This document shows, in pieces, positions 1 through 64,000 of a stretch of 64,000 nucleotides of DNA. The notes beneath the pieces were generated by a model. That model was not told the DNA's origin and ran no database searches. It worked only from the letters and a program-made list of their open reading frames with translations. Position 1 is the stretch's first letter. Every line of letters starts with the position of its first letter. This DNA is from an uncultured SAR86 cluster bacterium (GTDB taxonomy: Bacteria; Pseudomonadota; Gammaproteobacteria; Magnimaribacterales; D2472). Location of the stretch: assembly GCA_902509965.1 (NCBI GenBank), contig CABWZP010000003.1, positions 1 to 64,000 on the forward strand, given 5' to 3'. The translations under genes were made by a program, and so were the position numbers.

Positions 1-1
1 A

Positions 2-457
2 GATCAAATGGCGGTTCATGTGCCTCTGACACTTGAAGCTCAGCTCGAAGCTAGGGCTTTAATGATGTCAACTAACAATATACTTTCTCCTGCTGATGGC
101 GCACCAATCATTAACCCAACACAGGATATGGTTCTTGGTCTTTATTATATGACCAGAGAAAAAGTTAATTCCAAGGGTGAAGGCAGAATTTTTAGCAATC
201 CAGATGAAGTCTTAAGAGCTTTTGAGGCAGAGACAATTTCCCTCCATGCTAGTATAAAATGCAGAATAGAAAATGCTGAAAAAGGTTCATATATAGAAGA
301 TACAACTGTAGGTAGAGTTCTTGCCTGGAGAATAACTCCCATTGAAGTTGGGTTTGATAATATAAACAAAACCTTAAATAAGAAATCTATTTCTAAATTA
401 ATTGATATTTCATATAGGAAAGCCGGTTTAAAGAAAACAGTTATATTTGCAGATTAA
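2..457 (+). CDS. rpoC: RNA polymerase beta' subunit, N-terminal-side fragment (continues upstream of window; ORF stops at TAA 455-457)
   Basis: [31 protein letters not shown]...TVIFAD matches the beta' active-site-proximal region; stops where canonical RpoC continues ADQ(I/L)MYTGF. Confidence 0.95.
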
Positions 458-2796
458 TGTATTTGGGTTTTGATTTTTCTACTAGATCAGGTTCCTCTAT
501 TGGAGTTAATGACTTTGTAATTCCTGAAGCAAAAGCCTCGATTGTTGATGCGTCTGAAAAAGAAGTAAAAGCTATTGAAAGACAATTTGAATCTGGCTTA
601 GTAACTAAAGGTGAAAGGTACAATAAAGTTATTGATATATGGTCAAGAGCAAATGAACAAGTTGCAAAAGCAATGATGGAAAAAATTAGTTCTGAGACTG
701 TAAAAGATTCAGAAGGCAATGATGTTGAACAATCATCTTTTAATTCTGTATATATTTATGCTGATTCTGGTGCAAGAGGATCTCCAGCTCAGATCAGGCA
801 GCTATCTGGAATGAGAGGACTTATGTCTAAGCCAGATGGTTCTATTATTGAAACTCCCATAACTGCTAACTTTAGAGAAGGCTTATCTGTTTTGCAGTAC
901 TTTATTTCAACTCATGGAGCTAGGAAAGGTCTTGCAGATACAGCTTTAAAGACAGCAAATTCTGGTTATTTAACTAGAAGACTTGTAGACGTATCTCAAG
1001 ATTGTGTAGTTGTTATAAATGATTGTGAAACAAAAGACTCTATTACTGTTACATCTATTATTGATGGTGGTGAAATTATTCAAGCCCTTACAGATAGAAT
1101 ATTGGGAAGAGTTATTGCAGAACCGATATTTGATGCTGACGGAAAAGAGCTTTTTGCTGAAGGAACAATGTTAGATGAAGAAGCTTTAGAAAAAATTGAG
1201 CCACTAAATCTTGCTACCTTAAAAGTTCGTTCCCCTATGACTTGTGAAGCTCCTCATGGAGTATGTTCTAAGTGTTATGGTAGAGATTTAGCAAGAGGTC
1301 ACCTAGTGCATAGAGGGGAAGCTGTAGGTGTCGTAGCGGCTCAATCAATTGGTGAGCCAGGTACTCAGTTAACTATGAGAACTTTCCATATTGGGGGTGC
1401 TGCTTCAAGCTCTTCTGAAGATAATGCAATTTTTAATAAAAGCGCTGGACAAGTAACATTCTCAGATGAAATGAAGACAGTTACCAATAAAGATAAATTG
1501 CAAGTTGTAGTATCAAGAAACACTATGTGTAATATCACCGATACACAAGGAAAACTAGTTGAACAATATAAAGTGCCATATGGAGCAACATTAGAAGTTG
1601 ATAATGCTTCTGATTTAGAAGATGGGATTAAAATTGCCTCTTGGGATCCTTACACCAGACCTATTGTTTCTGAAGTATCAGGTAAAGTTAAATTAAATGA
1701 TATTGTTGATGGTGTTTCTGTTCGAACACAGACTGATGAACTAACTGGTTTAAGTAGTATTGAAGTTATGGATGTTTCTGAAAGACCTTCAGCCGGAAAG
1801 GAGCTAGTTCCTTCTATATCTTTAGTTGATTCAAAAGGTAATGCAGTTCTTGTTGGAGATCACAAAGCACCTGCTACATACACATTGCCTGCAAATGCTT
1901 TAGTTAATCTAGCGCCAAATCAAAAATTAACGGCTGGTGAAGTACTTGCTCGTATTCCGCTAGTTGCATCAAAAACAAAGGATATTACAGGTGGATTGCC
2001 TAGAGTAGCCGACCTTTTTGAAGCCAGAAAGCCAAAAGATGCTGCAGTTTTATCTGAAGCAACTGGGATCATTTCATTTGGTAAAGAAACTAAAGGTAAA
2101 GTAAGACTAGTCATTACTCCAGATGGTGCTACTAAGAAAATTCAAAATACTGAGATGCTAATACCAAAACATAGAACACTTTCAGTTTTTGAAGGCGAGA
2201 GGATTACCAAGGGTGATATTATCTCAGATGGACCATTCAGTCCTCATGATATTCTCAGATTAAAAGGAGTCCCTGAGCTAACAAACTTCATTGTTAATGA
2301 AATTCAAGATGTTTATAGACTTCAAGGGGTTTCAATTAATGATAAGCATATTGAAACAATTCTTCGTCAGATGCTGAGAAAAGCTTTAATAGTTGATGGT
2401 AATGATACTAAATTTATTCAAGGTGATCAGGTTGGTTATGCTGATATGAAAGAAGAGAATAAAAAAGTATCTAATGCTGGAAATACTCCAGCGGATTATG
2501 AGAGGGTTTTACTAGGTATTACAAAAGCTTCTCTTGCTACTGACTCGTTTATCTCAGCTGCTTCTTTCCAAGAAACAACTAGAGTATTAACTGAAGCAGC
2601 AGTAACTGGTAAGAAAGACCATTTACGCGGATTAAAGGAAAATGTTGTTGTTGGAAGGCTAGTTCCGGCTGGAACTGGAATGGAATTCCATGACAGACTT
2701 AAAAATAAAACACAATTAGATCTTGAGGAATCAACTCTTTCAGCTGATGATATTGAAGCAGCATTAAGACAAGAGCTTCAAGAAAGTGAGGAATAG
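457..2796 (+). CDS. rpoC: RNA polymerase beta' subunit, C-terminal fragment, overlapping the upstream ORF by TAATG
   Basis: [20 protein letters not shown]...[22 protein letters not shown]...[24 protein letters not shown]...[24 protein letters not shown]. Confidence 0.95.
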
Positions 2797-2798
2797 TG

Positions 2799-2827
2799 TT
2801 GACCGCAAAGGCTCATCTCTATAAAAT
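2799..2827 (+). promoter_or_regulatory. Putative sigma70 promoter of the str operon
   Basis: TTGACC (2799-2804), 17-nt spacer, TAAAAT (2822-2827), upstream of rpsL. Confidence 0.6.
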
Positions 2828-2851
2828 CGCGCTCTAACTTAAATAATTATT

Positions 2852-3223
2852 ATGGCAACTGTAAATCAATTAGTAAAAAAATCTAGAAAACCTAAAATTA
2901 GAAAAACTGATGTACCTGCTCTTGAAGCTTGTCCTCAAAGAAGAGGGGTATGTACAAGGGTTTATACAACAACTCCTAAGAAACCTAATTCAGCATTAAG
3001 AAAAGTATGCAGGGTCAGGCTAACTAGTGGATATGAAGTAACTTCTTATATTGGTGGAGAGGGTCACAATCTACAAGAACATTCTCTTGTTTTGATCAGA
3101 GGTGGAAGAGTTAAAGATTTACCAGGTGTTAGATATCATACAGTTAGAGGAGCGTTAGATACTTCTGGCGTAGCAAATAGAAAGCAAAGGCGTTCAAAAT
3201 ATGGCGCCAAAAAAGGTAAATAA
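2852..3223 (+). CDS. rpsL: 30S ribosomal protein S12
   Basis: [25 protein letters not shown]...[13 protein letters not shown]. Confidence 0.99.
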
Positions 3224-3225
3224 TT

Positions 3226-3696
3226 ATGCCTAGAAGAAGAAGTCCCGAAAAAAGAAAAATACTACCAGATCCTAAGTACAAAGATATTATCTTAGCTAAG
3301 TTCATGAATAATCTCATGAAAGATGGGAAAAAATCTATAGCTGAGAAAATTGTTTATGGTGCATTTGATAGAATTACAGAAACAACAAAAGAAGATCCAC
3401 TTGAAGTTTTTATGAAAGCTTTGTATGAAGTTAGCCCAGTTGTTGAAGTAAAATCAAGAAGGGTTGGTGGTGCAAATTATCAAGTGCCAATTGAAGTTAG
3501 ACCGTCAAGAAGACAAGCTTTAGCTATGAGATGGATTGTTGATGCTGCAAGGAAGAGAAGTGAAAAATCAATGCACTTAAGGCTTGCTGGAGAATTAACT
3601 GATGCATCCCAGAAAAAAGGTAATGCCGTAAGAAAAAGAGAAGATGTTCATAAGCAAGCAGAAGCTAACAAAGCCTTCTCTCACTTTAGATTTTAA
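3226..3696 (+). CDS. rpsG: 30S ribosomal protein S7
   Basis: MPRRR...[19 protein letters not shown]; order rpsL-rpsG-fusA. Confidence 0.99.
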
Positions 3697-3717
3697 CCAA
3701 ATTAACTAATACAAATT

Positions 3718-5820
3718 ATGGCAAGAGAAATTGTTTTAAATAAATATCGTAATGTTGGCATATGTGCACACGTTGATGCAGGTAAAACAACAACTACAGA
3801 AAGGGTTCTTTTCTACACAGGCTTATCTCATAAAATTGGTGAAGTGCATGATGGCGCCGCTGTTATGGATTGGATGGAGCAAGAGCAAGAAAGAGGAATA
3901 ACTATTACTTCTGCTGCAACAACATGTTTTTGGAGTGGCATGGAGCAACAATTCCCTCAGCATAGAATCAATATCATTGATACTCCTGGTCACGTCGACT
4001 TTACTATTGAAGTAGAAAGGTCTTTAAGAGTTTTAGATGGCGCAGTGGTGGTTTTCTGTGCAACATCAGGAGTTGAGCCTCAATCTGAAACTGTATGGAG
4101 ACAGGCTAATAGATACGAAGTTCCAAGAATTGTCTTTGTTAATAAAATGGACAGAGCTGGAGCAGACTTTGAAAGAGTAGTAGCGCAAATAAAAGATAGA
4201 CTTCAAGCAAACATTATTCCAATTCAATACAATATTGGAGCTGAAGAAGAGTTTAAAGGCGTTGTAGATCTTATCAATATGAGAGCAATTTATTGGAATG
4301 AAGAAGATCAAGGTCTAACCTTTGATTCAAAAGATGTTCCAGAAGATCTTCTTGAAAAGTGCACTCAGTTAAGAGAAGAAATGGTAGAAGCAGCAGCTGA
4401 AGCAAATGAAGAATTGATGGAAGCTTATTTGGAAACAGGAGAACTTTCTGTAGACCAAATTAAAGAAGGCTTAAGAATTAGATCTTTAGCTAACGAAGTA
4501 ATTTTAGGTTTATGCGGTTCAGCTTTTAAGAATAAAGGTGTTCAAGCGATGCTTGATGCTATTGTAGATTTTTTACCTGCACCAGATGAAGTTAAGGCTA
4601 TTGAGGGCGTTATCCCTAATAATAGTGAAGAAGATGAAGAGAGCGATTCTAGGAAGTCATCAGATGATGAGCCATTTGCAGCTCTTGCATTTAAAATTGC
4701 TACAGATCCATTCGTAGGTACTTTAACTTTTATACGAGTTTATTCCGGGGTTCTCTCAGTTGGTGATGGCGTCATGAATACTACTAAATCTAAAAAAGAA
4801 AGAGTTGGAAGAATGGTCCAAATGCACTCTAATAATAGAGAAGAGATAAAAGAAGTTAGGGCTGGCGATATTGCTGCTTGTATAGGACTCAAAGATATAA
4901 CTACCGGAGACACTCTCTCAGATTCATCTAAACCAATTGTTTTAGAAAGAATGGACTTTCCTGAGCCTGTTATTTCTGTTGCAGTTGAACCAAAATCAAA
5001 GCCTGACCAAGAAAAAATGTCTATGGCTTTAGGAAAACTTGCCCAAGAGGATCCTTCATTTAGAGTTACCAGTGACGAGGAATCAGGACAAACAATTATT
5101 TCAGGGATGGGAGAGCTTCATCTTGATGTTCTTGTTGATAGAATGAGAAGAGAATTCTCAGTTGAAGCTAATATTGGTAAACCCCAAGTTTCATATAGAG
5201 AAACCATTAAAGAAACAGTTGAAGTTGAAGGTAAATTTGTAAGACAAAGTGGTGGTAAAGGTCAATATGGACATGTTTGGTTAAAACTTGAGCCTCTTGG
5301 GCTTGATGATGAGTATGAATTCGTTGATAAAATTGTTGGTGGTGCTATACCAAAGGAGTACATTCCTGCAGTAAATAAAGGCATCCAAGAGCAAATGCAA
5401 AATGGGGTTATAGCAGGTTACCCACTATTAGCGCTTAGAGCCACCCTTTATGATGGCTCCTTTCATGATGTTGATTCAAATGAAATGGCTTTTAAAATTG
5501 CTGGATCTTTAGCTCTAAAAGATGGTGCTAATAAAGCAAAGCCTGCTCTATTAGAGCCAATAATGAAAGTTGTTGTAGTTACTCCCGAAGATCATATGGG
5601 TGATGTAGTAGGAGATTTAAACAGAAGAAGAGGCATAATTTTAGGTATGGATGATATTACTTCTGGCAAAGAAGTTTCATCTGAAGTACCTCTCGCAGAA
5701 ATGTTTGGTTATGCAACTGATTTAAGATCTCAAACACAAGGAAGAGCTACATTTACAATGGAATTTACAAAGTATGGTGAAGTTCCTAATAATATAGCTG
5801 AAGGATTAAAATCCTCTTAA
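3718..5820 (+). CDS. fusA: Elongation factor G
   Basis: [24 protein letters not shown]; 700 aa; domain-complete. Confidence 0.99.
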
Positions 5821-5851
5821 AAAGCATAATTTATAAAACTGTTCAATTATG

Positions 5852-5881
5852 TTGACAGTATTGCTCCTAGGAGCTTAGAAT
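5852..5881 (+). promoter_or_regulatory. Putative sigma70 promoter of the S10 operon with a palindromic spacer
   Basis: TTGACA (5852-5857), 18-nt spacer containing GCTCCTAGGAGC (5863-5874), TAGAAT (5876-5881). Confidence 0.55.
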
Positions 5882-5945
5882 ACGCCACATTTTGCAATTA
5901 GCAGAGTGTGAAAATAAAAGAATTAATAGGTAATAATTAGTAAAA

Positions 5946-6257
5946 ATGGATAATCAATCAATAAGAATTAGGCTAAAAGCATTTGATTATAGATTGATTG
6001 ATGCCTCTACAAAATTAATTGTAGAAACTGTTAAAAAGACAGGTGCATTAGTAAGAGGCCCAATCCCATTACCAGTTAAGAAAGAGAGAACAACTATATT
6101 GACCTCACCGCATAAAGATAAAGATGCTAGAGATCAATATGAGATAGTTACATATAAGAGACTTATGGATATTGTTGAGCCAACTGATAAGACAGTTGAT
6201 GCATTAATGAAATTAGATCTATCTGCTGGGGTAGATGTCCAAATAAGTCTTGGTTAG
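5946..6257 (+). CDS. rpsJ: 30S ribosomal protein S10
   Basis: [17 protein letters not shown]...[21 protein letters not shown]. Confidence 0.99.
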
Positions 6258-6320
6258 TAAATAATTTTTAACGCTTAGGCGGCCATAGAGGGTTAGTAGC
6301 CCCGTAAAAAGGAGAGTAAA

Positions 6321-6956
6321 TTGAGCACTGGCTTAATAGGAAAAAAATCTGGAATGTCCCGACTTTTTTTAGAAGACGGAACTTCTATTCCTGTAACGGT
6401 AATTTCAGTATCTGGTAATTTCATTGCTGATATTAAGACTTCTGATAGAGATGGGTACGATGCCCTTGTAGTCTCTAAAACAAAAAAATCAAATAATCTA
6501 ACAAAATCAACTACTGAATTCTTTAAGAAGGTTAATCTTGAGCCTGGAAAGTTAGCTGAATTTAGAACAGATGCTAAAAATGCTGCCGAATATCAAATAG
6601 GCAATCATCTAACAGCTGATGTATTTGAAACTGGACAATATGTAGATATAACTGGAACTTCTAAAGGTAAAGGTTATGCAGGCGTTATTAAGCGCCATAA
6701 TTTTGCAATGCAAGATGCAACACACGGTAACTCACTTTCACACAGAGCTCACGGTTCTATTGGTCAATGCCAAACTCCGGGAAGAGTTTGGAAAGGCAAG
6801 AAGATGTCAGGCCACATGGGTAATGCAACCACTACTGTGCAAAGTTTAAAAATTGTTGAATTGGATCTTGAAAACAGCGTTCTTTATGTAAAGGGAGCAG
6901 TTCCAGGATTTAACGGATCAGATTTGAAAATTAAACCATCACTCAAGAAAAAATGA
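6321..6956 (+). CDS. rplC: 50S ribosomal protein L3 (TTG start)
   Basis: GLIGKKSGMSRLF...GKGYAGVIKRHNF...SIGQCQTPGRVWKGKKMSGHMG. Confidence 0.98.
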   Translation: MSTGLIGKKSGMSRLFLEDGTSIPVTVISVSGNFIADIKTSDRDGYDALVVSKTKKSNNLTKSTTEFFKKVNLEPGKLAEFRTDAKNAAEYQIGNHLTADVFETGQYVDITGTSKGKGYAGVIKRHNFAMQDATHGNSLSHRAHGSIGQCQTPGRVWKGKKMSGHMGNATTTVQSLKIVELDLENSVLYVKGAVPGFNGSDLKIKPSLKKK

Positions 6957-7564
6957 AGATAGATTTACTAACAACATCTACAAAAAAATCAGATATTACT
7001 ATTTCTGAAACCACTTTTGGTAAAGATTTTAATGAGTCATTAGTTCATCAGGCTGTTGTAAGCTACATGGCTGGGTCAAGACAAGGATCCTCCAAACAAA
7101 AAACACGTTCTGAAGTAAGAGGTGGTGGTAAAAAGCCATACAGACAAAAAGGAACAGGTAGGGCTAGAGCTGGAACAATAAGAAGTCCTTTATGGAGAGG
7201 TGGTGGAGTTACATTTGCTTCAACTCCAAGAGACTACAGTAAAAAAATTAATAAGAAAATGTACAGAGCTGCATTAAGATCTATCTTCTCTGAATTATTA
7301 AGACAAGGTAAATTGGTAGCTATAGAAACACCTGTATTAGAAAAACCAAAAACTAAAGAAATAGCAAAATTTCTAAGCGATTTTTCATTAAGCAAGGTTT
7401 TATTTATTACTGATACTTTTGACTCTAATTTTTATCTTTCTGCCAGAAATATCCCAAATGTGGACGTTATTACCGTCAAAGAGATAAACCCAGTAATTTT
7501 ATTAAGAGCAGACAAGGTTGCTGTGACTGCAGAAGCATTTAAATTAATTGAGGAGTGGATCTAA
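6953..7564 (+). CDS. rplD: 50S ribosomal protein L4
   Basis: GSRQGSSKQKTRSEVRGGGKKPYRQKGTGRARAGTIRSPLWRGGG. Confidence 0.98.
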   Translation: MKIDLLTTSTKKSDITISETTFGKDFNESLVHQAVVSYMAGSRQGSSKQKTRSEVRGGGKKPYRQKGTGRARAGTIRSPLWRGGGVTFASTPRDYSKKINKKMYRAALRSIFSELLRQGKLVAIETPVLEKPKTKEIAKFLSDFSLSKVLFITDTFDSNFYLSARNIPNVDVITVKEINPVILLRADKVAVTAEAFKLIEEWI

Positions 7565-7860
7565 TGTTAAATGAAAAACTCTATACCTTAATTAAGGCCC
7601 CGATAGTTACTGAAAAATCTGCACGGGTGAATGAAGCACATAAGCAGGTAGTTTTTAAAGTTGACCTTAATGCTAACAAAAGGGAAATAAAACAAGCTGT
7701 TGAAGAGCTTTTTAAAGTTGAAGTTTTATCAGTTACAACTTCAGTTGTAAAAGGAAAAACAAAAAGAAATCGAACAGGAACTTATAAAAGATCTAATTAT
7801 AAAAAAGCTTTTGTAACTTTGAGTCAAGATTCTGAAATTCAATTTGAGGGAATAAATTAA
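7564..7860 (+). CDS. rplW: 50S ribosomal protein L23 (likely ATG start at 7564, TAATG overlap with rplD)
   Basis: [27 protein letters not shown]10 operon position. Confidence 0.97.
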
Positions 7861-7861
7861 A

Positions 7862-8689
7862 ATGACTATTGTTAAGGCAAAGCCTACCAGTCCAGCCAGA
7901 AGGCATGTCATATCAGTAAAATCTGATTTACATAAAGGTAAGCCTTTTAAGGCATTACTCCAACCTAAATCTAAAAATGGTGGAAGAAATAATAATGGTC
8001 GAATTACTGTTCGCCATCAAGGCGGCGGACATAAACAACACTACAGAGTTATAGATTTTAAAAGAGATAAATTAGAAATACCGGCAATAGTAGAAACTAT
8101 CGAATATGACCCAAACAGAACTGCACATATCGCATTATTAAAATATAAAGATGGAGAAAGAAAATATATTATAGCTCCTGCAAAGTTAAAGGTTGGTGAT
8201 GAAGTAATATCTTCAGATTCAGCTGATATTAAAACTGGTAACTCAATGAAACTTAAAGATATACCTCTTGGTACAAATGTTCATTGTATTGAATTAAAAC
8301 CATTAAAAGGTGCTCAACTTGCAAGAAGTGCTGGTACTTCAGCTAGGCTAATTGCAAAAGAAGGTATTTACGCAACTCTCAGACTTCAGTCTGGTGAAAC
8401 TAGAAAAGTTTTATCGGATTGCAGAGCGACTTTAGGAACTGTTTGCAATAGTGAACATAATCTTAGGTCTCTTGGAAAAGCTGGTGCTAAAAGATGGAGA
8501 GGAGTTAGACCTACTGTTAGAGGTGTTGCTATGAATCCAGTTGATCATCCTCATGGTGGGGGTGAAGGTAGAACTTCTGGAGGTCGGCATCCATCTACTC
8601 CATGGGGCGTTCCTACAAAAGGATACAAAACAAGAAAGAACAAGAGAACTAATGATTTAATAATCAGAAGAAAAGGAAGCAGGAAGTAA
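7862..8689 (+). CDS. rplB: 50S ribosomal protein L2
   Basis: [22 protein letters not shown]...[18 protein letters not shown]. Confidence 0.99.
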
Positions 8690-8692
8690 ATT

Positions 8693-8965
8693 ATGCCAAG
8701 ATCACTAAAAAAAGGCCCATTTATAGATCTTTCATTAGAAAAGAAAGTTGATGCAGCCAATGCATCTAATGATAAAAGACCTATTAAAACTTGGTCAAGA
8801 AGATCAATGGTAATGCCGTCAATGGTTGGACTTACGATTGCAGTTCACAACGGAAGACAACATATCCCAGTCTATATTAATGAAGATATGGTTGGACACA
8901 AACTGGGCGAATTTGCAGTTACAAGAACATTTAAAATGCATTCAGGCGATAGGAAAAGTAAATAA
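8693..8965 (+). CDS. rpsS: 30S ribosomal protein S19
   Basis: [19 protein letters not shown]. Confidence 0.99.
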
Positions 8966-9303
8966 TGGAAACAAGAGCATATCTAAAAGGAACTAGATTA
9001 TCTCCGCAAAAAGCTGGGTTAGTGGCTAATGCTGTTAGAGGTAAGTCAGTTCAGGATGCAATGGATTTCTTAATATTTAATAAGCAAAAAGGATCTGCTG
9101 TTATTAAAAAGTTATTAGAATCAGCTATTGCTAATGCTGAGAATAATGAAAAAGCTGATATCGATCTATTGGTTATAAAATCAATAATTGTTAATCAAGG
9201 AATGAGATTAAAACGTATGAAGCCTCGTGCAAGAGGTAGAGCAGATAGGATAATAAAACCTACATGCCATATTGAAATCATACTTACTGATCAGGAGAAA
9301 TAA
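8965..9303 (+). CDS. rplV: 50S ribosomal protein L22
   Basis: [18 protein letters not shown]...[12 protein letters not shown]. Confidence 0.98.
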
Positions 9304-9956
9304 TGGGACAAAAAGTACACCCAAATGGTTTTAGATTAGGAGTTGTTAAGAAGCACAATGCAAATTGGTATGCTAAAGGTAAAGCTTTTTCAGAAAATGT
9401 TGTTCAGGATCTCAAAGTTAGAGAGTATTTCAAAAAAAGATTAAAGTTTTCTTCAGTAAGCAAGATTGAACTTGAGAGGTCTGCTGATAATTTTGTAGTT
9501 TTCATTCATACCTCTAGACCGGGAATTATTATCGGTAAAAGAGGAGAAGAAATTGAAAACCTTAAAAAAGCAGTTGAAAAAATTGTTGGCCAGCCTACAC
9601 AAATAAATATTAAAGAAGTTAAGAAGCCTGATTTAGACGCAACAATTTTAGCTGAAGGGGTCGCACAACAGCTAGAAAGAAGAGTTATGTTTAGAAGAGC
9701 AATGAAAAGAACAGTCCAAAGTGCATTAAGACAAAGTGCTAAGGGAGTTAGGATTGAAGTTTCTGGAAGATTAAATGGAGCTGAGATAGCTAGAACTGAA
9801 TGGTACAGAGAGGGGAGAGTTCCTCTCCATACATTAAGGGCAGATATTGATTACGGTACGGCTGAAGCTTTAACTACATATGGAATTATTGGAGTAAAGG
9901 TTTGGGTGTTTAAGGGCGAAGTAATGGGCGATCCATTTAAACAAGAAGATAAATAA
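9303..9956 (+). CDS. rpsC: 30S ribosomal protein S3
   Basis: [15 protein letters not shown]...[13 protein letters not shown] (KH domain). Confidence 0.99.
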
Positions 9957-9967
9957 AATTAAATATT

Positions 9968-10375
9968 ATGTTACAACCAAAACAAACAAAATTTAGAAAA
10001 ATGCATAAGGGCAGAAATAGAGGCTTAGCTCAAAATGGTAATACTGTTGCATTTGGAAGATTTGGTCTAGTTGCTGCTGATAGAGGAAGAATTACAGCAC
10101 GTCAAATTGAAGCTGCAAGGCGAGCAATGACTAGACATATTAAAAGAGGCGGTAATATTTGGATTAGATTATTTCCTGATAAACCAATTACAAAAAAACC
10201 TCTTGAGGTAAGAATGGGAAAAGGTAAAGGAAATGTTGAGTATTGGGTAGCATTAGTTCAACCAGGCAAGGTTATGTTTGAGATGGCTGGTGTTACTGAA
10301 GAGCTTGCAAGAGAAGCATTTAAATTAGCTTCTGCGAAGTTGCCTGTAAAAACTCGTTTCTTAAAGAAGGATTAA
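9968..10375 (+). CDS. rplP: 50S ribosomal protein L16
   Basis: [19 protein letters not shown]. Confidence 0.99.
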
Positions 10376-10379
10376 TAAT

Positions 10380-10586
10380 ATGAGCAAAGAATTAATAGAC
10401 CTAAGAAAAAAAGATTTAGACCAACTTAATCAAGAATTAGCATCTGTTAGAGCTGAGCAATTTACTATGCGCATCAAACATAAAACTGGCCAACTTAACG
10501 AAACAAATCTTTTAAAAAATACTAGAAAAAAAATAGCAAGAATTAAGACTCTAATTACAGAGACAAAGAATAAGGAAGTTAAATAA
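10380..10586 (+). CDS. rpmC: 50S ribosomal protein L29
   Basis: Size and position; [17 protein letters not shown]. Confidence 0.95.
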
Positions 10587-10885
10587 TGACATCTTCAAAT
10601 CCAAGACTACTTACAGGAGTTGTAATATCTGATAAAGCGGATAAAACAATAACAGTGAAGGTTGAAAGAAAAGTGAGACATCCGCTCTATGGAAAAATAA
10701 TGAAGCGTACAACAAAAGTACATGCCCATGATGAAAGCAATGATGCAAGTATTGGAGACATAGTAACTGTCAAAGAATGTCGACCTATTTCTAAAAATAA
10801 GACTTGGGTCTTGGTTACCAATCAAGAGATAGAAGCAGCAAATACTGAAGTGAATGCTAATGAATCTCAAGAGGAGACAGTGTAA
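10586..10885 (+). CDS. rpsQ: 30S ribosomal protein S17
   Basis: [41 protein letters not shown]. Confidence 0.98.
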
Positions 10886-11253
10886 TGATACAAATGCAGA
10901 CTATTCTTAAGATAGCAGATAATAGCGGCGCTAGAAGTGTTATGTGCATAAAAGTTCTTGGTGGTTCTAAAAGACGTTATGCCAATATTGGCGATATTAT
11001 TAAAGTAGCTGTTCGTGAAGCTATTCCAACTGGCAAAGTTAAAAAGGGTCAGGTTGTGGATGCCCTTATTGTTAGAACTAAAAAAGGTGTGAGACGCAGA
11101 GATGGGTCATTAATTAAATTTGATGAAAACGCAGCAGTCTTATTAAACAATCAGAAAGCTCCAATAGGAACTAGGGTATTTGGCCCTGTTACTAGAGAGC
11201 TTAGAGATGGAAGCTATATGAAGATTCTATCCTTAGCCCCAGAAGTTTTATAA
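10885..11253 (+). CDS. rplN: 50S ribosomal protein L14
   Basis: [28 protein letters not shown]. Confidence 0.99.
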
Positions 11254-11591
11254 TGAATAATTTAGTAAAAACAAATACAAAACTTAAAACTGGCGATGAA
11301 GTAATTGTCATCACTGGAAAAGATATTGGCAAAAAAGGCAATATTAGAAAAATTATGAAGAGTAATAATAGGGCAATTGTTACTGGAATCAATATGGTAA
11401 AAAAGCATACTAAGCCCAATCCCCAAATGGGAGTTGCTGGTGGAATCGTTGAGCAAGAAGCAGCTATTGATCTATCCAATGTATCTATTTGGAACCCTAA
11501 AACGAAAGGCGCAGACAAGATAAAGTATTCAAAAGATAAAGATGGAAAAAAAATAAGATTATTTAAGTCTAATGACGCGGAAATTAAGTAG
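11253..11591 (+). CDS. rplX: 50S ribosomal protein L24
   Basis: [23 protein letters not shown]; position. Confidence 0.97.
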
Positions 11592-12131
11592 ATGGCTAAT
11601 TTAAAACAAAAATTTAACAAAGAAATGGTTCCTGCTTTACAGGAAAAGCTTGGAATGAATAATGTTATGGCTGTTCCTAGGCTTAAAAAAGTTGTTATCA
11701 ATATGGGAGTTGGACAGGCTTTAACTGATAAAAAACACTTAACATCTGCAGTTGCAGATTTAGAGTCTATAGCAGGTCAAAAAGTTGTAACTACTAAAGC
11801 AAGAAAATCAGTTGCTAGCTTTAAAATTAGAGAAGGATATCCAATAGGCTGCAAGGTAACTCTTAGAGGAGAGCGAATGTATGATTTCATTGAAAGGCTT
11901 ATTAACATCGCTATACCTAGAGAAAGGGATTTTAGAGGATTAAATCCTAAGTCTTTCGATGGCCAAGGTAATTATAGTTTTGGGATCAAAGAGCAAATAA
12001 TATTTCCAGAAATAAATTACGACAACATAGATAATATTAGAGGTATGGATATCTGCATAAATACCTCAGCTAACACAAAGGAAGAAGCTAAAGCTTTACT
12101 AGAAGTTTTAGAATTCCCATTTAAGAAGTAG
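11592..12131 (+). CDS. rplE: 50S ribosomal protein L5
   Basis: [20 protein letters not shown]...[14 protein letters not shown]. Confidence 0.99.
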
Positions 12132-12140
12132 GTAAAATAA

Positions 12141-12446
12141 ATGGCTAAAAAATCAATGATCGCAAGAGAAGTCAAAAGAAAAAAGACTGTAGCTAAATAT
12201 GCTGCTAAAAAAGCAGAGCTTAAAGCTACATTTATGAATTTGAATGCAAGTGATGAGGAAAGGTCTGATGCTTATAAAAAGCTTCAGAAGCTTCCAAGAA
12301 ATGCAAGCGCCTCAAGAGTAGTAAGAAGATGTTCAATAACTGGAAGACCACATGCCGTCTATAGAAAGTTTGGCCTTAGCCGAATTAAGCTTAGAGAGGC
12401 TGCCATGAGAGGCGATATTCCAGGTTTAGTTAAATCAAGTTGGTAA
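12141..12446 (+). CDS. rpsN: 30S ribosomal protein S14 (zinc-free type)
   Basis: [34 protein letters not shown]. Confidence 0.98.
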
Positions 12447-12450
12447 TAAT

Positions 12451-12849
12451 ATGAGTTTTCAAGATCCTATATCAGATTGTCTAACAAGAATTCGGAACGG
12501 CCTTATGCGTGGCAAGGATGAAGTTTCTGCACCTTATTCAAAAGTTAAACATGAACTAGTTAATGTTTTGGTAAGTGAAGGTTATCTTAAGAGCTGTAAA
12601 AAAGTCGAAGAAGCAAATAATAAAGCTTCTATTAGTATCACTTTAAAATATTTTAATGAAAAACCTGCTATTAAAAATATTAAAAGAATTAGCAAACCAA
12701 GTTTAAGAAGATATTCTGGGCCTGAAGACTTAAAACCTGTTAAAAATGGTTTAGGAGCCTATATTATCTCTACTAACCAGGGGCTTATGACCGATAAACA
12801 AGCTAAAGTAAAAAATATCGGAGGAGAAGTCCTTTGTGAGGTATTTTAA
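12451..12849 (+). CDS. rpsH: 30S ribosomal protein S8
   Basis: DPISDCLTRIRNG...LGAYIISTNQGLMTDKQAK. Confidence 0.98.
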   Translation: MSFQDPISDCLTRIRNGLMRGKDEVSAPYSKVKHELVNVLVSEGYLKSCKKVEEANNKASISITLKYFNEKPAIKNIKRISKPSLRRYSGPEDLKPVKNGLGAYIISTNQGLMTDKQAKVKNIGGEVLCEVF

Positions 12850-12851
12850 TT

Positions 12852-13391
12852 ATGTCTAGAGTAGCAAAAAACCCAATAACACTTCCTGATTCAGTAAAGG
12901 TGAATATCGAAAATTCCAATATTCAAGTTTCTGGTACTAAAGGTACATTAGATTTTCAATTACCTCAATCAGTTTCATTGAAACAAGAAGAGAATGTTAT
13001 TACTGTTCAGTACGGAGATTCTCAAGAGTCTGTTGCGCTAGCTGGAACAACCCGTGCATTAATTAATAATATGGTTATTGGTGTTTCTGAAGGGTTTCAA
13101 AAAAAATTACAATTGGTTGGAGTTGGATATAGAGCTAAAGCATCCGGAAAGTTATTAGAATTAAGTCTTGGATTCTCTCATCCTGTTAAGTATCAATTGC
13201 CTGATGAAGTTAGTGTAGAGACTCCATCTCAAACAGAAGTCGTTTTAAGTAGTCATAACAAACAAGCCTTAGGCCAAGCTGCTGCAGAGATTAGAGCATT
13301 TAGACCTCCTGAACCATATAAAGGTAAAGGCGTAAAATATGCCGATGAAGTTATCAAGAGAAAAGAAGCTAAGAAGGCAGCAGGAGCATAG
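12852..13391 (+). CDS. rplF: 50S ribosomal protein L6
   Basis: LQLVGVGYRAK...RAFRPPEPYKGKGVKYADE. Confidence 0.99.
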   Translation: MSRVAKNPITLPDSVKVNIENSNIQVSGTKGTLDFQLPQSVSLKQEENVITVQYGDSQESVALAGTTRALINNMVIGVSEGFQKKLQLVGVGYRAKASGKLLELSLGFSHPVKYQLPDEVSVETPSQTEVVLSSHNKQALGQAAAEIRAFRPPEPYKGKGVKYADEVIKRKEAKKAAGA

Positions 13392-13393
13392 TT

Positions 13394-13741
13394 ATGAGTG
13401 AAAAGAATATTTCAAGAATAAGACGAGCTAAAAAAACTCGAATGAAGATTAGAGAACAAGAAGCTCCAAGACTAAGTGTTTATAGATCTTCAAAGAATTT
13501 TTATGTTCAGTTGTTTGATAGTTTGGGTTCTAAAGTCATAGCCTCTGCATCTACTATAGAAAAAGAAGCTAAATCAAAAAATAATAATGTAGAAAGTGCA
13601 AAAGATTTAGGAAAAAAAATTGCGGAAAGAGCACTAGAAAATGGTATCAAGAAAGTTGTTTTTGATAGATCTGGATATAAATACCATGGTCGCATCAAAG
13701 CGCTTGCAGATTCTGCCAGAGAAGCTGGCTTGGAGTTTTAA
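13394..13741 (+). CDS. rplR: 50S ribosomal protein L18
   Basis: RLSVYRSSKNFYVQLFD...VVFDRSGYKYHGRIKALADSAREAGLEF. Confidence 0.98.
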   Translation: MSEKNISRIRRAKKTRMKIREQEAPRLSVYRSSKNFYVQLFDSLGSKVIASASTIEKEAKSKNNNVESAKDLGKKIAERALENGIKKVVFDRSGYKYHGRIKALADSAREAGLEF

Positions 13742-13747
13742 TTAAAT

Positions 13748-14260
13748 ATGAAACAAGAAAATTTAAATACTGCTGGTCAACAACAAGATGCTCTCGAAGA
13801 GAAGCTTGTTCAGGTTAATAGGGTTGCTAAAGTAGTTAAAGGTGGAAGAATCTTTGGTTTTACTGCTCTTACAGTTGTTGGAGATGGTAAAGGTAAAGTA
13901 GGTTTTGGAAGAGGTAAGGCTAAAGAGGTTCCAATCGCCATTCAAAAAGCTATGGAAAATGCTAGAAGAAGCATGATAGATGTTGAGTTAAATAACACCA
14001 CTCTATGGTACCCAATTAAAGCTAAACATAACTCTGCAAATGTTTACATGCAACCTGCATCAGAAGGAACAGGAATCATTGCAGGTGGTGCCATGAGAGC
14101 AGTGCTAGAGCTAGCAGGTGTTCAAAATGTTCTAGCCAAATGTTATGGATCAACTAATCCTGTGAATGTAGTTAGAGCAACCATTAATGCACTTAGTTCC
14201 ATGGAGTCTCCTAAAACAGTTGCATTAAGGCGTGGTAAATCATCAGAAGAAGAGTTATGA
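13748..14260 (+). CDS. rpsE: 30S ribosomal protein S5
   Basis: [38 protein letters not shown]. Confidence 0.99.
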
Positions 14261-14445
14261 GTAAAGAAAAAACATTAAAAGTAAAACTTATTAAAAGCGG
14301 CATTGGCAGAATGGAGTCTCATAAACTTTGTATAAAAGGACTAGGCTTTAAAAAATTGAATCAAACCGTAACTATAGTTGATACACCAAGTAATAGAGGC
14401 ATGGTAAATAAGATATCAGATATGGTTGAGGTAATGGAAAGTTAA
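14257..14445 (+). CDS. rpmD: 50S ribosomal protein L30
   Basis: [31 protein letters not shown]. Confidence 0.95.
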
Positions 14446-14447
14446 AA

Positions 14448-14897
14448 ATGACAGAAGAAAATACAAATAATTTAGCTCTTAACACTTTATCAAATCCTGG
14501 AACTGTTCAAAACAGAAAAAGGGTTGGGAGAGGTATTGGCTCTGGAACTGGTAAGACGGCAGGAAGAGGGCACAAAGGACAAAAATCAAGATCTGGTGGA
14601 AATGTTAGACCTGGATTTGAGGGCGGACAAATGCCTTTACAGCAAAGAGTTCCTAAATTCGGATTTTCCTCAAGAACAAATAATCTACTTAAAGATGTCA
14701 ATGTAAAGTTACTCGAAGGTATGTCAGAAGTTTCACTAGAAACACTTAAGCAAAATAAGATTATCAGCAAAAAAATTGAGAAAGTAAAAATATATGGCAA
14801 TACAGAATTATCATCAAAAATAAATGTTATTGGTATTAAGGTTACTAAAGGAGCTAGGGAATCTATTGAGAAAGCCGGAGGGTCCATACAGGAATAA
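14448..14897 (+). CDS. rplO: 50S ribosomal protein L15
   Basis: KRVGRGIGSGTGKTAGRGHKGQKSRSGG. Confidence 0.98.
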   Translation: MTEENTNNLALNTLSNPGTVQNRKRVGRGIGSGTGKTAGRGHKGQKSRSGGNVRPGFEGGQMPLQQRVPKFGFSSRTNNLLKDVNVKLLEGMSEVSLETLKQNKIISKKIEKVKIYGNTELSSKINVIGIKVTKGARESIEKAGGSIQE

Positions 14898-14900
14898 ATA

Positions 14901-16196
14901 ATGTCTGACCAAGGAAAAGGTATGAGCGATTTATGGAGAAGGTTACGATTTGTATTCGTAGCTATACTTGTATATCGTCTAGGCACACATATTCCAATAC
15001 CAGGAATTGATCCTGACAGGCTATCCTCTTTGTTCGAACAGAATCAGGGAACACTTTTAGACATGTTTAATTTGTTCTCCGGTGGAGCTCTAGAGAGAAT
15101 GAGTATTTTTGCTCTTAATGTTGTGCCTTACATTTCTTCGGCAATCATCATGCAATTATTTTCAAACTCAATACCTTATCTCCAAGAGTTAAAAAAAGAT
15201 GGCCAAGCTGGAAGAAATCAAATTACTCAGTACACAAGATATGGGACAGTTGTATTAGCTTTTGTTCAGGCATCAGCCTTAGCTGTAACATTAAGCGGTA
15301 GCGGCCTTGCTTATACCCCTGGCGCTGCTTTCTTTGCTTCTGCAGTATTTTCAGTAGTAGCTGGAACAGTATTTTTAATGTGGCTTGGTGAGCAAATATC
15401 AGAAAGAGGCATAGGTAATGGAATATCTCTTATTATTGCTACAAGTATATTAACAGGAATACCTGGAGCAATTGGCCAGGCTCTCGAACAATCAAGACAA
15501 GGTGATTTAAATATTTTATTACTACTTGCAATTGCTGTTCTAGCTATGGCAGTTATTGCAGTCGTCGTTTTTATTGAAAGAGGGCAAAGAAGAATCACAG
15601 TTAATTATGCTCAAAGACAGCAAGGTAGAAAATTAATGCAAGCTCAATCTAGCCACTTACCTTTTAAAGTAAACATGGCAGGAGTCATTCCGGCAATCTT
15701 TGCGAGCACTTTCTTACTGTTTCCTGCTTCATTAGCATCGTGGTTTGGTCAAAGCGAAGGTACGAATTTCTTGCAAACGGCTTCATTAGCTCTTACACCT
15801 GGACAGCCTTTGTATATTTTAGTTTTCTCTGCCCTAATTATTTCATTTTGTTTTATTTGGTTAGCTCTGACTTTTAATACCAGGGAAGTTTCAGATAATC
15901 TCAAAAGGTCTGGAGCATATATTGCAGGTATAAGACCAGGTGAACAAACAGCCCAATATATTGATAGTGTTTTAGCTCGATTAACAGTATTTGGAGCTAT
16001 TTATTTAACATTAATTTGTTTATTACCATTGGCATTGATAAATTTTGCAGGCGTCTCTTTTTATTTTGGAGGAACCTCTGTTCTAATTATTGTTGTTGTT
16101 TTAATGGATTTTATTGCTCAAGTTCAATCACATATGATGTCGAGTCAATATTCATCCTTAATGAAAAAAGCTAATTTAAAAAACTATAAAAGATAA
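14901..16196 (+). CDS. secY: Protein translocase subunit SecY
   Basis: [13 protein letters not shown]...[31 protein letters not shown]. Confidence 0.99.
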
Positions 16197-16197
16197 T

Positions 16198-16314
16198 ATG
16201 AAAGTAAGAGCATCTGTAAAAAAAATATGTAGAAACTGCAAAACAGTTAGGCGCAATGGCGTTTTATTTGTTATTTGTAAAACTGACCCTAAACACAAAC
16301 AAAGGCAAGGATAG
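16198..16314 (+). CDS. rpmJ: 50S ribosomal protein L36 (38 aa; below the ORF-track size cutoff)
   Basis: Own translation: [38 protein letters not shown]; between secY and rpsM. Confidence 0.97.
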
Positions 16315-16317
16315 ATT

Positions 16318-16674
16318 ATGGCAAGAATCGCGGGTGTTAATATCCCAGAAAATAAGCACGTTGAAATATCTCTAACTCATGTTTTTGGTATTGGTAGAAA
16401 AACAGCTCAAGATATATGCACTGGTCTTAAAATAGACTATACAAGAAGAGTTTCTGACCTAACTGAAGATGAAGTAGAAAAAATAAGAACGGCTGTAGCA
16501 ACTTATGCTGTAGAGGGTGATTTAAGAAGAAACATTAGTACAAACATTAAAAGGTTGATGGATTTAGGTAGTTATAGAGGAATTAGGCATAGAAGAAAGC
16601 TTCCTACAAGAGGGCAAAGAACTAAAACTAATGCAAGAACACGCAAAGGTGCAAAAAAACCAATGAGAGGTTAA
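16318..16674 (+). CDS. rpsM: 30S ribosomal protein S13
   Basis: [30 protein letters not shown]. Confidence 0.99.
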
Positions 16675-16678
16675 TTGA

Positions 16679-17056
16679 ATGGCAGTAAAAGGTAAAAAAT
16701 CAAAAAAAGTTGTTACGGAAGGCGTTGCGCATATTCAGTCTTCTTTTAACAATACTATTGTTACTATTACAGACAAGCAGGGTAATACTGTTTGTTGGGC
16801 AACTTCTGGCGGCTCTGGTTTTAAAGGGTCAAGAAAAAGCACTCCTTTTGCAGCACAGATAGCTGCTGAAAAAGCAGGAAGTGCAGCAAAAGAATTTGGC
16901 ATGATTAATTTAGATGTAAAAGTAAAGGGACCAGGTGGTGGAAGAGAGTCTGCAATAAGATCTCTAAACGCATGTGGATTAAAAATAAAGAGCATAACTG
17001 ATGTTACGCCTCTTCCTCATAATGGATGCAGACCATCCAAGAAAAGAAGGGTTTAA
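16679..17056 (+). CDS. rpsK: 30S ribosomal protein S11
   Basis: [22 protein letters not shown]...[13 protein letters not shown]-like C-terminus. Confidence 0.99.
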
Positions 17057-17066
17057 GGAGATTTAA

Positions 17067-17690
17067 ATGGCAAGATATAGAGGACCATCTTTAAGATTAT
17101 CGAGAAGAGAAGGCACTGACCTATTTCTCAAAAGTGGCGTAAGAGCTATTGAATCAAAATGCAATATGGAATCACCTCCAGGTGCTGCTCAAGGCGCTAG
17201 AAGAGGAAGATTATCTGATTACGGATTGCAGTTAAGAGAAAAGCAGAAAGTTAGAAGAATGTATGGAGTTCTAGAAAAGCAATTTAGAAATTACTATAAA
17301 AAAGCTGCATCAACCAAAGGAAATACAGGTGAAAACTTATTATCACTATTAGAACAGAGACTTGATAATGTTGTGTATAGACTTGGTTTTGGATGTACTC
17401 GAGCAGAGGCAAGGCAAATGGTTTCTCATAAAGCATTTACTGTTAATGGAACAACTGTAAATATTCCATCTTATCAAGTTCAAGCAGGAGACGAAATAGC
17501 GGTAAGAGAATCAAAAAAAGGCCATTTAAGAATACATGCTGCTCTTAAATTAGCGGCATCTAGAGAAGTATGTGACTGGGTAGAAGTTGATGATAAGAAT
17601 TTAAAGGGTGTATTTAGAAATGTTCCAGATAGAACTGAGCTAAGTACAGAAATTAATGAAAACTTAATTGTTGAGCTTTATTCTAAATAA
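17067..17690 (+). CDS. rpsD: 30S ribosomal protein S4
   Basis: [19 protein letters not shown]...[11 protein letters not shown]. Confidence 0.99.
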
Positions 17691-17720
17691 CAATATTTTT
17701 TAAAAGAAAAGAGGGAAATT

Positions 17721-18686
17721 ATGCAAACATCAGTAATCGATTTATTAGTACCATCAGATATTCAAGTAGATGATGAGGGAATTAATGTATCCAAGGTAAC
17801 ACTAGAACCGCTAGAAAGAGGTTTTGGACACACCCTAGGTAATGCATTAAGAAGAATTTTACTATCATCAATGCCAGGAGCAGCTGTTACGGATGCAACC
17901 ATAGATGGTGTTGCTCATGAATACAGTACTATAGAAGGTGTAAGAGAGGATGTTATCGATATTCTCTTAAACCTCAAAGATCTTCCAGTGAAGATAATTG
18001 AAGGAACATCAGCAACTTTGGAATTAGATATAGCTGGACCTTGTGAAGTATCAGCAGCATCTTTTCAGGTTCCAGGTAATGTTGAGCTTGTAGATGCAGA
18101 TCATCACATAGCTACCATTGTTGATAAAGTATCTTTGAAGATGTCTGTTACTGTAAAAACAGGAAGAGGCTATGAACCAGCAGACGCAAGGGATGAGGAA
18201 GATACATCAATTGGCGCTTTAAAAGTAGATGCTTCTTTTAGTCCTGTTAGAAGAGTTGCATATTCAATAGATAATGCAAGATTTGAAAAAAGAACAGACT
18301 TAGATAAGCTGATTATAGAGCTAGAAACGGATGGAACTATTGACCCTAAGATGGCAATTGAACATTGTGCGACTATTCTTCAACAGCAATTAGCTTCATT
18401 TGTAGATTTAGATGCTATTGCCGAACAAGAAGCTAAGAAAGATCAAAATGATTTTGATCCTTTACTTTTAAGATCGATTGAAGAGCTTGAATTAACAGTA
18501 AGATCAACAAACTGTCTAAAAGCTGAAAGCATTTTCCTTATTGGAGATTTAATTCATAGATCAGAATTTGATTTATTAAAAACCCCAAATCTTGGAAAAA
18601 AATCATTAAATGAAATAAAAGATGTTCTTGCATCTAAAGGCTTATCACTAGGAATGGTGGTAGAGAACTGGCCTCCATTAGGTTAA
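17721..18686 (+). CDS. rpoA: RNA polymerase alpha subunit
   Basis: [28 protein letters not shown]...[28 protein letters not shown]. Confidence 0.99.
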
Positions 18687-18692
18687 ATAAAT

Positions 18693-19109
18693 ATGCGACA
18701 TAGAAAAGCAGGTAGAAAATTAAATAGAAATTCTTCTCACAGAAAGGCTTTGCTTAAAAACCTTTCCATTGCATTGATTGAAAGAGAAATTATTAGGACA
18801 ACTCTTGCAAAAGCAAAAGAGTTAAGGATGACAATTGAACCACTAATAACTCTTGCTAAAGAAGATACTGTTGCAAACAGAAGACTTGCCTTTAATAGAT
18901 TGAGATCAGATGAAGCAGTAGGTAAGCTTTTTACTTCTGTTGCTGTTAATGCAAAAGATAGAAAAGGTGGTTATACAAGAATTATCAAAGCTGGATTTAG
19001 ACCTGGGGATAAAGCTGATATGGCTTATATAGAGTTAGTCGATAGAGTTGAAGATTCTGCTAACGATGAATCGTCAACACCAGAACTAAAAGAAGATAGC
19101 GCAGCTTAA
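18693..19109 (+). CDS. rplQ: 50S ribosomal protein L17
   Basis: [24 protein letters not shown]. Confidence 0.99.
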
Positions 19110-21932
19110 TTATTTTAAAATTTCTTTCAGGTACGTTCCTGTATAGGACTCTTTAACCTTTGATACTTCTTCTGGGGTTCCTTCAGCAACGATGGTACCT
19201 CCCTCGCTCCCACCTTCTGGTCCAAGATCAATAACCCAGTCCGCTGTCTTAATGACATCAAGATTATGCTCAATAACTGCAATTGTATTACCTTGAGATT
19301 TTAATCTTTCGAGAACCTTTAATAGTAACTCTATATCTGCAAAATGAAGGCCAGTAGTGGGCTCATCTAATACAAATAGAGTCTTACCTGTACTTCTTTT
19401 TGATAACTCTTTAGCAAGTTTAATTCTTTGAGCTTCACCTCCGGAGAGTGTTATAGCTGACTGCCCTAATGTTATGTAGCCCAAGCCTACATCAGATAAT
19501 GTTGATAATTTTTTCTTAATTGTTGGAATTGCATCAAAAAACTCTAAACCCTCCTCAACTGTCATATTTAAGACTTGGCTAATATTCTTATTTTTAAATT
19601 TGATATCTAAAGTTTGCTCATTATATCTCTGACCATTGCAGACATCACAGAGCACATATACATCTGCAAGAAAATGCATCTCTACTTTAGTAACGCCATC
19701 TCCTTGGCAAGCTTCACACCTTCCGCCTTTAACATTAAAACTAAATCTACCTGGTTTATATCCTCGTGATTTAGCTTCAACTGACTCAGAGAAAAGATCT
19801 CTAATATAAGAAAATAGTCCAGTATAGGTTGCTGGATTTGATCTAGGAGTTCTTCCTATGGGTGACTGGTCGATACTGATTACCTTATCTAAGTAGTCTA
19901 AACCTTCTATTTTTTCACAGTTAATCTCTTTTGTTAGCTTTGCTTTATTTAACATAAAGGAAGTTATAGGGAGTAGTGTTTGATTGATTAAGGACGATTT
20001 TCCAGATCCTGATACACCAGTTATACATGTAAATAAACCAATAGGAATATCAACTGTTACATTCTTTAAATTATTTTCAGAAGCATTTATTATAGAGACA
20101 AATTCTTTACCTGGTTTAGTCCGTTTTTTTGGAACAGTTATACCTTTTTTGCCAGATAAGTATTGTCCCGTTATAGATTTTTTATTATTTAATATATCGT
20201 CTATAGTGCCAGATGCACATATCTCTCCTCCATGCTTTCCAGCACCAGGTCCAATATCAATTATATGATCTGCACTTCTTATAGCTTCTTCATCATGCTC
20301 AACAACTATAACCGTATTACCAAGATTTTTTAGATGATTTAGCGTTTTTATCAGCTTAGAATTGTCCCTTTGATGAAGGCCAATAGACGGCTCATCAAGA
20401 ACATAGGTAACCCCAACTAATCCAGATCCTATTTGACTAGCAAGCCTTATTCTTTGAGCTTCACCGCCTGATAATGTTTCAGCGCTTCTTTCGAGAGTTA
20501 GATAATTTAACCCAACATCAGATAAAAAAGACAATCTTTGAACTATTTCCTTTAAAACTCTTTCAGCAATTTTTGCTTTCGAACCAGTTAACTTCATGTT
20601 TTTCATAAATGCTAATGCATCTGATATTCTTAGATTTGTTATTTCATAAATAGGGGTTTTATTGATATAGACATTTCTTGATTCTTTATTTAATCTAGAA
20701 CCATTACATTCATCACAAGAACTTTTAGACATCAATTTAGCAAGATCATCTCTCATATATTCTGAGTCTGTCTCTTTAAATCTTCTTTCAGTATTAGGGA
20801 TAATTCCTTCAAATCTATGCCTTCTAACTATTTTACTTCCACTTCTGAATCTATGAGAAAAATCAATTTGCTCTTTAGATCCCCATAATAAAATTCTTTT
20901 TAATTCTTCAGGATACTCTTTCCAAGAAGTATCAAGACTAAATTTATAATGTTTAGCTAAACATTTAAGTTGATGATAATAAAATCTATTTCTTCTATTC
21001 CATTTTTTAATTGCACCATTACTAATGGAAACATCTTCATCGGGTATCAACATTTTTTCGTTAAAGTATTGAATAACTCCAAGACCATCACATTTACCAC
21101 ATGCACCAAAAGGATTATTAAATGAAAACATTCTTGGCTCTAATTCTGCAATAGAATAGCCACACTGAGAGCATGAAAAATTTGATGAGTGTAACTGATC
21201 AACTTTCGCTGAATCAATAGATTCAATTTTTACTAAGCCATTTGAAAGCCTTAATGCATTTTCAATCGATTCAGAAAGTCTAATTCTATTTTCATCTGAT
21301 AGTTTTATTGCAATTCTGTCTACGACTGCCGATATGTCATGCTTTTTATTTTTTTCAAGGTTAGGAAACTCTTCCATTGGGTACACAACTCCATCAACTT
21401 TAACTCTTACATAACCCTCTTTTCTAAGTTCTTCATATACTCCTAGATGCTCACCCTTTTTTCCTCTTACCAAGGGAGCAAGTATCATGATTTTAGTATT
21501 CTCTTCTATGCGATAAACTTCATCACAGATTTCTGAGACAGTTTTTGCTCTCAGTTCTTCGTTATGATCAGGGCATTTTGGAGTTCCAATTCTTGCATAA
21601 AGCAATCTCAAGTAATCATATATTTCAGTAACGGTACCAACTGTGGATCTTGGATTATGAGATGTTGCTTTTTGTTCAATAGAAATAGCAGGTGATAAGC
21701 CATCAATTTGGTCAACATCTGGTTTTTCCATCAATGATAAAAATTGCCTAGCATAAGTTGAAAGAGATTCTACGTATCTTCTTTGCCCCTCTGCATAAAG
21801 AGTATCAAAAGCTAAAGAGGATTTACCAGAACCTGAGAGACCAGTAATAACAATAATTTTATTCCTTGGAATCTCAAGACTAATGTTCTTTAGATTATGC
21901 GTTCTCGCGCCTTTAATAAAAATACTTTCCAT
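19110..21932 (-). CDS. uvrA: Excinuclease ABC subunit A
   Basis: [14 protein letters not shown]...[31 protein letters not shown]; two ABC signatures; CxxC zinc sites. Confidence 0.99.
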
Positions 21933-22002
21933 AAGTAATAAAATACCGGTGATGATTAAATAAATTTAGGTTAAACTTTACTGATTATTATAAGAGGTAA
22001 TT

Positions 22003-22434
22003 ATGAGCAATGGCGTAAATAAAGTGATATTGATAGGCAATCTGGGTCAAAAACCTGAAATGCGATATACAGCAACCAATTCAGCTGTAGCTAATCTTTC
22101 AATAGCAACTACAGAATCATGGAAAGATAGAGAGTCTGGTGAAATGAGAGACAAAACAGAATGGCACAAAGTCGTTTTTTTTGGCAAGCCTGCTGAAACA
22201 ATAGAAAAATATCTAGACAAAGGTTCTAAAATTTATGTAGAAGGAAAACTTCAAACAAGAAAATGGCAAGATAAAGATGGTAATGATAGATGGACGACTG
22301 AAATTGTTGGCAATCAATTTAATTTCCTAGACTCTCGCCCAAGCCAAGGTGAATCTTCTATGAACCAGTCTAACCCCAGCTCATTATCACAAGGTGACAA
22401 CACCGGAATTTCAGAAGAAGATATACCTTTTTAA
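22003..22434 (+). CDS. ssb: Single-stranded DNA-binding protein
   Basis: [18 protein letters not shown]; acidic tail EEDIPF. Confidence 0.98.
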
Positions 22435-22446
22435 AAAATTTACCTA

Positions 22447-23319
22447 GTGGAAGATCTTAAGACAATTCATTTTAAAGAAGAAGACTCTATAGGATATATA
22501 ACTCTAAATCGACCTGAAAAATTAAACGCATTTAATTTCAGAATGATGTCTGAAATGCTTAGTGTTTTTGATCATATAGATTCTCAAGATTCAATTAAGG
22601 CTGTAATTATTACAGGCAAAGGAAGAGCTTTTTGTGCTGGTGCAGATTTATCTGCAGGAGCAGATACTTTCAATTCAGAGTTTGATACCTCTGCTAAATA
22701 TGAAGCAGAATTTAGGAGAGATTCTGGAGGAATACTCACCCTTAGAATGTACAACTGTTTGAAGCCTATTCTTATTGCTTGCAATGGAGATGCGGTAGGT
22801 ATTGGAGCATCACTTCAACTCGCTGCTGATATAAGAGTTGCCTCTTCTTCTTGTAGATTTGGTTTTGTTTTTGCAAAAAGAGGTATTGTTCCTGATGCAT
22901 GTTCAAGCTGGTTTTTACCAAGAATTGTAGGAATATCAAAAGCATTAGAGCTATGTTTTTCTGGAGAATTATTTAGCGCTAAAGATGCCTTAAAATTTGG
23001 ACTCGTTAACTATTTGTTTGAGCCATCAGAGTTATTAGATGAAACTAAAAAGATCGCTGAGAAACTCATTTCGAATACTGCACCTGTCTCTGTTGCTCTA
23101 ACCAGACATATGATTTGGGATATGTCTTCTGCACCTAGTCCAGAAGACGCTCATGTTATAGATAGTAAAGCAATTGATTCTAGGGGAGCATCTGAGGATG
23201 CAGCAGAGGGAGTAATGTCATTTCTAGAGAAACGTGAAGCAGAGTATGTCAATAAAATCTCTAGTGATATGCCTTCTTTTTTTCCTTGGAGAAGAAGTAA
23301 ATTCAATAAACTAAAATAA
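22447..23319 (+). CDS. Enoyl-CoA hydratase/isomerase family protein (GTG start)
   Basis: YITLNRPEKLNAFNF...VIITGKGRAFCAGADLS. Confidence 0.9.
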   Translation: MEDLKTIHFKEEDSIGYITLNRPEKLNAFNFRMMSEMLSVFDHIDSQDSIKAVIITGKGRAFCAGADLSAGADTFNSEFDTSAKYEAEFRRDSGGILTLRMYNCLKPILIACNGDAVGIGASLQLAADIRVASSSCRFGFVFAKRGIVPDACSSWFLPRIVGISKALELCFSGELFSAKDALKFGLVNYLFEPSELLDETKKIAEKLISNTAPVSVALTRHMIWDMSSAPSPEDAHVIDSKAIDSRGASEDAAEGVMSFLEKREAEYVNKISSDMPSFFPWRRSKFNKLK

Positions 23320-23334
23320 ACTCATATTTGAAAG

Positions 23335-24414
23335 ATGCTCTTTAATCCATATAAATTAAATAATACTTTATTGAGAAATAGAGTTGTAATGGCACCTATG
23401 ACGCGCAATCAGTCCCCAGGAGGCATTCCCACCGCTGATGTTGTTAGCTACTATGAAAGGCGATCTAAGGCCAAGGTGGGCCTAATTATCACTGAAGGCG
23501 TAGAAGTTAGTCATAAAGCTTCAAGCGCATATCCTAACGTTCCCAGGCTAGATACGCTTGCTGCTAGAGATGGGTGGAAAAAAGTTGTTGAAGGAATTAA
23601 AAATCATAATGGTGCTGTCGTAGCTCAGCTATGGCATTGTGGAGGCTTTAGAAAAGCTGGAATGGGTCCTGATCCCAAAGTTCCTGGGCATACAGCATCT
23701 GGTCTTGTTAGACCTGGTAAAAGAGTTGCTCATGCAATGACTCCACAAGATATCAATGAAACTATTGAAGCATTTGCATCTGATGCGAAATATTGTGAAG
23801 AAATAGGTTTTGATGGAGTTGAAATTCATGGTGCTCATGGTTATTTAATTGATAATTTTTTTTGGAGAGGCACTAACGAAAGAGAGGATTTATACGGCGG
23901 TTCAATTAATAATCGGTCTCAGTTAGCAACCGATATTGTAAAAGCAATTAGATCAAATGTTAGTGATAACTTTATTGTTGGTTTAAGATTTTCACAATGG
24001 AAACAACAAGATTATGAAGCTAAATTAGCATTGTCTCCAGAAAGTCTTAAAAAGGTCATTGGTCCTCCAACTGAAGCGGGTCTAGATTATCTGCATTCAA
24101 GCATGAGAAGATTTTGGGAGAGCGAGTTTGAGGGTTCAAAAGAAAATCTTGCCTATTGGACCAAGAAACTCACTGGTCTTCCTACAATTAGTGTAGGCAG
24201 TGTCGGCCTTGATTCAGACTTTATAGACATGAGTGCTCCAGCATCACCTACAAATATAGATATGGCTATTAGAGATATATCTAATAAAAAATACGATATG
24301 GTAGCAGTGGGTAGAGCACTTTTGGCTGATCATGAATGGGTTATTAAGATGCAAGAAGGAAGAGTTAAAGATGTTATCCCATATACTCAAGAAGCTTTAT
24401 ATAAGCTTTATTAA
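23335..24414 (+). CDS. Old Yellow Enzyme family NADH:flavin oxidoreductase
   Basis: NRVVMAPMTRNQSPGGIPTADVVSYYERRSK...GFDGVEIHGAHGYLIDNFF. Confidence 0.93.
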   Translation: MLFNPYKLNNTLLRNRVVMAPMTRNQSPGGIPTADVVSYYERRSKAKVGLIITEGVEVSHKASSAYPNVPRLDTLAARDGWKKVVEGIKNHNGAVVAQLWHCGGFRKAGMGPDPKVPGHTASGLVRPGKRVAHAMTPQDINETIEAFASDAKYCEEIGFDGVEIHGAHGYLIDNFFWRGTNEREDLYGGSINNRSQLATDIVKAIRSNVSDNFIVGLRFSQWKQQDYEAKLALSPESLKKVIGPPTEAGLDYLHSSMRRFWESEFEGSKENLAYWTKKLTGLPTISVGSVGLDSDFIDMSAPASPTNIDMAIRDISNKKYDMVAVGRALLADHEWVIKMQEGRVKDVIPYTQEALYKLY

Positions 24415-25623
24415 TTAATATTTACTAAAAATTAAGCTGGCATTAGTTCCACCAAATCCAAAAGAGTTACTCATTACCGAATGGAGCTCTTTTTGAATGG
24501 TTTCTTGATTAATATGTAATCCACTTGCCTCATCAACAATATCATCAATATTGATTGAAGGAGCTATAAAATTATCTTGCATCATCATTATTGAATAAAT
24601 TGCTTCTTGAGCACCAGTAGCACCCAAGGAATGTCCTGTCATTGATTTTGTAGAACTTATAATTGGAGCATCATTACCAAATACACTTTTAATAGCATTT
24701 AATTCTGCAATATCACCAACAGGAGTGCTTGTGCCATGAGTATTAATATAATCTACCTTTCCCCCGAAAATTTTTAATGCTTCTTGCATACATCTTTTTG
24801 CACCTTCTCCTGAAGGAGCTACCATGTCATATCCATCAGAATTCGCAAAATAACCTGTTAATTCCGCAAGAATATTAGCATTTCTCTTTTTTGCATGCTC
24901 TTCACTTTCAAGAATAACAATTCCCGCACCACCTGAAATTACAAAGCCATCTCTTTCTTTATCAAATGGCCTTGAAGCAGTTGCTGGCAAATCATTTCTT
25001 GAGGATGAAAGTGCTCCCATAGCATCAAACATAGAAGAGGATGTCCAATGTTCGTCTTCTGCTCCACCTGCAATGACAATATCTTGTTTTCCGCTTTGAA
25101 TCAGCTCAGCTGCATGCCCTATACAATGGGCGCTTGTTGAACAAGCTGAAGATATAGAATAGTTGACTCCCTTAATTTTTAAAGCTGTTCCTAATATTGC
25201 TGCAACAGTACTACCCATAGTTTTTGTAACAGCATAAGGGCCTATTCTCTTAGGACTTTTTGCTCTAGCAATATCGGAAGCAATAATCTGACTCTGAGAC
25301 GAGGCCCCTCCAGATCCAGCAACTATTCCTGTTTTTGGAGAATCTAAATCATCAGCATTTAAACCTGACATTGATATCGCTTCAAGAGCTGCTAGATACC
25401 CATAAGCTGCAGCATTGCTCATGAACCTTAATAATTTCCTATCTATAAAATTTTCAAGCTCTAGATTAATTGATCCAGATACATGACTGCGAAATCCCAT
25501 ATCAGCATAAGTCGCATTAGTAGAAATGCCAGAGTTTCCCTGTTGTAAAGATTGAATAACTTCAGATTTTGAATTACCTATGCACGAGATAATTCCATAA
25601 CCAGTGATGACTACCTTTTTCAT
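24415..25623 (-). CDS. fabB: Beta-ketoacyl-ACP synthase I (ATG at 25623 favoured)
   Basis: [16 protein letters not shown]...[23 protein letters not shown]; next to fabA. Confidence 0.93.
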
Positions 25624-25624
25624 C

Positions 25625-26143
25625 TTAAAAATTACTTGTGTCCTTAAAAAGGCCAACTTTTAGATTTTCTGCAGAATAAACATGCCTTTCATCAACAAAC
25701 ATTTTTCCGTTTGCAAGACCAACTACAGCACCTCTATTAACTACTCTTTTTATATCTAATTCATACCTAACTTTTTTTGAAGTGGGAAGAACTTGGCCAA
25801 AAAATTTAACTTTTTCAGCGCCTAGCGCTCTTCCTACGCCAGGTAATCCGCTCCAAAGCAAGTAAAAGCCCAGCAACTGCCACATAGCATCAAGCCCTAA
25901 GCAACCTGGCATTACAGGATCGCCTTTAAAATGGACATCAAAAAACCACAAATCAGGATCTATATCAAGATGAGCAATAATCAAACCTTTGCTAAATTCT
26001 CCACTTGAATTATCAATAAGAGAAATATTATCAAACATTAGCATTTCTCTTGAGGGCAACTTTCCATCATCAGGACCAAATAAATCTCCTTCTGAGCATA
26101 GAATTAATTCTTCTTTAGAATATTTACTTTGAGGTTTAAACAT
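25625..26143 (-). CDS. fabA: 3-hydroxydecanoyl-ACP dehydratase
   Basis: [27 protein letters not shown]. Confidence 0.96.
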
Positions 26144-27105
26144 TATTTTGTTCTCTCGTATGAAAACTTGCTTAAGTTTAACATCTCTTCTCTTACTTGT
26201 TTATTTTCTATTTTATTTGCTAACTTTTTAGATTTTTGAATGTAATTTAATAATAGTTCTTCTGTTTTATGATTTCCTCCAAGAGCTTCAATTTTTTCAA
26301 GAACTATAGATGTATTATATTTAGTTTGAACCCCTAAAAAACTTTGTAAAAATCTCTTATCATTCGTGTCAGCAGCCTTCATCGCAAAATAAAGAGGATA
26401 TGTTATTTTACCTTCTCTTAAATCTTGCAAAGTTGGTTTGCCTATATGTTTAGAGCTTTGAGAATAATCCAACATATCATCTTTAATTTGAAATGCTATT
26501 CCTAAATTTTTAGCAAAACTACTTACATTAGAAATATATTTTTTATCATTCTCATTAACTAAAATGGCTCCACACTTAGCAGAAGCCTCAAAAAGTCTGC
26601 CAGTTTTAAAGTAACTTATTTGCAAGAGCTCATCTAAAGTTACTTCTTTCTTACCAACTAAATCTAACTGTATAAGTTCACCTTTTGAAATATCATTCGT
26701 TGCTTTAGATAATTCGTTAAGTATTTTTAGGTTCGATAAATCAACCATCAGCATAAATGCTTTTGAATAAATAAAATCTCCCATCAGAACTCCATGAGAA
26801 TTAGTCCAAAAATTATTGATTGTTTTAGCTCCTCTTCTAAGAGGAGATTCATCAACCACATCATCATGCACAAGAGTTGCTGTATGCAAGAGCTCTATAA
26901 TTGCAGCAATTTGAACTCTTTTTGAAGTCTTTCTTTTATCTGGAGATGAAGCAATTAGACTTAAAAGTGGTCTCAGCTGCTTTCCATTTTTCTTAAAGAT
27001 ATAATCATATAATTCTTGTATAACGGTCTCGTTAATAATCTCACTCTTAATAAGTCTATTTACAAGTTGCAGTTCTTTTTTATATGAGTTATTTATTAAT
27101 TTCAT
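26143..27105 (-). CDS. ispB: Polyprenyl diphosphate synthase, octaprenyl type (start at 27105 favoured; AGGAG upstream)
   Basis: LLHTATLVHDDVVDESPLRRGAKT and QIKDDMLDY aspartate-rich motifs; divergent from rplU. Confidence 0.9.
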   Translation of the reverse strand: MKLINNSYKKELQLVNRLIKSEIINETVIQELYDYIFKKNGKQLRPLLSLIASSPDKRKTSKRVQIAAIIELLHTATLVHDDVVDESPLRRGAKTINNFWTNSHGVLMGDFIYSKAFMLMVDLSNLKILNELSKATNDISKGELIQLDLVGKKEVTLDELLQISYFKTGRLFEASAKCGAILVNENDKKYISNVSSFAKNLGIAFQIKDDMLDYSQSSKHIGKPTLQDLREGKITYPLYFAMKAADTNDKRFLQSFLGVQTKYNTSIVLEKIEALGGNHKTEELLLNYIQKSKKLANKIENKQVREEMLNLSKFSYERTK

Positions 27106-27141
27106 TAGTGCTCCTAATTGCATCAAAATTATACATAACTA

Positions 27142-27170
27142 TTGATAAATTCCTCATTAAAGCGTATATT
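27142..27170 (+). promoter_or_regulatory. Putative sigma70 promoter of rplU-rpmA-obgE
   Basis: TTGATA (27142-27147), 17-nt spacer, TATATT (27165-27170). Confidence 0.55.
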
Positions 27171-27193
27171 TTGCCACCTTTAGGAATATAAAC

Positions 27194-27514
27194 ATGTATG
27201 CAGTAATAGAATCAGGCGGAAAACAACACAAAATTGAGGAAGGAGAGTATCTTTCAGTTGATTTATTAAGTGATGAGCCTGGAAAAAAAGTTACCTTTGA
27301 CAATGTTTTGCTCTATGTTGATGATAAAAACGTTGAGATTGGTCAACCATATTTATCAAATGTTAAAGTTACAGCTGAAATTAAAGATGTTGTTAAGGCT
27401 GAAAAGCTTTCCATTTTAAGATTTAGAAGAAGAAAGCATAGTATGAGAAAGGTCGGGCACAGAGCCAGATATTCTCAAGTAGAAATTAAATCAATTAAAT
27501 TAGAGAGTAAATAA
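27194..27514 (+). CDS. rplU: 50S ribosomal protein L21
   Basis: [23 protein letters not shown]. Confidence 0.98.
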
Positions 27515-27771
27515 TGGCACATAAGAAAGCAGGTGGTTCAAGTAAGAACGGAAGAGATTCCAATGCCAAAAGACTTGGCGTTAAAAGATACGGCGGCCAG
27601 CTTGTAAAAGCAGGAGAAATTCTTATACGTCAAAGAGGAACGAATACTCATCCAGGAATTAATGTAGGCATTGGTAAAGATGATACTTTATTTGCTAAAG
27701 CAGCAGGCGTTGTTCAATTTACTTATAAAGGACCTAAAAGCAGAAAGACTGCTAACGTTATTACTCAATAA
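27514..27771 (+). CDS. rpmA: 50S ribosomal protein L27
   Basis: [29 protein letters not shown]. Confidence 0.99.
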
Positions 27772-27786
27772 CAGTTTCTTTTTATC

Positions 27787-28812
27787 ATGAATTTTATTGA
27801 CGAGGCCTTTCTCGAAGTTAGGGCCGGGAATGGTGGTGCAGGTTCAGTAAGTTTTAGGCGTGAGAAATTTATACCTTTTGGTGGGCCTGATGGAGGAGAT
27901 GGAGGAAAAGGTGCTGATATAATTTTCAAAGTTAATCTCAATAAAAATACTCTTATAGACTTCAGAAATACTAGAGTCTTCTCTGCCAAAAATGGTAAGC
28001 AAGGATCTGGAAAAAATATGTCTGGTGCTGCTGCTGATAATCTTATTCTTGATATTCCTCAGGGAACTGTAATTTATGATGATGCTTCAAATGAAATCAT
28101 ACTAGATTGTTGTGAAGTAGATCAGTTATATACAGTAGTTAAGGGTGGTGATGGGGGTTTAGGTAATGCTCGATTTAAATCAAGCAGGAACCAAGCTCCC
28201 AGAAAAGCAACTCCGGGTAACGAAGGAGAAGTGAGATTAATTAGATTAGAATTAAAGTCATTAGCCGATGTTGGCCTTGTAGGAATGCCTAATGCAGGTA
28301 AGTCAACGTTTCTAAATACGGTATCCTCAGCAAAACCCAAGATAGGCAGTTATCCATTTACTACACTTCGACCTCATTTAGGAACTATTCAAACTTCTGA
28401 TTCAAGTTATGTTATTGCAGATATACCTGGACTAATTGAAGGCGCGTCAGAGGGAGCAGGATTAGGCACAAAATTCCTTAAACATATATCAAGAACCGGA
28501 CTACTCCTGTTATTTATTGACCTCTATCCCGATGAAAATAATTCAACAATAGATCAAATTAGTGCTTTAAGAGGAGAACTAAAGTCATATAAAGAAGATT
28601 TAACTCAGAAAGAAGCTTGGGTTGTATGCAACAAAATTGATTTATTACCCAAAGAAAAATTAAGTGCATTAAAGATGTCTATTCCTAAAGCAGTAAGTAA
28701 GCTTGAAATAAAAAATGTTTTCTTTATCTCTGCAGCTACAGGAGAGGGAACAAAAGAGCTTTTAAATGCTCTTACAGAGGAAGTTGCTAATATTAAATAT
28801 GATTTAGCCTAA
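27787..28812 (+). CDS. obgE: GTPase Obg/CgtA
   Basis: FIDEAFLEVRAGNGGAGSVSFRREKFIPFGGPDGGDGGKGAD; GMPNAGKST. Confidence 0.98.
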   Translation: MNFIDEAFLEVRAGNGGAGSVSFRREKFIPFGGPDGGDGGKGADIIFKVNLNKNTLIDFRNTRVFSAKNGKQGSGKNMSGAAADNLILDIPQGTVIYDDASNEIILDCCEVDQLYTVVKGGDGGLGNARFKSSRNQAPRKATPGNEGEVRLIRLELKSLADVGLVGMPNAGKSTFLNTVSSAKPKIGSYPFTTLRPHLGTIQTSDSSYVIADIPGLIEGASEGAGLGTKFLKHISRTGLLLLFIDLYPDENNSTIDQISALRGELKSYKEDLTQKEAWVVCNKIDLLPKEKLSALKMSIPKAVSKLEIKNVFFISAATGEGTKELLNALTEEVANIKYDLA

Positions 28813-29067
28813 TGCTTTAACAGCTTTATTCAATCTACTCTTATAACGAGCTGCAGCATTTTTATGAATAACTTTTTTTGAAGCAGTGGAGTCAAGGATT
28901 TTTTCAGCTTTTAAAAGGGCTTCCTTTGCTTTAACTGGATCATTAGCATCAATCGAAGCTCTCACAGCTTTGACAGCTGTTCTAGCCATAGATCTTTGCG
29001 CATGTTTAAGCTTATATGTTGCAACATTTTGCTTAGCTCTTTTAATAGTTTGTTTCGAATTTGCCAT
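28804..29067 (-). CDS. rpsT: 30S ribosomal protein S20
   Basis: MANSKQTIKRAKQNVATYKLKHAQRS...KKVIHKNAAARYKSRLNKAV. Confidence 0.97.
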   Translation of the reverse strand: MANSKQTIKRAKQNVATYKLKHAQRSMARTAVKAVRASIDANDPVKAKEALLKAEKILDSTASKKVIHKNAAARYKSRLNKAVKALG

Positions 29068-29135
29068 AAGTGGAGCGTAGTTTAATGATGTAGACCATAT
29101 ATGTCCATATTTTTTTAATTATAAATTCCAAGAAA

Positions 29136-29484
29136 TGGTGGAGGCGGCGGGAATTGAACCCGCGTCCGCTAATCCTTCAGCCTAACTTCTACATGCATAG
29201 CTCACCCAATTAGCTTTTTAACTTTTGTGACCCGAGGAGCAGGGTACTAAAGCGAGCTTGATTAAGTTTAACCAAACTGTGTCCAAGCAACACAACTTGG
29301 CTAGACTATGTAATTTGCCGATGCTTCAAACCATAGTCAATTTTTGCATCGGTTAGCATTAAGCTGCTAAAGCGTAGTTGTCGTTATTTGCAACTAAATT
29401 TTTTGTAGTATGTTTTACAAGAATTACCACAATCTTGGCATGCGCTTCGGAGTCCAGTAGAAACGTCGAACCCTGTTCGCCCCC
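29136..29484 (-). ncRNA. ssrA: tmRNA, one-piece, tag ANNDNYALAA
   Basis: Minus strand starts GGGGGCGAACAGGGTTCGACG and ends AGCGGACGCGGGTTCAATTCCCGCCGCCTCCACCA; acceptor ends pair; tag ORF 29391-29359 GCAAATAACGACAACTACGCTTTAGCAGCTTAA. Confidence 0.97.
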
Positions 29485-29499
29485 ATTACAGGGAGCAGA

Positions 29500-29505
29500 A
29501 TTATA
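29500..29505 (-). promoter_or_regulatory. Putative -10 box of ssrA in the smpB-ssrA gap
   Basis: Perfect TATAAT on minus strand about 15 nt upstream of the mature tmRNA 5' end; no clear -35. Confidence 0.4.
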
Positions 29506-29510
29506 CCTTA

Positions 29511-29981
29511 TTAAGACCTAAGCTTAGAATTTTTTAAAATTCTTCCCTGATCTCTTTCCCAATCCCTTTTTTTAATATCTTGCCTTTGATCTCTATGTTT
29601 CTTACCTTTTCCAATAGAAATATCACATTTAATATGATTTTCTTTCCAATATAATGATGTTAAAACACAGGTAAGACTTTTTTGCTCAATAGTTTCACTG
29701 AGTTTCTTAATCTCTTTTTTATGTAGAAGAAGTTTTCTTGATCTTGTAGGGTCAATAACCTCATGTTTAAGTGATGCTGGAGGATCTATTTTCATCCCAA
29801 TTAACCAAGCCTCTCCTTTTTTTAGAGTCACATAGCAATCTTTTACATCTACTTTATTATTCCTAAGTGATTTAACTTCCCAGCCCTCTAATACAATTCC
29901 TGCTTGAAAAGAATCACTTAAAATGAAGTTTCTTGAAGCTGTTTTATTCTTTACAATAACTGGATCTTTTTGCTTTGACAT
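29511..29981 (-). CDS. smpB: SsrA-binding protein
   Basis: NKTASRNFILSDSFQAGIVLEGWEVKSLR; next to ssrA. Confidence 0.98.
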   Translation of the reverse strand: MSKQKDPVIVKNKTASRNFILSDSFQAGIVLEGWEVKSLRNNKVDVKDCYVTLKKGEAWLIGMKIDPPASLKHEVIDPTRSRKLLLHKKEIKKLSETIEQKSLTCVLTSLYWKENHIKCDISIGKGKKHRDQRQDIKKRDWERDQGRILKNSKLRS

Positions 29982-30038
29982 AACATTATTATGAATGCAC
30001 TAAAAACAACTGCAACTCTTAATAGGAATTAATTAATT

Positions 30039-30485
30039 TTGAATATTATAGAATTAAAAAAAACACTTGGTTACATGGGGTTTATACCATTTTGTTTTTT
30101 TTCAATAATGCCTTGGATAATTGGTGGCGAACTAGCAAATTATTCAATCTTAGCTCTTGCGCTATACAGCGCTATTATTCTTTCATTTCTTGGTGGTATA
30201 CCATGGGGATGGAGCGATAATAATTTTTCCCAAACAATAAACCTAATAGTGGGAATATCTTTTTCTTTATTAGGATGCCTTATCCTCGCTATAGCATTTA
30301 TAAATCTGATGGTAGCTTTATTTTTATGCCTTATAGGTTTTAATGGGTTTTATTATTTTGAAAGCAAAAGAGATATACTTTTTGATCAAAAAATAGAGTA
30401 CAAAGAGTTAAGAAAAATGCTCACAGTTTTAGTATCAATCTGTTTTTTAGTAACTATTGCTTATATAGTTAACCCTTATAGTTAG
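30039..30485 (+). CDS. DUF3429-like small membrane protein
   Basis: Several hydrophobic segments; YSAIILSFLGGIPWGW resembles the DUF3429 signature. Confidence 0.6.
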   Translation: MNIIELKKTLGYMGFIPFCFFSIMPWIIGGELANYSILALALYSAIILSFLGGIPWGWSDNNFSQTINLIVGISFSLLGCLILAIAFINLMVALFLCLIGFNGFYYFESKRDILFDQKIEYKELRKMLTVLVSICFLVTIAYIVNPYS

Positions 30486-30505
30486 ATTATTTTTAGGAAA
30501 TAAAT

Positions 30506-31858
30506 ATGGATAAGCTCTCAAAACTTAAAAGTCATGGTTCATGGGTAGGAAGATGGACTTTTATTTTAGCAGCTACAGGTTCTGCAGTTGGACTAGGTAA
30601 TATATGGGGCTTCCCTTATAAAGCTGGAACAAATGGAGGAGGAGCTTTTGTAATAATTTATTTATTATGTATTTTAGCAATAGGCATTCCAATAATGATA
30701 AGTGAAATAATTATTGGAAGAAGATCTGGAAATAGTCCAATCAATGCTATGCGATTAGTTGCAAGAGATTCTAATACCACTTCAGCTTGGCAAATTGTTG
30801 GCTGGAGTGGAATAGCGGCAGGAATCTTAATATTATCCTTTTACAGTGTTATAGCTGGAATCTGTTTAAATTATATATTTATTGCTGCCACATCAACTGG
30901 TGTAATTAACTCAGCTGAACAATTTGGAAATATTATTTCTTCTCCTCTAAACCTATTAGCCTGGCATACGTTATTCATGTTTCTAACGGCAACAATAGTC
31001 TCTGCTGGTATAAACAGAGGCATTGGAAGAATGGTAAAAATATTAATGCCAATGCTAGGAGTCTTGTTAATTTTTATGGTTATAAATGGAATTCTTAGCG
31101 GCGGCTTTGCCAGAGCATTCTCATTTCTTTTTGCTCCTGATTTTTCGCAAGTAAATTCAAATACTTTTCTAAGTGCAATGGGGCAAGCATTTTTTAGTTT
31201 AAGTTTAGGTATGGGTTCAATCATGGCTTATGGCGCATATATGCCAAAAGAACAAAAAATAATACCAACTTCTTTCACAGTTGCTTCACTAGATACATTG
31301 GTTGCAATATTTGCAGGCTTAGCAATTTTTCCAATCATATTTGCATTTGGATTAGAGCCGAATAGTGGACCAGGACTTGTTTTTGAGTCACTTCAAACCG
31401 CTTTTAATCAAATGTCTTATGGCCAAATTGTAGGACCGTTATTTTTTATACTTTTATCAGTTGCCGCATTAAGCTCATCTATATCATTACTTGAACCTGG
31501 AGTTGCATTTATTTCTGAAGAAGGATCTATGAGCAGAAAGTCAGCTGCAATATCAATTTCCCTTGTTACTTGGATATTGGGCATAGGAACAGTACTCAGT
31601 TTTAATTTATGGAGTGATTTTAATCTAACCCCCGGAAGAAACTTTTTAGATTCTATGGATTTTATTGCTAATCAGATACTTCTTCCCTTAGGAGGAATGT
31701 TGATAGCAATCTTTGTTGGTTGGTTTATGGATAAAAATCTTATAAACGAAGAAATTGGTGACGTTAATCCGATCCTATATAGCACATGGAGATTTTTTGT
31801 TAAGTTTATTGCCCCAATATCAGTTGCAATAATTTTCTACAATGCAATTTTTGGTTAA
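30506..31858 (+). CDS. Neurotransmitter:sodium symporter (NSS) family transporter
   Basis: GRWTFILAATGSAVGLGNIWGFPYKAGTNGGGAFVIIYL. Confidence 0.95.
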   Translation: MDKLSKLKSHGSWVGRWTFILAATGSAVGLGNIWGFPYKAGTNGGGAFVIIYLLCILAIGIPIMISEIIIGRRSGNSPINAMRLVARDSNTTSAWQIVGWSGIAAGILILSFYSVIAGICLNYIFIAATSTGVINSAEQFGNIISSPLNLLAWHTLFMFLTATIVSAGINRGIGRMVKILMPMLGVLLIFMVINGILSGGFARAFSFLFAPDFSQVNSNTFLSAMGQAFFSLSLGMGSIMAYGAYMPKEQKIIPTSFTVASLDTLVAIFAGLAIFPIIFAFGLEPNSGPGLVFESLQTAFNQMSYGQIVGPLFFILLSVAALSSSISLLEPGVAFISEEGSMSRKSAAISISLVTWILGIGTVLSFNLWSDFNLTPGRNFLDSMDFIANQILLPLGGMLIAIFVGWFMDKNLINEEIGDVNPILYSTWRFFVKFIAPISVAIIFYNAIFG

Positions 31859-32275
31859 ATGCCAAGCAAGTTTAATTATGAAGAATTTGTAGCCAAAGAC
31901 TCTAAAGAAGTTTTTGAATTAATTTCAAACTTTTCAGAGTATAAAAACTTTTTACCCGGATGCACGAATTCTGAAATTTTATCAAGCTCGGAAGAATATG
32001 AGATTGGAAAACTAGATTTTAATTTTTTCAATAAAGACTACACCATTGAATCTAAGAATATAAAGTCTTCGTCTGAACTAACTATAAAACAACTAAAGGG
32101 CCCTTTTAATTCTTTTGATGCCTCATGGAAAGTTACAAAAAAAGATGCAGGATGTTTAGTAAATTTCTCTGCAGAGTTTAAAGCTCCATTTTTTATGCAA
32201 CCTTTTATGCAAAAGAGTCTGATAGATATATTTGCTGGTAAATTTATTAATGCATTTATAGGCAGATTGCTATGA
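31859..32275 (+). CDS. ratA: RatA/Coq10-like START-domain protein
   Basis: Coq10/RatA-like sequence; gene order ratA-ratB-bamE. Confidence 0.85.
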   Translation: MPSKFNYEEFVAKDSKEVFELISNFSEYKNFLPGCTNSEILSSSEEYEIGKLDFNFFNKDYTIESKNIKSSSELTIKQLKGPFNSFDASWKVTKKDAGCLVNFSAEFKAPFFMQPFMQKSLIDIFAGKFINAFIGRLL

Positions 32276-32550
32276 AGATATTTTTTACTTATCAAGGAGA
32301 GCAAAAGAAATTCTTTTTTTCATTAGAGGTTTCAGAAAGCTCAACAGTGAGTGAAATATTAGAAATTCCTAGAGTTAAAAGGATCATAGAATCTTTATCT
32401 CATGAAATAGTCATTGGAGTTAATGGTGAGATTTTAGACGGCAACTTTAAACCTATTCCTGAAAGGTTTAGATTATCTGAGGGGCAGAGAGTTGAGCTAT
32501 ATCGGCCCTTAAATCAAGATCCAAAAGAAAGGAGAAGGCAAAAAGCTTAA
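32272..32550 (+). CDS. ratB: RatB/RnfH-family ubiquitin-like protein
   Basis: EGQRVELYRPLNQDPKERRRQKA signature. Confidence 0.9.
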   Translation: MKIFFTYQGEQKKFFFSLEVSESSTVSEILEIPRVKRIIESLSHEIVIGVNGEILDGNFKPIPERFRLSEGQRVELYRPLNQDPKERRRQKA

Positions 32551-32876
32551 TTAATATCCTCTAGAATCCAGCTATCAAGAAGTTCATTTGAATCAAAATA
32601 GAGTGTAAGTTTTTTATCAGAAATAACTAAATCACCAACTGTAACTTTATTAACATAGTCCCACCTATTTTTATGGAATGGGCTTTGAATCATGGCAGTA
32701 CCAAGAATGAACTTAACCTGATCTTTTGATAGGCCTTTAGCAAGATTATTAAGATCTTTTTCTTCATATAAATTGCCCTGAACAATAGGGACATTATAAA
32801 AACTAAATGTACTGCAGGCACCTAGAAAAGATAATGTAAGAATTACTGCGAAGATCTTTTTTTGATTTAGTTTCAT
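32547..32876 (-). CDS. bamE: Outer membrane assembly lipoprotein BamE
   Basis: Lipobox FLGAC; VPIVQGNLYEEKDLNNLAKGLSKDQVKFILGTAMIQSPFHKNRWDYV. Confidence 0.92.
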   Translation of the reverse strand: MKLNQKKIFAVILTLSFLGACSTFSFYNVPIVQGNLYEEKDLNNLAKGLSKDQVKFILGTAMIQSPFHKNRWDYVNKVTVGDLVISDKKLTLYFDSNELLDSWILEDIN

Positions 32877-32962
32877 TAATTAGCGATTTAAAAGTTATCT
32901 TTATATTTTGACAATATGGATTATACTTCGTTCTATAACAGATACGAAAATAAATTTAAAAA

Positions 32963-33379
32963 ATGTCAGAACAGAATTTTGAATTAAAAAAAACAGGTCT
33001 TAAGGCAACACTACCAAGAATACGTATTCTTGAAGTCCTTGATGCTACAAAAGGTGAGGAAGCTCACCTAAGTGCAGAAGATATATACAAAGAACTTTTA
33101 GCAGCTGGTGAAGATGTTGGCCTTGCAACTGTATATCGAGTCCTTACTCAATTTGAATCAGCTGGGATTGTTAAAAAGCATAATTTTGAAGAAGGTCATG
33201 CTGTTTATGAAGTAATTTCTGATGAACATCATGACCATATGGTTTCTATAGAAGATGGAACTATATATGAGTTTCATGACGAGATTATAGAAGAAAGACA
33301 AAAAGAGATTGCTGCAGCTAGAGGATTTGAGCTCGTCGAACATAGTATGGTGTTATACGTAAAGAAAATTAACTCATAA
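32963..33379 (+). CDS. fur: Ferric uptake regulator
   Basis: LKKTGLKATLPRIRILEVL...GLATVYRVLTQFESAGIV...HHDHM. Confidence 0.95.
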   Translation: MSEQNFELKKTGLKATLPRIRILEVLDATKGEEAHLSAEDIYKELLAAGEDVGLATVYRVLTQFESAGIVKKHNFEEGHAVYEVISDEHHDHMVSIEDGTIYEFHDEIIEERQKEIAAARGFELVEHSMVLYVKKINS

Positions 33380-33393
33380 TTTCCTAAAACCCA

Positions 33394-33421
33394 CTTGAAC
33401 TAAGCATATAAACCCCAATAT
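33394..33421 (+). promoter_or_regulatory. Putative sigma32 heat-shock promoter of grpE-dnaK-dnaJ
   Basis: CTTGAA (33394-33399), 13-nt spacer, CCCCAATAT (33413-33421); consensus CTTGAAA-N11-15-CCCCATNT. Confidence 0.65.
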
Positions 33422-33441
33422 ATTTTTTATTGGGAATAAAT

Positions 33442-33999
33442 ATGTCAAAAAAAATTAAAAAAGAAGATAAATCCTTAAGTGAGGATGAATTAATGAATTC
33501 TAATGAGTTAGAGGATGAAGTCTTGCCTAAAGAAGAAGAGCAAGAAAATTTATCAGATGAAGATGGAGCTCTTCTAAGAGTAGCTGAGCTTGAATCAGCT
33601 CTACTAAGGTCAGCAGCTGACTTAGATAATGCTATGAAAAGATCTATTTTAGAGGTTGATAGAGCCCATAAATATGGAGTTGAAAAGCTGCTCAATGAAC
33701 TACTTCCTGTTCTAGATAATTTAGAACAAGCATTATTAAACCTTTCTGAAAATTCATCTTTAGAAGATAAAGAAGGTATCGAGTTAACTTTAAAGTCTTT
33801 TGAGTCTGCACTTGATAAATTTGGAATGAGACCCATCTATCCTGTTAACGAGGATTTTAATCCTGAAAAACATGAAGCAGTAACAATGACAAAAGACGAG
33901 AATAAAAGTGATAACGAGGTTGGCGAAGTTTTCCAGAGAGGATGGGAGCTTCATAATAGGGTTATAAGACCCGCAAGAGTTACAGTTATAAAAAATTAA
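33442..33999 (+). CDS. grpE: Nucleotide exchange factor GrpE (ATG at 33442 favoured over TTG at 33430)
   Basis: VLDNLEQAL...NPEKHEAVTM...GWELHNRVIRPARVTV; upstream of dnaK. Confidence 0.95.
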   Translation: MSKKIKKEDKSLSEDELMNSNELEDEVLPKEEEQENLSDEDGALLRVAELESALLRSAADLDNAMKRSILEVDRAHKYGVEKLLNELLPVLDNLEQALLNLSENSSLEDKEGIELTLKSFESALDKFGMRPIYPVNEDFNPEKHEAVTMTKDENKSDNEVGEVFQRGWELHNRVIRPARVTVIKN

Positions 34000-34011
34000 A
34001 GAGGGAATGAT

Positions 34012-35928
34012 ATGTCAAAAATAATAGGTATTGATTTAGGAACAACTAATAGTTGCGTTGCTGTCATTGAAGGCAAGCAACAAAAAGTTATTGAAAATTC
34101 TGAAGGTGGAAGAACAACACCTTCGGTTATAGCTTATACAGATAACGACGAGGTGCTTGTAGGTTTGCCAGCAAAGAGACAAGCTGTTACAAATCCTGAA
34201 AATACCCTGTATGCAATCAAGAGACTAATAGGTAGGACTTTCGAGGATAAAGTTGTAAAACAAGATGCTGACATGGTTCCTTATAAAATTATTAAAGCAG
34301 ATAATGGTGATGCTTGGGTTGAAGCAAATAAGAAAAAATTAGCACCCCCACAGGTAGCTGCAGAAATTCTCAAAAAAATGAAAAAAACTGCAGAAGACTA
34401 TCTTGGTCAGGAAGTAAAAGAGGCTGTCATTACTGTACCAGCATATTTTAATGATGCACAAAGACAAGCAACTAAGGATGCAGGAAAAATTGCTGGACTC
34501 GAAGTAAAAAGAATTATCAATGAACCAACTGCAGCAGCTTTAGCGTATGGACTAGATAAACATCAAGGCGATTCTACAATTGCTGTTTATGATCTTGGTG
34601 GAGGCACATTTGATATCTCAATAATTGAAATCTCTGATGTGGATGGAGAACACCAATTTGAAGTGCTTTCAACAAATGGTGATACTTTTCTGGGTGGGGA
34701 AGATTTTGATTTAAGATTAATAGACTATTTTGTTGATCAGTTTAAAGAAGAATCAGGCTTTGACTTAAAAAGTGATCCTTTAGCACTGCAAAGATTAAAA
34801 GAAGCTGCCGAGAAAGCTAAAATTGAGCTTTCATCATCAGAGCAAACAGAAGTTAATCTCCCCTACATTACAGCTGATAGCACTGGACCGAAACATTTTG
34901 TTCACAAAATAACTAGAGCTAAACTTGAATCTTTAGTTGAAGATTTAGTTGATAGAAGCCTAGAGCCTCTAAAACTAGCTTTATCTGATGCTAAACTTTC
35001 TAAATCTGAAATATCTGAAATACTTCTAGTCGGCGGGCAGACAAGAATGCCTTTAGTGCAGAAGAAAGTTAAAGAATTTTTTGGTAAAGAAGCAAGAAAA
35101 GACTTAAATCCAGATGAAGCTGTTGCTGTTGGTGCTGCCATTCAAGGTTCTGTCTTATCAGGAGATACCAAAGATATCTTGTTATTAGATGTGACCCCAT
35201 TAACTTTAGGTATAGAAACGTTAGGTGGCGTATCTACTCCATTGATCGAAAAAAATACCACAATTCCTACACAAAAGTCGCAAGTTTTTTCAACAGCTGA
35301 AGATAATCAAACTGCTGTGACAGTTCATGTTATTCAAGGCGAAAGAACTCAAGCTGCTCAAAATAAATCATTGGGACAGTTTAATTTAGCTGATATTCCT
35401 CCAGCTGCAAGAGGAATGCCGCAAATTGAAGTCTCTTTTGATCTTGATGCTAATGGGATACTTAATGTTTCAGCGAAAGATAAAAATTCTGGTAAAGAGC
35501 AGTCTATTATTATTAAGGCCTCAAGCGGTTTGAGCGATGAAGATATTGAGAAGATGGTAAAGGATGCTGAGGCTAATGCTGAAGATGATAAGAAATTTGA
35601 AGAATTGGTTAAAACCAAAAACAATGCTGACATGCTAGTTCATGCAACTAGAAAGACAGTTCAAGAATCTGATGAAAAGCTATCTGATGATGAAAAAGAA
35701 CAAATTGAAAAGGTTGTTATTGTTTTAGAAGAAGCAATTGCTTCTGAAGATATAGAAAGCATCGAAAGCGCAACTAAATCTTTAAATGATGTCTTAACAC
35801 CTCTTACCGATAAATTGTATTCTCAAGAACAAGCTCAACCTCAAGACGAGCAAGATACCGATGTGAATGATGACGCTGAAAATACTGTAGATGCTGAATA
35901 CGAAGAAGTTAAAGAAGACGATAAGTAA
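34012..35928 (+). CDS. dnaK: Chaperone DnaK
   Basis: [18 protein letters not shown]. Confidence 0.99.
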
Positions 35929-35942
35929 TTGAGTCATAAATA

Positions 35943-37052
35943 ATGTCAAAGAGAGATTATTATGAAACTCTTGAGGTCTCTCGATCAGCTTCTAGTGCAG
36001 AGTTAAAAAAAGCTTTTAAAAAGAAAGCCATGAAATATCATCCAGATAGAAATCCGGATGATCCTGAGGCAGATAAGAAGTTTAAAGAATGTGCAGAAGC
36101 CTACGACGTATTATCTGATCAGCAAAAAAAAAGTGCTTATGATCAGTATGGCCATGCAGGTGTAGATGGAATGGGCGGCGGTCCAAATTTTAATGATGTA
36201 AATGTTGGTGATATTTTTGGAGATATTTTTGGAGATGTTTTTGGTACAAGATCTTCTTCTAGAGGAAGATCAAGAAGAGGGCAAGATCTTCAATATAATC
36301 TTGACCTGTCTTTAAAAGAAGCCGTTTTAGGAACTCAAACTAAAATAAAGATACCCTCTCATACTCCATGTAATGTTTGTAATTCCTCAGGTGCAGCTCC
36401 TGGTTCTAACCCATCAGTTTGTGGAAGATGTAATGGAGCAGGACAGGTAAGAGTTCAACAAGGCTTCTTCTCATTGCAACAAACGTGCTCTTCATGCGAA
36501 GGTACTGGCCAAGTCATTAAAGATAAGTGCAAGCCATGCAATGGCATTGGAGCTACCAAAGAAGAAAAGACTTTATCTGTGAATATTCCATCTGGTGTTG
36601 ATAATGGTGATAAAGTAAGGCTTACAGGTGAGGGTGAATGGGAAAAAAATGGTCAATCTGGTGACCTTTATGTTGCAATAAGAGTTATGTCAAATCCTAT
36701 TTTTGAAAGAGAAGGTAGAGACTTGTATATAGAAGCACCCTTAGATCTTATGACTTCAATAACTGGAGGCTCTATAAAAATACCAACTATTGAAAACTTC
36801 ATTTCACTCAAAATACCTGCACAAACGCAAACTGGTAAAATATTTAGAATTAAAGGAAAAGGAGCATCTTCGGTTAGGGACAACAGAAGAGGTGACCTTT
36901 TATGTAGAGTAATTGTTGAAACTCCATCTAATTTAGATAAATCTCAACTAAAAGCTTTAAAAGGTTTCACTGAATCTCTAAGAGCTTCAAAAAATTATCC
37001 TATTCAGGAATCATTTATTAAATCTTCAGGCGATATTCACAAGAATGATTAA
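35943..37052 (+). CDS. dnaJ: Chaperone DnaJ
   Basis: J domain HPDRNPDD; zinc-finger CxxCxGxG repeats. Confidence 0.99.
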   Translation: MSKRDYYETLEVSRSASSAELKKAFKKKAMKYHPDRNPDDPEADKKFKECAEAYDVLSDQQKKSAYDQYGHAGVDGMGGGPNFNDVNVGDIFGDIFGDVFGTRSSSRGRSRRGQDLQYNLDLSLKEAVLGTQTKIKIPSHTPCNVCNSSGAAPGSNPSVCGRCNGAGQVRVQQGFFSLQQTCSSCEGTGQVIKDKCKPCNGIGATKEEKTLSVNIPSGVDNGDKVRLTGEGEWEKNGQSGDLYVAIRVMSNPIFEREGRDLYIEAPLDLMTSITGGSIKIPTIENFISLKIPAQTQTGKIFRIKGKGASSVRDNRRGDLLCRVIVETPSNLDKSQLKALKGFTESLRASKNYPIQESFIKSSGDIHKND

Positions 37053-37058
37053 TTTGAT

Positions 37059-37718
37059 ATGACCGGTATCTACATAAATGGTGTTTCAGGAAAAATGGGC
37101 ACTAATTTATTAAAGCTTTGTGCTAACGATAAAAATATAAAGATTTGTGATGATCTTAATGATGATTCATTAGAGGTAATAATTGATTTTTCACACCCAG
37201 ACTCCACTTTAAAACTTTTAAAATCTTTACCTACACAAAAAATATCACTAATTATAGGAACTACTGGCTTAAAAGAAGAACATTTTCAATATATTGAAGA
37301 AATCTCTAAAGATAAAAGAGTTCTTATAGCTCCAAATCTAAGCAAGGGCATTTCTGTATTTAAAAATACTATTGTGGAATTTATAAAGGCAAATGATAAA
37401 GAATTGCACTGCCTCATAAAAGAAACTCATCATGATCAAAAAATTGATTCTCCCTCTGGAACAGCTATTGAATTAAAAAAAATTATTGAATCAAATAATA
37501 CAAAAAATCTTATTGCTGATATTGAAATAATTTCAAAAAGAACTGGTAAAATTTTTGGAATTCATGAAATTATTTTTTATAAAGATACTAAAAAAATACA
37601 ATTTAAGCATGAATCTAAGTCAAGAAACATATATTCAGATGGAGCCTTACAGGCAGCACATTGGATTAAAGATAAGGAAGAAGGCTTATACTCATTTGAA
37701 GATTTTCTGAAATCTTAA
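37059..37718 (+). CDS. dapB: 4-hydroxy-tetrahydrodipicolinate reductase, short form (219 aa)
   Basis: GVSGKMG; IIDFSHPDST; ETHHDQKIDSPSGTA; SDGALQAAHWI. Confidence 0.9.
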   Translation: MTGIYINGVSGKMGTNLLKLCANDKNIKICDDLNDDSLEVIIDFSHPDSTLKLLKSLPTQKISLIIGTTGLKEEHFQYIEEISKDKRVLIAPNLSKGISVFKNTIVEFIKANDKELHCLIKETHHDQKIDSPSGTAIELKKIIESNNTKNLIADIEIISKRTGKIFGIHEIIFYKDTKKIQFKHESKSRNIYSDGALQAAHWIKDKEEGLYSFEDFLKS

Positions 37719-37770
37719 AATAACCTTTAATATTGAAGATTTTTTCTATAAAATAGCCAAACTTTTAACA

Positions 37771-37855
37771 CGAAGGTCCCGAACCTGCAAAGTTGGGGTG
37801 CTCTTTAGAGAGTTAACTTTGCTTAGGGCTGGAGAATAAACCCTGGAGAAATAAA
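37771..37855 (+). promoter_or_regulatory. Structured 5' leader of rpsB-tsf, candidate autoregulatory element
   Basis: Perfect 8-bp stem GCAAAGTT (37787-37794)/AACTTTGC (37815-37822) plus flanking AGGT/ACCT and AGGG/CCCT complementarity. Confidence 0.5.
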
Positions 37856-38749
37856 ATGAGTATCGTTTCAGTAAAAGATCTGCTTCATGCAGGCGTTCAC
37901 TTTGGTCATCAACAAAGATTTTGGAATCCTAAAATGGACCAATATATCTTTGATACAAGAAAAAAAATTAGCATTATTAACCTTGAACTAACTCAAGAGC
38001 ATCTAAGTGCAGCTGCTTCAAAAGTTGAAGACATATGTTCGAAGGGAAATAAAGTTTTGTTTGTTGGGACCAAAAGGTCTGCTAGCAAAACTATTAAAGA
38101 AGAGGCTTCAGCGCTAGGCCTACCATACGTAAATAAAAGATGGCTTGGCGGAACACTTACTAATTGGAAGACTATTAGAGGCTCAATTAGAAGATTGCAT
38201 GATATAGAAGAAATGGTTTCCTCAGGAAGAATAGAAAAACTTATAAAAAAAGAGGCTGTTGAAATACAAAAAGAGCATACAAAACTTGAAGCAAGTGTTG
38301 GCGGAATTAAAGATATGAAAGGACTTCCTGATGCATTATTTATTATTGATATTAAGCATGAAAAGATCGCAGTTCTAGAAGCCCAAAAAATGGGAATCCC
38401 AGTAATCGCATTAGTTGATACAAATTCAGATCCAGATGGCATTGATACTGTAATACCTGGCAATGACGATGCGATTAGGTCTGTAAGACTTGTAACAAGA
38501 GTTATTGCTGAAGCGTGTGCAAGAGGAATTGAATCATCAACAGGTTATGCTCCTGTCTCAGATGTTAAATCACCTAAAATAGAAACAATAAAAAAAGAAG
38601 AACCTGAAGCTCCTGTAGAAGAAGTCGAAGCTCCTGCGGAAGAAGTTGTGGCTGAAGCTCCTGCGGAAGAAATTGAAACTCCTGCGGAAGAAGTTGTGGC
38701 TGAAGCTCCTGTAGAAGAATCTGAGGAATCTGAAAAAGATTCAAAGTAA
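37856..38749 (+). CDS. rpsB: 30S ribosomal protein S2 with acidic repeat-bearing C-terminal extension
   Basis: [22 protein letters not shown]...[14 protein letters not shown]; tail of Glu/Ala/Pro/Val repeats. Confidence 0.98.
38631..38711 (+). repeat. 33-nt perfect direct repeat, 48-nt period, in the rpsB tail
   Basis: CTCCTGCGGAAGAAGTTGTGGCTGAAGCTCCTG at 38631-38663 and 38679-38711. Confidence 0.95.
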
Positions 38750-38775
38750 ATCATTAATAATAAAGGATTAGAAAA

Positions 38776-39633
38776 ATGGAAATTAAAGCATCACAAGTCA
38801 AAGAATTAAGAGATATGTCTGGTGTCGCCATGATGGAATGTAAGAGAGCTTTGGTTGAGTGCGAAGGAGATCTAGAAAAAGCTTTGGATCTTTTAAGATC
38901 TAATAGTTCACTTAAAGCAGAAAAAAAATCTTCTAGAGTGGCTGCTGATGGAGTAATTAGAATAGTCTCATCAGATAGTTACGCAACAATTATTGAAATA
39001 AATTCTGAAACTGATTTTGCTGCAAAAGATCCTGGATTTATAGCTTTTGCCGATGATGTTGTAAATTATGTCTCTAATAATAAAGTAGATGATATATCTA
39101 TGTTTGCATCAACTGAAATAGAAGAAAAGAGGTTAGCTCTAATTCAAAAAATTGGTGAAAACATACAATTGAGAAGAATGGAAACAATCGAATTTGATAA
39201 TTCAATGTCTGTAGGGTCTTATATGCATTCAGATGGAAAACTAGCAACACTAGTTGTTACCAGTAATTCTGATGATAATCTTGCGAAAGATGTTGCTATG
39301 CACGTAGCGGCATCTAACCCTTTATGCAAAACTCCTGATGATATTGATAGCGAAGTTCTTGAAAGAGAAAAAGCTATTTTTGAGGTTCAAGCTAAAGAGT
39401 CAGGAAAAGATGACGAAATTATGAGCAAGATGGTAGAAGGAAAGGTTAGAAAGTTTCTTGCAGAGGTATCTTTAACCTCTCAAGCTTTTATTAAAGATCC
39501 TGACATGACTGTTGGAAAACTTCTTTCAGACAATGGAGCAGATGTTACCGGGTATGTTAGATTTAAAGTTGGTGAAGGAATTGAAGTTGAAACTAAAAGT
39601 TTTGCAGATGAGGTTGCTGATCAATTAAAATAA
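38776..39633 (+). CDS. tsf: Elongation factor Ts
   Basis: VKELRDMSGVAMMECKRALVE...NSETDFAAKD. Confidence 0.98.
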   Translation: MEIKASQVKELRDMSGVAMMECKRALVECEGDLEKALDLLRSNSSLKAEKKSSRVAADGVIRIVSSDSYATIIEINSETDFAAKDPGFIAFADDVVNYVSNNKVDDISMFASTEIEEKRLALIQKIGENIQLRRMETIEFDNSMSVGSYMHSDGKLATLVVTSNSDDNLAKDVAMHVAASNPLCKTPDDIDSEVLEREKAIFEVQAKESGKDDEIMSKMVEGKVRKFLAEVSLTSQAFIKDPDMTVGKLLSDNGADVTGYVRFKVGEGIEVETKSFADEVADQLK

Positions 39634-39637
39634 TTCA

Positions 39638-40351
39638 ATGTCCAATCTAAAACATAAACGCCTTCTTGTTAAATTCAGTGGCGAATCTGTTGCTGGTGAT
39701 GATGAGCATGGAATCGACCCCAAGATTCTTGATGCAATGGCTAAATCTATAAAAGAGTGTAAAGAAATAGATGCTGAAATAGGTATTGTTATTGGTGGAG
39801 GCAACTTATTTCGAGGAGAGAAGCTAAATCAAGCTGGAATGGATAGAGTTGCAGGTGATCATATGGGTATGTTAGCAACAGTAATGAATGGTATTGCTTT
39901 TAGAGATGCTCTCGAAAGAGCAGGCATTAAAACAAGAGTAATGTCCGCTATTCCTATAGCAGGATTAGTAGAGCATTATGACAGAAGGTTAGCAATTCAA
40001 CTTCTAAGCGATGGATATGTTGTAATATTTACTGCTGGGACTGGAAATCCATTTTTTACCACAGATACAGCTGGTTGCTTGAGAGCAGTTGAGATACAAG
40101 CTGATTTAATGTTAAAAGCAACACGAGTTGATGGAGTATATTCAGATGACCCTGAAATTAATCCAGAAGCGAAATTCCATCCAGTTCTGTCTTTTGACGA
40201 AGCTATTTCTAAAAATTTAAAAGTTATGGACGCAACAGCTCTAACTTTAGCTCGAGATCACAAACTACCTATTAATGTTTTTAATGTTTCAAAAGAACAT
40301 GCTCTTAAAGATATTATTTGTGGAGAACATATTGGTACAATAATATCTTAA
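39638..40351 (+). CDS. pyrH: UMP kinase
   Basis: RLLVKFSGESVAGD...GIVIGGGNLFRG. Confidence 0.98.
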   Translation: MSNLKHKRLLVKFSGESVAGDDEHGIDPKILDAMAKSIKECKEIDAEIGIVIGGGNLFRGEKLNQAGMDRVAGDHMGMLATVMNGIAFRDALERAGIKTRVMSAIPIAGLVEHYDRRLAIQLLSDGYVVIFTAGTGNPFFTTDTAGCLRAVEIQADLMLKATRVDGVYSDDPEINPEAKFHPVLSFDEAISKNLKVMDATALTLARDHKLPINVFNVSKEHALKDIICGEHIGTIIS

Positions 40352-40352
40352 T

Positions 40353-40907
40353 ATGAACACAATACTTGAATCACTTAAAGAAAGAATGGAGAAATCCATA
40401 GAATCTCTTAGATCAGCATTTAATAAAATTAGAACCGGCCGAGCAAATCCTGCAATACTTGATGATGTTAAAATTGATTATTATGGAAATTTAACTCCTT
40501 TAAATCAAACATCTAATATTTCTGTTGAAGAAAATAGAACCTTAGTTATCTCTCCATGGGATAAAAATTTAATGCCTGAAATTGAAAAAGCCATAACTTC
40601 ATCTGACTTGGGCTTAAATCCAAGCTCATCTGGTGATCTGATAAGAGTCACTATGCCAACTCTTACTGAAGAAACAAGACAGGGCTATATCAAACAAGCA
40701 AGAAGTGAGGCTGAAAATTCACGAATATCAATTAGAAATATCCGAAGAGATGCAAATAATCAAGTTAAAGATATGCAGTCAGCAGGTGAAATATCTGAGG
40801 ATGATATGAGACGTTCAGAAGACCTAATTCAAAAAGAAACTGATACTTATATATCAATTGTAGATTCAGAATTAAAAAATAAAGAATCTGATCTCCTAGA
40901 AATATAA
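40353..40907 (+). CDS. frr: Ribosome recycling factor
   Basis: RMEKSIESLRSAFNKIRTGRANPAILDDVKIDYYG. Confidence 0.98.
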   Translation: MNTILESLKERMEKSIESLRSAFNKIRTGRANPAILDDVKIDYYGNLTPLNQTSNISVEENRTLVISPWDKNLMPEIEKAITSSDLGLNPSSSGDLIRVTMPTLTEETRQGYIKQARSEAENSRISIRNIRRDANNQVKDMQSAGEISEDDMRRSEDLIQKETDTYISIVDSELKNKESDLLEI

Positions 40908-40917
40908 GTCGACCATC

Positions 40918-41646
40918 ATGGGTCTACCCAAATCAGACAAAAATCAAAACTCTATAAAGAATGTTGCCATTATTATGGATGGAAATGGAAGATGGGCTAA
41001 AAGCAATAAATTAAAAATAACTCAAGGGCATGAAAAAGGTGTTGGCGTTGTTAAAGATATCGTAGAGGAATGTGTTACACAAAATATAAATACGCTAACA
41101 ATCTATGCATTTAGCTCTGAAAATTGGTCTAGGCCTAAAAATGAAATTGATGGCATTAAAGCTTTAATTGTTAAAGCTATCTCTGATCAAGTACCAGAAC
41201 TAATTGATCAAAGAGTTAAGTTAAATTTTTTTGGAAATATAGAAGATTTTGGTTCAAAAATAATTGACAAGATTAATAAAGCCCAAAATGATACTTCTTT
41301 AAGTAATCCATCTTTAGAGCTAAATGTTGCATTAGGTTATGGGGGTAGGAATGACATTGTAAATACCACCAAGTTATTAGCAAAAAAAGTTCATAATAAA
41401 GAAATAAATATAAAAGACATTAATGAAGATATTTTTTCACAACTCTCATTAGTTCCTGTCGATAATATAGATCTTGTTATTAGGACAGGTGGAGATAAAA
41501 GACTTAGTAATTTTTTATTATTCCAAATAGCATATGCTGAAATAATGTTTATTGAAAAATTATGGCCAGATTTTACTAAAGAAGATTTTATTTCTTGCCT
41601 AGAGTCTTTTAAAAATGTGGAGAGAAGATTTGGAAAAAGAATTTAA
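40918..41646 (+). CDS. uppS: Undecaprenyl diphosphate synthase
   Basis: VAIIMDGNGRWAKS...AFSSENWSRP. Confidence 0.97.
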   Translation: MGLPKSDKNQNSIKNVAIIMDGNGRWAKSNKLKITQGHEKGVGVVKDIVEECVTQNINTLTIYAFSSENWSRPKNEIDGIKALIVKAISDQVPELIDQRVKLNFFGNIEDFGSKIIDKINKAQNDTSLSNPSLELNVALGYGGRNDIVNTTKLLAKKVHNKEINIKDINEDIFSQLSLVPVDNIDLVIRTGGDKRLSNFLLFQIAYAEIMFIEKLWPDFTKEDFISCLESFKNVERRFGKRI

Positions 41647-41656
41647 TACAACATTT

Positions 41657-42448
41657 ATGAACCGATCTATTACCGGTTTAATGATGGTTATACCTTTTTT
41701 TAGTTTAATTTATTTTGCTAATAGCTTTCTTACAAATATAGTAATTACAGTAATTTCAATATTAATTTTTTTAGAGTGGAGAGGGTTAGCCAAAGAAAGA
41801 AATCTAACAGTTGATTTACTATTTATTATTTTCTTTATATTGGGGTATATAGTTTTTCAAGAATATTTTTTATTCTTTTTTGTATCTCTTTTAGCTGTTT
41901 TTTGGTTTATTTTTTCAATATTTTTATTTAGAAATAAGTTAGAACTTATTAGTTCCATACATTTTGACAATAATGCCCTTAGACTTATAGTAATAGCGGG
42001 GTTTTATTCTAGCTTATTGCTACTTGTCCAAACCATTGAAATAAATCACCTTTTAGTTTTTATAATTATAGTAAATACTTCATTGGCTGACATTTGTGCA
42101 TATTTAGTAGGCTCTCGCTTTGGTAAAACTCCTTTATTAAAAAATATTAGTCCTAATAAAACTTTTGAGGGCTTTGTGGGAGGCATAGCTGCATCATTAT
42201 CATTTGGATTACTAATGTATTATGTATATCAACTGCCAATATCTATGGTCCCTATAATAATTTTTTCATCTCTCTATGCATTTGTTGGAGATTATTTTAT
42301 GAGTTACTTAAAGAGGAAAAGTAACCTGAAAGATACTGGTTCAATTCTTCCTGGGCATGGCGGCATTTTAGACAGGATTGATTCACATTTGTCTGCTACA
42401 ACAATATTTACTTTCTTATTTTTATTAATCCAAACCATAGGCATTTAA
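41657..42448 (+). CDS. cdsA: Phosphatidate cytidylyltransferase (ATG at 41657 favoured)
   Basis: YLVGSRFGKTPLLKNISPNKTFEGFVGG...GDYFMSYLKRKSNLKDTGSILPGHGGILDRIDS. Confidence 0.97.
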   Translation: MNRSITGLMMVIPFFSLIYFANSFLTNIVITVISILIFLEWRGLAKERNLTVDLLFIIFFILGYIVFQEYFLFFFVSLLAVFWFIFSIFLFRNKLELISSIHFDNNALRLIVIAGFYSSLLLLVQTIEINHLLVFIIIVNTSLADICAYLVGSRFGKTPLLKNISPNKTFEGFVGGIAASLSFGLLMYYVYQLPISMVPIIIFSSLYAFVGDYFMSYLKRKSNLKDTGSILPGHGGILDRIDSHLSATTIFTFLFLLIQTIGI

Positions 42449-43600
42449 ATGAAAAATATTCTTTTGTTGGGTGCAACTGGAAGTATTGGCGATAGCGTTC
42501 TTAATGTTATAAGACAAAATAAAAGCACGCTAAATTTATTTGGAATCGCAGTTGGAAAGAATATTAAGAAAACAGAAAGCATTATCAAAACATTTTTACC
42601 CAAACATATTTTTGTAGATGATGTTAAAGCTTATGATGAAATTTCTTCTTTTCATCCAGATAAAAATATCTTAAATTCAGATCAAGAATTATTGAATTTA
42701 ATTTCTGATGATAAAGTTGATATTGTCATATCTGCAATAGTTGGATTTGCTGGTCTCAAAGCAAGCTTAATGGCGGTTAATGCAGGTAAAACAGTATTGA
42801 TTGCTAATAAAGAAAGCATTGTTGCAGCAGGGGATATACTTATGCCTTTAGCAAGATCTAAAGGTTCAATAATTATCCCGATTGATAGCGAACATAATGC
42901 AATATTTCAATGCCTCCCAGAAGATAAAACTACCAAAGATGTTGATAAAATTACAATAACTGCTTCTGGAGGTCCTTTTATAAATATACCTCTTTCAAAA
43001 CTATCTGACATATCTCCTAAAGATGCTCTTAAGCATCCAAATTGGGAAATGGGTTTTAAGGTATCTATTGATTCTGCAACTTTAGTAAATAAATGCTTGG
43101 AATTAATAGAAGCTAGATACCTTTTTGATTTAAATGAAAAGTTTTTTGATTTAGTTATTCATCCTCAAAGCATTGTTCATTCAATAGTTACATATAAAGA
43201 TGGTTCAAGTATCTCACAGATGAGCAATCCAAATATGGAAGTTCCAATTGCTAATGCATTAGGTGATTCTAGTAAAGTACCAATTGAATATTCAAAATTA
43301 GATTTCAATAATCTTAATCTTTCATTTCAAGAATTCCCTTCAGATAGATCCAAACTCCAAAATCTAGCTAGAGAGATTTGCAATACTGGTGGCTCTTCTG
43401 GTCTGATTTTCAATGCAGCAAATGAGATAGCTGTTGAATATTTCCTAAAAAAAGAGCTTAAATTCTCTCAAATTTATGATGTTATTTATAGAACTTTTGA
43501 TTTAATGCCCTTGTCTAATCCTCAAGATATAGAAACTTTAAATGAATTAAACAATGAAGCACGCATCAAGGCTAAGAAGGTGATAAAATCGATAACTTAA
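42449..43600 (+). CDS. dxr: 1-deoxy-D-xylulose 5-phosphate reductoisomerase
   Basis: LLGATGSIGDSVL...IPIDSEHNAIFQCL. Confidence 0.97.
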   Translation: MKNILLLGATGSIGDSVLNVIRQNKSTLNLFGIAVGKNIKKTESIIKTFLPKHIFVDDVKAYDEISSFHPDKNILNSDQELLNLISDDKVDIVISAIVGFAGLKASLMAVNAGKTVLIANKESIVAAGDILMPLARSKGSIIIPIDSEHNAIFQCLPEDKTTKDVDKITITASGGPFINIPLSKLSDISPKDALKHPNWEMGFKVSIDSATLVNKCLELIEARYLFDLNEKFFDLVIHPQSIVHSIVTYKDGSSISQMSNPNMEVPIANALGDSSKVPIEYSKLDFNNLNLSFQEFPSDRSKLQNLAREICNTGGSSGLIFNAANEIAVEYFLKKELKFSQIYDVIYRTFDLMPLSNPQDIETLNELNNEARIKAKKVIKSIT

Positions 43601-43610
43601 AATTAGCAAT

Positions 43611-44957
43611 ATGAATTATTTAATAGATACATTAGTCTACGCAGGAGCATTTATAGCTTTGCTATTTGTATTGGTGGTTATTCATGAATGTGGTCATTAC
43701 TTTGTAGCTAGATATTTTGGTGTTCATTGTCCTAGGTTCTCATTTGGTATGGGACCTGTTATTTATAAAAAAATAGATAAACATGGAACTGAATTTGCTT
43801 TGTCTGCTTTTCCTTTAGGTGGATATGTTTCAATGATTACTAAGAAAATGTTTGAAGTAGATCCCGAGCTAAAAAAAGAATTTACAGAAGTTCAGCTTGA
43901 TAAAACGTTTGATACTAAACCTAAACTTCAAAGAGCTGCAATAATGCTAGCTGGACCAGTTGCTAACTTTCTTTTATCTATTCTTATATTTTCTTTTATT
44001 TTTTCGAGCACACCAGACCCTCAATCAACTCTTGTAGTGAATGAGATTGATGATTCTTCAATGTTTCAAATTGGCGATCAAATTATTTCAATAGACGGAG
44101 TAAAAGTTTCAGAAAGAAAAGACATAAGTTTGGAATTGCTTTCAAAGGCAGGAATGACAGGTGAGCTATTTATAGAGGTTCTCTCAAAAGATTCAAGTTC
44201 AACAAAAGAGATATCATTGAATGTCGATAACTTTTTAACAGATAGTGAACAACAACAAAATCCAGTAAATGCATTAAATATATCAGTGCAAACAAGAATG
44301 CTCCCTATAATTGGAAGTTTGATTGATAAAGGTGCTGCAGATAAAGGCGGGTTAAAAGAAAATGATAGGATATTAGCCATTAATAACTCAAGCATATCTT
44401 ATGCATCCGAAATAGTAGCTGTTTTAAATAATTTAACTGGTAATTCAGCTGATATCCAAGTATTAAGAAACAATAAAACTATAATTTTTCCTGTAGAACT
44501 TACTTCAGTTGTTGATAGTTTAGGTAATGAATCAAAATTATTAGGAATTGGATTTGGTCTCCAAAGAACTTTTATTGAATCCATAATTAAGGGAGCAAAA
44601 GAGACTTACAATTTAAGTATAAAGACGCTTCAATTTATTGGAAAGATGTTTACAGGAAACATGGGTACTGAGAATCTTTCTGGTCCAATTGGTATTGCTA
44701 AAATGGCAGGAGATACGGCTCAAGCAGGGATACTGCCCTTTATGTATTTAATGGCATTATTAAGCATCAGTTTAGGAGTATTGAATTTATTACCCATACC
44801 AGCTCTTGATGGAGGTCAATTAACCCTTCTTGGAGTTGAAGCAATTAGAGGCTCACCTCTACCTGATAAAGTAGAAAATTTTGTATATGCTACAGGCACC
44901 GTGATGATACTATTCTTAATGGTATTTGCTGTATTTAATGATGTAGCAAGATTTTAA
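43611..44957 (+). CDS. rseP: Site-2 metalloprotease RseP
   Basis: VVIHECGHYFVARYFGV; PDZ segments; LLPIPALDGGQL. Confidence 0.97.
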   Translation: MNYLIDTLVYAGAFIALLFVLVVIHECGHYFVARYFGVHCPRFSFGMGPVIYKKIDKHGTEFALSAFPLGGYVSMITKKMFEVDPELKKEFTEVQLDKTFDTKPKLQRAAIMLAGPVANFLLSILIFSFIFSSTPDPQSTLVVNEIDDSSMFQIGDQIISIDGVKVSERKDISLELLSKAGMTGELFIEVLSKDSSSTKEISLNVDNFLTDSEQQQNPVNALNISVQTRMLPIIGSLIDKGAADKGGLKENDRILAINNSSISYASEIVAVLNNLTGNSADIQVLRNNKTIIFPVELTSVVDSLGNESKLLGIGFGLQRTFIESIIKGAKETYNLSIKTLQFIGKMFTGNMGTENLSGPIGIAKMAGDTAQAGILPFMYLMALLSISLGVLNLLPIPALDGGQLTLLGVEAIRGSPLPDKVENFVYATGTVMILFLMVFAVFNDVARF

Positions 44958-44963
44958 TAAGGA

Positions 44964-47384
44964 ATGACATTGAAAAAATTACTTTTACTTATCATATCTC
45001 TCAGTTTTATAAATGTAGTAACAGCATTTGATGATTTCGTTATTAATGATATAAGAATAGTAGGTCTACAAAGAGTATCTACAGGCAGTATATTTAATGT
45101 AATACCAGTTAGCGTAGGTGACAGAGTTGACAAGAGAAAAGTTGGAGATATTACAAGAGCCCTATTCGCTACAGAGCAATTCGATGATATTCAAATCGGC
45201 AAGGAATTAAGCACTCTTATAATTACGGTCCAAGAGAGACCCTCTATATCTGCGATCAATATTTCAGGAAACAAAGCTCTTAAAACAGAACAATTACTTG
45301 AAAGTTTGAATGGTGTCGAAATTGCTGAGGGTAAAGTTTACAAAAGATCTACTTTAGAAAAAATGAAATCTGAATTGGTTAGGTCTTATGCTTCTCAAGG
45401 AAGATATGGAGCTAGTGTTGAAGTTGATGAAATCAACAAACCAAGAAATAGAGTAGAAGTTGGAATAGTTGTTGATGAGGGTGAAAGCGCAACTATTGAG
45501 AGTATTAATATTTTAGGTAACAAATTATTTACCGATGACGAACTTTTACGAAGTTTTGAACTAGGAGAAGGAAGCATATTATCTTTTTTAACGAGTGATA
45601 ATCAGTATTCTAGAGAAAAACTACAAGGGGACATTGAAAACCTCGAGTCATATTATCTAGATAGAGGTTATTTAAAGTTTTCATTAGAATCTACTCAGGT
45701 TAGCTTAACAAGAGACAGAAAAGGAATACATATTACTTTTGGCTTGATAGAAGGAGATCAATATACTGTAAGTGAAGTCAGTGTTATTGGAAATATCCCT
45801 ATAAAAGCAGAAGCCTATGAAACTGTTATTCAATCTCAAAAAAATAAGGTTTATTCTCAAGCAGCTATAACTGCTATTGAAGAATTTTTTACTACGGTTC
45901 TAGGAAATGAAGGTTATGCATTTGCTGAAGTAAAAGGAAGTCCTGAAATAAATGAAGATACCCAAGAGGTAGATTTAGTTTTTGCCGTAAATGCAGGTAA
46001 GCGAACATATACAAGAAAAATAATTTTTGCTGGTAATCAAATAACCCAAGATGAAGTTTTAAGAAGAGAGATGAGACAATTTGAAGGCGCTCCAACATCA
46101 GACGAAAGAATCCAAAACTCTAAAGTTCGACTAGAGAGATTGGGTTATTTCAAAGATGTGACCGTTGAAACTATTCCAGTTCCTGGAACTGATGATCAGG
46201 TAGATGCGGTATATCAAGTTGAAGAGGAAACAACTGGTCAAATAGGTGGAAATGTTGGTTATAGTGATTTTGGTTTGATGCTTGGCTTTAATCTTAATGA
46301 AAGGAACTTTCTTGGAAGCGGAAATACTGTAGGAGTTTCAATAAACAAGAGCGTTTATCAAGAGTCATATAATCTTTCATTTTTTGATCCTTATTACACC
46401 ATGGATGGTGTTAGCAGAGGCTATAACGCATATTTTAGAGAAACTGATTACGGCGAATTTAATATAGCAAATTACTTAACTAATTCAGCTGGAGTCGGTT
46501 TACAATTTGGTTACCCCATATCAGATACACAAAGAGTAGGCTTAAACTTAACCTATGATAAAACAGATATTGATTCTGGAACTCTTCCAGCTAGAGAGAT
46601 ATCTGATTTCTTAACCTCAGAAGGTAATATCTTTGAAACATTAAGCGTTCAAGCTGTATGGTCAAGAGTTACTCTTAATCGTGGAATGTTTCCCACGCAA
46701 GGATCATCAACAGATTTAATGCTAATGGCAGCACTACCTTTTAGTGATATTCAATACGCTAGATTTAATGTTCGACAAAAGTATTACAAACCGTTAGGCA
46801 TATATGACCTTGTCTTTGGATTTAATGGTGAGCTTGGTTATATGGATGTTTATGGCGATACAAAAAGTACACCATTTTTTCAAAATTTTTATGCTGGAGG
46901 ACCTAGATCACTTAGAGGTTTTGAATCAAATACACTTGGGCCAAGAAGCACACAAGCGCCATGTTATGAATATGATCCTGTAAATGACTTATGTCCAGCT
47001 TTAAGGGATACAGACTTTGATGGAGAGCCTGATTCACCAGCATATAATCCATATCTATTTAGCAATAGAGATCAACCTATTGGAGGAAATGTTAAAGTTG
47101 AAGGAAGTTTCCAATTAATATTTAAACTTCCGATGATTGAAGATCAAAGGTCTATGCGATCTGCTTTTTTCTTTGATTTTGGTAATGTTTTTTCAACTGA
47201 CTGCAAAGATTATCAAATTAATTGTTATGAACCAGATCTTGAAGAATTAAGATATTCTTATGGTGTGGGAGTTACATGGATAACAGGATTTGGACCAATG
47301 AGTTTTGCAATTGCAAAACCTTCTAATGCTGGACCATTTGAAAGAACTGAGCAATTCCAGTTTACAATTGGAAATGTTTTTTAA
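44964..47384 (+). CDS. bamA: Outer membrane assembly factor BamA
   Basis: POTRA repeats; FYAGGPRSLRGFESNTLGPRS. Confidence 0.97.
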   Translation: MTLKKLLLLIISLSFINVVTAFDDFVINDIRIVGLQRVSTGSIFNVIPVSVGDRVDKRKVGDITRALFATEQFDDIQIGKELSTLIITVQERPSISAINISGNKALKTEQLLESLNGVEIAEGKVYKRSTLEKMKSELVRSYASQGRYGASVEVDEINKPRNRVEVGIVVDEGESATIESINILGNKLFTDDELLRSFELGEGSILSFLTSDNQYSREKLQGDIENLESYYLDRGYLKFSLESTQVSLTRDRKGIHITFGLIEGDQYTVSEVSVIGNIPIKAEAYETVIQSQKNKVYSQAAITAIEEFFTTVLGNEGYAFAEVKGSPEINEDTQEVDLVFAVNAGKRTYTRKIIFAGNQITQDEVLRREMRQFEGAPTSDERIQNSKVRLERLGYFKDVTVETIPVPGTDDQVDAVYQVEEETTGQIGGNVGYSDFGLMLGFNLNERNFLGSGNTVGVSINKSVYQESYNLSFFDPYYTMDGVSRGYNAYFRETDYGEFNIANYLTNSAGVGLQFGYPISDTQRVGLNLTYDKTDIDSGTLPAREISDFLTSEGNIFETLSVQAVWSRVTLNRGMFPTQGSSTDLMLMAALPFSDIQYARFNVRQKYYKPLGIYDLVFGFNGELGYMDVYGDTKSTPFFQNFYAGGPRSLRGFESNTLGPRSTQAPCYEYDPVNDLCPALRDTDFDGEPDSPAYNPYLFSNRDQPIGGNVKVEGSFQLIFKLPMIEDQRSMRSAFFFDFGNVFSTDCKDYQINCYEPDLEELRYSYGVGVTWITGFGPMSFAIAKPSNAGPFERTEQFQFTIGNVF

Positions 47385-47447
47385 ATGATAATTTCATGCT
47401 TTTTGCATAAATTAGTATAAAATACATCAACTTATTAAGGGGTAATT

Positions 47448-47972
47448 ATGAAAAATTTAAATAAACTATTTTTAGCTGCATTCTTATTAATATCTGTGCC
47501 TTCATATGCTAGTGATGGTATGGCAGTTATTGATATGAGAGTTGCTGTTTTATCAACACAACAAGCGCAAGATACTTTCAAGGCATTAGAAGAGGACGCT
47601 GATTATGCTGCTAAAGTAGAGCAAGCTCAGACGCTTCAGGCAGATAGGCAAGCTTTAGCAGAAACCCTTCAAAAAGATGGAGAGACCATGTCTCAAGAAG
47701 AGGTAGCTAGCGCTCAAAAATCTATTCAAGATAAATCTCAGGAGCTTGAGTTTATTGTTGGTCAAATTCAAGCAAAGCAAAACGAAACAGCTGAAAAGAT
47801 TTTTAGAGACATGAATCCTTCATTACAAAAAATTCTTTCAGAGCTTCTTGCTGCTAAGCAATTAAAAGTTTTATTAGCTAGAGATACTGCTATTTTTGCA
47901 GATCCAGCACTAGATATAACAGATGATGTTACTTCTATGCTTGATGTTGCAGCTTCTGGGGCGAATGAATAA
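47448..47972 (+). CDS. skp: OmpH/Skp-family periplasmic chaperone
   Basis: Signal peptide, coiled-coil; between bamA and lpxD. Confidence 0.85.
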   Translation: MKNLNKLFLAAFLLISVPSYASDGMAVIDMRVAVLSTQQAQDTFKALEEDADYAAKVEQAQTLQADRQALAETLQKDGETMSQEEVASAQKSIQDKSQELEFIVGQIQAKQNETAEKIFRDMNPSLQKILSELLAAKQLKVLLARDTAIFADPALDITDDVTSMLDVAASGANE

Positions 47973-47980
47973 ACTCACTT

Positions 47981-48973
47981 GTGAGCCAGAAAAAAAAATC
48001 TTTTACTCTTAAAGAACTTTCAAAAATAATTGATGCTTCAGTTACTGGTGATGAGAATATCATCATCAGTAATATTGCTACTATTGAAGAAGCAAACACT
48101 AAGTCAATTACATTTCTATCAAATAAAAAATATACCAAGTTTTTAAACACCACTCAGGCTGCTGCAGTAATAGTGAATTCTAATATTGAGACCAATTCAT
48201 CTATAAATCTTCTAAAATGTTCTGATCCTTATTTAGCCTATGCTAAGATTTCATCACTATTTATAAATAAAGAGAATAAATTGGAGACACCGTCTATACA
48301 TAAAAGTGCCAACATATCTTCTTCTGCAGAAGTTTCTAAGTTAGCTACTATTTCCGCAAATGTTATTCTCGAAGAGAATGTTGTTATTGAAGAGGGTGTT
48401 TATGTAGGCCCAAACTCTTTTATAGGCGCTAATTGTCATTTAAAGAAGGGAAGTAGCATAAGTGCAAATTGTTCATTAGTCCAAGATGTTATTTTAGGTG
48501 AGCATTCAAGCGTTCACTTTGGATCAGTTTTAGGAAGTGATGGCTTTGGTTATGCCCCATCAAAAAACGGATATCAAAAGATAGAACAATTAGGTAATTT
48601 AATTATCGGAGATAATGTAGAGATTGGTTCAAGTTGCACTATTGACAGGGGTGCTTTAGGGGATACTAAAATCGGCAATGGTGTGAAGTTAGATAATCAA
48701 ATTCATATTGCTCACAATGTCTCTATTGGAGAAAACTCTGCAATAGCAGCTTGCTGCGCCATTGCTGGGTCAACATCAATAGGAAAAAATTTACAAATGG
48801 GCGGGCTTTCAGGAATACTCGGGCATCTATCTATTTGTGATGATGTTTTAATAGGTGCACATACACTTGTGACTAAAAATATAGATAATCCTGGAAATTA
48901 TGTAGGTATAATGCCGACACAAGAACAAAATGATTGGGCTAAATCATCAATTTTTATTAAAAAAAGAGGATAG
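47981..48973 (+). CDS. lpxD: UDP-3-O-acylglucosamine N-acyltransferase
   Basis: Hexapeptide repeats; GSDGFGYAPSKNGYQKIEQLG; IAHNVSIGENSAIAACCAIAGS. Confidence 0.95.
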   Translation: MSQKKKSFTLKELSKIIDASVTGDENIIISNIATIEEANTKSITFLSNKKYTKFLNTTQAAAVIVNSNIETNSSINLLKCSDPYLAYAKISSLFINKENKLETPSIHKSANISSSAEVSKLATISANVILEENVVIEEGVYVGPNSFIGANCHLKKGSSISANCSLVQDVILGEHSSVHFGSVLGSDGFGYAPSKNGYQKIEQLGNLIIGDNVEIGSSCTIDRGALGDTKIGNGVKLDNQIHIAHNVSIGENSAIAACCAIAGSTSIGKNLQMGGLSGILGHLSICDDVLIGAHTLVTKNIDNPGNYVGIMPTQEQNDWAKSSIFIKKRG

Positions 48974-48977
48974 TTAT

Positions 48978-49418
48978 ATGTCAGGCATACATGATGATAT
49001 TTTAAAATATCTTCCTCACAGAGATCCCTTTTTATTTGTAGATGAGGTATTAGATATCAATACAGGATCTGACATTCATGCCATTAAGAGGCTTTCAGGA
49101 GAGGAAGATTACTTTCGAGGACATTTCCCAAATAATCCAGTAATGCCTGGTGTAATTATTATTGAAGCCTTAGCACAAGCATCCGGAATATTAGGCTTTC
49201 AAACTATGAATAAAACGCCTGAAGAGGGCTCTATATATGTCTTTGCTGGAGTAGATAAAGTTAGATTTAGAAGAAGAGTTGGTCCAGGAGATGACATACA
49301 CCTATATAGTAAAATTCTAAATGAAAAAAGAGGAATTTGGAAATTTGAATGTAGAGCAGAAGTAGATAATGAAACAGTATGTTCTGCAACCATACTATGC
49401 GCAGATAGAGCCAACTAA
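48978..49418 (+). CDS. fabZ: 3-hydroxyacyl-ACP dehydratase FabZ (ATG at 48978 favoured)
   Basis: LPHRDPFLFVDEVL...FRGHFPNNPVMPGVIIIEALAQASG. Confidence 0.97.
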   Translation: MSGIHDDILKYLPHRDPFLFVDEVLDINTGSDIHAIKRLSGEEDYFRGHFPNNPVMPGVIIIEALAQASGILGFQTMNKTPEEGSIYVFAGVDKVRFRRRVGPGDDIHLYSKILNEKRGIWKFECRAEVDNETVCSATILCADRAN

Positions 49419-50195
49419 ATGGCAATTCATCCTACATCAATCATTCATGAATCTGCTAAGGTTCATGATTCTGTAGAAATAGGACCCTTTTGTTTTATTG
49501 GTGAAGATGTAGTAATTGACGAAGGCAATATGCTTCTAAGTCATGTAGTAATTAAAGGACCAACAACAATAGGTAAAAATAATAGTTTTTATCAATTTTC
49601 TGTAATTGGCGAAGGCACACCTGATAAAAAATACAAAGGTGAAAAAACAACTTTATCAATTGGCGACAATAATATATTTCGAGAAGGGGTGACTATTCAC
49701 AGAGGAACAATCCAAGACAAATCAACAACAATTATTGGTAGTAATAATTTGTTAATGGCATATTCTCATGTAGCCCATGATTCCGTTTTAGGCAATAATA
49801 ATGTTTTTGCTAACCATGCTGGTATTGCAGGTCATGTTAGCGTTGGCAACTTCGTAACAATAGGCGCTTTAACTACCATTCATCAATTTTGTAAAATAGG
49901 AGATTATTCATTCATAGGCATGAATACATCTATTACCATGGACATACCTGCATATATAAAAGTTGCTGCTGATCCTGCGAGAGTAATTGGCCTTAATACA
50001 GTTGGAATGTCTAGAAATAATTTTTCTGATGATTCAATCACAATAATTAAAAAAGCCTATAAATTAATTTATAGGAAAGGTTTTAAGCTTGAAGATGCAT
50101 TAAAAAAAATAGATAGACTAGAAAAACCAGCTAGACCCGAGCTTCAAGCATTTATTGATTCCATCAAATCCTCAGAAAGAGGCCTCTTAAGGTAA
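49419..50195 (+). CDS. lpxA: UDP-N-acetylglucosamine acyltransferase
   Basis: IHPTSIIHESAKVHDSVEIGPFCFIG...YSHVAHDSVLGNNNVFANHAGIAGHV. Confidence 0.97.
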   Translation: MAIHPTSIIHESAKVHDSVEIGPFCFIGEDVVIDEGNMLLSHVVIKGPTTIGKNNSFYQFSVIGEGTPDKKYKGEKTTLSIGDNNIFREGVTIHRGTIQDKSTTIIGSNNLLMAYSHVAHDSVLGNNNVFANHAGIAGHVSVGNFVTIGALTTIHQFCKIGDYSFIGMNTSITMDIPAYIKVAADPARVIGLNTVGMSRNNFSDDSITIIKKAYKLIYRKGFKLEDALKKIDRLEKPARPELQAFIDSIKSSERGLLR

Positions 50196-51317
50196 GTGTC
50201 CACTAAGCAAGATATAAAAATAGGCATCGTAATTGGAGAACATTCAGGCGATATACTAGGTTCAAAAATTATTGAATCTCTTAAAAAAGAATTTAATGTT
50301 AGCCTCGTAGGTGTTGGAGGCCCTTTAACTGAAAACCATGGCTTAGAGTCTATTTTTAATTTTAAGGATCTTCATATAATGGGTCTTATAGAACCTATTT
50401 TAAATATACGAAAACTCTTAAAACATAGAAAATTAATTATAAAAACCTTTAAAAAAGAAAAAATTGATTTTTTTATTGGGGTAGATTCTCCAGATTTCAA
50501 TATACCAATCCATAAAGCTTGCAAAAAAGAGGGTTCTATAAAAACTATTCAACTTGTTAGTCCATCTGTTTGGGGTTGGAGGCAAGGAAGATTAAAGAAT
50601 ATTAAAAAGTATATTGATTTAACCTTGTGCCTTTTTAGGTTTGAACATGATTTCTACATTGATCAAAAAATTTCTAGTTTTCTTCTGGGGCATCCATTAT
50701 CTGAAATAGACATCAAAGATAATAATTATGTCCGATCAAAATATAATCTTGATAACAATAAACAGTATCTAGCTATTCTTCCAGGAAGCAGAGCATCTGA
50801 GATATCAAATATGATGCCAACATATATCGCTTTTATGGAAAAGCTTTATACCAATAAATCAGACTTTCATTTTTTAATACCAGCTGCAGATAATTTAATA
50901 AAAGAAAAGATTGAAAGCTTTACTAAAAATAGAGACCTTCCTATCACTATATCAATAGGAGCTGCTAGAGATTTTTTGAGTGTATCTAAATGTTCTATTG
51001 TTACATCAGGAACAGCAACACTAGAGGCCGCCGTTTTAGGTGCGCCGCCAATTATTTGTTATAAAACTAATAACTTCAATTATTTTATTATTTCCAGAAT
51101 GTTGAAAACTAAATTAATAGGATTACCCAATCTATTGCTATCTAAAAAAATATTCCCAGAATTGATCCAGTCTGATTGCACGCCTGAAAATATTTATAAT
51201 TCATTCCAATCAATAATTTATTCTAATAAAATTCAGGATGAAATTGTAAAGGTCAAGAATCATCTTGAAGGAAAAGGTTTTGATGCTGCAGCAAAAGCAA
51301 TCCACCAGACTTCCTAG
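50196..51317 (+). CDS. lpxB: Lipid-A-disaccharide synthase (GTG start)
   Basis: GEHSGDILGSKII...IQLVSPSVWGWRQGRLKNI...LPGSRASEI. Confidence 0.95.
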   Translation: MSTKQDIKIGIVIGEHSGDILGSKIIESLKKEFNVSLVGVGGPLTENHGLESIFNFKDLHIMGLIEPILNIRKLLKHRKLIIKTFKKEKIDFFIGVDSPDFNIPIHKACKKEGSIKTIQLVSPSVWGWRQGRLKNIKKYIDLTLCLFRFEHDFYIDQKISSFLLGHPLSEIDIKDNNYVRSKYNLDNNKQYLAILPGSRASEISNMMPTYIAFMEKLYTNKSDFHFLIPAADNLIKEKIESFTKNRDLPITISIGAARDFLSVSKCSIVTSGTATLEAAVLGAPPIICYKTNNFNYFIISRMLKTKLIGLPNLLLSKKIFPELIQSDCTPENIYNSFQSIIYSNKIQDEIVKVKNHLEGKGFDAAAKAIHQTS

Positions 51318-51319
51318 CA

Positions 51320-51862
51320 ATGCTAGTTGCAGGTGTTGATGAGGTAGGTCGAGGTTGTTTAGCAGGCCCAGTTATGGCTGCTGCTGTAATTTTAAAAGAA
51401 CCAATTAGAGGTTTATGCGATTCTAAAAATCTATCTGCTAAAAAAAGAGAAATTCTTGCAGAAGAAATAAAACTAAAATCTTACTATGCATATGGCATAG
51501 CAACCCCTCAAGAAATTGATAGAATTAATATTCTTCAGGCATCTTTGCTAGCTATGAAAAGAGCCATCATCAAGTTATCAGTTAAACCTCAGAGAATTTT
51601 AATAGATGGCTTGCATAAACCAGACATTAATTTTGATATGGAGGCTATAATTAAAGGAGACTCATTTGTTGATGAGATTAGTGCCGCTTCTATAATAGCT
51701 AAAGTTAAGAGAGATAAATATATGACAAAAATTGATGCAAAATATCCAGGCTATTGCTTCAAAGAACATAAAGGATATGGAACTAAATTGCATTTTAAAA
51801 TGCTAAAAGAAATTGGTGCTTCTGACATACACAGAATCACATTTAAAGGGGTCATTTCTTGA
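51320..51862 (+). CDS. rnhB: Ribonuclease HII
   Basis: VAGVDEVGRGCLAGPVMAAAVIL. Confidence 0.97.
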   Translation: MLVAGVDEVGRGCLAGPVMAAAVILKEPIRGLCDSKNLSAKKREILAEEIKLKSYYAYGIATPQEIDRINILQASLLAMKRAIIKLSVKPQRILIDGLHKPDINFDMEAIIKGDSFVDEISAASIIAKVKRDKYMTKIDAKYPGYCFKEHKGYGTKLHFKMLKEIGASDIHRITFKGVIS

Positions 51863-54800
51863 TAGAATCTTTTTCACATCTAAGGATTGCCTCTGAATAT
51901 AGTATTTCACATGGCTTAATAACAATTGATCAAATTGTTGATCAGGCTGCAAAAAATAATATGCCCTCGGTAGCATTAACAGATCATCTTAATATGTTTG
52001 GGCTCGTGAAGTTTTTTCTCAAAGCAGAAAAGAAAGGTATTAAACCAATTTCTGGTTCATCTATTAAAGTTTTATTTGAAGGAGAAGACTTTGCTCATGA
52101 ATTACTGTGTCTTGCCAAGAACAACAATGGACATAAAAACCTAATGAAGGCTTTATCTCAATCACACAGTAATACTAATTTCTCAACTCCAATAATAACT
52201 TTTGAGGAGCTATGTTCTTTTAAAAAAGATATTAAAGTTATTTCAGGGGGAAAATCTAGCCATATCTTTGATTTATTAAAAAGAGGAAAAGTTGAAGATA
52301 CAAATTCTAAACTTAAATTATTTCAGAGTGTTTTCGATGAAGATTTTATTCTAGAAGTTCAAAAAACTAACAGACCAGATGAATTGGATTATATTGAAAA
52401 AGTTTTACCATTAGCGTCATCAAATGGCATCCCTGTTATAGCAACAAATGATGTAATTTTTTCAAATAAAGAGGATTATGATATCCATGAGACTAAAGTT
52501 TGTATTAATACTGGAAAAACATTAAATGATCCAAATAGAGAAAAGAATTTTTCTGATGAACAGTTTTTTAAGTCTCAGCAACAAATGTTTGACTTGTTTA
52601 AAGATAATGAAGAATTTTTGTCAAATACTACAGAAATTGCAAAGCAGTGCAATGTTTCATTTGAATCAAAAGGATATTTCTTACCTGAATATCCAGTACC
52701 AAAAAATCATGATTTTAATAGTTACCTAAAAGATCTTTCTTTTAAAAATTTAGACAAAATAACTACTATTTTTTCTGAAGCTAAGAAAAATCTTTACAAA
52801 GAAAGACTTGATTATGAGCTCACCCAAATTAGTTCAATGGGCTTCTCAAGCTATTTCCTAATAGTTTATGATTTTATAGAGTGGTCAAAAAATAACGAAG
52901 TTCCAGTAGGCCCCGGAAGAGGTTCAGGGGCTGGCTCTTTAGTTGCATATGCTTTAGGAATAACAGCACTTGATCCAATAGAACATGGCCTACTTTTTGA
53001 ACGCTTTCTGAATCCAGAAAGAATCTCTATGCCAGATTTTGATATAGACTTTTGTACAGAAAAAAGAGATTCAGTAATTGAGTATGTTAGCTCTAAATAT
53101 GGCTCTGAGGCTGTATCTCAAATAGTAACATTTGGCACTATGGCAGCAAGAGCTGTAGTTAAAGATGTTACAAGAGCACTTGGTAAGCCATACGGTTTAG
53201 GTGAAAGAATTTCAAAAATGATACCTTTTGTTCCTGGCATGACATTAGATAGAGCTATCAAAGAACAACCTATATTTAAACAAGCCATTAAAGATGATCC
53301 TGAAGTCTCTGAAGTTTTAGATCTAGCATTTAAGCTTGAGGGTATTGCAAGGAATGTTGGAAAGCATGCTGGTGGTATTGTAATTGCACCAGGGGCTTTA
53401 TCTGATTTTTGCCCTACATACCTTGATAGGCAGTCTTCAGCATTAATGACTCAATATGATAAAGATGACGTAGAAAAGATAGGCCTAGTGAAATTTGATT
53501 TTCTAGGTTTACGAACTCTGACAGTAATTGATTGGGCAACTAAATCAATAAATAATTTTTTAGATCATCAAAACAAACAACCGTTAGATTTAAATTCAAT
53601 TAAATTAGATGATCCTAAAGTTTTTGAACTGTTATCATCTGGAAAAACGATGGCTGTATTTCAACTAGAGTCCTCTGGAATGAGGGACTTAATTAAAAGA
53701 CTTAAACCGACAAAATTTGAAGAAATTACAGCATTACTTGCTTTATATAGACCTGGCCCTTTAGATTCTGGAATGCATGATCAATTTGTTGATAGAAAGC
53801 ATGGGAAATTGCCAGTTACTTACCCGCATGAAATGCTTGAACCAGTATTGTCAGAGACTTATGGAGTTATTTTATACCAGGAACAAGTTATGCAAGCTGC
53901 TCAAGTTTTAGCAGGATTTTCTTTAGGCCAAGCTGATATCTTAAGAAGAGCAATGGGAAAAAAAGATGTTGCTGAAATGGAAAAACAAAGAGAAATATTT
54001 GTAGAAGGTTGTAACAAAAAAGATATTAAAAAAGCAACAGCTGAAAAAATATTTGATCTAATTGAAAAATTTGCTGGTTACGGATTCAATAAATCACATT
54101 CTGCAGCATATGCACTTCTTTCATACCAAACTGCTTATCTTAAAACTTATTTTCCTGAACATTTTATGGCAGCTGTTCTTTCAACTGAATTAGGAAATAC
54201 TGATAAGATCTACGCTCTCACAGAAGAATGCAAAAAACTAGGCATCACAGTCCTGAAACCAAATATCCTAACTAGCCAAAGGAAGTTTGTTGTTAATAAA
54301 AATAATGAAATTGAGTATGGCTTAGGTGGAATAAAAGGAGTTGCCGATTCTTTCATAACACATGTAAGTAAAGTAAGAAAATCTCATAAATTTAAAGATT
54401 TGTGGGACTTCACAAGGAACATAGACATAAAACTAGGAGGAAAAAAATCCCTTGAAGCTTTATCTTTTGCAGGCGCTTTCGACTCAATTGCACCTACAAG
54501 AAGTATAGCAATTGCATGTATCAGCGACATGTTACAAGATGGCGGAAAAGCTATTACATCTTCAGCAAATTCAGGAGACTTATTTTCAGAAATTGATATT
54601 GATTTTAATCCTTATGAAAAATACACAAACACTGAAGATTTAAATTTAGTTGATAAGTTGAACCTAGAAAAAAAATCTCTTGGATATTATTTATCTGGAC
54701 ATCCTGTTAGAGCAATAAAAGAAAATATCACCCCATTAAGATCACATGAAATAAGCTCTTTAAAAATAGATACAAAAAAAGCTCGTTTAGTTTGCTTGAT

Positions 54801-55302
54801 TAATTCTGTAAGGCAAATAAAAGATAATAGAAATAAACCCCTAACTTTTATTAACTTTGATGATGGAACAGGCGCAATGGATGGAATAATAACCAGTGAT
54901 GTTTTGGAGAATTGTCACTCTATTTTAAAAGAAAGTTCAATCTTGGTTTTAAAAGGAGCTATTGAGATTGATGATTATAGATCTAAAGAGTTTGGTGAAA
55001 CTATGTTTAGAATGAGGCTTAAAGAAGTTAGCATGATTGAGGATGAGCTATTATTACGAATTAACTCAATAATTATTAGTGCTGACAATAGCTCTAAAGA
55101 GTCTCTAGAAAAACTAACAAAGAATCTTTCAAGTGTTCCAAAAGAAGTTTGGGGCAGTGGTAATTGTTCTATTAAGTTAAAAGTGTTTAATCAAGAGTCT
55201 GAAGCCATAATAGAACTTGGAGAAGACTATCTTCTAAAACCTTCACAAGAAAACTTAAATATATTAAGAGGAATATTTGGAAGTAATTCTATTAAAATAT
55301 AA
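51859..55302 (+). CDS. dnaE: DNA polymerase III alpha subunit (TTG start overlapping rnhB)
   Basis: [52 protein letters not shown]. Confidence 0.98.
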   Translation: [1147 protein letters not shown]

Positions 55303-55305
55303 TCT

Positions 55306-56250
55306 ATGAATAATTCATTTCTTGATTTCGAAAAACCTATTGCAGATATACACGATAAGATTCAAGCCTTGAGAGAAATTGTTAATGAAAGCCCGGAATT
55401 ACTTCCTCAGATTGCTAAATTAGAAGAAGAGGAAAAGTTAATTACCAAAAAAATCTATTCCAAGCTTTCGATATGGCAAACTGTTCAGGTTGCTAGGCAC
55501 CCAAAAAGACCACATACAAGTGATTACATTCATCGAATATTTTCAGATTTTGATGAATTGCATGGAGATAGAATGTTTGGGGATGATTCATCTCTTATAG
55601 GAGGAATTGGATACCTTGATAAAAAACCAGTTGTTATTATTGGTCATGAAAAGGGAAGAGATACTGAAGAAAAAGTTAAAAGGAATTTTGGAATGCCTCA
55701 GCCAGAGGGCTACAGAAAAGCAAAAAGATTAATGGAATTAGCTGAACACTTCTCTTTGCCATTAGTAACATTTATTGATACATCTGGTGCATATCCTGGT
55801 ATAGAGGGAGAAGAAAGAGGTCAAAGTGAGGCTATAGCTAAAAATCTTGCTTTAATGTCTGAATTAAAAACACCAATCATTGTAGTTGTTACTGGTGAAG
55901 GTGGTTCTGGAGGAGCTCTGGCATTAGGCGTAGGAGATCACGTCTCCATGCTTGAGTATGCAACTTATTCAGTTGCTTCACCTGAGGCATGTTCATCTAT
56001 AGTATGGCGAACTTCAGAGCATGCTGCTGAGGCTGCCGAGGCTATGAAAGTAAATGCAAAAGAATTAATAAAAATCAGAGTAATTGATGAAATTATAAAT
56101 GAACCATCTGGAGGAGCGCACAGAAACTATGACGCAATGGCTGCTTCTATAAAATCATCATTAATTAGTAATCTTCAAAAATATAGTTCTTTGAATATAG
56201 ATGATCTTTTGGATAAACGTTATCAAAGATTATTAAATATTGGAAAATAA
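55306..56250 (+). CDS. accA: Acetyl-CoA carboxylase carboxyltransferase alpha subunit
   Basis: FLDFEKPIADIHDKI...QVARHPKRPHTSDYI...FGMPQPEGYRKAKRLM. Confidence 0.98.
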   Translation: MNNSFLDFEKPIADIHDKIQALREIVNESPELLPQIAKLEEEEKLITKKIYSKLSIWQTVQVARHPKRPHTSDYIHRIFSDFDELHGDRMFGDDSSLIGGIGYLDKKPVVIIGHEKGRDTEEKVKRNFGMPQPEGYRKAKRLMELAEHFSLPLVTFIDTSGAYPGIEGEERGQSEAIAKNLALMSELKTPIIVVVTGEGGSGGALALGVGDHVSMLEYATYSVASPEACSSIVWRTSEHAAEAAEAMKVNAKELIKIRVIDEIINEPSGGAHRNYDAMAASIKSSLISNLQKYSSLNIDDLLDKRYQRLLNIGK

Positions 56251-57247
56251 ATTGGTTGATTTAGAAGTAATTTCCAATTTTATAAATAAAAAAAATTGTG
56301 TTTATGTAGCTTTCAGTGGAGGAGTAGATTCAACAGCATTATTGTATGCATGCTCGTTACTTAAAAAAAATGGAGAGCTAGATAATCTTAAAGCAATTCA
56401 TATAAATCATAATTTATCTGTAAATGCACAAATATGGGAAAACCATTGTAAAAAAATTTGTAAAAAATTAGATATTGAATTGATCATAGAAAATATAATC
56501 ATCAAGACTAATAAAGATGGTCTCGAGGCTGCTGCAAGAAAGGGCAGGTATGATGTATTTTCTAAGATTATTAAAAGAGATGAGCAATTATTGCTTGCAC
56601 ATCATGCTGATGATGTAGCTGAAACAATATTATTCAGGTTATTTAGAGGTACTGGATTTGACGGTTTACAAGGCCCAAAACCAAAACGAAAGATTGGAGA
56701 GGGTAATTTAATTAGACCTTTACTAAAATTTTCAAAAATAGATCTCCTGGATTTTATTAAAAAAAATAAAGTGAGTTATATTGAGGATGAATCAAACAAA
56801 GAGTCAAATCAGGATAGAAACTACATTAGAAATACTATCATGCCCTTAGTAAACAAAAGATGGAAAGACTCTGAAAAAAGAATTCAACTTACTTCAGAGA
56901 TTGTTCAAGAAAAACAAGAAATATTTAATAATTTATTTGTGGAAAAATTTTCTAAAATTATCATTAATAACCTTATTCCAATAAAAGAATTAAAGGGTTT
57001 AAAAGAAAATGAAGCTAAAGAACTTCTAAGATACTTAATTAAAATCAATAATATTGCTATGCCTAGTAAAAAGGTCTTAGATGAAATTATGAAGACTTTT
57101 TATAAATCAAATCCATCTAAATTGGCTATAGTAAAGTGGTCAAGGTCAGATAAAGAGCAAAAAGGTGGAGTCATAAGTTTTGAGCAAGATTTTATTGAAA
57201 TAGATGGCATCGAATATTCTGGTGTAATTAGAATTTACCAGAGATAA
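56240..57247 (+). CDS. tilS: tRNA(Ile)-lysidine synthetase (start uncertain; TTG at 56240 or 56252)
   Basis: VYVAFSGGVDSTALLYA; LLAHHADDVAETILFRLFRGTG. Confidence 0.93.
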   Translation: MENKLVDLEVISNFINKKNCVYVAFSGGVDSTALLYACSLLKKNGELDNLKAIHINHNLSVNAQIWENHCKKICKKLDIELIIENIIIKTNKDGLEAAARKGRYDVFSKIIKRDEQLLLAHHADDVAETILFRLFRGTGFDGLQGPKPKRKIGEGNLIRPLLKFSKIDLLDFIKKNKVSYIEDESNKESNQDRNYIRNTIMPLVNKRWKDSEKRIQLTSEIVQEKQEIFNNLFVEKFSKIIINNLIPIKELKGLKENEAKELLRYLIKINNIAMPSKKVLDEIMKTFYKSNPSKLAIVKWSRSDKEQKGGVISFEQDFIEIDGIEYSGVIRIYQR

Positions 57248-57286
57248 ACATTTACATATAATAATTTGTAAAAATTAGGAAAGAGT

Positions 57287-58060
57287 ATGGACTTTGAAAC
57301 AATTAAATTAAAAAAAATTAATCGAATAGGCACTATTACCTTAAACAGACCCAAGGTATTAAATGCTTTCAATGAACAGCTTGTATGGGATTTGCAAGAA
57401 GCCACCAGGAATCTTAGAGAGGATGATGATGTTAGAGTTGTAATTATAACTGGAGCTGGCAAAGGCTTTACTGCCGGAGCAGACTTAACTGAAAGAACAT
57501 CAACATGGACTAGCACTAAAGATTCTCTAAATAGAGGATTCTTACCAACTTTTAAAAACATAATTGAGATGCCAAAACCAGTAATAGGATCAATTAATGG
57601 CCCTGCAGCAGGTATTGGCGCTGCAATTGCAATGGCATGTGACTTAAGAATTATGTCTGATGATGCATATATTTTATCTGTCTTTAGCAATATTGCCATC
57701 GTTCCGGATGGAGGTCTTTCATGGCTATTAACCCGATATTTGGGATATACAAAAGCTTTTGAATATGCAATTGAAGCTAAAAAAATAATGGCAGAAGAAT
57801 GCATTCATTTTGGAATTGCAAATAAAAAAGTTCCACTAGAAGATTTAGAATCAGAAACAATTATTTGGGCGGAAAGACTCGCTAAAAGATCTCCTCAATC
57901 TTTATCAAATACTAAGAAAATTATGAGAAATGCTCTAGAAAAATCATATTTAGAAACTTATGCAGAAGAGGCTGAGATCCAGAATGAGATTTTTGGTAAT
58001 GAGCAAAATAGAGAAGCTATAAAAGCTTTCTTTGAAAAAAGAGAGCCAAACTTTGATTAA
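57287..58060 (+). CDS. Enoyl-CoA hydratase/isomerase family protein
   Basis: IGTITLNRPKVLNAFNEQL...VIITGAGKGFTAGADLTE. Confidence 0.92.
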   Translation: MDFETIKLKKINRIGTITLNRPKVLNAFNEQLVWDLQEATRNLREDDDVRVVIITGAGKGFTAGADLTERTSTWTSTKDSLNRGFLPTFKNIIEMPKPVIGSINGPAAGIGAAIAMACDLRIMSDDAYILSVFSNIAIVPDGGLSWLLTRYLGYTKAFEYAIEAKKIMAEECIHFGIANKKVPLEDLESETIIWAERLAKRSPQSLSNTKKIMRNALEKSYLETYAEEAEIQNEIFGNEQNREAIKAFFEKREPNFD

Positions 58061-59715
58061 TCTTCTAGTAATTTACTTAAACCAACAATAATAGCTTCAA
58101 AAGATGCTCTAGTGGTGTTTGGATTAATTCCAACTCCCCAGCTAGTTATGCCATCTTTTTCTAGTTCAATATAAGCAGCAGCTCTTGCATCTGATCCAGA
58201 TGATATTGCAGACTGGTGGTAATCGGAAACTTTCACAATAATATTTAGCTCTTTACAAAGCCCGTTAATAAAAGCATCTATTGGGCCATTTCCTAATCCT
58301 GAAATAACAAATTCCTTTGAGTTCATCAACATTTTTAGCTCTAGTTGATTCACATCATTTTGAGTTGAGGATAGATGACTTAAGTATGAAAAATCATTTT
58401 TAGCTACTAAGAAATGATTTTGAAAAATATCCCATATCTCGGAGCTGCTTATTTCTTTGCCTGACTCATCAGCTAATTTTTGTATTTTCTGACTCATGCT
58501 AATCTGAAGCCTTCTTGGCAATGAGACTCCATGATCTTTTTCTAACAAGAAAGCAACCCCCCCTTTACCTGATTGAGAGTTTATTCTTACAACTGCCTCA
58601 TAACTTCTTCCTAAGTCTGCAGGATCTATGGGTAAATAAGGAACTGCCCAAATTGGATCATTTGAATCCTTCATTGCTTGGAATCCTTTTTTTATAGCAT
58701 CTTGATGAGACCCAGAAAAGGCTGTGAATACAAGATCTCCAGCATAAGGATGTCTAGGATGAACAGGTAATTGATTACAATACTCAACTTCCCTCATAAC
58801 AGAATTAATATTAGAGAAATCTAATTTCGGATCTATACCTTGCGTTAGCATATTAAGAGCAATGGTAACGATATCTACATTCCCCGTTCTTTCACCATTC
58901 CCAAATAATGTACCTTCAACCCTATCAGCACCAGCCATTAATCCAAATTCAGATGCAGCAACAGCAGTTCCTCTATCATTATGAGGATGAAGACTTAAAC
59001 AAATATTTTCTCTATACTTTAAGTTATCGTTCATCCACTCAATTTGATCTCCATATATATTTGGAGTTGACATCTCAACAGTTGCAGGAAGATTAATTAT
59101 AATTTTATGATTAGAAACTTCTTTTAAAATTTCAGTAACAGCATCACATACTTCTGCTGCATATTTTAATTCAGTGCCTGTAAAGCTTTCTGGAGAATAC
59201 TCAAAGCTCCAATCAGTATTTGGATTTTTTATAGCAAGCTCTTTAATTTTAAGTGCTCCCTGAAGAGCAATTTTCTTTATTCCCTCTTGATCTTGCTTAA
59301 ATACAACTTTCCTTTGGAGTGTTGATGTTGAGTTATAGAAATGAACAATTGCTCTAGGAACACCATTAAGAGATTCGAAAGTTTTTTCAATTAACTCTTC
59401 TCTTGCTTGTGTTAAAACTTGTATATTTACATCTGTGGGGATTTTTTTGGATTCTATGAGATCTCTTACAAAATCAAAATCAGTTTGTGATGCAGAAGGA
59501 AAACCCACTTCAATTTCCTTGAAACCTAATTTGCATAAAAGTGAAAACATTCGATTCTTTCTTTCAGCACCCATAGGTTCTATAAGAGCTTGATTACCAT
59601 CTCTTAGATCAACTGAACACCAAACTGGTGAAACATTAATGATCTTAGAAGGCCACTTTCTTTCCTTAATATCAATAGATTTAAATGGCTTATATTTATT
59701 GATTGGATTGTCCAT
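58057..59715 (-). CDS. leuA: 2-isopropylmalate synthase (long LeuA type)
   Basis: WCSVDLRDGNQALIEPMGAERK...LHPHNDRGTAVAASEFGLMAGADRVEGTLFGNGERTGNVD. Confidence 0.95.
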   Translation of the reverse strand: MDNPINKYKPFKSIDIKERKWPSKIINVSPVWCSVDLRDGNQALIEPMGAERKNRMFSLLCKLGFKEIEVGFPSASQTDFDFVRDLIESKKIPTDVNIQVLTQAREELIEKTFESLNGVPRAIVHFYNSTSTLQRKVVFKQDQEGIKKIALQGALKIKELAIKNPNTDWSFEYSPESFTGTELKYAAEVCDAVTEILKEVSNHKIIINLPATVEMSTPNIYGDQIEWMNDNLKYRENICLSLHPHNDRGTAVAASEFGLMAGADRVEGTLFGNGERTGNVDIVTIALNMLTQGIDPKLDFSNINSVMREVEYCNQLPVHPRHPYAGDLVFTAFSGSHQDAIKKGFQAMKDSNDPIWAVPYLPIDPADLGRSYEAVVRINSQSGKGGVAFLLEKDHGVSLPRRLQISMSQKIQKLADESGKEISSSEIWDIFQNHFLVAKNDFSYLSHLSSTQNDVNQLELKMLMNSKEFVISGLGNGPIDAFINGLCKELNIIVKVSDYHQSAISSGSDARAAAYIELEKDGITSWGVGINPNTTRASFEAIIVGLSKLLED

Positions 59716-59744
59716 TAAGCAATTGTAAATGTTAAAATTTTTTT

Positions 59745-60185
59745 ATGACAATTATTTCTTCTAAATCACAAACAATTTTACTAAACATCGGTATTCCTAC
59801 TTTTATAAAGAGAGAGAATTTAGGACAAAAATCTTCAAAATCAATTATCTTCCATAAAAGAGATAAGGTTCTAGCACTTCTTCTAAAACCACTTGAGAAG
59901 TATTCAAAGGAAGAGCAGAGTCTATTTATTTCCATTATGAATACTATGTCATCTCGAAACTCTAAAAATGAAGAATTATCTGAATCATTTGATCTTAAAA
60001 GTGATAAACAATTAAACGAAATAATTCAAAAGAAATACAACAAATCAGAAATTATTATTTCATTTGGGCTTAAAGCAAAATTAGATATAGATGTTATTCA
60101 GGCACCAAGCCTTTCTTCAATTATTTCTAATCCAAATCTTAAAAGACCTTTGTGGGAAAAAATTAAAAAAACATTAACTAACTAA
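59745..60185 (+). CDS. holD: Diverged DNA polymerase III psi subunit
   Basis: C-terminal QAPSLSSIISNPNLKRPLWEKI resembles E. coli HolD ASPALTDLRANPTARAALWQQI; upstream of rimI as in E. coli. Confidence 0.7.
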   Translation: MTIISSKSQTILLNIGIPTFIKRENLGQKSSKSIIFHKRDKVLALLLKPLEKYSKEEQSLFISIMNTMSSRNSKNEELSESFDLKSDKQLNEIIQKKYNKSEIIISFGLKAKLDIDVIQAPSLSSIISNPNLKRPLWEKIKKTLTN

Positions 60186-60189
60186 AATA

Positions 60190-60627
60190 TTGATGCCTAT
60201 TTCACTGATGAGTATTGAACATCTTGATAAAATCCACAAAATAGACCAAGAAACCAATCCATCACCATGGTCTTTTGAAAATCTTAAATCTTCTCTTGAA
60301 GTTGGTCATCATGGGCTTGTTTCTTTAAAAAACGATAAAGTAATAGGTTTTGCAATGTTTTCGGCCCTGCCTCCAGAATGTCATATATTAAACATAGCTG
60401 TTGATAAAGAATATCAGGGTATGGGTGAAGGATCTCTCCTTCTAAAATATGTTCTCAAACAATCAAAAGCTATGAGGATTAAAAAAATATCTTTAGAGGT
60501 AAGAATCAATAATCTCAAGGCAATTAATTTTTATAAAAGTTTTGGATTTACTGAAGATGCTATAAGAGATAAATACTACCCAGGCAATCCAAGAGAAGAT
60601 GCGCTTTTAATGTCTACTGCAATATAA
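60190..60627 (+). CDS. rimI: Ribosomal protein S18-alanine N-acetyltransferase
   Basis: GNAT fold; ILNIAVDKEYQGMGEGSLLL...EVRINNLKAINFYKSFGF. Confidence 0.88.
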   Translation: MMPISLMSIEHLDKIHKIDQETNPSPWSFENLKSSLEVGHHGLVSLKNDKVIGFAMFSALPPECHILNIAVDKEYQGMGEGSLLLKYVLKQSKAMRIKKISLEVRINNLKAINFYKSFGFTEDAIRDKYYPGNPREDALLMSTAI

Positions 60628-61107
60628 TTAAAGCAATTCTTTTATGGCTGACTCTATCATTTCTGGAGTAGTTGTAGAGGCGAACCTATCCACAACCTGC
60701 CCATCCTTACTAATTAAGAATTTTGTGAAATTCCATTTAACATTTTTGGTTCCAAGAATTCCAGGGTAAGCTTTAGTTAATATTTTAAATAAAGGAGAAG
60801 CATTTTCGCCGTTAACATCTACCTTGTTAAAAAGCTTAAATGTAACATCAAAATTATTGTCACAAAACTCTGCTATTTCATTATTTGTTCCACTTTCTTG
60901 AGCTCCAAACTGATTACAGGGGAATGCAAGAATCTCAAAACCTTTATCTTTGTATTTATCATAAATTTCTTGAAGCCCTTTGTATTGCGGCGTAAAGCCA
61001 CATGCACTTGCTACATTTACAATTAACAAAATCTTACCCCTATATAAGTCCATATTAATAGTCTCGAGGTTAATATCTTTAACTTCTACATCATAAATTG
61101 TTATCAT
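60628..61107 (-). CDS. Glutathione peroxidase family protein (Cys type)
   Basis: LLIVNVASACGFTPQYKGLQEIYDKYKDKGFEILAFPCNQFGAQESG; WNFTKFLI. Confidence 0.95.
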   Translation of the reverse strand: MITIYDVEVKDINLETINMDLYRGKILLIVNVASACGFTPQYKGLQEIYDKYKDKGFEILAFPCNQFGAQESGTNNEIAEFCDNNFDVTFKLFNKVDVNGENASPLFKILTKAYPGILGTKNVKWNFTKFLISKDGQVVDRFASTTTPEMIESAIKELL

Positions 61108-61245
61108 TTTTGTATTTGAATTATTTTTTTTACATATTTTATTTGATAAATATTACAAATAATAGAGATAAACAAAAATGCCACATCTATTATTCAATAT
61201 TTTATTTTTATGTAAGTTAGAATAGAAATAAAAATACAAAAATTA

Positions 61246-61704
61246 ATGCATATTGAATTTAAGTGGAAGACTTTTGATGAGCTTACGACTGATGAATTAT
61301 ATAAAATTATTCATCTTAGACAGAAAGTTTTTATTGTTGAGCAAAACTGCCCCTATATTGATGCAGATTATGCAGATCAACAAGCAAATCATCTACTAGT
61401 TCTTGAAGGTAAAAATCTCATAGGCTACCTAAGAGCTTTTGAGCCAGGGTATAAATATTCAGAATCTTCCATTGGAAGAATCATTATAGATCTTGATTAT
61501 AGAAAAAAGGGTTTAGGTGAAAGGATAACAAGAGCAGGCATTTCTTATCTATTAGAAAAATTTCCTAATGATAATATTACTATTTCAGCACAATATAGAT
61601 TACTAAGTTTTTATAATAAACTTGGTTTTCTTGAGAGAGGCAGTGTATATCTCGAAGATGATATTGATCATATAGAAATGTGTCTAGAATGCTTCAAGAA
61701 ATGA
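61246..61704 (+). CDS. elaA: ElaA-family GNAT acetyltransferase
   Basis: LYKIIHLRQKVFIVEQNCPYIDADYADQQANHLLV. Confidence 0.88.
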   Translation: MHIEFKWKTFDELTTDELYKIIHLRQKVFIVEQNCPYIDADYADQQANHLLVLEGKNLIGYLRAFEPGYKYSESSIGRIIIDLDYRKKGLGERITRAGISYLLEKFPNDNITISAQYRLLSFYNKLGFLERGSVYLEDDIDHIEMCLECFKK

Positions 61705-61757
61705 TAGAATTACATCTTTATATTTGAACTTATTAATAAAATTAGAATCTAAATACT

Positions 61758-63737
61758 ATGATACGAAAATATCTTTTAATCTTCTCCCTTAGTTTCATAA
61801 TTGTTGGATGCGGCGGTGGATCTGAGACAAATCCTATCACTGTTGAAGTAACTATGGAATCAAGCGCCGAAGTTGTTCAATATAATGAGACTTATACAAT
61901 TTCATGGACTTCTACTGGAAGCCAATGCTATGCAAGTGGCTCATGGAGTGGGGAGAGACCTGTTTCTGGGAGCGAGACATTTACTGCAAAAACTAACGGT
62001 CAGGTTGGTTATGGTATGGAGTGTAGAAAAAATAATATTTTTGCACAAGCTCAAGCAGTTGTAACTTTAGAGAAAGATTTTATTAATAGCTTTGATTTTA
62101 AAGATGAGGATATTATAGAAGTACTTTCCATAGATCATTCTGATGGGAGTAGGCACAAAATATCGAGTCATCAAGTAGGTGATTTTAATAATGATGGCTC
62201 TCAGGATATGTTGATTGCATATAGAGTAGACGATCCAAGAGACAATGCTGAAGATCTGCATCCAAGATTTTTTCAAATTCTTGGAGGAGATGAACTTACT
62301 ACATCAGAGTTAATTTTAGATGGATGTTCTTCAGGAGAAATGATGACTACCCTTGATTTTAATCTGGATGGAGTAGTTGATCTTGCAGTTTTGCCTACAA
62401 AATCAGTTAAAACTATATCAGGTGAAGCAGTTGATTCTAATATCTGCTTTTTTCAAGGCTCAGAATCTGGACTAGATGTAACATCTTGGAACTCATTGGA
62501 TTATATTGATAATTCATCCACTATAGATCTTAATAACTTTGCAGTAACTTCTATAGATCCTGTTGATATTAGTGGAGATGGCTATCTAGATTTACTAATG
62601 TGGGCTAAAGAAGGCAATAATTCAACAGCAGGACTTCCATTCTATATAGTCGCAAATACAGCCTCGAATGCATTTGTTCAATTAAGTACAGATTTTATTA
62701 ATCTTGATCCATATCTTCCAAGCAAAGGATGTTCACAAGATATTTTATTTCTCTGTAGTTGGCAGGATTTTTATGGTACCTCTCAAATTTATTTTGATGA
62801 AGGCATCTCAATTGATTTAATTGGATCAGCCTGTAATGAAGATTTATCTATATGTTCTTATACAAGTTTTAAAGAAAGATATGATGAAGGGAACGATTAT
62901 AATTGGTCAGCTGCTTCACCAGATGCATTAACACCGTCTGTAAACTCTGGACAGTCATATTCAAATAAAATCTCAATTGTTGATAATAATGAGGATGGTT
63001 TCTACGATATTTTCTTACTTGAGAATAATACAAAATTCTCAGTATTTGAAAGAGTCATTTCTGGAATGAACACTCAAGATACAGGAGACTTCCTTTCATT
63101 ATTGTCTTCATCAGTTAAATTTACTGATGATTGGATTTTATTAGACTTAGATTTAGATAATGACTTTGATTTACTTGCTCCCATTGATTGTTATGAACAA
63201 CCATGTAACAACAAAAAGTTTCATACATATAACAAATCTTTTTATGAATCAGATGTATCTACATCTGCAGGTGATATTACTTTTACAGCATCACAAGGTT
63301 CAACAATAATAACTGTTAATGACATTGAGCATGGTGCAAACTATGGCCAGCTGGTTACTTTTAGTGGAGCAGAGGGTTTAGGCGGAGCCATTACAGCTGA
63401 AATTTTAAATGGACAATTCTCTATAACTTCAACTCCTTCAGTTGATACCTATACCGTTGAAGTATCTACTGGGGCTACAGCAGAGGATACAGGAAATGGC
63501 GGTTCTGTCGTAGTTGGAACTTATGTAGAAACTACATATATTTGGTCAGAAGAGGACGTATCAGCAACAATTAATTTTCCTGGTAAAACTATTAATACCC
63601 TTTGGCTTGATTCAGATGGCGACAATGATATAGATGTAATTTCTATTTCAGAATCAAGAAGTGTTGTTGCAGGTACAAACATCCCTATAAGCTCTACTTA
63701 TACAATATATCATCACAAAAATGATTCTCTAAGATAG
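61758..63737 (+). CDS. FG-GAP/VCBS-type beta-propeller lipoprotein with an inserted phage-tail-like (FCCH-like) domain
   Basis: Lipobox IIVGC; six Asp-rich motifs (e.g. GDFNNDGSQDMLI, LDFNLDGVVDLAV, DSDGDNDIDVI); insert ITVNDIEHGANYGQLVTFSGAEGLGG...DTGNGGSVVVGTY. Confidence 0.75.
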   Translation: MIRKYLLIFSLSFIIVGCGGGSETNPITVEVTMESSAEVVQYNETYTISWTSTGSQCYASGSWSGERPVSGSETFTAKTNGQVGYGMECRKNNIFAQAQAVVTLEKDFINSFDFKDEDIIEVLSIDHSDGSRHKISSHQVGDFNNDGSQDMLIAYRVDDPRDNAEDLHPRFFQILGGDELTTSELILDGCSSGEMMTTLDFNLDGVVDLAVLPTKSVKTISGEAVDSNICFFQGSESGLDVTSWNSLDYIDNSSTIDLNNFAVTSIDPVDISGDGYLDLLMWAKEGNNSTAGLPFYIVANTASNAFVQLSTDFINLDPYLPSKGCSQDILFLCSWQDFYGTSQIYFDEGISIDLIGSACNEDLSICSYTSFKERYDEGNDYNWSAASPDALTPSVNSGQSYSNKISIVDNNEDGFYDIFLLENNTKFSVFERVISGMNTQDTGDFLSLLSSSVKFTDDWILLDLDLDNDFDLLAPIDCYEQPCNNKKFHTYNKSFYESDVSTSAGDITFTASQGSTIITVNDIEHGANYGQLVTFSGAEGLGGAITAEILNGQFSITSTPSVDTYTVEVSTGATAEDTGNGGSVVVGTYVETTYIWSEEDVSATINFPGKTINTLWLDSDGDNDIDVISISESRSVVAGTNIPISSTYTIYHHKNDSLR

Positions 63738-63740
63738 CTT

Positions 63741-64000
63741 ATGCAGGTTGTAAGACTCGTAAAAACCTCTGATCTTCAACAGGTTTCAGAGCTTATAAAG
63801 AAAACTGGAATTGGCATGACTACTATGCCAAAAAATAGAAAGGAAGTTCAAGAAAGAATTGCATGGTCTGTAAATTCTGCAAATAAAAAAAGCGCAAATC
63901 CAAATAAAGATACTTATCTATTTGTCCTAGAAAATGAAAAAAAAATTATAGGAATTTCAGCAATTTACACTTCTGTCTCAAAAGAAAAACCATCTGTATT
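63741..64000 (+). CDS. astA: Arginine N-succinyltransferase-like protein, N-terminal part (runs off window)
   Basis: Own translation: MQVVRLVKTSDLQQVSELIKKTGIGMTTMPKNRKEVQERIAWSVNSANKKSANPNKDTYLFVLENEKKIIGISAIYTSVS; open to the window end. Confidence 0.75.
   Translation, partial: MQVVRLVKTSDLQQVSELIKKTGIGMTTMPKNRKEVQERIAWSVNSANKKSANPNKDTYLFVLENEKKIIGISAIYTSVSKEKPSV

Follow-up and report, generated by a model that had tools for sequence, protein, structure and literature searches.

Phages that take up host genes are familiar, and the domestication of whole phage tails is also known. Less common, and unusually clean as a case, is a single tail module inside an unrelated host lipoprotein whose site is still empty in the sister genus. 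In this work, we describe such a case in the SAR86 cluster, which is among the most abundant uncultured bacteria of the ocean. It appears to be an exchange of modules between phage and host, known in kind and cleaner than most, and a literature search judged by titles returned no account of this module capture. The case ties SAR86 to the podophages that surround it and offers a testable hypothesis on what an abundant nozzle module binds.

The closest described system is the podophage nozzle protein (family phrog_3287, like P22 gp10, T7 gp12, SU10 and Pa223). For SU10, a published report (PMC9509320) describes a tail tip formed by nozzle domains that sit as insertions between the blades of the propeller. 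Our locus shares with these proteins an 88-residue module, its order of strands and its placement as an insertion in a protein of propeller type (putatively so for the lipoprotein), whereas the rest of the lipoprotein is unrelated, belongs to a cell protein of FG-GAP type and is no part of a virion. The closest solved fold is that of the phage endosialidase beta-barrel (PF12195; phi92 and K1F), which the work on K1F (PMC12632334) presents as one of three polysialic-acid binding sites and as a hotspot of host discrimination. Here the comparison is one of fold, the insert scoring far under the Pfam cut-off and being no enzyme. The E1_FCCH domain (PF16190) resembles the insert by a weak profile match, but the insert stays under the cut-off and lacks the ubiquitin-activating enzyme context. 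Finally, the six Asp-rich motifs of calcium type in the predicted lipoprotein are like those of FG-GAP/VCBS repeat propeller proteins, from which it differs in falling under the Pfam cut-off and in bearing a foreign insert.

The window, that is, the whole stretch of DNA analyzed, covers 64,000 nucleotides of a SAR86 contig (CABWZP010000003.1), and the features around the lipoprotein gene are listed in table 1. As the original prediction had described, the open frame of this predicted lipoprotein holds six Asp-rich motifs. The pattern D-x-[DNSE]-x-[DN]-x-x-x-D occurs exactly six times (residues 142, 200, 270, 409, 463 and 618); in 5000 composition shuffles it occurred 0.08 times on average and at most twice. 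FG-GAP_3 (PF13517) matches the protein with E 7e-5 and 23.7 bits (cut-off 26.9). The N-terminus carries a lipobox-like IVG-C at residues 15-18, and the protein would be a lipoprotein of the outer surface with its lipid anchor at Cys18. Matches of the lipoprotein in large proteins of the family are confined to residues ~3-105. Many other proteins of the family, several of them ~2000 residues long, contain this N-terminal Ig-like domain, which is apparently a widespread surface module of SAR86. The structure prediction proposed as a check turned out to be informative in part: in the AF2 model the insert is reliable (pLDDT 87-97) and the Ig-like domain moderate, while the putative propeller part lies mostly below pLDDT 50.

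Table 1. Features of the lipoprotein gene and its neighborhood, in window coordinates
Feature	Coordinates	Strand	Basis
Upstream GNAT acetyltransferase (ElaA type), conserved neighborhood	61246..61704	+	Similar ORF upstream at most orthologous loci listed
Whole lipoprotein gene, 659 aa	61758..63737	+	Open frame; orthologues in 4 more genomes of the genus, ~64-74% identity
Signal peptide and lipobox IVG-C18	61758..61811	+	Sequence; Cys18 invariant across genus alignment
N-terminal Ig-like beta domain, residues ~25-104	61830..62069	+	AF2 strands, pLDDT 65-85; matches in large SAR86 proteins
Asp motif 1, DFNNDGSQD	62181..62207	+	Motif scan
Asp motif 2, DFNLDGVVD	62355..62381	+	Motif scan
Asp motif 3, DISGDGYLD	62565..62591	+	Motif scan
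Asp motif 4, DNNEDGFYD	62982..63008	+	Motif scan
Asp motif 5, DLDLDNDFD	63144..63170	+	Motif scan
Phage nozzle-type module, residues 503-590, between Asp motifs 5 and 6	63264..63527	+	Profile, phage homologues, model, junctions
Asp motif 6, DSDGDNDID	63609..63635	+	Motif scan
Downstream arginine N-succinyltransferase (AstA type), start	63741..63998	+	3 bases past lipoprotein stop

The insert is 88 residues long and sits in mid-body, its limits falling within 3 bases of those first proposed. The original prediction took it for a recurring structural module of marine phages, and the homology bears this out: it is 55% identical over 89 residues to the "stabilization protein" of phage DSL-LC04 (E 7e-20). 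At least 597 IMG/VR viral stretches encode the module (597 of 600 confirmed by profile scan), and among the matches listed the nearest phage domains are 57-61% identical to the insert. A profile HMM built from 81 phage domains and no host sequence aligned to the lipoprotein along the whole module, with 105.9 bits (E 4e-29 at Z=1e6). Since the best of 400 shuffled sequences reached only 8.3 bits, the match is not due to chance. With hhalign, insert and nozzle alignment matched over 92 of 92 columns, with phage rows also included in the insert-side profile. The presence of the insert and its kinship to phage proteins are thus established. A PHROGs search with the insert alone gave weak matches only (E 0.15), and the whole lipoprotein had no match to phrog_3287, so that only the module is shared with the nozzle protein.

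In the IMG/VR loci that we read, full-length copies place the module near residue 100 of a protein of ~617-778 aa, mostly between a strand ending in DITPIR and the sequence QINxG. All three module-bearing phage proteins tested matched phrog_3287, a virion structural family, with E from 1e-63 to 1e-95. An AlphaFold model of one of them, L041 (32 sequences, pLDDT 85.5, pTM 0.85), matches the solved nozzle or hub proteins of podophages Pa223 (E 5e-27), VP1, SU10, P22 (gp10) and T7 (gp12). The main home of the module is the podophage tail nozzle or hub protein. Several of the solved matches have 470-520 residues, ~100 fewer than the module-bearing phage proteins, which suggests that the module may be an additional piece in the phage family too. 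One more copy lies on a 53,352-base contig binned with a genome of the SAR86 family (G045:C4, L128-L130), which also carries genes for terminase, portal, tail fibre, primase and methyltransferase. We rejected this match as a further host gene, the module being in the nozzle protein of a phage contig, and regard the contig as a candidate SAR86 podophage.

By both profile and Foldseek comparison, the solved folds nearest to the insert are those of the endosialidase beta-barrels of phi92 and K1F. The profile match had E 0.0035, and Foldseek aligned the insert to 4hiz with probability 1.00 (E 0.0033, rmsd 3.5, 26% identity, 97 columns). PF12195 itself reached 12.5 bits against the lipoprotein, far under its cut-off of 35. 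The suggested label of FCCH-like was borne out only as a weak resemblance: PF16190 matched the lipoprotein with E 0.025 and 15.1 bits, below its cut-off of 29.5, and the fold match is to the endosialidase barrel. A prophage version of the module, in G311, does pass the E1_FCCH cut-off. In the model, the insert consists of strands 507-511, 517-522, 532-536, 553-561, 564-568 and 586-590 and a helix at 547-550; their order is that of the phage domain (strands 102-106 to 181-185) at a constant offset, phage rows being part of the alignment behind the model.

The insert is carried by all five genomes of this SAR86 genus, the other four in the GTDB-based collection being FRAM18_bin308 (SAR86B), AG-390-J15, AG-319-N19 and FRAM18_bin311, all of them SAR86 cluster bacteria. 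The whole lipoprotein used as query against genome contigs gave no match, and the genus alignment retrieved four SAR86 records. An AstA-type gene marks the orthologous site in both SAR86 genera. At this site, before AstA, ten orthologues from the sister genus of the same family have 581-590 residues and no insert. With the insert set aside, their alignment crosses the junction with no gap larger than one residue, and no remnant of the module was found at the empty site. Upstream of AstA in other genera there are different genes, so that the lipoprotein had no outgroup copy for comparison.

Among 203 genomes of the order, the module was confined to the five genus members, a single phage contig and a single OppA protein. 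Wider samples, with 369 genomes from the class and 399 from the phylum, added only two carriers, G311 and G859, which we rejected as cellular carriers because the matches are in prophage-like structural genes; these samples held no cellular carrier outside such genes. Because the sister genus is without the insert and no cellular carriers appeared outside SAR86 in the samples, the insert is neither a conserved part of the lipoprotein family nor a domain of cellular proteins alone. The domain capture first proposed is therefore favored by the distribution and by the empty site, and we consider it well supported by these sequence comparisons that the insertion in this genus would have arisen by capture of a phage module. 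The insert was probably added in this genus and then kept by selection.

On the whole, the best explanation, which we judge to be rather probable, is that a phage nozzle module was captured, kept and used as a surface ligand-binding module. In the ancestor of the SAR86 genus, ~264 bases of the tail-nozzle gene of a marine podophage would have entered a loop of the FG-GAP-type lipoprotein in frame. The stretch encodes a compact beta domain, which in phage is likewise an insertion in a propeller-type nozzle protein, and the host has kept it under purifying selection. Displayed at the surface, the module would act as a ligand binder, its target probably being a glycan or some other component of the envelope similar to what the phage tail tip touches, and the lipoprotein would thereby gain a new surface for adhesion or recognition. 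A ligand-binding role is the most likely one for the module, by analogy with its endosialidase-barrel fold and with the position that nozzle domains have in podophage tails. Because of the K1F barrel site and the tail-tip nozzle domains of SU10, it is reasonable to suppose that in phage the module may contact glycans of the cell surface or other parts of the envelope, and that its acquisition may have given the lipoprotein a surface for binding.

It is possible, although we find it doubtful, that the module is a neutral passenger, a self-folding unit tolerated in a permissive loop and conserved only because misfolding would spoil the lipoprotein. The insert is under purifying selection, like the rest of the gene: in six pairs compared by the Nei-Gojobori method, the insert had a dN/dS of 0.12-0.20 and the putative propeller part one of 0.10-0.17, at dS >1. 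Such equality is what a passenger would show, and constraint on folding, not a role in binding, may account for the low values. Nozzle proteins and one OppA likewise tolerate the module as an insertion, which points the same way. On the other hand, it was kept in all five genomes of the genus in spite of the small size of SAR86 genomes (~1-1.3 Mb) and of dS >1, which argues against a passenger.

An unlikely variant is that the module works as a mask or decoy: it would bind in cis the very surface receptor contacted by the nozzle of the donor phage and so block the adsorption or DNA entry of related podophages. The tail-tip position of inserted nozzle domains in SU10 is consistent with it, as is the phage contig that was placed in the bin of a genome of the SAR86 family. 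Proteins at the cell surface that prevent the entry of phages are in principle known, one example being CwpV (PMC4737114). However, our analysis knew of no phage of this SAR86 genus, and the nearest phage domains listed are only ~57-61% identical.

A second, candidate insertion was found in an OppA-type peptide-binding lipoprotein of G137, a genome from another family of the order (L131:1640-3493, C10:15639-17489). About 86 residues (150-235) are inserted in frame, with permease genes behind, and they score 24.9 bits against the phage-only profile. No such insertion is present in thirteen aligned OppA orthologues of the same genus, whose identity on the C-terminal side reaches 96%. As in our lipoprotein, the module would have entered a cellular lipoprotein of this order in frame, but the host protein and the module subfamily are different and only one genome carries it. 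This distant version is 26% identical to the window module, and the searches made found no close phage relative of it. For these reasons the G137 insertion, known from a single 67%-complete assembly, is most likely an independent event, and it may point to a recurrence of such captures within the order. We think it quite unlikely that SAR86 repeatedly takes tail-tip modules into lipoproteins, of FG-GAP type and OppA, as surface binders that compete for receptors against phages. If true, this would be an anti-phage strategy built from the phage's own tail parts.

The capture of a phage module also has to be weighed against the reverse direction or a common source, in which an old cellular beta domain was taken by phages and lost in the sister genus. 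On the best tree, the host modules of the five genomes group together as a clade (100/100) with a long stem (0.94), adjoining L041 within the phage modules, which makes phage modules their nearest relatives. The AU test on the 89-column tree, however, did not reject a position of the host modules outside the phage group (p 0.34), leaving the tree undecisive. The insert and the rest of the host gene have about the same third-position GC, so that composition gives no sign of a transfer: either enough time has passed since the insertion for it to adapt, or the donor was of similar composition. The direction from phage to host is therefore drawn from the distribution and the empty sister-genus site, and not from the composition and phylogeny that had been proposed as checks. 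As the module occurs at hundreds of phage loci but in hosts only in one gene family and one OppA, as the class and phylum samples held no cellular carrier outside prophage-like genes, and as the empty site shows no remnant, the reverse direction is very unlikely.

For the lipoprotein, a chimera of host and phage reads is in practice refuted: the window genome does consist of 48 contigs at 82% completeness and one congener has a broken frame, but the junctions are identical across genus genomes whose inserts diverge by ~26% in amino acids, two carriers come from the AG- series and are probably single cells (such names being, we presume, typical of single-cell genomes, though one of the two is labelled MAG), and the breaks of the congener reach into AstA and look like base-calling indels.

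The congener in question is FRAM18_bin311, in which both the lipoprotein and AstA genes contain frameshifts (L158; G043:C1 524939-527822). We rejected a pseudogene, since the adjoining AstA is broken too, and attribute the breaks to sequence errors, probably base-calling indels of the assembly. Elsewhere in the window, a tmRNA gene with the tag ANNDNYALAA lies at 29136-29484 on the minus strand.
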